Assembly (NCBI GenBank): GCA_003159675.1
Contig: PLQC01000040.1
Span: 1 to 34,084 of the forward strand
Direction of reading: 5' to 3'
Source of the DNA: Limisphaerales bacterium
GTDB taxonomy: Bacteria; Verrucomicrobiota; Verrucomicrobiia; Limisphaerales; BOG-1460
Length of the DNA stretch: 34,084 nucleotides
Shown here piece by piece: positions 1 through 34,084 of this stretch. Position 1 is the stretch's first letter, and each line of letters opens with the position of its first letter. The notes beneath the pieces were generated by a model. The model saw only the letters and a list, made by a program, of their open reading frames with translations, made no database searches and was not told where the DNA came from. Both the position numbers and the translations under genes were made by a program.

Positions 1-18
1 TTTTCTGCGAAAGTCGGG

Positions 19-126
19 CTAGTCCATATCGTTCCAGTCGCCGTGATACATCGAGGGTTGCGAAGCCCTGGCGGTACACAAACAGCAGGCACAAATCAGC
101 AAAACGGCAATTTTCATCGCCACCAT
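19..126 (-). CDS. Possible small exported peptide (35 aa)
   Basis: A short minus-strand frame opens at ATG 126, or at the second ATG at 117, and ends at TAG 19-21. From the second ATG the peptide begins MKIAVLLICACCLC, a typical signal sequence with a basic n-region and hydrophobic core, followed by a short polar tail ending in DWNDMD. The cysteines in the core could also suggest a lipoprotein, but no clean lipobox is seen. There is no convincing ribosome binding site. It may be a genuine small secreted peptide, the start of a decayed secreted protein, or chance. Confidence 0.3.
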   Translation of the reverse strand: MVAMKIAVLLICACCLCTARASQPSMYHGDWNDMD

Positions 127-209
127 TCTGGGTTGTAGCCCGCCCAAATTCAAATTTTTTTGTGGCGGCGGCGCGGCTGCGTTTGGAAGTGGGGGTTAAC
201 AGGCGCACC

Positions 210-333
210 GGACCGCGGCTGTGGCGAAGCCCAGCCGCAGCGCGCCAAGCCATTTCACACCCGGTAATAGACTCCCGGGCGCCATCAACCTGCTTACCCG
301 CTGCGGCTGATGCTTCGCATACAGCCGCGCTCC
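210..333 (+). repeat. Interspersed inverted-repeat element, copy 1 (family A)
   Basis: This is one of three copies of a roughly 120-bp non-coding element; the others lie at 3424-3541 and 18374-18496. The left end, starting GGACCGCGGCTGTGGCGAAGC, is an imperfect inverted copy of the right end, GCTTCGCATACAGCCGCG. The inverted match continues inward through CAGCCGCAGCG and CGCTGCGGCTG, giving termini of about 33 bp. It lies downstream of rsmI (minus strand). A weaker similarity to copy 3 extends about 25 bp to the left, around a GGTYAAC block. The 127-389 interval holds nothing else I can recognise. Confidence 0.85.
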
Positions 334-389
334 ATGACCCCACTTTTAATCACACCCGTGCGGCGCATCCAGGGATGGACACACCGCCT

Positions 390-1139
390 TCACGGATAGC
401 TTGCTTTTCTTTCGGAGTTGTCGTCTGCGGGGGAGGGTTCGCACTGCTGCTCCGCGGGTCCAATCATCACCACAAACTCCCCCTTCAGCGAGCGTTTCTG
501 TGCGAGGACCAGCAACTCCGCGGGTTTGCCACGAAGAAATTCCTCGAATTTCTTGGTCAGTTCGCGGGCCAGAACAATCGTGCGGTCGGGAAAGACCGCG
601 TCGAGCTCGCCGAGCAGCTTTTGAATGCGGTACGGAGATTCGTAGAAAACCAGCGTCCCGTCCACCGGCTTCAGCGATTCCAGTCTCGTTCGTCGCTGGC
701 CGGACTTGTGCGGCAGGAACCCGACGAAATGAAACTCATCCGTCGGCAGCCCGCCGGCCGTCAGGGCGGCCACCAGGGCGCAGGGGCCGGGAACGGGTTC
801 GACCCGCAAACCCGCTTTGAGAGCGGCTTCGACGACGCGCCCGCCCGGATCACTGATTCCCGGGCTGCCTGCGTCGGTCACGAGTGCAATGGTTTCTCCC
901 CGGCGCAGCCGTTCGATGATTTCCTCGCTGCGCCGCGCTTCGTTGAACTGGAAACAGCTCACGAGCGGTTTGGAAATGTCGAAGTGTTTGAGCAGTTGTC
1001 CGGAACGGCGCGTGTCCTCGGCCGCGACGACACTGCACTCGCGCAGCACGCGCAAGGCGCGCAGGGTGATGTCCTCCAGGTTGCCGATCGGTGTGGCGAC
1101 GAGGTAGAGGGTGCCGGGGGTTAGCGGGGGAGGTTCCAT
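390..1139 (-). CDS. rsmI: 16S rRNA 2'-O-ribose C1402 methyltransferase RsmI
   Basis: RsmI methylates the ribose of C1402 in 16S rRNA using S-adenosylmethionine, which fine-tunes the ribosomal decoding centre. The protein has the tetrapyrrole-methylase-like fold of the family. Visible motifs are VATPIGNLEDITLRAL near the N terminus, AEDTR, the SAM-binding stretch LVTDAGSPGISDPG, PGPCALVAAL and FVGFLP. Length, about 249 residues, is slightly short of the usual 280 because the C-terminal extension is reduced. ATG 1139 is chosen because it gives the shorter usual N terminus; an in-frame TTG at 1151 is the alternative. The gene follows lpxA by 64 bp on the same strand, so it is probably the last gene of the lpxC-lpxA transcript. 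Confidence 0.95.
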   Translation of the reverse strand: MEPPPLTPGTLYLVATPIGNLEDITLRALRVLRECSVVAAEDTRRSGQLLKHFDISKPLVSCFQFNEARRSEEIIERLRRGETIALVTDAGSPGISDPGGRVVEAALKAGLRVEPVPGPCALVAALTAGGLPTDEFHFVGFLPHKSGQRRTRLESLKPVDGTLVFYESPYRIQKLLGELDAVFPDRTIVLARELTKKFEEFLRGKPAELLVLAQKRSLKGEFVVMIGPAEQQCEPSPADDNSERKASYP

Positions 1140-1203
1140 GCCCTGACTCAATCAATGACGCGGAGTGACATGCAACGCAATGAACGAAATTCATGGAATC
1201 GGA

Positions 1204-1971
1204 TCATTTGCTGATCCCCCGCTCGCTGGCGCGGACGAATTGAATCAGATGCCCGACTTCGGGAAGCTCGGGCAACTCCTTCTCGATCTTCGCCAGGGCG
1301 TTCGAGAGGGTCAACCCTCCGCGAAACAACATTTTGTAGGCCTGTCGCAAAGCGGCCTGCGCCTCTTCCGAAACGCCGTTCCGCTCCAATCCCACCTTGT
1401 TGATCGTCCGCGTCCGGGCCGGGTTCCCGTCGGCCAGCATGAACGGCGGCACGTCCTGCACCACCTTCGAGCACCCGCCGATGATGGCCATCTTCCCGAT
1501 CCGGCAGAACTGATGCACGGCGGCCAATCCGCCGACAACCGCGTGGTCCTCGACCGTGACGTGGCCGGCCAGCGTCGCGACGTTGGACATGACGACGTGG
1601 CTGCCCACCCGGACGTTGTGCGCGATATGGCTGTAGGCAAGAATATGATTGTGGGAACCGACGATCGTCGATTCGCCATCCGCGGTCGCGCTGTGAACGG
1701 TGACGTATTCCCGAAACGTGTTGTTGTCCCCGATCTCCGTGCGCGTGACGCCGCCGTTCCATTTCAAATCCTGCGACTTGAGGCCGATGCTGGCGAACGG
1801 GAAGATTTCATTGTCGCTCCCCAGATTCGTGTGGCCGTCGATCACCACGTGCGAATGCAGCCGGCAACGCGGCCCCAGCACCACGTTCTCGCCGATCACG
1901 CAGCAGGGTCCGATCTCACACTCTTCCCCCACCTGAGCTCCCGGATGGACGACGGCAGAAGGATGGATCAT
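1204..1971 (-). CDS. lpxA: Acyl-ACP:UDP-N-acetylglucosamine O-acyltransferase LpxA
   Basis: LpxA catalyses the first step of lipid A synthesis, moving a 3-hydroxyacyl chain from acyl carrier protein to the 3-OH of UDP-GlcNAc in the cytoplasm. The sequence shows the left-handed beta-helix hexapeptide repeats and the family landmarks SHIAHN (with the catalytic histidine), SNVATLAGHV, AVHQFCRIG and GGCSKVVQDVPPF. The 255-residue length is normal. The start at ATG 1971 (MIHPSAVVHPGA) overlaps the TGA of lpxC-fabZ in an ATGA junction, which indicates translational coupling. An upstream in-frame extension to 2040 lies inside the fabZ coding region and is not a likely start. The order lpxC-fabZ-lpxA keeps three connected steps together. 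Confidence 0.97.
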   Translation of the reverse strand: MIHPSAVVHPGAQVGEECEIGPCCVIGENVVLGPRCRLHSHVVIDGHTNLGSDNEIFPFASIGLKSQDLKWNGGVTRTEIGDNNTFREYVTVHSATADGESTIVGSHNHILAYSHIAHNVRVGSHVVMSNVATLAGHVTVEDHAVVGGLAAVHQFCRIGKMAIIGGCSKVVQDVPPFMLADGNPARTRTINKVGLERNGVSEEAQAALRQAYKMLFRGGLTLSNALAKIEKELPELPEVGHLIQFVRASERGISK

Positions 1972-3332
1972 GTGAGTTGTTTTTCCCGCAGGATGAAAGT
2001 GACCGCCGCTTCGCTGACAATCTCGCCGCGCACTTTGCAAACCCCTTTGGCCTTGGCAATCTTTCCCCGAACCTTGATCAACTCGACCTCAACGACCAGC
2101 ACGTCTCCGGGCACAACCGGTTTGCGCCACTTCACATCCTCCGCGGACATGAAATACGCGAGCTGCCCGCGGCTTTCGGCGCGTTTCATCATCAGGATGC
2201 CGGCCACCTGCGCGATCGCCTCGAGTTGCAGCACTCCCGGCATGATGGGGTGGCCCGGGAAATGTCCCTGGAAAAATATTTCGTTGATGGTGACATTCTT
2301 GATTCCCGTGATGAAGTTTCCATCGATTTTGACCACCCGATCGACCATGAGGAACGGATGGCGATGCGGCAGAATCTGCATGATCTGCACGGTATCCATG
2401 CCGCCTTCCTGCGCCACCGCCTCAACCGGAGCCGCCGGCAGCTCTTCGCCCTCTTCCGAAACGGCCGGCGGCGGCCCGAAGGTCTGCGCGGCCGCCAGCG
2501 GCCGGCGCATCTGCGCGTTCACCAGGCGGACCAGTTCGCAATTGGCCGCGTGACCGGGTTTGACCGCGATCAAATGGCCGTGCAAGGGCCGGCCCAGCAG
2601 CGAAAGGTCCCCCACGATGTCGAGCATCTTGTGCCGCACGAATTCCTCCGGATATCTCAATGGCTCGGTCGTCAGCACCGCGTCATCCCGAATCACGACC
2701 GCATTCTCGAGGCTGCCGCCCTTGATCAGCCCGTTCTTGATCAGGTATTCAATCTCCTCGTAGAAACAGAATGTGCGGGCATGAGCGAGCTCCCGCTCCC
2801 AGGTCTTGGGCGTCACCTCGAGGGTGAAAAACTGGGTGAACCGCGCTTCCTTGTCCGAACTCGTGCAGGTGATCTTGAAACCCTCGTCCGGAAGCAGGAC
2901 CATCTCGGTCTCTCCCATCCGCAGCTCGATCGGCGCGGTCACCTTGTACGGATCGAGACGCTCGATCTGCGGCGCGATGCCCGCCGCCTGGATCATTTTG
3001 CAGAACTCGCGGGAACTCCCGTCCGCGATCGGCGGTTCATTGGAATCCAGTTCGACGACGGCGTTGTCGATCCCGTAACCCGCGAATGCCGCAAGGACGT
3101 GCTCGACAGTGTGGACGCGCGTGTTCCCCTTGGCCAGCGTGGTCGAGCGGTTGTTTTCCACGACGTTCTCCACGCGTGCCTCGATTTCCGGTTTCCCTTC
3201 GAGATCCACGCGTCGGAAACGGATGCCGGCATTCGCGGGCGCCGGCAGAAAAGTCATCGTCACCCGATTACCGCTGTGCAGGCCGACCCCGGAATAACCG
3301 GCCGGCCGGCTGAGCGTCTGTTGATGTAGCAC
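1968..3332 (-). CDS. lpxC-fabZ: Bifunctional LpxC deacetylase / FabZ dehydratase
   Basis: This is a fusion of UDP-3-O-acyl-N-acetylglucosamine deacetylase (LpxC, residues about 1-300) and 3-hydroxyacyl-ACP dehydratase (FabZ, about 310-454). LpxC commits UDP-GlcNAc to lipid A; FabZ makes unsaturated acyl-ACP from the same hydroxyacyl-ACP pool. LpxC zinc-ligand motifs HTVEHVLAAF and HKMLDIVGDLSLLG are present, as is NEPPIADGSS. FabZ motifs LPHRHPFLMVDRV and GHFPGHPIMPGVLQLEA carry the catalytic His and Glu. A Pro/Ala/Glu-rich linker joins the halves. The chosen start is GTG 3332, reading MLHQQTLSRPAGYSG, the expected LpxC N terminus; the open frame continues upstream to 3497 but there runs into a non-coding repeat. 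Such fusions are known in Bacteroidetes and some PVC bacteria. Confidence 0.95.
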   Translation of the reverse strand: MLHQQTLSRPAGYSGVGLHSGNRVTMTFLPAPANAGIRFRRVDLEGKPEIEARVENVVENNRSTTLAKGNTRVHTVEHVLAAFAGYGIDNAVVELDSNEPPIADGSSREFCKMIQAAGIAPQIERLDPYKVTAPIELRMGETEMVLLPDEGFKITCTSSDKEARFTQFFTLEVTPKTWERELAHARTFCFYEEIEYLIKNGLIKGGSLENAVVIRDDAVLTTEPLRYPEEFVRHKMLDIVGDLSLLGRPLHGHLIAVKPGHAANCELVRLVNAQMRRPLAAAQTFGPPPAVSEEGEELPAAPVEAVAQEGGMDTVQIMQILPHRHPFLMVDRVVKIDGNFITGIKNVTINEIFFQGHFPGHPIMPGVLQLEAIAQVAGILMMKRAESRGQLAYFMSAEDVKWRKPVVPGDVLVVEVELIKVRGKIAKAKGVCKVRGEIVSEAAVTFILREKQLT

Positions 3333-3423
3333 CGCGGCATTAAACAAACCAGCGTTGCCCTTGGCAAGCGGCGAGATGCCCCCGGGCGCGGGGGGATCGG
3401 AGGTGAGGGCCAAAATACACACA

Positions 3424-3541
3424 GGACCGCGGCTGTGGCGGAGCCCAGCCGCAACGCGCCAAGCCATGTCCCACGCGAACCAGGCCCCGGGCGGCATCGA
3501 CCCGCCAACCCACTGCGGCTAATGCTTCGCATACGCGCTCC
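3424..3541 (+). repeat. Interspersed inverted-repeat element, copy 2 (family A)
   Basis: This is the second copy of the element at 210-333. The left terminus is well kept, but the right one is degraded, reading GCTTCGCATACGCGCTCC and lacking the AGCC of the other copies. It sits between the GT2 gene and lpxC-fabZ, both on the minus strand. It extends the lpxC open frame artificially upstream, so the extra N-terminal residues are repeat-derived and not part of the enzyme. Confidence 0.8.
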
Positions 3542-3605
3542 TGACCATCACATCCCATCGCACCCGATGCCCTCCGCGGGCGCCATGCGTGTCCGGCCAC
3601 CTCGG

Positions 3606-4331
3606 TCACCGCCGCCCGTCATACCACGTGAAACAGGAGCCTTGATCTCTCAAAGTCCTCCCCCCCGAAAACACTGTCCTGGTGAGAAACCCGAAGTACT
3701 CCCGGCCGGTGTACAAATGAAGCTTCCGCGGCGACGTCACGATCGGGTGGCGGTGCAGAATCGCTATCTTCTTCCGCTCCGCCCGGGCCAGCCGCTTGAG
3801 CCGCCGGCTCAAATCAATCTCCTCGCTCGCGAACAATTCGTTGTTGAACCCGCCGATCTTCCGGAAGGCGGGCGCCTCGCAGAAGATGAACGAGCCGGCG
3901 AACCAGGACAGCGTTCGGCTGACACGGTTCCACACCCACGTCACGGCGTCTCCTCCCCGATGATGCCCGTCCAACCGGATCGTGGAGCCGCCGGCCATGC
4001 AGCCGCCCGATTCAATCCGCGCCGCCAATTCCGCGAATAATTCCGCGCTCGGATGCGAATCTGCGTCCACAAAAACGAGCCAGTCGCCCAAGGCGGCCTC
4101 GGCGCCCTTGTTCCGGGCGCGCGCAATCTGGTTGACCGGTTCGAACACCACCGTGGCGCCCGCCGCCCGCGCCACTTCCGAGGTGCGGTCGCTGGAGTTA
4201 TTGTCGCAAACGATCAGTTCGACGTCCCAGTTCCGGCGTGAGAAAGCCACCTGGGCCAGTTGGATGCGACGAAGCGTTTCGCCGATCAACTTTTCTTCAT
4301 TGAACGCCGGAACGATGACCGAGATTCGCAT
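3606..4331 (-). CDS. Family 2 glycosyltransferase
   Basis: This is a GT-A fold family 2 glycosyltransferase of 241 residues. It starts MRISVIVPAFNEEK, the classic nucleotide-sugar-binding first strand of GT2 enzymes. It continues with CDNNSSDRT, ARNKGAEAA and the metal-binding DXD-type VFVDADSH near residue 93. A later ASEEIDLSRRL segment matches the catalytic-base/acceptor region. The C-terminal part has no strong membrane anchor, so the enzyme is probably soluble or peripheral. Neighbouring lipid A genes suggest a role in lipopolysaccharide or another surface glycan, but the donor and acceptor cannot be read from the sequence. It is on the same strand as lpxC-fabZ but separated by about 270 bp containing a repeat, so it may not share the transcript. 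Confidence 0.88.
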   Translation of the reverse strand: MRISVIVPAFNEEKLIGETLRRIQLAQVAFSRRNWDVELIVCDNNSSDRTSEVARAAGATVVFEPVNQIARARNKGAEAALGDWLVFVDADSHPSAELFAELAARIESGGCMAGGSTIRLDGHHRGGDAVTWVWNRVSRTLSWFAGSFIFCEAPAFRKIGGFNNELFASEEIDLSRRLKRLARAERKKIAILHRHPIVTSPRKLHLYTGREYFGFLTRTVFSGGRTLRDQGSCFTWYDGRR

Positions 4332-4531
4332 GGGACGATGCTGTCAAAAGGCGGTCGCCGAATTCAATCCTTCATTTCGATAGAAGCGACCGCAATCCGG
4401 CACAACAACGCCGCCCGCGCCGGGGGGGGGAGATCCGGATCCGGCCATGCCGGGTGCGGCGCTGGCATGGTTCGTGCCTCGGTTTCAGAAGTTCTGGCGA
4501 AAGTAGTTCCCGAACCACGAGCGAAGGACTT

Positions 4532-5338
4532 ATGAGTATTGTTCGAATTCAACGAATTGCCGTTTGCAGGCTAATGCTGCTGATCATCGCAGCCGGCCTG
4601 GCACACGGCGTGTCCGGCACAGCGCTGGTGGATCCGACATTTAATGTGCTCAAAACCAGGACAGGAACGTATACGAATGTGACGGTAACCACCCGGGCCG
4701 AGAGTTACATTTACATCTTCCACTCCGCCGGCATGACCAGCATCAGGATCACCGACCTCCCGGTCGAAGTCCGGCAGCAACTCGGTTACGCCACGCCCGA
4801 CACGCCGAAGCCGCGGAAGACCAATGACGTTACCACGGTGACGGCGCGAGAACTCACCGGCGTCAGCCAACGTTTGAAACCGCTCGAGGATACCTTAAAG
4901 CGGCGGTGGCACTGGAATCGTCCGGACCTCCGGATCAGCACAGAGGTTCTCTGCACGTTGCTGGGGATCGTCGGGCTGTTGTATTTTTTCACTTGCTACT
5001 GCTGCCATTTGATCTGTTTCAAAGCCAAGAGCCCGAGCAGTTTTCTTGTTTGGGTTCCCGTGCTGCAACTGCTTCCTCTGCTCCGGGCCGCGAACATGTC
5101 GGGTTGGTGGTTCCTCGCGTTCTTCGTGCCGGGGTTGAATATCGTCGCGCTGGTTCTCTGGTCGCTGAATATCGTCAAGGCCCGCGGCAAGCACATCGCA
5201 TGGGCCATCCTCCTCATCCTGCCCGTCACAAACCTGCTGGCTTTTCTGTATCTCGCCTTTTCCAGCGGCGCCGACTCCAATCTTCCCCCGCCCAAAATCT
5301 CGTCCAAATTCCAGACCCGGGGTCTTCAAATCGCCTAG
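4532..5338 (+). CDS. Exported membrane protein with four C-terminal helices
   Basis: A 268-residue protein of unknown function. It starts at ATG 4532 behind a GAAGGA ribosome binding site. Residues 10-28 form a signal peptide. Residues 36-86 (TFNVLKTRTGTYTNVTVTT ... ITDLPVEVRQQLGY) resemble a short exported domain I associate with secreted Verrucomicrobiota proteins, with a 'Y-x-NVTV ... H..G...I...LP...Q..LGY' pattern. Residues about 139-163, 170-183, 191-213 and 221-245 are hydrophobic helices. The last three, around WWFLAFFVPGLNIVALVLW, resemble the small helical domain annotated as DUF5684. The topology would place the N-terminal domain outside the membrane. The gene is flanked by a GT2 gene on the other strand and an M20 peptidase, which give no functional clue. 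Confidence 0.8.
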   Translation: MSIVRIQRIAVCRLMLLIIAAGLAHGVSGTALVDPTFNVLKTRTGTYTNVTVTTRAESYIYIFHSAGMTSIRITDLPVEVRQQLGYATPDTPKPRKTNDVTTVTARELTGVSQRLKPLEDTLKRRWHWNRPDLRISTEVLCTLLGIVGLLYFFTCYCCHLICFKAKSPSSFLVWVPVLQLLPLLRAANMSGWWFLAFFVPGLNIVALVLWSLNIVKARGKHIAWAILLILPVTNLLAFLYLAFSSGADSNLPPPKISSKFQTRGLQIA

Positions 5339-5394
5339 CCCGCCATGTAAACGCGGAGGCCGGACGGCGAAATCGCTCCCGCCAGGTGCCGCCC

Positions 5395-5468
5395 TTGTAG
5401 TCGCCAATGTGAATTGGCGGACCCGTTCCGCAGTGGAGATCTCCACCGTTTCACAACGGCGGCTACGG
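5395..5468. repeat. REP-doublet element, copy 1 (family B)
   Basis: Two inverted REP-like units face each other. The outer stem is GTAGTCGCC at 5397-5405 with GGCGGCTAC at 5458-5466, with one wobble. Hairpin 1 at 5402-5419 is CGCCAAT-GTGA-ATTGGCG; hairpin 2 at 5446-5459 is CCGTT-TCAC-AACGG. Read from the opposite strand, both units have the form CCGCC-NNT-GTGA with a pairing tip. A second copy lies at 23631-23702. The element sits between the membrane protein gene and the M20 peptidase gene and has no coding potential. Confidence 0.85.
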
Positions 5469-5526
5469 AGGCACACTTCAAGGAGTTCGCTTCCCATTTC
5501 GGCCTTCGTCTGCTACAGGATGCCCA

Positions 5527-6972
5527 ATGCAAGCTGTCATTGATTTCCTGAAACAGAACGAACCGCGCTTCATCGACGAACTTTGCGATTACGTCCGCTT
5601 TCCGAGCGTATCGGCACAAGCGCAACATCGAGCGGATCTGCAGGCCTGCGCCGCGTGGGTCGTAAAGCACTGCAAACAAATCGGGCTGCAGGCCCGGCTG
5701 TGTCCGACTCAAGGGCATCCCATCGTGCTGGCGAAAACGCCGCGCCATCCCATCGCCGCGCCGAACCGCCCGGCGCGCGCCGCCACCTCGCGCCGGCGAC
5801 CGCATTTTCTCGTTTACGGACATTACGACGTCCAACCGCCGGAGCCATTCGACCTCTGGAAATCCCCGCCGTTTGAACCCCGACTTCAAGGCCGCTCGCT
5901 CTTCGCCCGGGGCGCGAGTGATAACAAGGGACAGAACTTCGCCCATCTGAAGGCGGTCGAAGCTTACCTCAAAACCAACACTGAGATCCCGTGCGACATC
6001 ACGTTCGTGATCGAGGGCGAGGAGGAGGTCGGCAGCAAGAGTCTGGCGGGCTTTTTGAGGGAGCATCGCGACGAGCTGCGTTGCGACGCCGTGGTCATCT
6101 CCGACACGGGGATGCCGGCTCCGGATTGCCCGGCGCTCACGTATGCCCTGCGCGGGATCGCGGCGATCGAAGTGACCTTGCGCGGGCCCTCACGCGACCT
6201 GCACTCGGGCATCTTCGGCGGCACGGTGGATAATCCGGCCATGGCGCTGAGCCAGTTGCTGGCAAAACTCCGCGACCAGAACGGCCGCGTCGCCATTCCC
6301 GGCTTCTATGACGAAGTCCGGCCGCTTTCGGCGTTCGAACGAAAGCAATTCAAACGTCTTCCGATGACGGACCGCGAGTATCAGAAGCTGCTCGGCGTAC
6401 CGAGGCTGTTTGGAGAAAAGGGTTATACTCCCTTCGAGCAGCGCGCGGCGCGGCCCACACTGGAAATCAACGGCCTGACCAGTGGCTACCAGGGTGAAGG
6501 CAGCAAAACCATCGTTCCCGCCTGGGCCCGGGCGAAGCTCACCGCCCGGCTGGTGCCGGATCAAAAACCGGCACGAATTATCAAGTTGATCCAACAGCAT
6601 CTGAAGAAGCTGTGTCCGCCGACCGTGCGGATGGAAATCGAAGCGGGCCACGGAGCCGACCCGTATCTGGTGTCTCCAGACAGCGCCCATGCGCAGGCGG
6701 CGTTGCGCGCGTTGCGATCGGCGTTCGGTCACGAACCGGTCCTGATGCGCGAAGGCGGTTCGATCCCGATCGTCAATGACTTCAAGAGAATATTGCACGC
6801 GGACACGCTGCTGTTGGGCCTGGCGTTGCCGGATGATAATGCGCACTCGCCCAACGAGAAGTTCAACCTGGATTGCTTCGCCAAAGGCGCCTTGATGAGC
6901 GCGTTTCTGTGGCAGGAACTGAGCCGAATAGTGCTGCAGCGCGTCACCCCCAGGCTTTCAACTCCGCACTGA
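5527..6972 (+). CDS. M20 family metallopeptidase (dipeptidase-like)
   Basis: A 481-residue zinc-dependent exopeptidase of the M20/M28 superfamily, closest to the M20 dipeptidase branch that includes carnosinase-like enzymes; the substrate is probably a small peptide. Zinc and catalytic motifs are GHYDVQPPEPFDLW (His99, Asp101), RGASDNKGQ (Asp132), VIEGEEEVGS (Glu165/166), SDTGMPAP (Asp193) and the dimerisation segment DLHSGIFGG. A late HSPNEKF supplies the final histidine. There is no signal peptide, so it is cytoplasmic. An Arg/Pro/Ala-rich insertion at residues about 73-92 just before GHYD is not typical and may be lineage-specific. The 3' end overlaps the convergent maf gene by 29 bp. Confidence 0.92.
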   Translation: MQAVIDFLKQNEPRFIDELCDYVRFPSVSAQAQHRADLQACAAWVVKHCKQIGLQARLCPTQGHPIVLAKTPRHPIAAPNRPARAATSRRRPHFLVYGHYDVQPPEPFDLWKSPPFEPRLQGRSLFARGASDNKGQNFAHLKAVEAYLKTNTEIPCDITFVIEGEEEVGSKSLAGFLREHRDELRCDAVVISDTGMPAPDCPALTYALRGIAAIEVTLRGPSRDLHSGIFGGTVDNPAMALSQLLAKLRDQNGRVAIPGFYDEVRPLSAFERKQFKRLPMTDREYQKLLGVPRLFGEKGYTPFEQRAARPTLEINGLTSGYQGEGSKTIVPAWARAKLTARLVPDQKPARIIKLIQQHLKKLCPPTVRMEIEAGHGADPYLVSPDSAHAQAALRALRSAFGHEPVLMREGGSIPIVNDFKRILHADTLLLGLALPDDNAHSPNEKFNLDCFAKGALMSAFLWQELSRIVLQRVTPRLSTPH

Positions 6973-7513
6973 GTCGTTCCACCGGCAACCCCACGACGTT
7001 GCTGTAGGAACCGGACATTCTTTCGACGATCGAATCGCCTTCCTCCTGGATGGCGTAGGCGCCGGCCTTGTCCAACGGATTGACCCTGGCGAGATAACAC
7101 CGGATCGCCGCGGCGTCCAGAGCGCGGAACGTCACGGCGGTGGTGTCGGCGAAAACGGTCCGCCGATGACTTTGCAGGTGGAACAGGCAGATGGCCGTGA
7201 CGACGTGGTGGGTGCGTCCCTGAAGTTGCTCCAGCATTTGATGCGCCTGTTCGAGCGACTCAGGTTTCCCGAACAACATCGCGTCGAAATAAACCAGCGT
7301 GTCCGCGCCCAGCACGAGTGCATCCGGAAACTGGATCGCGACCGTTCGCGCCTTGCGGAAGGCGTTGATCCGCGCAAGCTCCTGCGCGGTCAGGTGATCC
7401 TGGAGCAGCTCGGAGGTGTCGCTCGGCACCACGCGAAACTCCAGACCCATCCGGCGCAGCAGTTCGGAGCGGCGTGGAGAGGCGGAAGCCAGGATGAGCG
7501 GCGGCAGATGCAC
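6944..7513 (-). CDS. maf: Maf-family nucleoside triphosphate pyrophosphatase
   Basis: Maf proteins hydrolyse dTTP, UTP or modified nucleotides to monophosphates, acting as house-cleaning enzymes and affecting septum formation. The 189-residue sequence begins with the signature [14 protein letters not shown]. It contains [20 protein letters not shown], the pyrophosphatase aspartate segment, and [29 protein letters not shown]. The usual catalytic loop is intact. I cannot decide between YhdE-like (dTTP/UTP) and YceF-like (m7GTP) specificity. The gene is convergent with the M20 peptidase, overlapping its last 29 bp, and divergent from the downstream nucleotidyltransferase. Confidence 0.95.
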
Positions 7514-7625
7514 GGCCGCAATCTATGTCTTGAAGCTCCCCGCTTGCAAGGCGGCGCTTCACACCCTATGCTCGCCGACGCCAACGTATGAAACATTCGG
7601 TTCGCGCCCGACCGGGCGATCTCCC

Positions 7626-8462
7626 GTGAAAATTCGCAAGGCTGTCATCACGGCCGCCGGCCGCACCCAACGCAACCTGCCTCTGCAAACGCTGGTGGAC
7701 CGGGACGGACAATCCAAATCGGCGCTCACGATCCTGCTGGAAGAGGTCCTGCAAACGGGGATCGAGGAGATCGGACTCGTCATCAGCCCGGGCGACCAAC
7801 GGGCGTTTGCCGCCGCCGCCGGCCCGCACGCGGGCCACATTCAGTTCATCGAACAAAAACCCGAGCCCCTCGGTTACGGCCACGCCGTCTTGTGCGCGCA
7901 CCCGTTCACCGGATCCGACCCGTTTCTGCTCCTCGTCGGCGATCACCTTTACGTGAGCAAAAACCAGACATCGTGCGCGCGTCAATTGATCGAAATCGCG
8001 TCGGCGGAGTCGTGCGCCGTCTCGGCGGTTCAAGCCACCCACGAAAGCAAGCTTCCCTATTATGGCGCGGTCGGCGCGCGGCGGCTGGCGGGCAAAGCGG
8101 GGCTCTATCAGGTGGATCGGGTATTGGAGAAGCCGACGCCGACGGTGGCCGAGCAAAAGCTGATCGTTCCCGGCCTGCGCGCCGGCCATTACCTGTGCTT
8201 TTTCGGCATGCACGTCCTGACGCCGGGTGTGATGGAACTCCTCCGCGAACTCGGGGCGGAAAACAAGGGCCCGAGTCTGTCCGAGGCCCTGGACAAGGCT
8301 GCCGAACGCGAGCGATACCTCGCGTGCGAATTGCAGGGACGCCGCTACGACATCGGCGTCCAGTATGGACTCTTTACCGCCCAGTTGGCCCTGGCGCTCA
8401 GCGGAAAGGACCGCGACGAAGTCCTGGCGCATCTGGTCGAAGTGCTGGCGCAAACGCAGTGA
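7626..8462 (+). CDS. GalU-like sugar-phosphate nucleotidyltransferase, variant signature loop
   Basis: A 278-residue nucleotidyltransferase of the UTP-glucose-1-phosphate uridylyltransferase type. The GTG start at 7626 gives [12 protein letters not shown], the standard first beta-strand. Similarity to GalU covers [11 protein letters not shown], a stretch like GalU's GLGHAVL ([13 protein letters not shown]) and [10 protein letters not shown] in the position of the metal-binding loop. Family enzymes have G-x-G-T-R-x4-P-x-TK after the first strand; here it is [18 protein letters not shown], without the GTR arginine in its usual place and without an obvious TK lysine. It may be catalytically altered, use another sugar, or act as a partner subunit. 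The next gene, 28 bp downstream, is a kinase-pyrophosphorylase fusion, and the two are likely co-transcribed. Confidence 0.8.
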
Positions 8463-8490
8463 ACGTTATCGCGTTGCGGCCCTTCTGACT

Positions 8491-11400
8491 ATGCCTGGAA
8501 AGCTCGTCGAACTCATCACCTCGCCGGAGACCGCGGTGCGCGATCGATCGCTCGACGCCTTCTGCCGGAAGGCGGCGCTGTCCGAGTTAATGAGCGAATG
8601 CGCCGATCTTGAAGCGTTCCGCCGCCGCAGCGAGAACCTGTATGAACGGGTCCGGGCCCTCCTGTTCCTCTACGCCATCCATCGCTTTCATTTGCCGTTG
8701 AAACCCGGCATCCGCGCGAAGAACCTCATCCCGTTCGGAGGCTATACCCATTTGCTCGAACGCCGGTTCGAGGAAGCCATCGCCACGTTCCTCAAGGCGC
8801 AATTGCATGACGGCCCCTCCGATCCGATCTCCAGCGCGCTGGCCGTCGCGTATTACCGGCTCGGGATCCAGACGCTGGCCAACCAGGTCCGCAGCAGCGT
8901 GCGTTCCGTCAGCGGCAACCAGTGGATGTTCCGGATGGGGCACCCGGCCGACCACCCGCTGCGCATCCGTCCGGAGCTGTTGCGTCGGGGCGAGGACGGC
9001 ACTTATCCCATTCTCCGGGAGCGCACGCCGGTGCGCATGGACCTCACCCATTGCGGCTGGAGCGACATCTTCTTCCTCGGCATGGATTATCCCGAGGGCG
9101 CAAAGGTCCTGAACGTCTCGATCGACCTGGGCGTTCATGGGCGCGATGCCGGCGCCAGGCCTCCGGTGGAGACCTATCTGCGGGTTCTGGATGAACCCCT
9201 GCTGCGTTTGACCAGCGTTGACCTCGGCGCGACGGCGGACATCACGAGCCTCGCGGACGTGTTCGATTTCGCGAAGGATTACTTGGGCCTGCTCAAGGCC
9301 GCCGTGATCGCCAGCGGCATCGTGCCTCCCGGCGTCGAGGGTTCGGGCCAAAGCCTGGGGGATTTGCTGGCCCGCGTGGTCGGGCCCGGCCGCGGGATCG
9401 AACTCGTCAGTTCCGTGAACGGGATACCGAAGGGATCGCGGCTGGCGGTCTCGACGAACCTGCTCGCCTCGATGATCTCCCTTTGCATGAGGGCGACGGG
9501 ACAGGCGACCGCGCTTGACGGGGCTCTGCACGAGGAGGAGCGCCGGCTCGTGCTGGCGCGCGCGCTGCTCGGGGAATGGCTGGGCGGTTCCGGCGGCGGC
9601 TGGCAGGATTCCGGCGGCGTCTGGCCGGGAATCAAACTCATCGAGGGAATGCTCGCCGCCGAAGGCGATCCTGAATTCGGCGTCAGCCGCGGCCGCCTCA
9701 TGCCGCGGCACCGCATCCTTGGCCACAACGACGCGTCGCCCGCCGCCCGCCAGAAGCTGCAGGACAGCCTGGTTCTCGTCCACGGCGGCATGGCGCAAAA
9801 TGTTGGCCCTATCCTCGAGATGGTGACCGAAAAGTATCTGTTGCGGTCCCAGGCCGAATGGAGGGCGCGGGCGAGCACCCTGGCGATTCTCGACGAAATC
9901 CTCGACGCGTTGAAGCGCGAGGACATGGCCGCGCTGGGCGGGGCAACCACCCGGAATTTCTTTGGCCCCATTCAGGACATCATCCCCTGGGCCACCAACC
10001 TGTTCACCGAGACCCTTGTGGCGCGCGTGCGAGAAGGGTTTGGAACCCATTTTCTCGGGTTCTGGATGCTCGGCGGCATGTCCGGCGGAGGCATGGGCTT
10101 TATCTTTGACCCCGCCCGCAAGGCGGAGGGCCAGGCCCGCCTCCAGGAATGGATGTCGCAAATCAAGCGCGAACTGGAGCACGCCCTGCCCTTTGCCATG
10201 GAACCCGTCGTGTACGATTTTGCCATCAATGAGAAGGGCACGTGGGCGGACCTGCTGGAGGGTCCGTCGGGTCTCCTGCCTCAAGGTTACTATGCGCTCA
10301 TGATGCCCCAGTTGCTGCGTCAGGAGGCGCGCCTGCTCCCGCCCCTGCGCCGGATCGAGCTCGACAAATTCGGCGCCGCCTGCCGGACAACACCCGAACT
10401 CCGCGGCATGGTGCAAACGCTGTTCGACCGGCTGCTGCCCCGATTGAAGAGCGGCGACGCCGGCGATGCTTCGCTGCCGGCATTGCTGGAACGTTGTGGC
10501 TTCGACCGCGCCCAACACGAGCAGATCCGGACGGATTTGAAAGCGGGCCGGATCGGCCTTGCGCAGAATCGTCTGCCCGTCAGCACGCAAATCCAGGACG
10601 TCGCGGACGAGGACGTGTTTGACGCCGCGGCCGGCCTGCCGGAGGAGTGTCGGAAGGCGGGACTCGAGTCCCTGTCGGCGGGCGAGGTCGCCGTCGTCAC
10701 CCTTGCGGCCGGGGCCGGGAGCCGGTGGACTCAGGGAGCGGGCACCGTCAAGGCGCTTCACCCGTTCTGCAAGCTCGGCGGACAGCATCGCACTTTCATC
10801 GAAGTGCATCTTGCCAAGAGCCGCCGTATGGGGCGGCTCGCCGGGACGCCGCTGCCCCACGTGATCACGACCAGCTATCTTTCCCACCAGCCGATCCAGG
10901 AATTCCTGGCGCGCCGGAATTCATATGAGTATTCCGGTCCGCTGTATTTGTCGGAGAGCCGCTCCGTGGGACAGCGTCTCATCCCGATGGAGCGGGACCT
11001 GCGTTTCATGTGGGAGGAAATTCCGCAGCAAGTCCTCGATGAACAGGCGCAAAAGGTGCGCGACAGTCTGCGCCACGCGCTGGCGGACTGGGCAAGACAG
11101 GCGGGCGAAGGCGGTGATTACACGGACAACGTGCCGCTGCAATGCCTGCATCCTGTTGGCCACTGGTTCGAGATTCCGAACCTGCTGCGGAACGGCACGC
11201 TGGCGCGCCTGCTCGAGCAACGCCCGCAGTTGAAACATCTGATGTTGCACAACATCGACACCGTGGGCGCGGACGTGGATCCCGCGATGCTCGGCCTGCA
11301 CCTGCGCCTGGGCGGCTGCCTTTCCTTCGAAGTCATCACCCGTCGCATCGAGGACCGCGGCGGCGGACTGGCGCGCGTGAACGGCCGGCCGAGAATCGTC

Positions 11401-11811
11401 GAAGGCCTTGCGATGCCCCATGAAAAGGACGAGTTCGCGCTGTCTTACTACAATTCCATGACCTGCTGGATTGACATTGCCCGCCTGCTCGACGTGTTTG
11501 AACTGACGCGCGCCGACCTGGCCGATCCGAACAAAGTGATGGAGGCGGTGCGCGTGCTGGCGGCCAAACTGCCGACCTACATCACCCTCAAAGATGTGAA
11601 AAAGCGGTGGGGTCACGGCCAGGAGGACATCTTTCCGGTGGCGCAGTTTGAGAAACTATGGAGCGACATGACCTCGCTGGCGGAGGTCCAGTGCCGGTTC
11701 ATCGCGGTGCCCCGCGCCCGCGGCCAACAGCTCAAGGATCAGGCCCAGCTCGACGGGTGGCTGCGCGACGGCTCCGCCGCAAGCGTCGAGAGCCTGTGCG
11801 AGTGGAAGTAG
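8491..11811 (+). CDS. GHMP sugar kinase fused to UDP-sugar pyrophosphorylase
   Basis: A 1,106-residue protein with three parts. Residues 1-170 are helical and unrecognised. Residues about 175-600 are a GHMP kinase of the fucokinase/heptokinase type: TPVRMDLTHCGWSDIFFLG resembles 'R-x-DLAGGWSDTP', GIPKGSRLAVSTNL is the ATP loop, GGGWQDSGG carries the likely catalytic Asp and LGGMSGGGMGF is motif 3. Residues about 730-1100 are a UDPGP-type pyrophosphorylase, with LAAGAGSRW, HNIDTVGADVDP, FEVITRRIEDRGGGLA and MTCWIDIARLL. Together these could phosphorylate a free sugar at C1 and make a UDP-sugar. The order is the reverse of FKP (pyrophosphorylase then kinase). The sugar cannot be deduced. ATG 8491 follows the upstream gene by 28 bp. 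Confidence 0.82.
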   Translation: MPGKLVELITSPETAVRDRSLDAFCRKAALSELMSECADLEAFRRRSENLYERVRALLFLYAIHRFHLPLKPGIRAKNLIPFGGYTHLLERRFEEAIATFLKAQLHDGPSDPISSALAVAYYRLGIQTLANQVRSSVRSVSGNQWMFRMGHPADHPLRIRPELLRRGEDGTYPILRERTPVRMDLTHCGWSDIFFLGMDYPEGAKVLNVSIDLGVHGRDAGARPPVETYLRVLDEPLLRLTSVDLGATADITSLADVFDFAKDYLGLLKAAVIASGIVPPGVEGSGQSLGDLLARVVGPGRGIELVSSVNGIPKGSRLAVSTNLLASMISLCMRATGQATALDGALHEEERRLVLARALLGEWLGGSGGGWQDSGGVWPGIKLIEGMLAAEGDPEFGVSRGRLMPRHRILGHNDASPAARQKLQDSLVLVHGGMAQNVGPILEMVTEKYLLRSQAEWRARASTLAILDEILDALKREDMAALGGATTRNFFGPIQDIIPWATNLFTETLVARVREGFGTHFLGFWMLGGMSGGGMGFIFDPARKAEGQARLQEWMSQIKRELEHALPFAMEPVVYDFAINEKGTWADLLEGPSGLLPQGYYALMMPQLLRQEARLLPPLRRIELDKFGAACRTTPELRGMVQTLFDRLLPRLKSGDAGDASLPALLERCGFDRAQHEQIRTDLKAGRIGLAQNRLPVSTQIQDVADEDVFDAAAGLPEECRKAGLESLSAGEVAVVTLAAGAGSRWTQGAGTVKALHPFCKLGGQHRTFIEVHLAKSRRMGRLAGTPLPHVITTSYLSHQPIQEFLARRNSYEYSGPLYLSESRSVGQRLIPMERDLRFMWEEIPQQVLDEQAQKVRDSLRHALADWARQAGEGGDYTDNVPLQCLHPVGHWFEIPNLLRNGTLARLLEQRPQLKHLMLHNIDTVGADVDPAMLGLHLRLGGCLSFEVITRRIEDRGGGLARVNGRPRIVEGLAMPHEKDEFALSYYNSMTCWIDIARLLDVFELTRADLADPNKVMEAVRVLAAKLPTYITLKDVKKRWGHGQEDIFPVAQFEKLWSDMTSLAEVQCRFIAVPRARGQQLKDQAQLDGWLRDGSAASVESLCEWK

Positions 11812-12128
11812 CACGAAGGCTCGCTCCCCATATGTGAATCATCTCCTGTACCGTCAGCGGAAGGCCGAAGGGGAATGAGTAGCCAATACCCAAAACGAAA
11901 AACGTGTCAGTCCCGACAATTTGCAGTGTTTGGCGTCTACCAGTGGACTACAAATTCTCGGGACTGCCTTTCGAGAAACCCAGCGGCGGGAGATTTCCAG
12001 GCGTGCAGCGCGGATTTGATCGCGCGTCCAGGTCCTTGTGGACGGCCACCGGTTGGGATCACGAAAGCGGATTATCACAGTCTCTTCCTCAGCGGGGCTG
12101 GATGAGGACGCGGTTGACTTGGTTGAGG
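11812..12128. other. Intergenic stretch with a palindrome, no convincing gene
   Basis: This 317-bp gap lies between the kinase-pyrophosphorylase gene and folK, which converge on it. Frames of up to about 96 codons exist on either strand, but none has a recognisable motif, a ribosome binding site or a plausible composition. The only clear structure is the long inverted repeat at 11908-11966. No U-tract terminator was seen. Confidence 0.5.
11908..11966. repeat. 59-bp inverted repeat (20-bp arms, 19-nt loop)
   Basis: The left arm at 11908-11927 begins CAGTCCCGACAATTTG. The right arm at 11947-11966 ends CAAATTCTCGGGACTG. They pair at 18 of 20 positions around a 19-nt loop. The structure lies between convergent genes and could act as a bidirectional terminator, a REP-like element or a remnant of a mobile element. 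It is unrelated in sequence to repeat families A and B. Confidence 0.75.
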
Positions 12129-12671
12129 TCAATCCAGTTTGCAAATCCCGTCATCCGACGGCAGATCCCGGAGCAATTGCGCGACGCTACAGGTGCTGCC
12201 AGGCAAAATCAAATCAGGCGCAATCTCGCTCAGCGGCTGCAGGATGAACCGCCGCAGGTGCGCCCGGGGATGCGGAAGCACCAGTTCCCTCGTGGCCCGG
12301 ACCTCCTCTCCAAACGCAATCAGATCCAAATCCAGCGGGCGCGGAGCATTCAAGATCGTCTTTGGCCCGCGGCCAAACTTCCGCTCGAGGTCCCGCAACG
12401 CGGCCAGCAGAGACTCGGGCGTCTCCCCCGCTCGCGGCGCCAACCCCACCATTGAATTGATGAAATCCGGCGAGCCGGGTGGACAATCCACAGGAGTGGT
12501 CCGCCACAGGGATGATATCAACAAAGGCGACGCGGATAGCGATTGAAGCCGCTCAATGGCCTGCCGGATGATCTGAAGTGAATGGCCGAGATTCGAACCC
12601 AGCGCGATGAATGCCTGGCAGGCGCCGGCGTGGCTTGGCGGACTCCTTCGACCTTCTGCGGCGCGTTTCAT
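12129..12671 (-). CDS. folK: 6-hydroxymethyl-7,8-dihydropterin pyrophosphokinase FolK
   Basis: FolK moves a pyrophosphate from ATP to 6-hydroxymethyl-dihydropterin, the step before dihydropteroate synthase in folate synthesis. Family motifs are all visible: AFIALGSNLGHS at the start of the domain, RTTPVDCPPGSPDFINS, the ATP/metal site FGRGPKTILNAPRPLDLDLI (with the paired Asp residues) and PHPRAHLRRFILQPLSEI. The 180-residue length is usual. ATG 12671 is chosen; an in-frame extension to 12758 would run into dapB and is unlikely. The gene begins 26 bp after the dapB stop and is probably the last gene of the dap operon. Confidence 0.95.
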   Translation of the reverse strand: MKRAAEGRRSPPSHAGACQAFIALGSNLGHSLQIIRQAIERLQSLSASPLLISSLWRTTPVDCPPGSPDFINSMVGLAPRAGETPESLLAALRDLERKFGRGPKTILNAPRPLDLDLIAFGEEVRATRELVLPHPRAHLRRFILQPLSEIAPDLILPGSTCSVAQLLRDLPSDDGICKLD

Positions 12672-12697
12672 ACAAATCCGCGCTCTCCCGAGCGCGG

Positions 12698-13432
12698 CTA
12701 CTTGAGTCCCAGCACGTCCTGCATGTCGTACAGCCCCGGTTTCTGTTTCACGATCCATTGGGCGGCGCGCAAGGCGCCGTTGGCGAAGGTCTCGCGGCTG
12801 GATGCCTTGTGCGTCAGTTCAAGCCGTTCGCCGACGTTCGCGAACATCACAGTGTGGTCGCCCACCACGTCGCCCCCGCGAACGGAATGGATGCCGATCT
12901 CTGTGCCGGTCCGCTCGCCCACGATGCCGACGCGACCATGGCGCGCCACTTTCTCGATCTGCTGCTTCCGGACTTCGGCGAGGATTTCCGCCAGTGTTTT
13001 GGCGGTGCCGCTCGGGGCGTCCTTCTTGAGCCGGTGATGCATCTCCACGATTTCCAGGTCAAAACCCGGCCCCAGGATTTCCGCGGCCTTGCGCGTCAGC
13101 CAGAAGAGCGCATTGACGCCGGTGGAATAGTTCGAAGACCAAACCATAGGGATTTGAGATTTGAGATTTAAGATTTGAGATTTTTCGGCGTCGGTGTGGC
13201 CCGTGGTGCCGATGACCGCGGCCTTGCGATGAGTTGCGCAGAGTTCCACGATGCCGGGAGTGGCATGGGGAGAACTGAAGTCGATGACCACATCCCCGCG
13301 GTCGATGACGGACCGCAGGTCTTCGCCCTGGTCGATCTGGGCGGCGACCTCCACCCCGGGATTTCGCGCAGCGCAGGCGAGCAAGGCCTGCCCCATGCGG
13401 CCCTTCGAGCCGGTGATGATGATTCTGGTCAT
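12698..13432 (-). CDS. dapB: 4-hydroxy-tetrahydrodipicolinate reductase DapB
   Basis: DapB reduces the product of DapA with NAD(P)H in the diaminopimelate/lysine pathway. The 244-residue protein starts MTRIIITGSKGRMGQAL, the dinucleotide-binding fold. It contains VVIDFSSP, AAVIGTTGHT, the catalytic MHHRLKKDAPSGTAKTL with paired His and Lys, and NYSTGVNALFWL. Residues 84-94 read KSQILNLKSQI, a 7-residue repeat encoded by a 7-bp tandem DNA array (13151-13185). Spacing between GTTG and N-x-S-x-GVN equals that in E. coli DapB, so the array replaces a helix rather than lengthening the protein. The start lies 9 bp after the upstream small gene, with no strong ribosome binding site, suggesting coupled translation. 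Confidence 0.96.
   Translation of the reverse strand: MTRIIITGSKGRMGQALLACAARNPGVEVAAQIDQGEDLRSVIDRGDVVIDFSSPHATPGIVELCATHRKAAVIGTTGHTDAEKSQILNLKSQIPMVWSSNYSTGVNALFWLTRKAAEILGPGFDLEIVEMHHRLKKDAPSGTAKTLAEILAEVRKQQIEKVARHGRVGIVGERTGTEIGIHSVRGGDVVGDHTVMFANVGERLELTHKASSRETFANGALRAAQWIVKQKPGLYDMQDVLGLK
13151..13185. repeat. 7-bp tandem array (GATTTGA)n inside dapB
   Basis: Five consecutive units are seen on the plus strand: GATTTGA, GATTTGA, GATTTAA, GATTTGA and a degenerate GATTTTT. Three units equal 21 bp, so the array stays in frame and encodes KSQILNL-KSQI in DapB. The stretch is AT-rich in an otherwise GC-rich gene. Confidence 0.9.
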
Positions 13433-13441
13433 GATTAGAAA

Positions 13442-13699
13442 TCAGGGGGCGTTTCGTTTCAGATACTCCCTGCAAAGCGATCTCACTTTGCAGCAGAAGA
13501 TTGAAAAGCCAAGTTGGGGGTAGGCGGGCACCACTTTCTGCTCAAAGATTTCACGAATCCTGTCTTCAAATCTGGACTCGGCTTCCTTCGCAGATGTCGA
13601 GATCGGATCGAAAGCGAACTCGAATTTGTCGAAGAGGTCAGCCAGCTCGGCTAATTCAGCTTTGGTAATAGCCCCTTCGGAAACTCCATCTTCTGACAT
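13442..13699 (-). CDS. Hypothetical small acidic protein (second gene of overlapping pair)
   Basis: An 85-residue protein I do not recognise. It starts MSEDGVSEGAITKAELAEL and is acidic and probably helical in its first 55 residues (ELADLFDKFEFAF, RFEDRIREIFEQKV). It ends in a Cys-containing basic tail. The start at ATG 13699 is well supported: GGAGGAGG lies 4 nt upstream at 13704-13711, inside the coding sequence of the preceding gene, which this gene overlaps by 49 bp. This implies co-expression of the two proteins. Base composition is lower in GC than the surrounding dap genes. A paired regulatory or toxin-antitoxin function is possible but not shown. Confidence 0.7.
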   Translation of the reverse strand: MSEDGVSEGAITKAELAELADLFDKFEFAFDPISTSAKEAESRFEDRIREIFEQKVVPAYPQLGFSIFCCKVRSLCREYLKRNAP

Positions 13700-14079
13700 G
13701 TCGCCTCCTCCATGACGCCTTTGTATCGCTTGTCAGCCGCCAGCTTGTAGTCCAAAATCAAATCGTACAATTGAGGTGTGCCGCAATAGGCATATTTGTG
13801 CTTAAGGTCCGCCAGGATTCGCAGGGCAGACTGGCAAAAGCGACTCATTCTGTTCCAAACATCGGAAACTTCATCCAGGTCGTCCGCCTTTTTGGCCAAG
13901 GCGGCGGCGACTCCATACGTCTGGACCACAATTCCTTCGACCAGTCTGACCTGACGCGTGAAAGCCTCACAAGCTCCGGGGGCCGCGGCATCCGGATAAG
14001 AGTTCCCGATGCGCTGCATCTCGTTGATCTGCGGTTGGCTGACTTCCAGAATATCGCTAAAATTAAGGCATGCTTTCAT
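13651..14079 (-). CDS. Hypothetical protein (first gene of overlapping pair)
   Basis: A 142-residue protein of unknown function, predicted to be mainly helical and without membrane segments. The start at ATG 14079 (MKACLNFSDILEVSQ) follows a GGTGG motif; an in-frame extension to 14121 is possible. The middle, AFTRQVRLVEGIVVQTYGV...DVWNRMSRFCQSALRILADLK, reads as amphipathic helices like those of small four-helix-bundle proteins, some of which (for example the four-helix 'S23'-type proteins) are known to sit in odd genomic places. I see no catalytic motif. It overlaps the next gene by 49 bp, and the pair interrupts dapA and dapB. Confidence 0.65.
   Translation of the reverse strand: MKACLNFSDILEVSQPQINEMQRIGNSYPDAAAPGACEAFTRQVRLVEGIVVQTYGVAAALAKKADDLDEVSDVWNRMSRFCQSALRILADLKHKYAYCGTPQLYDLILDYKLAADKRYKGVMEEATCQKMEFPKGLLPKLN
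13704..13711 (-). promoter_or_regulatory. Strong ribosome binding site inside upstream gene
   Basis: GGAGGAGG on the minus strand sits 4 nt before ATG 13699 and within the 3' coding part of the 142-residue gene. It fixes the start of the 85-residue gene and indicates translational coupling. Confidence 0.75.
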
Positions 14080-14170
14080 AACCACCGGACGGAACCTAGT
14101 TGAAAAATGCCTTTCTTGCAAGACTGATTGCAGACTAACTCATGCTGATTGCAGGCCAATTCCACGGTTG

Positions 14171-15052
14171 TCACGACTTGATCAGACCCCACCTTTTCAG
14201 GGACGCCCGCAACGTCTTCCGGTTCTTCGCGCTCATCGGCACCAGCGGAAGGCGGTATTCCTCTTCCACCAACCCCATCATGGCCAGCGCGGCCTTGACA
14301 GGAACCGGATTGCTTTCGATGAACAGGTCCTTGAACAGGGGAAAAAGTTTCGCATGCAGGCGGAGCGCCTGTCCGGCGTGTCCCGCCGCGAACGCCCGGA
14401 CCATCCGGGCCACTTCGCGCGGCACAACGTTCGAGGCGACGCTGATGACGCCATCGGCGCCCACCGCCAGGAAGGGCAACGTCAGCGAATCATCCCCGCT
14501 CAAGATCTCGAAACGCGGTCCGAGCGCGGCGCGGAGCTGGCTGACCCGGTCGCAACTGCCGCCGGCCTCCTTGATGCCGATGATGTTCCGGCATGCGCGG
14601 GCGAGCCGCCGGACGGTGTCCACTCCGATCTCGACGCCACAACGCCCCGGGATGCTGTAAAGCACGATGGGCAGTTTCGTTTGCCGCGCGATGTCGCGGA
14701 AGTGTTGGAACAACCCCTCCTGAGACGGCTTGTTGTAATACGGCGCCACCTGCAGCGAGCCATCCACACCCAGTTTCGCCGCCTCCTGTGTCAAATAGAC
14801 GGCCTCCGCGGTCGAGTTCGCGCCGGTGCCAGCCAACACCTTGACCCTGCCGCCGGCGAATTCCACCGCCAACTCGATGACGCGCAGATGTTCTTCATAA
14901 TCGACCGTCGGCGATTCGCCGGTCGTGCCCACGGGCACGATCCCGTCCACACCACCCCTGATTTGAAGCCGAATCAGGCGATCGAGCGCGGGTCCGTCGA
15001 TTCTTCCGTTTTTGAACGGGGTAACAATTGCAGTATAGGTTCCAGTAAACAT
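14171..15052 (-). CDS. dapA: 4-hydroxy-tetrahydrodipicolinate synthase DapA
   Basis: DapA condenses pyruvate with aspartate semialdehyde, the branch-point step to diaminopimelate and lysine. The 293-residue protein begins MFTGTYTAIVTPFKNGRID. It has the pyruvate-binding VGTTGESPTV, then APYYNKPSQEGLFQHF, Tyr132 in IVLYSIPGRCG and the Schiff-base lysine Lys161 in IIGIKEAGGS. These match the class I aldolase pattern of authentic DapA rather than the related NanA or KDG aldolases. ATG 15052 is chosen over an in-frame extension to 15133, which would add unusual basic residues. dapF lies upstream on the same strand, with a 253-bp gap containing a GC-rich hairpin at 15147-15164. Confidence 0.96.
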   Translation of the reverse strand: MFTGTYTAIVTPFKNGRIDGPALDRLIRLQIRGGVDGIVPVGTTGESPTVDYEEHLRVIELAVEFAGGRVKVLAGTGANSTAEAVYLTQEAAKLGVDGSLQVAPYYNKPSQEGLFQHFRDIARQTKLPIVLYSIPGRCGVEIGVDTVRRLARACRNIIGIKEAGGSCDRVSQLRAALGPRFEILSGDDSLTLPFLAVGADGVISVASNVVPREVARMVRAFAAGHAGQALRLHAKLFPLFKDLFIESNPVPVKAALAMMGLVEEEYRLPLVPMSAKNRKTLRASLKRWGLIKS

Positions 15053-15146
15053 CGGATTCCTCAATAAACTGTCGGTATTATCGGAGATGCAAGCCTCTTT
15101 GGCCAGCCTGATTTTTGGGCGGCGCCTCCGCAAACTGTCCCCGGCG

Positions 15147-15164
15147 CGCGGCCTTCAGGCCGCG
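15147..15164. repeat. GC-rich hairpin in the dapF-dapA gap
   Basis: CGCGGCC-TTCA-GGCCGCG forms a perfect 7-bp stem with a four-base loop. No T-tract follows on either strand, so it is not a canonical terminator. It could be an attenuating structure or a degenerate palindromic repeat. Confidence 0.45.
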
Positions 15165-15305
15165 TCAGCGTCCAAGCGGGCAGAGACGAAACGATTGACC
15201 TGTGGACTTTCGAACGATTCGCGTAAACGCCGCGCTCCGGCCTGTTTGCGATCGGGGGCAGTGTCAGTATGCGCTGATTTTTCGCCGGAAAACGGCCAAC
15301 TGGAC

Positions 15306-16166
15306 TCAGCCGGGACCCTGGCTCCGGATCGCTTCGGAAAACATCTCGTCAGCGATCACGCCTTCCGCGACCTTCGTCACCGGCCCGGTCATCACTATGT
15401 CGAAGTCCGGCCCGATTTCGATGGCGAGTTTTCCGCCGGGCATGTGAACGGTGATCGATCGGTCGCAGAGGCCGAGCTTGTGGGCCACCGCCGCGGCCGC
15501 GCTGCTGCTGCTGCCGGATGCCAGCGTATAACCCGCGCCGCGCTCCCAGATTTCGATCTGGATATTCCGCCGGTCGAGCACTTTCAGGAATTGCACGTTC
15601 GTCCGGTTCGGAAACGCCGGATGCACCTCGATCAGTGGACCGAGTTGCTTCGCCACCCCGGCCGTGGTCGCCAGCAGCACGACGCAATGGGGGTTGCCGA
15701 CCGTCGCGGCGCAATACGCGAACGTTTTGCCATCGACCTGAATCTGCTCGTTGAGGACCTCGCGTCGCGGGCCCGCGACGGGGATTTTGTCGCTCCAGAA
15801 GCTGACCCGGCCCATTTCAACGCGGACATTGTGGCCGCCGTCCAGAACGGCGGACTTCACCACGCCCCCGGTCGTTTCAATGGCGAACACGTCGCCGCCC
15901 ACGAGCTTCCGGTCCCACAACCAGCGCGAAAAAATCCTCAACCCATTGCCGCTCTTTTCCGCTTCACTGCCGTCGGGATTGAAAATGCGCAGCGCGAAGG
16001 GCGCCTGCCGCGAGGGCAGCGGGCCCAGCAGGATCCCGTCCGAGCCGACGCCGAAATTTCGATGGCAAATCAATTTGACTTGATCGGTCGTCAGCGGCAC
16101 GGGTAATTCCTTCGGATCCAGGACCAGGTAATCATTCCCGAGCGCGTGGTATTTCCAGAATTTCAT
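15306..16166 (-). CDS. dapF: Diaminopimelate epimerase-family protein lacking both catalytic cysteines
   Basis: By family and context this is DapF, which interconverts LL- and meso-diaminopimelate without PLP using two cysteines. Length, 286 residues, is normal. Substrate-binding motifs are kept: HALGNDYLVLD, FNPDGSEAE, GNPHC, NRTNVQF and ERGAG. The two catalytic motifs are changed. Family CGNGxRC reads SGNGLRI, with Ser72 encoded AGC. Family ACGSGxCA reads ASGSSSSA, with Ser217 encoded TCC. The two positions correspond to Cys73 and Cys217 of the Haemophilus enzyme. It may be an epimerase working with serines, an enzyme with altered chemistry, or a non-catalytic relative. The start is ATG 16166. 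It is divergent from the cyclase gene across 45 bp. Confidence 0.88.
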   Translation of the reverse strand: MKFWKYHALGNDYLVLDPKELPVPLTTDQVKLICHRNFGVGSDGILLGPLPSRQAPFALRIFNPDGSEAEKSGNGLRIFSRWLWDRKLVGGDVFAIETTGGVVKSAVLDGGHNVRVEMGRVSFWSDKIPVAGPRREVLNEQIQVDGKTFAYCAATVGNPHCVVLLATTAGVAKQLGPLIEVHPAFPNRTNVQFLKVLDRRNIQIEIWERGAGYTLASGSSSSAAAAVAHKLGLCDRSITVHMPGGKLAIEIGPDFDIVMTGPVTKVAEGVIADEMFSEAIRSQGPG

Positions 16167-16211
16167 CAGCGGTGACGCTAACGCTCAAGTCCGCGGGCGC
16201 AAGGTGAAAAA

Positions 16212-18326
16212 ATGGCGGAGCAATTATCTCTTTACAGCGCGGAACGGGATTCGCAGAGTATGAGCGTGTCAGCGACTTTCGATGAGAATCGTTTGGAAGG
16301 CCAGCCGCGACAGCAACAATACGGGTTTCGACCCCATTCCGACCTGGCAACCGCGATCCTGCGCGCGCAGGAGCATCTCTTCTCGATCCAGAAGCCGGAA
16401 GGTTACTGGGTCGGGGAGTTGATGGTGGATTCCACGCTGGTTTCCGATATGCTCGCCTACCATTACTGGGACGGAAAAGTCGATCCGGCCTGGCAGCGCA
16501 AGGCCGTTCATCAGATTTTCTCGATGCAACTGCAGGACGGCGGCTGGAACATCTATTATGGAGGTCCGTCAGAGGTGAACGCCACGATCAAGGCGTATCT
16601 TGCCTTGAAGCTTGCCGGGGTGCCGGTCACGGATTGGCGGATGTTGCGCGCGCGCGAGGTGGCGCTGAATCTGGGCGGCATCCCGCGGATGAACACGTTT
16701 TCCAAGCTCTATCTGGCGCTCCTGGGCCTGTTTCCGTGGGAATACCTGCCGACGATCCCCTGCGAGGTGTTGCTGCTGGGAAAATGGTTTCATGTGAATT
16801 TCTGGGACATGAGCAACTGGTCGCGGGCCATGCTGGTGCCGCTTGCGATCATCAATCATTTCAAACCCACGCGGCCGCCCAAGAACGGCGTCACTATCGA
16901 TGAACTTTATCCGCAGGGTTTCCACGAGCGAGATCTGGCGCTGGCGCCCGACCCGGATCGCCTTTCGTGGCGCAACTTTTTCCTGTGGCTCGATCGCCTC
17001 CACAAATTTGCCGAGTGGTTCGCCGAAAGCGGCATCCACCCGTTCCGCAGACGCGCGCTCAGGAAGGCCGAGCAATGGATGCTCGAACGCTTCGAGGGAT
17101 CGGACGGCCTGGCCGCCATTTTCCCGGCCATGCTCAATTCATTGATCGCGCTCAAGGCGCTCGGCTATCCCGACGATCATCCGCAGGTCGTCCGCGCCGC
17201 GCTCGAATTGAAGAAGTTGCAGCATGAAACCAAGGACAGCGTGCGCATCGAGCCCTGCTTTTCACCCGTCTGGGACTCGGCCATCGTGGCGATCTGCCTC
17301 CAGGAATCGGGGATTCCCGCCGACCATCCCGCGCTCCGGAAATGCGGGGACTGGCTGGTAAATCGGGAAATCCGAATCCGCGGCGACTGGCAGCATAAAA
17401 ACCCGGCGAAAGTCGAGCCGAGCGGCTGGGTGTTCGAGTTCAACAACCAGTGGAACCCGGACGTGGACGACACCGCGATGGTGCTGCTCGCGCTGCGGAA
17501 AATCCCGACCCGCGATCCGCAGAAGCGGGACGAGTGTTTCCGGCGCGCGTTGAACTGGATGATGACCTTCCAGTGCAAGGACGGCGGGTGGGCGTCGTTC
17601 GACAAGGATTGCACCAAGAACATCCTGGAAAAGGTTCCGTTCGCCGACCACAACGCCATGCTCGACCCGGAGTGCGCGGACATCACGGCCCGCATCCTCG
17701 AGCTGCTCGGCTACGAAGGCTGGAAGACGGATCACCCGCAGGTCAAGGAGGCGCTCGAGTTCATCCGCACCCACCAGGAGGCCGACGGCTCGTGGTACGG
17801 ACGCTGGGGCGTCAATTACATTTATGGCACCTGGCAGGTGCTGCGGGGCTTGCGCGCGCTTGGCATCGACATGAACCAGCCCTGGCTCCTCAAGGCCCGT
17901 GACTGGCTCGAAAGCGTCCAGCACGAGGACGGCGGCTGGGGCGAACGCTGCAACACCTACGATGATCCCGTGTTCAAAGGCCAGGGCCCCAGCACCGCAT
18001 CCCAATCCGCCTGGGCCATCATGGGCTTGTGCGCTTTTGACGACCCGAATCGACCGAGTCTGCAGCGCGGCATCGATTATCTCGTCCGCACCCAAAACCC
18101 GGATGGTTCCTGGACCGAACCCGAAACCACCGGCACCGGTTTTCCCAGAGTCTATTATCTCAAGTACGACATCTACCGGAACAGTTGGCCGCTGCTGGCC
18201 ATGGCAACTTACCGCAACATTCTGAGGAAAACCGCCGGGCGGAATGGCGAAGTCAACAGTCACACGCTGCCTGCCGCCCACCCTTCCGCCACCACGACCG
18301 CCTCGTCGGCGGGTGGCCCTGCCTGA
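16212..18326 (+). CDS. shc: Squalene-hopene cyclase
   Basis: SHC cyclises squalene to hopene/hopanol at the inner membrane, giving bacterial hopanoids that stiffen membranes. The 704-residue protein carries the protonating motif DVDDTAM (residues 417-423) and several QW repeats: QLQDGGWNIYYGG, QCKDGGWASFD, QEADGSWYGRWG, QHEDGGWGE and QNPDGSWTE. The DxDD motif separates it from oxidosqualene cyclases, which use DCTAE. The start ATG 16212 has AAGGTG upstream. After residue about 670 there is a nonconserved tail rich in Ser, Thr and Ala, possibly unstructured. No other hopanoid genes are adjacent. It is divergent from dapF with only 45 bp between starts, so the promoters must be closely packed. 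Confidence 0.95.
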   Translation: MAEQLSLYSAERDSQSMSVSATFDENRLEGQPRQQQYGFRPHSDLATAILRAQEHLFSIQKPEGYWVGELMVDSTLVSDMLAYHYWDGKVDPAWQRKAVHQIFSMQLQDGGWNIYYGGPSEVNATIKAYLALKLAGVPVTDWRMLRAREVALNLGGIPRMNTFSKLYLALLGLFPWEYLPTIPCEVLLLGKWFHVNFWDMSNWSRAMLVPLAIINHFKPTRPPKNGVTIDELYPQGFHERDLALAPDPDRLSWRNFFLWLDRLHKFAEWFAESGIHPFRRRALRKAEQWMLERFEGSDGLAAIFPAMLNSLIALKALGYPDDHPQVVRAALELKKLQHETKDSVRIEPCFSPVWDSAIVAICLQESGIPADHPALRKCGDWLVNREIRIRGDWQHKNPAKVEPSGWVFEFNNQWNPDVDDTAMVLLALRKIPTRDPQKRDECFRRALNWMMTFQCKDGGWASFDKDCTKNILEKVPFADHNAMLDPECADITARILELLGYEGWKTDHPQVKEALEFIRTHQEADGSWYGRWGVNYIYGTWQVLRGLRALGIDMNQPWLLKARDWLESVQHEDGGWGERCNTYDDPVFKGQGPSTASQSAWAIMGLCAFDDPNRPSLQRGIDYLVRTQNPDGSWTEPETTGTGFPRVYYLKYDIYRNSWPLLAMATYRNILRKTAGRNGEVNSHTLPAAHPSATTTASSAGGPA

Positions 18327-18373
18327 CCCCTCGGGCCGGGCCACAATCCAAAGCGGAGGTCAACCCACATGCC

Positions 18374-18496
18374 GGACCGCGGCTCTGGCGAAGCCGAGCC
18401 GCAGCGCCCCAAGCCATTTCACGCCCGCAACAGGTTCCTGGGCAGCATCGATCTGCCTGCCCGCTGCGGCTGATGCTTCGCATACAGCCGCGGTCC
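18374..18496 (+). repeat. Interspersed inverted-repeat element, copy 3 (family A)
   Basis: This is the best-preserved copy. The left end GGACCGCGGCTCTGGCGAAGC and right end GCTTCGCATACAGCCGCGG share a perfect outer 11-bp inversion (GGACCGCGGCT with AGCCGCGGTCC). It has the same orientation as the copies at 210-333 and 3424-3541. It lies between the cyclase gene and pyrK. Confidence 0.88.
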
Positions 18497-18578
18497 AGCA
18501 TCGCACCAATCCCGCGTCGCGCAACGCCTCGCGCACCGTTGACAGGTTTGTCGTCCCCCCGCATGCTCAAGAGCGACG

Positions 18579-19367
18579 ATGCTCGAGCAAACAGTCCAGA
18601 TCGTTTCCAACGAGCCCGACCCCACCGACCTTTACTTCCGGCTGGTCATGAGCGCGCCCCGGATCGCTCCGCTGGTGCAGCCCGGTCAATTCGTTCATCT
18701 GCGCATTCAGTCGATAAAGGACGCCCTGCTGCGGCGGCCCTTCAGCATTTTCCAGGTGTCAGGCGACACTGTATCCATCCTTTACAAGAATGTGGGGAAA
18801 GGGACCGACGCGCTCTCGCGAATGCGCCCCGCCCAGGATCTCAGCCTCATCGGGCCGCTGGGTCACGGGTTCACCGTTCCGCCGCCCGGGGGAGAGTCGC
18901 CGCTGCTGGTCGCCGGCGGCTACGGCATGGCGGCGCTCTACCTGCTGGCGCAACGGTCCCCACAAAAGGGTATTGTCTTCGTCGGAGGCCGCAGACGCGT
19001 CGATATCCTGTGTCAGGACGAATTCCAGTCGCTCGGATGGGAAGTGCGCGCGACGACCGAAGATGGCAGTCACGGCGGGAAGGGACTCGTGACGCAGCCG
19101 CTCCTGGCCGAATTGCGGAGCGGGACCGCCGGGCGCAAGCTGTTCGCGTGCGGGCCCACGCCGATGCTCAGGGCCGTGGGCAGGATCGCGGAAGAATTCA
19201 ATCTGCCGGCCGAGCTTTCGATGGATGAACACATGTGCTGCGGAGTGGGCGTGTGCCTGACGTGCGTGATTCCCGTCAAAACCGGCGCAGATTGGGAGTA
19301 CCAACGCACCTGCACCGAAGGACCGGTGTTCGATTCGACTCGAATTGCGTGGGATGCGAATTCATGA
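18579..19367 (+). CDS. pyrK: Dihydroorotate dehydrogenase electron transfer subunit PyrK
   Basis: PyrK carries electrons from class 1B dihydroorotate dehydrogenase (PyrD) through FAD and a [2Fe-2S] cluster to NAD+. The 262-residue protein has the FAD-binding RRPFSIF, the dinucleotide-binding VAGGYGMAALYLL, FACGPTPMLR and, at the C terminus, the cluster pattern in MCCGVGVCLTCV followed by a later Cys in YQRTC. Length is normal. ATG 18579 lacks a good ribosome binding site. The gene overlaps pyrD by four bases (ATGA), typical of subunits made in equal amounts. A TTGACA at 18539-18544 could be a -35 box, but the matching -10 is weak. Confidence 0.95.
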   Translation: MLEQTVQIVSNEPDPTDLYFRLVMSAPRIAPLVQPGQFVHLRIQSIKDALLRRPFSIFQVSGDTVSILYKNVGKGTDALSRMRPAQDLSLIGPLGHGFTVPPPGGESPLLVAGGYGMAALYLLAQRSPQKGIVFVGGRRRVDILCQDEFQSLGWEVRATTEDGSHGGKGLVTQPLLAELRSGTAGRKLFACGPTPMLRAVGRIAEEFNLPAELSMDEHMCCGVGVCLTCVIPVKTGADWEYQRTCTEGPVFDSTRIAWDANS

Positions 19368-20278
19368 ATCTCTCCGTCCAGATCGGCACGCTCAAGCTGC
19401 AAAATCCCGTCTTGGTCGCATCCGGCACCTTCGGTTACGGCGCCGAATACTCCGAACTCATCGATCTGAACCAGCTCGGAGCCGTGGTGGTGAAAGGCAT
19501 CCGGCTCGGGCCCGTTCGCGGCAATCCCACGCCGCGCACGGTCGAGGTCGCCAGCGGACTCATCAACGCCATCGGCCTGCAGGGGCCCGGCGTGGACGGT
19601 TTCATCAAGAAATACTGGCCCTTCCTCAAACTACTGAAGGTGCCCACGATCATCAATATCTGGGGCACAACGGTCGAGGAATATGCCGAAGTGGCCCGGC
19701 GATTCGACGCGCTGGGCGGCGTCGGCGCGCTCGAGCTGAACGTCTCGTGTCCCAACATCAAGGAAGGCGGCGCGCAGTTCGGCACGGATGTGAAGTTGCT
19801 CGGCGAGGTGGTGGCCGCGTGCCGGCAGTCAACCCGGCTTCCGTTGATCACCAAGTTGAGCCCAAACGTGGTCAGCATCGCACCCTATGCCAGGGCGGCG
19901 GAGGATGCGGGCAGCGACGCCTTGTCGATCATGAACAGTTACCCGGCCATGGCGATCGACATCAAGACGCGCAAACCCAGCCTTGGGAACGTCACCGGGG
20001 GCCTGACGGGACCGTGCATCAAACCGATCGCGATCAAACTGGTCTGGGAGGCGGCCGCGGCGGTAAAAATCCCGATTATCGGCATGGGTGGCATCCAGAC
20101 AGCGACGGACGCGATCGAATTTCTGATGGCTGGTGCGACGGCTGTGGCGGTGGGGACGGCGACATTTTACGAGCCCCGGACAGCGGTGCAGGTGATCGCC
20201 GGTGTCCGCGAGTTTATGCAAAGCCACGGCATCGAGGATGTGCGGGAGCTGGTGGGTTCCGTTCGCGCGGCGAAATAG
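19364..20278 (+). CDS. pyrD: Dihydroorotate dehydrogenase B catalytic subunit PyrD
   Basis: PyrD oxidises dihydroorotate to orotate in pyrimidine synthesis; the 1B type uses FMN and works with PyrK. The 304-residue protein starts MNLSVQIGTLKLQNPVLVA. It contains GTFGYG, the catalytic cysteine segment LNVSCPNIKEGG, LITKLSPN and the FMN-phosphate-binding GMGGIQTATDAIEF and AVAVGTA. The catalytic base is cysteine, as in class 1 enzymes. ATG 19364 overlaps the pyrK stop (ATGA). Other de novo pyrimidine genes are not in the window. Confidence 0.97.
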   Translation: MNLSVQIGTLKLQNPVLVASGTFGYGAEYSELIDLNQLGAVVVKGIRLGPVRGNPTPRTVEVASGLINAIGLQGPGVDGFIKKYWPFLKLLKVPTIINIWGTTVEEYAEVARRFDALGGVGALELNVSCPNIKEGGAQFGTDVKLLGEVVAACRQSTRLPLITKLSPNVVSIAPYARAAEDAGSDALSIMNSYPAMAIDIKTRKPSLGNVTGGLTGPCIKPIAIKLVWEAAAAVKIPIIGMGGIQTATDAIEFLMAGATAVAVGTATFYEPRTAVQVIAGVREFMQSHGIEDVRELVGSVRAAK

Positions 20279-20287
20279 GCGAGATCT

Positions 20288-21508
20288 TCAGGCCGCGGCG
20301 GATTTCGCTTTGCCTGTTCCGGCCACAACCGCAAAGAACAGCACCATGCCGGCCATGCCGATAGCGGCTTCCGTATTCAGCATTCCGCCGGGGCCCCACC
20401 GGGTGTGGGCCCAGCCGTCGATGAGAGTCATGTAATAGATCGGGGCGTTGGAGAGTGAGGCGAAGACATTGTATTTGGTGGCGGCGGCGCCCGTGCCGAT
20501 GGCCTCCAGCACGAATGCGGTGAAGCCGGCGTAGGTGAAGCCTGTGATCAGGGCATACACGCTGGTCCACACGACATACATCGCCTCGGTGCGAGGAGCC
20601 AGGGCCATTCCCGCAGCGCAGCCGGCCTGCAATACTCCGTAGATCACATAACAGGTCTTGCGGTCCATCCGGTCGCAGATCCATCCGCCGATCAGGCAGC
20701 CGCCTCCGGATAGGATCCCGCCAACGACGCCGGTGACGAGCGCCACCGTGTCCGCCGAAGCGCTCCAGTCGGCTGCCACCGCGGACCACAGGTTGGAGGC
20801 GGCGCCGGACCCGATGGGCAGGAAACACAGGAACAGCGCCAGGAAACCCATGCGCGACCTGGCCACGCCCCACAGGTCTTTTGCCAGGTTGACGAACGTC
20901 TTGCGAAAGGCGGCGTCGCGGATGGTGGACACAGGCTCGGGCAGGAAGACGAGGCCGACGGAGCATAGGAGGCATGCGCCCGCCAGGATCGCACCGGCCA
21001 TCCATGGCGATGGAAGCCGCTGGGCAAGCCACAGCCCCGCCCCGCCGCCGATGCCCGCTCCTCCAAGGTTGCCCGCCTGGAACCAGCCGCCGGCCCGCCC
21101 CTTCAACTCCGGCGGTGTGCCGTACGCCATCAAACTGTCCGTCGCCATGCCGAGGAAGGTTACGGCGAAGTTCGAGACCAGGATGACCAGGGTGAGCAGG
21201 GGCAAACTCCCGGCCTTGATCGGAAGGATAGCCGTGATCAGAATCCCGACCGCGCTCGCCGCATTAGCAATCAGGTACCAGCTCTTGCGGCTGAGAGTCG
21301 TATCCACCAAAGGCGCCCAGGCGAACTTCCAGGTGTGGGGAACGATGCCGATGGCCACCAGCGCGGCCACCTGTCCGACCGGAATGCCGGCCTTTGAGAA
21401 CAGGTATGCCAGCGCCACGGTAACGTAGCCGGCCATCACTCCGAACGGGAGGATGAGGACCATGAAGACGCTGGGGTGGATGTGAGGCCGGGGCTCTGGG
21501 CGGCTCAT
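20288..21508 (-). CDS. AmpG-like MFS permease
   Basis: A 406-residue integral membrane protein with about 12 hydrophobic helices and the major facilitator loop DRMDRKTCYV between halves. The segment IVPHTWKFAWAPLVDTT closely resembles the 'YTWKFLWAPLLD' stretch of the AmpG/PAT branch, which carries anhydromuropeptides across the inner membrane for peptidoglycan recycling. Further conserved parts are FLGMATDSLMAY and GRAGGWFQAGNLGGAG. Specificity is therefore inferred as muropeptide or a related solute, but other PAT-branch substrates are possible. The gene is convergent with pyrD, only 9 bp apart. No ribosome binding site is obvious at ATG 21508. Confidence 0.8.
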   Translation of the reverse strand: MSRPEPRPHIHPSVFMVLILPFGVMAGYVTVALAYLFSKAGIPVGQVAALVAIGIVPHTWKFAWAPLVDTTLSRKSWYLIANAASAVGILITAILPIKAGSLPLLTLVILVSNFAVTFLGMATDSLMAYGTPPELKGRAGGWFQAGNLGGAGIGGGAGLWLAQRLPSPWMAGAILAGACLLCSVGLVFLPEPVSTIRDAAFRKTFVNLAKDLWGVARSRMGFLALFLCFLPIGSGAASNLWSAVAADWSASADTVALVTGVVGGILSGGGCLIGGWICDRMDRKTCYVIYGVLQAGCAAGMALAPRTEAMYVVWTSVYALITGFTYAGFTAFVLEAIGTGAAATKYNVFASLSNAPIYYMTLIDGWAHTRWGPGGMLNTEAAIGMAGMVLFFAVVAGTGKAKSAAA

Positions 21509-21816
21509 AACGGGGCGAACCTGGAACTCATCTTATGAATTTTTTTCGGAGGGATCCAACTCGACGGGCCGCCGCGTCCACTGCGCGATTCGTCAAGTCA
21601 GGACCTCATGCAACTCGGCCCTCCGATTTCGGGGACGACTTCTAACAGACCGCCACGGCCGATGCGATCAGGAATTCGCGCGCCGGTGCATTTCGCTCCT
21701 GCCGTGGAGGGCACTTAAAGGGTCACCTAAATAGTGCGATTCCTCGCTTGACCATTGCCGTAGCGCGGGTTATACCCGCCCGGTCAGAGAGAGAACAAAA
21801 CCTAACCCATTACGCT
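21509..21816. other. Divergent intergenic region carrying the HU promoter
   Basis: This 308-bp region separates the MFS permease gene (minus) from the HU-type gene (plus). The right part carries the promoter at 21748-21776. The left part is ordinary GC-rich spacer in which I see no gene, repeat or riboswitch-like structure. Confidence 0.5.
21748..21776 (+). promoter_or_regulatory. Sigma-70-type promoter of the HU-type gene
   Basis: TTGACC (21748-21753) and TATACC (21771-21776) are separated by exactly 17 bp, close to the consensus -35 and -10 boxes. The expected transcript start is near 21783, giving a leader of about 33 nt before ATG 21817. The -10 box is embedded in the inverted repeat GCGGGT-TAT-ACCCGC (21765-21779), which could be an operator. 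Confidence 0.7.
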
Positions 21817-22137
21817 ATGACCCTGACAAAGCGAGATTTGGTCACCCGGATCAGTAACGAATCGGGTCTTGTGCAACAGCAGGTTCTCGATGTGGTCCAA
21901 AAGACACTCGATTACATTGCCGAGGCATTGTCCAAAGGCGACAAAGTGGAACTGCGGAACTTCGGCGTATTCGAAGTGAAGGTCCGCAAAGCTCGAATCG
22001 GCCGAAATCCCAATGCGCCTGAGACAGATGTGCCGATTCCCGAACGTTCCGTGGTGAAGTTCAAGCCGGGCAAAGAGATGCGTGCCGAGGTCCTGAAAAT
22101 CGCGCCGAAGGCCCCGCCTCAAGCGCCCCAGGCTTAG
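21817..22137 (+). CDS. hup: HU/IHF-family DNA-binding protein
   Basis: A 106-residue histone-like protein of the HU/IHF family, which bends DNA as a dimer and compacts the nucleoid. It starts MTLTKRDLVTRISNESGLV. It has the conserved dimer core DKVELRNFGVFEVK and the beta-arm signature RKARIGRNPNAPE, with the arm-tip proline in NPNAPE. It ends with a Pro/Ala/Lys tail that is a little longer than usual. I cannot tell whether it is HU or an IHF subunit from the sequence alone. It has its own well-formed promoter. Confidence 0.93.
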   Translation: MTLTKRDLVTRISNESGLVQQQVLDVVQKTLDYIAEALSKGDKVELRNFGVFEVKVRKARIGRNPNAPETDVPIPERSVVKFKPGKEMRAEVLKIAPKAPPQAPQA

Positions 22138-22256
22138 TTCCGCGATCCTTTTAAGAGGAGGCTCCACTCCCCAACAGGGCGCGTGCCGTCGTGACGGCCC
22201 GGGGGCTGTGAAACTTGCGCCTTCGTGGAATCGAGGGGCACGACCCCTCGCCGGGC

Positions 22257-22279
22257 AAACCGGTTCCTTCCGGGTTTTT
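22257..22279 (+). terminator. Possible intrinsic terminator of the HU-type gene
   Basis: AAACCGG (22257-22263) pairs with CCGG-G-TTT (22270-22277, one bulged G), followed immediately by more T residues. A separate 7-bp GC hairpin, CGAGGGG...CCCCTCG at 22232-22250, lies just upstream. The stem is short, so confidence is limited. Confidence 0.35.
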
Positions 22280-22351
22280 CCATGGAAAAAAACCGCGTCT
22301 TTTATTCCACTTCTCTTTTTCGCGCCCGGCTTTTACATTCGGCGGCGACTT

Positions 22352-23617
22352 ATGGAACGTTTGCCCGGCTTTCGTGATTTTTATCCTGAACCGCTTCCGA
22401 AGTCCGATGTCTGGAGCGCGGACGCCCGACAATACATCTTCGCCAAATGGCGGGAGACGGCGCGACGATACGGGTTCCGCGAATATGACGGCCCGCCGGT
22501 GGAGCCGCTGGAGTTGTTCACCACCAAGAGCGGCGGCGAGATTGTCGGGCAGCTTTATAACTTCAGGGACAAAGGCGACCGGGAGGTTGCTCTCCGGCCT
22601 GAGATGACGCCGAGCCTGGCCCGAATGGTCGCGGCGCATGAACGGAACTACAAAAAGCCGATCAAGTGGTTCGCCATTCCGCAATTGTTTCGCTACGAAC
22701 GCCAGCAGAAGGGGCGCCTGCGCGAGCACTTCCAGTTCAACGCCGACATCATCGGCGAAACCGATCCGGCGGCGGATGCCGAGTTGATCGCGCTGCTGAT
22801 CGACACACTGCGGTCCTTCGGTCTGACCGCGCAGGACTTCTGCATTCGACTGAGCAGCCGCAATGCGTGGCACGAGTTCTACGAACGCAGACGGCAGGGG
22901 GCGAACGCCGGAGGAAACGGGGAGCGCGAATATGAGTTCTTCCAGATCATCGACAAACTGGAGCGGACACCGGCGGACGAAAGCGCCCGGAAGCTGGCCG
23001 AGCTGGGGTTTTCGCTTGATGAAGTGAATCAATTCATCGCCGGCGGAGACCCGACGGCGGAACTCAAAAGCATTCTGGACAATCTGGCCGCACGCGGCCT
23101 GGGCGGGTTTGCGACGGTGGATTACCACGTCATTCGCGGCCTGGCGTATTATACCGGAGTCGTGTTCGAGGCTTTCGACCGCAAAGGCGAATTCCGGGCC
23201 ATCGCGGGCGGCGGACGCTATGACAACCTTGTCAAGCTGATCAGCGGTGGAAAGGTGAACCTGGCGTCGCTCGGCTTCGGCATGGGGGACGTGGTGCTGC
23301 TCGAACTCCTCACGGCGCGCGGGCTGTTGCCAAAATTCGACGGCGGCCTGAATGCGTTTGTTCTGATCGAAGACGAAAACCAGCGGATGCCCTCGCTGAA
23401 GCTCGCGCACGATCTGCGCGCGGCAGGCTTCTCGGTCGAGTATCCGCTCACGCCCGCCAAGGCGGACAAGCAATTCAAACGGGCGCAGGAGTTGAAGGCC
23501 GCGTTCACCCTCAGACTCGAAACCGGACCGGCCGTGCGCGTCCGGAACCTGAAAACGCGGGAGGAAAAGGTGGTCGCTGCGGTCGATGCAGGCGCGGTGG
23601 CGCGGCTATTGAAGTGA
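22352..23617 (+). CDS. hisS: Histidyl-tRNA synthetase HisS
   Basis: HisS charges tRNA-His with histidine in a class II synthetase reaction. The 421-residue protein contains motif 2 (LFRYERQQKGRLREHFQFN), RPEMTPSLARMVA, the histidine A signature GLAYYTGVVFEAF and GGGRYDNL. The C-terminal anticodon-binding domain (NAFVLIEDENQ...) is complete. The chosen start is ATG 22352 (MERLPGFRDFYPE), the normal N terminus. An in-frame extension to 22208 codes for composition-biased residues and is unlikely. The gene lies about 70 bp after the terminator candidate and is convergent with rplS. Confidence 0.97.
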   Translation: MERLPGFRDFYPEPLPKSDVWSADARQYIFAKWRETARRYGFREYDGPPVEPLELFTTKSGGEIVGQLYNFRDKGDREVALRPEMTPSLARMVAAHERNYKKPIKWFAIPQLFRYERQQKGRLREHFQFNADIIGETDPAADAELIALLIDTLRSFGLTAQDFCIRLSSRNAWHEFYERRRQGANAGGNGEREYEFFQIIDKLERTPADESARKLAELGFSLDEVNQFIAGGDPTAELKSILDNLAARGLGGFATVDYHVIRGLAYYTGVVFEAFDRKGEFRAIAGGGRYDNLVKLISGGKVNLASLGFGMGDVVLLELLTARGLLPKFDGGLNAFVLIEDENQRMPSLKLAHDLRAAGFSVEYPLTPAKADKQFKRAQELKAAFTLRLETGPAVRVRNLKTREEKVVAAVDAGAVARLLK

Positions 23618-23630
23618 CCGACTCAGTTCT

Positions 23631-23702
23631 TGTAGCCGCCAATGTAAATTGGCGGATCTGTCCTGCGGCACCAATCTCCGCCCTTTCACAAGGGCGGCTA
23701 CG
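23631..23702. repeat. REP-doublet element, copy 2 (family B)
   Basis: A perfect 9-bp outer stem, GTAGCCGCC (23632-23640) with GGCGGCTAC (23693-23701), encloses hairpin 1, CCGCCAAT-GTAA-ATTGGCGG (23636-23655), and hairpin 2, CCGCCCTT-TCAC-AAGGGCGG (23678-23697). On the opposite strand the second hairpin has a GTGA loop, like the first hairpin of copy 1 (5395-5468). It sits exactly between the convergent hisS and rplS genes. Confidence 0.88.
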
Positions 23703-23715
23703 AAGTCCGGCAGGA

Positions 23716-24120
23716 TCAAGCCTTCGCTGCGGGAGTGGATGGAGCGGCAGGAGCGGCGGTTCCCGCTTTGCCTTCCTTCTCGCGAACCAGTGTGGCGCCC
23801 TTGCCCAGGCGTTTGCGCAGGTAAGTGAGTTTGGCGCGGCGCACATAGCCTTTGCGTTCGACCTCGATTTTGTCCACCCGGGGGGAGTGCAGCGGGAAAA
23901 CGCGCTCCACACCCTCCCCGTAGCTGATCCGCCGGACCGTAAAGGTTTCGTTCAAACCGCGTCCGCGCCTGCCGATCACCACTCCGGAGAAAATCTGAAT
24001 GCGCTCCTTGTCGCCTTCCACAACCTTCGTATGTATGCGCACCGAGTCGCCCACTTCGAATTCCGCCTTGTCCTTGCGAAATTGTTCCGATTCGATTTTT
24101 TCTTGTAATGCCTGGTTCAT
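23716..24120 (-). CDS. rplS: 50S ribosomal protein L19
   Basis: L19 lies at the interface of the 30S and 50S subunits. The 134-residue sequence starts [13 protein letters not shown]. It shows the family core [52 protein letters not shown] and [18 protein letters not shown]. It ends with an Ala/Pro-rich tail of about 20 residues not needed for the core fold. It is the last gene of the rpsP-khpA-trmD-rplS cluster, and a family B repeat follows its stop. Confidence 0.98.
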
Positions 24121-24168
24121 AAATTCTTTCCATGCCGGGAGTGAGCTGCTGCTCGTCCCTGTCGTTCT

Positions 24169-24834
24169 TCACAACAAATCCGGCCTCCGCTCCTGCGTTC
24201 GCAGCCGGGCGTGCTCGGACCGCCACCGGGCTATTTCCGCGTGGTTGCCGGACAACAGCATGTCGGGGACCTTCATGTCCCGAAATTCCGCCGGACGGGT
24301 GTACTGGGGATATTCCAGCAGGCCCCGGCTGAAGGATTCGTCCTTCGAGCTTTCGTCATCGCCCAGCACCCCGGGCAACAATCGCGTGACCGCGTCCACG
24401 ATCACCATCGCGGGCAACGCGCCGTTCGTCAGCACATAATCGCCGATGGACAGTTCATCGTCCGCCAACTGCTCCCGGATCCGCTCGTCGAAGCCTTCAT
24501 AATGGCCGGTGACGAGCAACAGATCGTCCAGCAACGCCAGTTCGCGCGCGACAGCCTGATTGAATGGCCGGCCCGACGGGCAGAGCAGGATCACGCGCGT
24601 CTTTTCGCCCCTGAGAGCCTCGACTGCTTCAAAGATCGGTTCCGGCTTCAGCAACATGCCGGGCCCCCCGCCAAACGGACGATCGTCCACCGTCTTGTGG
24701 CGGTCGTGGGCGTAATCCCGCAGATTATGAATCCGCACGTCCAGCAACCCGCTTTCCCGCGCGCGCTTGATGATGCTTTCATCGAGCGGTCCGGCGAACA
24801 TGGCCGGAAACAAAGTGAGCACGTCAATTTTCAT
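24169..24834 (-). CDS. trmD: tRNA (guanine37-N1)-methyltransferase TrmD
   Basis: TrmD methylates N1 of G37 next to the anticodon, preventing frameshifts. It is a SPOUT (knotted) methyltransferase. The protein starts [15 protein letters not shown], has [30 protein letters not shown] and the knot [20 protein letters not shown], with a C-terminal [17 protein letters not shown]. Length is about 221 residues, slightly short of usual. ATG 24834 is chosen; ATG 24840 (MSMKID) is two codons upstream and equally possible. The gene starts 60 bp after khpA. In most bacteria rimM lies between the two, and here it does not. Confidence 0.97.
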
Positions 24835-24894
24835 GCTCATCCAACATCGTGTCGGCGGAACCGAATCCACAATGGACCGGCCTCGGCGCGGCCG

Positions 24895-25134
24895 CTACTG
24901 CTTCTCTTCCACAATCTCGAGCGTGCAGCGCATGCCTTTCTTCGCACTGCCCGCCAGCAGCAACGACCGGATCGCATTGATGGTCATGCCCTGCCGGCCG
25001 ATCACTTTGCCGATGTCCTGCGGATGCAGACGCAGCTCATACACCGTCGTCCCCTCACGCTCGACGGGCGTAACCGTCACCGCGTCGGGATACTGCACCA
25101 ACCCTTTGACGACGTATTCGAGAAAGGCGTGCAT
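24895..25134 (-). CDS. khpA: KH-domain RNA-binding protein KhpA
   Basis: A 79-residue single KH domain protein of the KhpA (YlqC) family, which pairs with KhpB in many bacteria to bind RNA and influence cell size. It starts MHAFLEYVVKGLVQYPDAV. It has the conserved GXXG loop in DIGKVIGRQGMTINAIRSLL and ends in VEEKQ. ATG 25134 is chosen; longer in-frame sequence to 25269 overlaps rpsP and is Pro/Arg-rich without family similarity. It follows rpsP by 10 bp, the usual arrangement. Confidence 0.93.
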   Translation of the reverse strand: MHAFLEYVVKGLVQYPDAVTVTPVEREGTTVYELRLHPQDIGKVIGRQGMTINAIRSLLLAGSAKKGMRCTLEIVEEKQ

Positions 25135-25144
25135 GGAGAGTCCT

Positions 25145-25405
25145 TCAGGCGGTTGCGGCGGCGGCGGCTTTGGCCGCCTTCTTGATGAAACTGGCGACCG
25201 TCTCGCTCGGCTGCGCGCCTTTGCTGACCCAGTAGTTGACCCGCTCCAGCTTGAGGGTGAAGTTGTCACCCTTCTTTAACGGCTGATAGGTCCCCACTTC
25301 CTCGATGAACTTGCCATCGCGCGGGCTGCGGCTATCGGCCACGACAATGCGGAAAACAGGGGTGTTTTTTGTCCCGATCCGCTTCATGCGAATTTTAACT
25401 GACAT
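25145..25405 (-). CDS. rpsP: 30S ribosomal protein S16
   Basis: S16 is a small assembly protein of the 30S subunit. The 86-residue protein starts MSVKIRMKRIGTKNTPVFRI. It contains VVADSRSPRDGKFIEEVGTYQPL and ERVNYWVSKGAQPSETV. It ends in a Lys/Ala-rich tail (KKAAKAAAAATA). It is the first gene of the cluster continuing into khpA, trmD and rplS. The upstream 203 bp, shared with the methyltransferase gene on the other strand, holds no clear promoter for this strand. Confidence 0.98.
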   Translation of the reverse strand: MSVKIRMKRIGTKNTPVFRIVVADSRSPRDGKFIEEVGTYQPLKKGDNFTLKLERVNYWVSKGAQPSETVASFIKKAAKAAAAATA

Positions 25406-25596
25406 AAATCATCACTTCATCTGGCAGGAACGACCTGCGCGTCGTCCAACGGCCCCGCGCAGTGGCGTGGCTCTGCCGCTAAACCTGCTCGCAAAATACC
25501 GGCACAACGCCGCTCTCACCCAGGTTCCCAAAAAGGACGGAGAGCCTAGTCACGACGCGGATTCTTTGCAAGTCCTGTTTTGACAGTCGTTTTTTT

Positions 25597-25602
25597 GGAG
25601 GG
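25597..25602 (+). promoter_or_regulatory. Ribosome binding site supporting a TTG start
   Basis: GGAGGG lies 6 nt before TTG 25609. It supports the TTG start over the later in-frame ATG at 25651. Confidence 0.65.
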
Positions 25603-25608
25603 TTTTCC

Positions 25609-26970
25609 TTGCGAAAAACGTCGCCAGGTTGTCTCCTCAAACGAACGCACATGCATCGTCTCAGCACCGGGTCAACCGATTCGCGGGTTTATGTCACCGC
25701 GGAGCTGGCGTTGACATGGGACGCTCCAAGAGTCCCGAAAGGCCGGGAGCCTTTGGCGGAGGAGTTGAATGGCTTTTGTGAATTCGGGCAGCCCACGCGA
25801 GTACTGGCAACCCCGTGCGCCGATGCCTCCGGCAAGACCCGCGAAGTGCCCACGTTTGTCAACGAATTCTGGACCGCCCGGCAGCGCCAGGCCAATTCGC
25901 TCCACGAAGTTTCCTATCGCGCCTGCTTCAAACCCCAATTGCCCCGCTTCTTCATCGAACGGCTGACGAGCCCGGGCGATGTGGTTTACGACCCGTTCAT
26001 GGGGCGCGGCACGACCCCAATCGAGGCGGCCCTGCTGGGCCGCGTGCCGTTCGGGAACGACCTCAACCCGCTCAGCATCGTGATGACGCGCCCGCGGCTG
26101 CGTCCCCCGGCGCTCGGCGCCATTGCGGAACGCCTCCACGAGATCCGCTACGATGACGCCGACGAGAGACCGGCGGAATTGCTTGCGTTCTATCATCCGC
26201 AGACCTTGCTTGGCATCGCTTCGCTGAAGAAATATTTCAGCCGGCGGCGCGCCGCACGAAAGCTGGATGCGGTGGACGAGTGGATCGAAATGGTGGCGCT
26301 GAATCGGCTGACCGGACACTCTCCCGGATTCTTCTCCGTCTATACACTGCCCCCCAACCAAGCCGTCTCCGTCAAATCCCAGCGTAAAATCAACGAACGC
26401 CGCGGGCAAACACCACCGCAGCGCGACATCGTCGCAATCGTCCTGAAAAAATCCACGCAATTGCTGAAGGACTGCACTTCGGAATCCCGCGGGGCTCTCG
26501 CGCGCGTCTGCGACGACGCCCTGCTCCTGGTGCGCCCTGCCGATGCAACCCGGAGAATCCCGGACGCCTCCGTCGCGCTCGTAGTCACCTCGCCGCCATT
26601 CCTCGATGTCGTGCAATACGCGGACGACAACTGGCTCCGCTGCTGGTTCCTGGACATCGATCCAAAGTCGGTCAAGCTCACCGTCCCCAGTAAACTCGAA
26701 GCCTGGCGCCAGGCCATGACCGAGGTCTTTCGCGAACTGCATCGCGTTCTGAAATCCGGCGGCCATGTGGCGTTTGAAGTCGGCGAGATTCATGGCGGGA
26801 AGACCAAATTGGAAGAAACAGTTCTGCCCTGCGGGGTCGCTGCCGGATTGGAACCGATGCTCGTGGTCATCAACGACCAGCGTTTTACCAAAACGGCCAA
26901 CTGCTGGGGCGTGGATAATAACTCCAAAGGGACAAACACCAACCGGATTGTGGTGTTCCGGAAGCCGTAG
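25609..26970 (+). CDS. Orphan DNA (N4-cytosine/N6-adenine) methyltransferase
   Basis: A 453-residue site-specific DNA methyltransferase. Motif I, the SAM-binding loop, is VYDPFMGRGTTPIEAAL (residues 126-142). Motif IV, the catalytic TSPPF, is at residues 327-331; SPP[FYW] is typical of amino-methylating enzymes, especially N4-cytosine. A region of nearly 190 residues separates the two, so motif I precedes IV with a long, probably target-recognition part between them. Most SPPY enzymes have motif IV first. NEFWTARQRQANSLHEVSYR before motif I is characteristic of a 'DNA modification methylase' subgroup. No restriction endonuclease is adjacent. It starts at TTG 25609 behind GGAGGG. Target sequence and modified base are unknown. 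Confidence 0.83.
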   Translation: MRKTSPGCLLKRTHMHRLSTGSTDSRVYVTAELALTWDAPRVPKGREPLAEELNGFCEFGQPTRVLATPCADASGKTREVPTFVNEFWTARQRQANSLHEVSYRACFKPQLPRFFIERLTSPGDVVYDPFMGRGTTPIEAALLGRVPFGNDLNPLSIVMTRPRLRPPALGAIAERLHEIRYDDADERPAELLAFYHPQTLLGIASLKKYFSRRRAARKLDAVDEWIEMVALNRLTGHSPGFFSVYTLPPNQAVSVKSQRKINERRGQTPPQRDIVAIVLKKSTQLLKDCTSESRGALARVCDDALLLVRPADATRRIPDASVALVVTSPPFLDVVQYADDNWLRCWFLDIDPKSVKLTVPSKLEAWRQAMTEVFRELHRVLKSGGHVAFEVGEIHGGKTKLEETVLPCGVAAGLEPMLVVINDQRFTKTANCWGVDNNSKGTNTNRIVVFRKP

Positions 26971-26995
26971 CCGCGCTTTCGCGGGCGCGTCGTGG

Positions 26996-29900
26996 TTACG
27001 TCCCGAACACCATGGCGTAAACCTCGCGAATCGCCTTCCGCCACTTCCCCAGGGCCTCGCGAAACGCCTCCGGCGCCGCAAAGCCGCAGCGCACGGCGAC
27101 GCGATAATAAGGCTCCGGTTCGTCGGGCAGCACGGTTTCGCCTTCATAACTCCAACGCCGGAGGATGCCTTCCACCCGCCGTAGATTGCGGTAATTGACG
27201 ATGAGTTTGTCCGCATCGGGCAATGTCTTCGAGTCGCGGCCGTGTTCCAACGCGCGCAGGGTGTTTGCCTCCCGCCAGCCGTTCTCCAGGCACAGCGCCT
27301 GGGCGACGAATTCGGCGTCCATCAGCCCCCCCTTGCCCGTCTTGATCGACAGATCGTCCTTGCCGGCGGGCGTGCGTTCGCCCTCGATCCGCATTCGCAT
27401 CCGGTGAATCGTCCCCTTCCAATCGGGCGTGTAAGCCGCAAGGCCCTGGTGCAAACCTGCGGATCCAGGTTTCAGCCTGCGCGTTTTTCCACCGTCGGGT
27501 GGCCGGCCTGGAGGCAGGCGAAAGTCTGCGGCGACAGCGCCGGCGCGAAAGTCCGTCAGCACGCCGGCCAGTTCCTGAAAGCGGCTTCCCCATTGCGCGT
27601 CGCCCGCGACCGGTCGCGTGCGCGTGAGGGTTTGGATTTCCCACACCTGCGCCCGCCGGCGGTAATACTCCTCGAATGCATCCAGCGTATTGACCAGCAA
27701 ACCCTTCTCGCCATCCGGCCGCAGCCGCGCGTCGGTGTGGAACACCAGCCCGGCCTCGGTCCGGCGGGAAACCAGGTCCATGACCTCCAGGGCGATTTCC
27801 TGGAGGTGCTGCAATCGCGTCGCCTTTGGATCGGCGACGAAGACGATGTCGAGGTCCGACCCGTAATCAATTTCGGCGCCGCCGAGTTTCCCGAGGCCGA
27901 TGATGGCGAACGGGGACCGTTTGATTTTCGATTTGCGCAGCACCACTTCGAGGGCGTATTGGAGGCAGGCGTCGGCCAGGCCGGACAGCTCCTGAAGATA
28001 CTGCTCGAAGTCGGCCAGGCCCAGGATATCGCGCAGGCCGACGCGCATGAGTTCAGTGTGGTGGTACCGGCGCAGCCACAGATGCTGGTCTTCATCCTCG
28101 AGTCCGTGACGGAGGTCGTTCAAGGTTTCTTCCGCCGTCTTGCGCCGGCGCAGGCGGCCGCTCGTGACCAGTTCATCCACCATGTCAGGCGTGCGAATCG
28201 CAAGCTCGGCCAGGAACTCGGACCGGTCGAACAGAAGAATCAGCAATTCGAAGATGGCGGGATTGCTGTTCCACAACTCGAACAGCATGGCACGCGTCCC
28301 ATAGGCCGTGATGAAACTGTCCAGCCTCGTCACGACGCGGTCGGGGTCGGAAAGAACCGCGGATCGCGGATCGCGCGATGCGGAGGGACGCGGTCCGGCA
28401 TCCTTCATTCCGCCGGCCGCATTCCGCCTCGGACACATGCCAAGCAATCTGGGCAGGAGTTTATGCGCCAGCCCGGCCGTGCGCTGCGAAACGTGAATGT
28501 AACCCGGGCCTTCGACGAATTCGCGCAGCATTTGAAAGGCCTTGTCCGGGTCCCGGAACGAGTGCTCCGCCAGGAGTTTCTTCCAGGGCTCCTCCGCCCC
28601 GGCAAACTCGCGCGGGAAGGACTCCGCCGGCGCCGGGATCTTTTCGGATTTCAAATGCCGGTCGAAGATCCGTCGGACCTCGCCGGTGTGCGCCCGTCGC
28701 GACGCGTCGAACTGAGTCACGGTTTCACAACCCATCAGCCTGGCCAGGCGCTCCCGGGCGGGCCGGCCGGCCGGGATCGTATGGGTCTGCAGATTCTCCT
28801 CCATCTGGAGACGGTGCTCCACGTCGCGGAGAAAACAGTAGGCGCCGCGAAGCGACTCCGCTTCCCCGCCGGACAGCAGGTGGTACTGCGCCAGCTTCTC
28901 GAGGCAGGGCAACGTCTGCGAGCACTGCAGGAACGGCTGCCGCCCGGCGTGGAGCAACTGCTGCGACTGCACGAGGAATTCAATCTCACGGATGCCGCCC
29001 CGACCCAGCTTTACGTTGCGATCGATTTCGCCGGCCCGCACCACTTCATTTTCGATCCGGTCTTTCATGGCACCGATCTCCTGGATCACCCCTGCGTCGA
29101 TCGCCCGCGGGTATCGGAACGGCTGGATCATTTCAAGGAATTCCCCCGCCAATCCCCCGTCTCCGCCAACAGGCCGGGCTTTGATCAACATCATCCGTTC
29201 CCACGTTTGCCCCCACTGGGCATAGTAATTCTCGTAACTGCCGAGCGACCGCGTCAGCGGCCCGGCGTCGCCTTCGGGCCTCAGCCGGAGGTCGATCCGG
29301 AACAGCATGCCGGCCGGCGTCATGCGCGACACTTCCGCGATGAATGCTTCGGCGAAGCGATTGAAGAACTGGTGATTCGGCATGATGGGGCGCTGCGTTT
29401 TGCCCTTGACGGGCGGTTCCCGGAACACGTGGCCCTCCTCATTATAGACAAACATCACGTCCACATCCGAACTGTAATTCAGTTCCTGCCCGCCCAGTTT
29501 GCCGAGACCCAGCACGCAAAACCCGGTTGGCTGCCATCGGCCTTCCGTGTCCTGATGCCAGGGCCGGCCCAACCGCCCGACGAATTGCCGCCGGCAGATC
29601 TCCCACACGCCGCCAAGGCAAACGTCCGCCACGTCGGAAAGTTCGCGGGTGATCTCCGAAACCATTCCCAGGCGCACGAGATCGCGCGCGGCAATCCGCA
29701 GCATTTCGTGTTGTTTGAACTCGCGCAACCGGTCCAGGGCCACCGCAAAATCCCCGGCCTCGATCGATGGATTGACCAAGGCGGCAAGCTCATTGCGCAA
29801 CCCCTGTTCCCGTCGCGGGAATTGCAGCCGCCCCGCGTCGAGCGAACCCAGCCAGTCCGGATGGGCGACCAGCAGGTTTCCGAGGGTTTGCGAACCGCTG

Positions 29901-30049
29901 AACAGCGTCGCCAGAATCTTCGCCTGATCGGAAGAAAAGGTCTTCAGGACGGGGCCCGCGGCGGTCGCCTCCAGGGCTTCGAAATAGCGCCGGGCGCGCT
30001 CCGGGTCGGCTGAAAACTCGAGGACCGCTGCCAGGACCGGATTCTTCAT
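26996..30049 (-). CDS. glnE: Glutamine synthetase adenylyltransferase/deadenylase GlnE
   Basis: GlnE switches glutamine synthetase on and off by removing or adding AMP, in response to PII. The 1,017-residue protein has two nucleotidyltransferase domains: VLGLGKLGGQELNYSSDVDVMFVY in the N-terminal half (deadenylation) and IIGLGKLGGAEIDYGSDLDIVF in the C-terminal half (adenylation). Each is followed by a helical domain with GRGGIREIEF and GKGGLMDAEF. Unusual insertions are a charged stretch between the halves (near 28350-28445) and a Pro/Gly/Arg-rich stretch (RLPPGRPPDGGKTRR, near 27480-27530) between the second catalytic domain and its helical partner. The start ATG 30049 follows the upstream glycosyltransferase stop by one base. 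Confidence 0.95.
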   Translation of the reverse strand: MKNPVLAAVLEFSADPERARRYFEALEATAAGPVLKTFSSDQAKILATLFSGSQTLGNLLVAHPDWLGSLDAGRLQFPRREQGLRNELAALVNPSIEAGDFAVALDRLREFKQHEMLRIAARDLVRLGMVSEITRELSDVADVCLGGVWEICRRQFVGRLGRPWHQDTEGRWQPTGFCVLGLGKLGGQELNYSSDVDVMFVYNEEGHVFREPPVKGKTQRPIMPNHQFFNRFAEAFIAEVSRMTPAGMLFRIDLRLRPEGDAGPLTRSLGSYENYYAQWGQTWERMMLIKARPVGGDGGLAGEFLEMIQPFRYPRAIDAGVIQEIGAMKDRIENEVVRAGEIDRNVKLGRGGIREIEFLVQSQQLLHAGRQPFLQCSQTLPCLEKLAQYHLLSGGEAESLRGAYCFLRDVEHRLQMEENLQTHTIPAGRPARERLARLMGCETVTQFDASRRAHTGEVRRIFDRHLKSEKIPAPAESFPREFAGAEEPWKKLLAEHSFRDPDKAFQMLREFVEGPGYIHVSQRTAGLAHKLLPRLLGMCPRRNAAGGMKDAGPRPSASRDPRSAVLSDPDRVVTRLDSFITAYGTRAMLFELWNSNPAIFELLILLFDRSEFLAELAIRTPDMVDELVTSGRLRRRKTAEETLNDLRHGLEDEDQHLWLRRYHHTELMRVGLRDILGLADFEQYLQELSGLADACLQYALEVVLRKSKIKRSPFAIIGLGKLGGAEIDYGSDLDIVFVADPKATRLQHLQEIALEVMDLVSRRTEAGLVFHTDARLRPDGEKGLLVNTLDAFEEYYRRRAQVWEIQTLTRTRPVAGDAQWGSRFQELAGVLTDFRAGAVAADFRLPPGRPPDGGKTRRLKPGSAGLHQGLAAYTPDWKGTIHRMRMRIEGERTPAGKDDLSIKTGKGGLMDAEFVAQALCLENGWREANTLRALEHGRDSKTLPDADKLIVNYRNLRRVEGILRRWSYEGETVLPDEPEPYYRVAVRCGFAAPEAFREALGKWRKAIREVYAMVFGT

Positions 30050-30050
30050 G

Positions 30051-31052
30051 TCAAAGGCCTGTTCCAGAATCGGAGCCCGAAACCTTTTCCAGCCGAACTT
30101 CGATCTCCGGCCGGTCAGCGCCGCGATCGAATCTTGTGGCGAGGCCGCGCCAAAAGCCGAGTCCGTAAAGGACGTGGCTGGCGACCAGCAAGGGCATGGC
30201 CGCCAGGGCGCGGAGAGCACCGTTCGAGAAAGTCGAGACGAGCGTCTGCAGGAGAATGGCGGAAACGTAAGCGGCCAGAGGCGCCGCGCCCCAGCATGCC
30301 GCCCGAGTGCCGGGCATGGCGGATTCAATCACGAGCAGCGCGATCAGATACAAACAGAACAGCGGCGGCACGAAGTTTGGCAGTGAACCCGCAGTCGGGT
30401 GCAGGCGGAATTGTTCCGCCCTTCCCCGCCCGTAGGTCATCAGCATTCGGGCGAACGCCTTGAGCGTGCTCCTGGGGTGGCGGTAAACGATGAACTGCGG
30501 ATCGTACATCAGCCGGCGGCCGCGTTTCCGCAGCTCGTCCATCAGGGCGTTTTCCTCGTTCGGATACAGCGCCTCGTTGAATCCGCCCAGATCGAGAAGC
30601 GCGGCGCGGCGCGCCATGAGGTTGCAAAGAATCAATTCCTTCTCGTTGGTCGGCCGCACGCCGCCCACCGCCACGTAGCGGGCGCGACTCGGTCCGAATG
30701 CCAGCCAGCTTCCCAGGACGACCGCGAACACCTGCTGCAATGGCGGCGCATCCGGCGGACACAGATTCGGGCCGCCGACCATTCCGACCGCCGGCTCGCC
30801 AAGCATTTCGAGAACGCGTCGAAGATTGGAAGGTTCCGGGACCGAATCGTCATCGAGGAAATAAATCCAATCGCCCCGAGCCGCTTTCATCGCCGCGTTG
30901 CGCTGGACGGAAGGATGCTTGCCGCGAGCGACGATGATCTCGAGGCGATCCGGCGGGTAATCGAGCCGCTGCGCTGCCGGGACGGCCTGGATCCGGGCCT
31001 GGTCGGGTCTGGCCGCGATGATGACCGAAACGCTCGGGAGGTTCTCGCTCAC
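30051..31052 (-). CDS. Membrane-associated family 2 glycosyltransferase
   Basis: A 333-residue GT2 enzyme. It starts MSENLPSVSVIIAARPDQ and has IYFLDDDSVPEPSN with the DXD-type metal site, ARGKHPSVQRNAAMKAA and the acceptor-region motif ALYPNEENALMDELRKRG. Residues about 225-310 contain three hydrophobic stretches (PPLFCLYLIALLVIES, LAAYVSAILLQTLVS, ALAAMPLLVASHVLYGLGFW), so the C terminus anchors it in the membrane. Donor and acceptor are unknown; a surface polysaccharide is likely. Its TGA is one base before the glnE ATG, indicating co-transcription even though the functions seem unrelated. Confidence 0.88.
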   Translation of the reverse strand: MSENLPSVSVIIAARPDQARIQAVPAAQRLDYPPDRLEIIVARGKHPSVQRNAAMKAARGDWIYFLDDDSVPEPSNLRRVLEMLGEPAVGMVGGPNLCPPDAPPLQQVFAVVLGSWLAFGPSRARYVAVGGVRPTNEKELILCNLMARRAALLDLGGFNEALYPNEENALMDELRKRGRRLMYDPQFIVYRHPRSTLKAFARMLMTYGRGRAEQFRLHPTAGSLPNFVPPLFCLYLIALLVIESAMPGTRAACWGAAPLAAYVSAILLQTLVSTFSNGALRALAAMPLLVASHVLYGLGFWRGLATRFDRGADRPEIEVRLEKVSGSDSGTGL

Positions 31053-31074
31053 GCGGGAAAACCTAGAGGCCGGC

Positions 31075-31098
31075 GTTCAAAGTTCAAAGTTCAAAGTT
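31075..31098. repeat. 7-bp tandem array (GTTCAAA)3
   Basis: GTTCAAA is repeated three times (31075-31095) and followed by GTT, in the 123-bp gap between the divergent GT2 and sufT genes. It has the same 7-bp period as the array inside dapB but a different unit. Confidence 0.85.
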
Positions 31099-31175
31099 GC
31101 TTTGCGAGACGCCGGCGGATCGATTATGTTTGTCCTGTCCCGCCCCGAAGCCGTTTGGCCGGGCGCGATCCCTTT

Positions 31176-31724
31176 ATGCAAAATGTCATTTCCGTCGAAC
31201 TCAAACGGGACTGTGAAGCGGTTCAAATCCCGGCCGGCACTTTGGTCCGTTTGGCCGCGAGCACGCCTGTGGACATCACCCAGACACTGGGAGGGACTTA
31301 CACCATTCACGCGCAGGGCGGCTTGTTCCGGATTGAGGCGAAGGACGCGGATGCCCTCGGCCTTGAGATCTCCCCGGACGCCGGAGCGGGGACGGCGGCG
31401 GGGAAATCCGATGTGGACACGGAGAAGGTCTGGGCGACGTTGCGCACCTGCTTCGACCCGGAAATCCCGGTCAACATCGTCGATCTGGGGCTGGTTTACG
31501 ACATGCAAATCCAGCCGCGGCCCGACGGAACGAGCGCGGTGTCGGTAAAGATGACCCTGACGGCCCCCGGTTGCGGCATGGGCGGAGTCATCGCCGGGGA
31601 CGCGCAACAGAAGTTGCTGGGGTTGCCCGGCGTCGAGGAGGCGACGGTGGAAATTGTGTGGGACCCGCCTTGGCACCATTCCATGGTCACGGAACAGGGA
31701 CGAAAGGTTCTGGGGTTGGAGTGA
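31176..31724 (+). CDS. sufT: Fe-S cluster assembly protein SufT (DUF59)
   Basis: SufT-family proteins help maturate iron-sulfur proteins, alongside SUF components. The 182-residue protein has an N-terminal beta domain (VELKRDCEAVQIPAG... TLGGTYTIHAQGG) characteristic of SufT. The C-terminal DUF59/MIP18-like domain carries FDPEIPVNIVDLGLVYDM, KMTLTAPGCGMGG with a conserved cysteine, and VEIVWDPPWHHSMVTEQGR. No other suf gene is in the window, so it stands alone. The start ATG 31176 lacks a strong ribosome binding site. A 7-bp tandem array lies in the divergent gap about 80 bp upstream. The gene is convergent with the large secreted protein gene, 18 bp away. Confidence 0.92.
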   Translation: MQNVISVELKRDCEAVQIPAGTLVRLAASTPVDITQTLGGTYTIHAQGGLFRIEAKDADALGLEISPDAGAGTAAGKSDVDTEKVWATLRTCFDPEIPVNIVDLGLVYDMQIQPRPDGTSAVSVKMTLTAPGCGMGGVIAGDAQQKLLGLPGVEEATVEIVWDPPWHHSMVTEQGRKVLGLE

Positions 31725-31742
31725 CAGGGACTGCGACGGGGA

Positions 31743-34084
31743 TCACGGCTCGAAAACAACCGAGCTGCTTTGATTCGTGCCGAGGAGATAGCCGTATCCG
31801 GCGTTCATTTTCTGCAGCACAGCGCCCCGGAATGGCCAGGTTTTCCCGCTGGAAGGATCCTTGACGGTTCCATGATAGGTTCCGGCGGACAACACGAAGG
31901 TCATCGCGAGGTGGTTGCTGCCGGATTTCACGGTGCTATTCAGCCCCAGCGTCAGGAAATTCGTAAAGCTGTTTGCCAGATCACCTCCGCTGAATTCCAA
32001 TTGCGCGGCGGCCAGGTCCAGGATGTTGGTCCGGACCGGCGGCAGGTAGGCTGAACCGACGGCGTTGATGTTGAAATCGTTGGTGAAGCCGCCCGGATAA
32101 TAATGGGCCTTCGGGTTCGACGACCGGATCCAGCTCAGGGAGCCGTTGAGGTCGCTGCCGGCTTGATTTGTGAAAGCGAGCCAGCTCAGAAGAGACCCGT
32201 TGCCGAGATAAAGCGACGCGTAGAGCGGCCAGAGGCCGTTCTTCGAAACTTGCGCGCCCTGGCTCACCACGGCGCCATCCGCAAGCCTTCCGGCAAAGAG
32301 GGCTGTCCCCGCAGGACCCACATAGACGGTGCCGAAGCCGTTACCGGCCGGGGTTGACATGTCGCCGCTCTGGCCCGGAACCAGCAGGGTGTACTTGCCT
32401 TGGAACGGAGCCGGGTTCGTCCGGCTGTTGAACACGGCACGATCTCCAAGCAGAGTCGCCGCCCATAGCTCGTTCGTCACCTGGCCAAAGATCTGGTCGG
32501 ATTGGTTCGTGTCTCCGATTTGCAGATTCAAACCCAACGGACTGTTCTTGCCCCTGAGAATGGACTTGGCCATCTGACGTTGCAGACCGAGTTTGCCGCT
32601 GAAGGAATACCGTTGCGCACCGAGCTGGAGATAACCGGAATAAGCGCCCCCGCGGGTCGAGGAGACCTTGAAGAATCCGGAACGGTACAATCTCACTTGA
32701 TCATTCTCATAGAACAGGCCGCTGTACGTGCCGGCGGTGGCGATCCAGGGGCTGGGAATAAAATTCGCCTGCAAAACCAGGTTGGAAGCCATCAGGAACG
32801 TCAGCCTGGGATTCGATGAAACATAACTGCCGGTCCATCCGGCGAACACCTGGCCCGCCGCCGGAGCCGCGGTGACGGTGTACGTCTTGCCTAGGGTCAA
32901 CTTTTGGGAGTTTAAATTGGGCGTGACCTTGCCATTGCCATTGGTTGTGATGATGAGGCCGGCCGGAGGCGCCGGATGCCCCAGCACGCTGAGCTGGAAT
33001 GTCGTGCTGGCGGTGGCCATGCCGTCGCTGACGGTGATGGTGATGTTTCCGGTGCCGCTCTGGTTTGCCAGGGGCGTCAGCGTCACGGTGCGGTTGCTGC
33101 CACTTCCGCCGAATGTGATCTGGTTCGTGGGAATCAAGGTCGTCGCCGAGGAGGCAGCCCACAGCGTCAGACTCGCCGCCGCGGTTTCGGCATCGCTTAT
33201 GGTGAAGGGAATCGGTCCGGTGCTCGAGTTGGTGGCGATCGTCTGATTGGCGATTGGCGTAATCGTGGGCGGCGAGTTTACCGTGACGGTAAATGCCTGC
33301 GAAACGGTGTTGTTGCTCGCCCCGCCGTTATTCACCGTGACGGTGATGGTGGCGGAACCACTGACGTTGACCACCGGCCTGAAGGTCAGGGCGCCATTTG
33401 TGCCCGGGCTCGTGTAATTGACGGTCGGATTGGGGATCAGCCCCGTGTTGCTTGAAGCGGCCGTGATCGTCAGCGTCTGAAATTCGTTGGTGGCGCCGGA
33501 GCTGATACCGGTCAGGTTCACCGTCTGCAGCCCGGCGTTCTCGTTGATCGTCAGGTTGGAGATCGCATTCAACGTCGGTGCCTGGTTGACCCCGTTGACC
33601 GTTACGGTGAATGTCTGCGTGACAATATTATTGCTCGCCCCACCGTTATTGACCGTCACTGTGACGGTCGCGGAGCCGTTGGCATTCGCCACCGGCGTGA
33701 ACGTCAGCGTCCCGTTCGTGTTCGGGCTTGTGTAATTGACCGTCGGATTGGGGATCAATCCCGTGTTGCTTGAAACAGCCGTGACTGTCAGCGCCTGGGA
33801 CTGGTTGGCGGCACCGGAGCTGACACCGGTCAGGTTCACCGTCTGCAGCCCGGCGTTCTCGTTGATTGTCAGGTTGGAGATCGCATTCAGCGTCGGGGGC
33901 TGGTTGACCGCGTTGACCGTTACGGTGAATGTCTGCGTGACGATATTATTGCTCGCCCCTCCGTTTTTGACCGTCACTGTGACGGTCGCGGAGCCGTTGG
34001 CATTCGCCACCGGCGTGAATGTCAACGTCCCGCTCGTGTTCGGGCTTGTGTAATTGACGGTGGGATTGGGGATCAATCCCGTGT
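31743..34084 (-). CDS. Large secreted repeat protein, C-terminal part (partial)
   Basis: The frame is open to the right edge, so only the last 780 or so residues are seen and the true start lies outside the window. From the edge, one partial and two full 106-residue Ig/cadherin-like repeats (NQPPTLNAISNLTINEN...) occur, encoded by nearly identical 318-bp DNA units. A divergent repeat follows (PTITPIANQTIATN...SVLGHP). Then comes an InlB-type B-repeat (ITTNGNGKVTPNLNSQ... AAPAAGQVFAGWTGSY) and a long beta-rich C-terminal part (about residues 440-777) with tyrosine/glycine-rich strands such as GTYSGLFYENDQVRLYRS. No cell-wall sorting signal is present. It is probably exported and may act in adhesion or carbohydrate binding. 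Confidence 0.85.
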   Translation of the reverse strand, partial: TGLIPNPTVNYTSPNTSGTLTFTPVANANGSATVTVTVKNGGASNNIVTQTFTVTVNAVNQPPTLNAISNLTINENAGLQTVNLTGVSSGAANQSQALTVTAVSSNTGLIPNPTVNYTSPNTNGTLTFTPVANANGSATVTVTVNNGGASNNIVTQTFTVTVNGVNQAPTLNAISNLTINENAGLQTVNLTGISSGATNEFQTLTITAASSNTGLIPNPTVNYTSPGTNGALTFRPVVNVSGSATITVTVNNGGASNNTVSQAFTVTVNSPPTITPIANQTIATNSSTGPIPFTISDAETAAASLTLWAASSATTLIPTNQITFGGSGSNRTVTLTPLANQSGTGNITITVSDGMATASTTFQLSVLGHPAPPAGLIITTNGNGKVTPNLNSQKLTLGKTYTVTAAPAAGQVFAGWTGSYVSSNPRLTFLMASNLVLQANFIPSPWIATAGTYSGLFYENDQVRLYRSGFFKVSSTRGGAYSGYLQLGAQRYSFSGKLGLQRQMAKSILRGKNSPLGLNLQIGDTNQSDQIFGQVTNELWAATLLGDRAVFNSRTNPAPFQGKYTLLVPGQSGDMSTPAGNGFGTVYVGPAGTALFAGRLADGAVVSQGAQVSKNGLWPLYASLYLGNGSLLSWLAFTNQAGSDLNGSLSWIRSSNPKAHYYPGGFTNDFNINAVGSAYLPPVRTNILDLAAAQLEFSGGDLANSFTNFLTLGLNSTVKSGSNHLAMTFVLSAGTYHGTVKDPSSGKTWPFRGAVLQKMNAGYGYLLGTNQSSSVVFEP
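33270..34084 (-). repeat. 318-bp tandem repeats within the secreted-protein gene
   Basis: Two full units (33588-33905 and 33270-33587) and a partial unit reaching the right edge code for 106-residue Ig-like domains. The two right-hand units are almost identical over long stretches, for example around 33543-33640 and 33861-33958. The unit nearest the C terminus has diverged more. The array probably continues outside the window. Confidence 0.9.

Follow-up and report, generated by a model that had tools for sequence, protein, structure and literature searches.

A DapF-type protein with serine at both catalytic cysteine positions represents a multi-phylum clade of candidate serine-based diaminopimelate epimerases

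The window analysed here, a stretch of 34,084 nucleotides from a Limisphaerales metagenome-assembled genome (MAG), carries a dapF-type gene whose product has serine at the two positions that are held by catalytic cysteines in known diaminopimelate (DAP) epimerases. We consider it probable, with a chance of roughly two in three, that this gene encodes a working DAP epimerase in which the cysteine acid/base pair was replaced once by a pair of serines, together with co-adapted neighbouring residues. The evidence comes from the fixation of the two serines across a large clade, from the conservation of the residues that contact DAP and from the metabolic need of the host genomes for DAP epimerisation. 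That the protein is catalytically active, which residue serves as its base and whether the adjacent Lys71 takes part are inferred from these data.

Results

The gene and its neighbourhood

The features needed for what follows are these, all on the minus strand of the window:

15306..16166, minus strand: dapF-type gene with a Ser/Ser active site, 286 aa; matches TIGR00652 and PF01678 (in two stretches); AlphaFold2 model
15951..15953, minus strand: AGC codon of Ser72, at the position of the first catalytic Cys by alignment
15954..15956, minus strand: AAG codon of Lys71, invariant in the Ser clade
15516..15518, minus strand: TCC codon of Ser217, at the position of the second catalytic Cys by alignment
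14171..15052, minus strand: dapA (4-hydroxy-tetrahydrodipicolinate synthase), 293 aa, ATG at 15052; PF00701, E=4.7e-99
12698..13432, minus strand: dapB (4-hydroxy-tetrahydrodipicolinate reductase), 244 aa; TIGR00036, 253 bits; DapB_N and DapB_C domains

The dapF-type reading frame, whose product we call P0001, begins with an ATG at 16166 and runs down to 15306, and is followed downstream on the same strand by dapA (15052-14171), dapB (13432-12698) and folK. A preliminary description of this DNA had placed the gene in a dapF-dapA-dapB cluster, and the profile matches to dapA and dapB agree with it. About 740 bases separate dapA from dapB (13433-14170), compared with roughly 40-280 in five syntenic relatives (L003, L004, L006, L012 and L013); this gap is probably a small insertion, and it holds a 156-aa minus-strand reading frame (13651-14121) that has no Pfam match. 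On the other side, dapF adjoins a divergent squalene-hopene cyclase gene (16212-18326), which is followed by pyrK/pyrD (to 20278). Among 80 related loci, 15 have the cyclase gene close to dapF and 19 have pyrD there, a recurrent neighbourhood (for example in L004, L006 and L012). A search of the window with Rfam revealed neither a lysine riboswitch nor a member of any other Rfam family.

Two serines in a DapF fold

Residue 72 is a serine within KSGNG (SEAEKSGNGLRIF) and residue 217 is a serine within ASGSSSS (RGAGYTLASGSSSSAAA). When P0001 was aligned with HMMER to solved DapF structures, these residues fell opposite the catalytic Cys75 and Cys224 of the Anabaena enzyme (9mro) and opposite positions 73 and 217 of Haemophilus DapF; the Haemophilus chain used (2q9h) comes from the engineered mutant C73S, which itself has serine at 73. 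The codons and the structural alignments thus bear out the earlier reading of serine at both catalytic positions, and the motifs then described as intact (GNPHC, NRTNVQF and ERGAG) are all present.

In other respects P0001 resembles DapF closely. It scores 236 bits against the NCBIfam DapF profile TIGR00652 (cut-off 114.65), covering profile positions 1-269 of 270, and 194 bits against PF01678. The AlphaFold2 model (mean pLDDT 92.4) has the DapF fold; its best match in the PDB is the cyanobacterial DAP epimerase 9MRO, with a TM-score of 0.90, and its top 26 matches are DapF-fold epimerases or racemases. Helices begin in the model at residues 73 and 218, and each serine caps one of the two central helices, as the cysteines do.

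In the complex of Anabaena DapF with aziDAP, the inhibitor is contacted by Asn13, Asn66, Gly76, Asn77, Asn164, Asn197, Glu215, Arg216, Gly225 and Thr226 (PMC12039745). These residues align to N11, N63, G73, N74, N158, N190, E208, R209, G218 and S219 of P0001, positions at which conservation within the Ser clade is 99-100%. Apart from the two cysteines and the change of Thr226 to Ser219, no ligand-touching residue differs from the Anabaena enzyme. Around this conserved framework the clade carries residues of its own. Lys71 is invariant, whereas Cys-type DapF usually has methionine here (47 of 51) and never lysine; the equivalent position in Anabaena DapF belongs to the loop that curves round the substrate (PMC12039745). 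Ser219-Ser220 replaces the Thr-Gly of Cys-type DapF, and other fixed clade-specific changes are I78 for Cys, Q192 for Glu/Asn, E205 for Arg, and Tyr213.

Score, fold, DAP-contacting residues and genome context therefore all fit DapF, and the defining cysteine pair does not. We therefore do not class the gene as a canonical DapF but place it in a separate Ser/Ser variant clade of the family, whose different active site goes unnoticed when annotation relies on sequence score.

Fixation and a single origin

The preliminary description had proposed an alignment of homologues, and had held that cysteine in close relatives would speak for a sequencing error or a local mutation. The 80 best homologues in a set of bacteria with one genome per species (64-80% identity) all read KSGNG and ASGSS; their hosts are Verrucomicrobiota, Nostocales cyanobacteria, delta-type MAGs, a Planctomycetota MAG and others. 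In a wider set the pair was Ser/Ser in 110 of 110, with cysteine (0/110) or threonine at neither site. These counts rule out a sequencing error or a recent mutation. No Ser/Cys or Cys/Ser intermediate was present among the motifs read. The Cys-type DapF proteins of the same phyla have MCGNG (or MCGNA) and ACGTG, and are only about 28-40% identical.

The serine codons are themselves informative. At site 72 there are 92 AGY and 18 TCN codons, and at site 217 there are 45 AGY and 65 TCN (n=110 in each case). With both serine codon boxes in use at both sites, a reassignment of serine codons to cysteine is unlikely. Pairwise dN/dS by the NG86 method has a median of 0.085 and a maximum of 0.23 (244 pairs), and these values, together with the invariant substrate residues, rule out a pseudogene or relaxed constraint. 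In a tree of 94 rows the Ser clade occupies one side of a single branch (SH-aLRT 100, stem length 1.18), with one change on the tree. The Ser/Ser swap is the fixed mark of a large clade that spans several phyla and is under purifying selection.

Distribution across genomes

The Ser type occurs in 29 of 145 Verrucomicrobiota genomes that are at least 90% complete, at a match identity of 56-100%, while most of the others have a Cys-like type of less than 40% identity; we read the motifs of the Ser types and of a sample of the remainder. The window's genome and 26 of the 28 other Ser-type Verrucomicrobiota sampled have no DapF besides the Ser type; a second DapF was found in only two of the 29 (G160 and G189). 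The phylum of the delta-type MAG G046 has the Ser type in 3 of 99 genomes, in two of them as the sole copy. Two further genomes, G019 and G029, carry the Ser type alongside a canonical Cys/Cys DapF.

The situation in cyanobacteria is distinct. Few of them have the Ser type (2 of 79 genomes), and every one of 12 Ser-bearing cyanobacteria also has a Cys/Cys copy, a pattern that suggests horizontal acquisition. The contexts of the cyanobacterial Ser-type genes vary, and no shared operon among them provides a clue to function. Calothrix PCC 7716 has in addition a truncated N-terminal Ser-type copy of 114 aa (L120:3472-3810, also L073:4423-4761), about 1.2 kb upstream of its full Ser-type gene. Dulcicalothrix has three DapF genes in one genome: a Cys type, a closer Ser type and a second, divergent Ser/Ser form (L119:4565-5386) that is 52% identical to P0001.

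The need for DAP epimerisation

DapL makes LL-DAP, and LysA decarboxylates meso-DAP. The window's genome, a MAG that is 96.7% complete, has DapA and DapB as well as DapL (564 bits) and LysA (464 bits), the last two above their cut-offs, and Ddh (DAP dehydrogenase) was not found in it. With DapL and LysA present and Ddh absent, an LL-DAP epimerase is required. The earlier suggestion that the genome be searched for a second dapF or for ddh gave neither: queries with P0001 and with PF01678 yielded no second DapF. A canonical dapF elsewhere in this genome, beside which the present copy might have been a relaxed duplicate, is therefore rejected by protein and Pfam searches, as far as a MAG of this completeness allows. 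A bypass through Ddh, absent here, would apply to few relatives, since Ddh occurs in only 3 of the 29 Ser-type Verrucomicrobiota.

The same reasoning extends beyond the window. Ten Verrucomicrobiota, the window's genome included, have a Ser-type protein as their sole DapF, DapL and LysA above cut-off, and no Ddh, and the logic applies equally to the delta-type MAG G046. The missing second DapF and Ddh are absences from incomplete assemblies, but a lone Ser-type DapF without Ddh is also the pattern of some single-contig genomes, among them G188, G136 and G170. Eight Ser-type Verrucomicrobiota (G150, G128, G176, G087, G096, G179, G049 and G156) have no DapL above the cut-off, and one of these, G128, has Ddh.

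MurE points to a use for meso-DAP in the cell wall: of 20 Ser-type genomes searched, 19 have it, and each of the 20 loci read carries the DAP-type DNPR motif. MurE was not found in the window's own MAG, probably due to incompleteness or fragmentation. DAP is present in Lacunisphaera and Opitutus terrae, and DL-DAP went undetected by TLC in Ser-type Verrucomicrobiota, which was ascribed to low amounts (PMC5303756). The Lacunisphaera and Opitutus MAGs that we examined have a single DapF, of the Ser type.

Discussion

A serine-based DAP epimerase and its alternatives

The preliminary description had left three options: a serine-based epimerase, a different reaction or a non-catalytic binding role. 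Fixation, purifying selection, the intact DAP contacts and the lack of a second DapF or of Ddh favour the serine-based epimerase. On the favoured reading, LL-DAP from DapL would be converted to meso-DAP for LysA and, in relatives, for peptidoglycan by way of MurE. Like the cysteines, Ser72 and Ser217 would each stand at the N-terminus of a central helix and face the substrate alpha-carbon from opposite sides. One serine would take the alpha-proton; the helix dipole, the desolvated closed site and possibly the adjacent, invariant Lys71 would activate this serine, while the one on the opposite face would deliver a proton. We also expect, a little less confidently than we do epimerase activity as such, that this single-origin branch inverts stereochemistry at an unactivated alpha-carbon through two serine hydroxyls (possibly aided by the lysine), that a large group of Verrucomicrobiota has no DAP epimerase but this one and that it would be insensitive to thiol reagents and to the disulfide switch known from Cys-type DapF.

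Several considerations weigh against this proposal. A serine hydroxyl, with a pKa near 16, is a poor base. The non-detection of DL-DAP by TLC and the lack of a MurE hit in the window's own MAG also count against it. Cys-to-Ser mutants of PddB retain less than 0.1% activity (PMC8225329), and those of HisR are greatly reduced (PMC11602996). Since engineered mutants of this kind are almost inactive, a natural Ser/Ser form must depend on co-adapted residues. We found no Ser/Ser enzyme of the DapF fold with a measured epimerase activity, and no description of a natural Ser/Ser DapF in the open-access PMC papers that we searched. In cyanobacteria, where a canonical DapF always stands alongside, the Ser type could do something else, and it is possible that meso-DAP comes from an unrelated, unrecognised epimerase.

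This last thought leads to the alternative that we take most seriously, unlikely as it seems: that the protein is a neofunctionalised DapF homologue, which binds DAP or an analogue and carries out a different reaction (another racemisation, an elimination or the formation of D-glutamate), meso-DAP being supplied by an unrecognised enzyme. Proteins of the DapF fold do switch substrate, as HisR illustrates (PMC11602996), and the structural matches to the P0001 model include O-ureidoserine racemase (7vdy). Ser/Thr pairs in the proline racemase superfamily go with dehydration (PMC4113996), and the coexistence of Ser-type and canonical proteins in the cyanobacteria and in G019 and G029 also speaks for this alternative. 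Against this, the contacts to the distal amino acid moiety that make DAP the substrate are all conserved, the gene clusters with dapA and dapB in the window and in near relatives, and in the Ser-only genomes that have DapL and LysA but not Ddh we found no other known source of meso-DAP. The formation of D-glutamate draws some support from MurI (TIGR00067), which is found neither in the window's genome nor in 20 others of the 29 Ser-type Verrucomicrobiota; however, several Ser-only genomes do have MurI and would be left unexplained, so that substitution for glutamate racemase is unlikely as the sole role.

The loss of the two residues on which the known mechanism depends might also signify a dead pseudo-enzyme with a binding or regulatory function. 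E. coli DapF is reported to have a non-catalytic role in binding RppH (PMC4227774), and P0001 might be a partner of this sort. We regard this as very unlikely, because the substrate contacts and both serines are invariant despite switching between AGY and TCN codons, there are genomes that require meso-DAP and have no other DapF, and a pure binder would not need serine at both sites in 110 of 110 cases. The least probable of the alternatives is a Ser/Ser epimerase with a one-base or cofactor-dependent mechanism, in which the real base comes from an additional group, either Lys71 or a cofactor (PLP, for instance). The restriction of the invariant Lys71 to the Ser clade and its place in the substrate loop would suit such a scheme, as would the PLP-dependent glutamate racemase side activity of chlamydial DapF (PMC5885031), but that side activity belongs to a Cys/Cys enzyme.

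Implications

Bacteria with a Ser-type DapF may not respond to inhibitors of the enzyme that are directed at thiols, aziDAP among them. The DapF of C. glutamicum is reversibly inactivated by disulfide formation (PMC5296763), and Ser/Ser enzymes should escape inactivation of this type.

The wider interest is mechanistic. The two-cysteine mechanism is taken as definitive for cofactor-independent racemases of the DapF fold, with Cys-to-Ser mutants serving as near-dead controls, and it is a long-standing question how a weak base removes an alpha-proton with a pKa of about 29. A clade with a fixed Ser/Ser pair, which in many genomes is the sole candidate for DAP epimerase, makes this question directly testable and raises another, namely which changes around the site let serine work, and at what cost.

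Comparison with known systems

Along its full length P0001 is homologous to the cofactor-independent DapF enzymes (Anabaena 9MRO, Haemophilus 1GQZ/2GKE, TIGR00652), at about 36-39% identity, and it has in common with them the fold, every residue that contacts DAP, the dapA/dapB neighbourhood and the position in the pathway. It differs from them in the Ser/Ser pair, in Lys71 for Met, GSSS for GTG(A/T), Glu205 for Arg and Gln192 for Glu/Asn, and in other fixed residues. The C73S and C217S mutants of Haemophilus DapF (PDB 2Q9H and 2Q9J) have the same fold and a serine in place of one or the other cysteine, but these are single laboratory mutants of a Cys-type enzyme, whereas in the Ser clade both serines are natural, fixed and accompanied by other changes. 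The chlamydial bifunctional DapF (NF038284) is, like the Ser type, found in the PVC superphylum in hosts that often have no MurI; it keeps both cysteines, however, and P0001 scores only 61.5 bits against the NF038284 cut-off of 350.

A catalytic serine in a related fold has a precedent in the proline racemase superfamily, where a 4-hydroxyproline epimerase works with a Ser/Cys pair, and where in this enzyme and in the Ser/Thr 3-hydroxyproline dehydratase a working serine replaces the first catalytic cysteine (PMC4113996). The Agrobacterium vitis members of this superfamily (4LB0 and 4K7G) are among the fold matches of the P0001 model. These enzymes nevertheless belong to another family with other substrates, at about 15-17% identity; the epimerase keeps one cysteine, and the serine is positioned by an asparagine at +3, where P0001 has glycine (Ser72-Gly-Asn-Gly).
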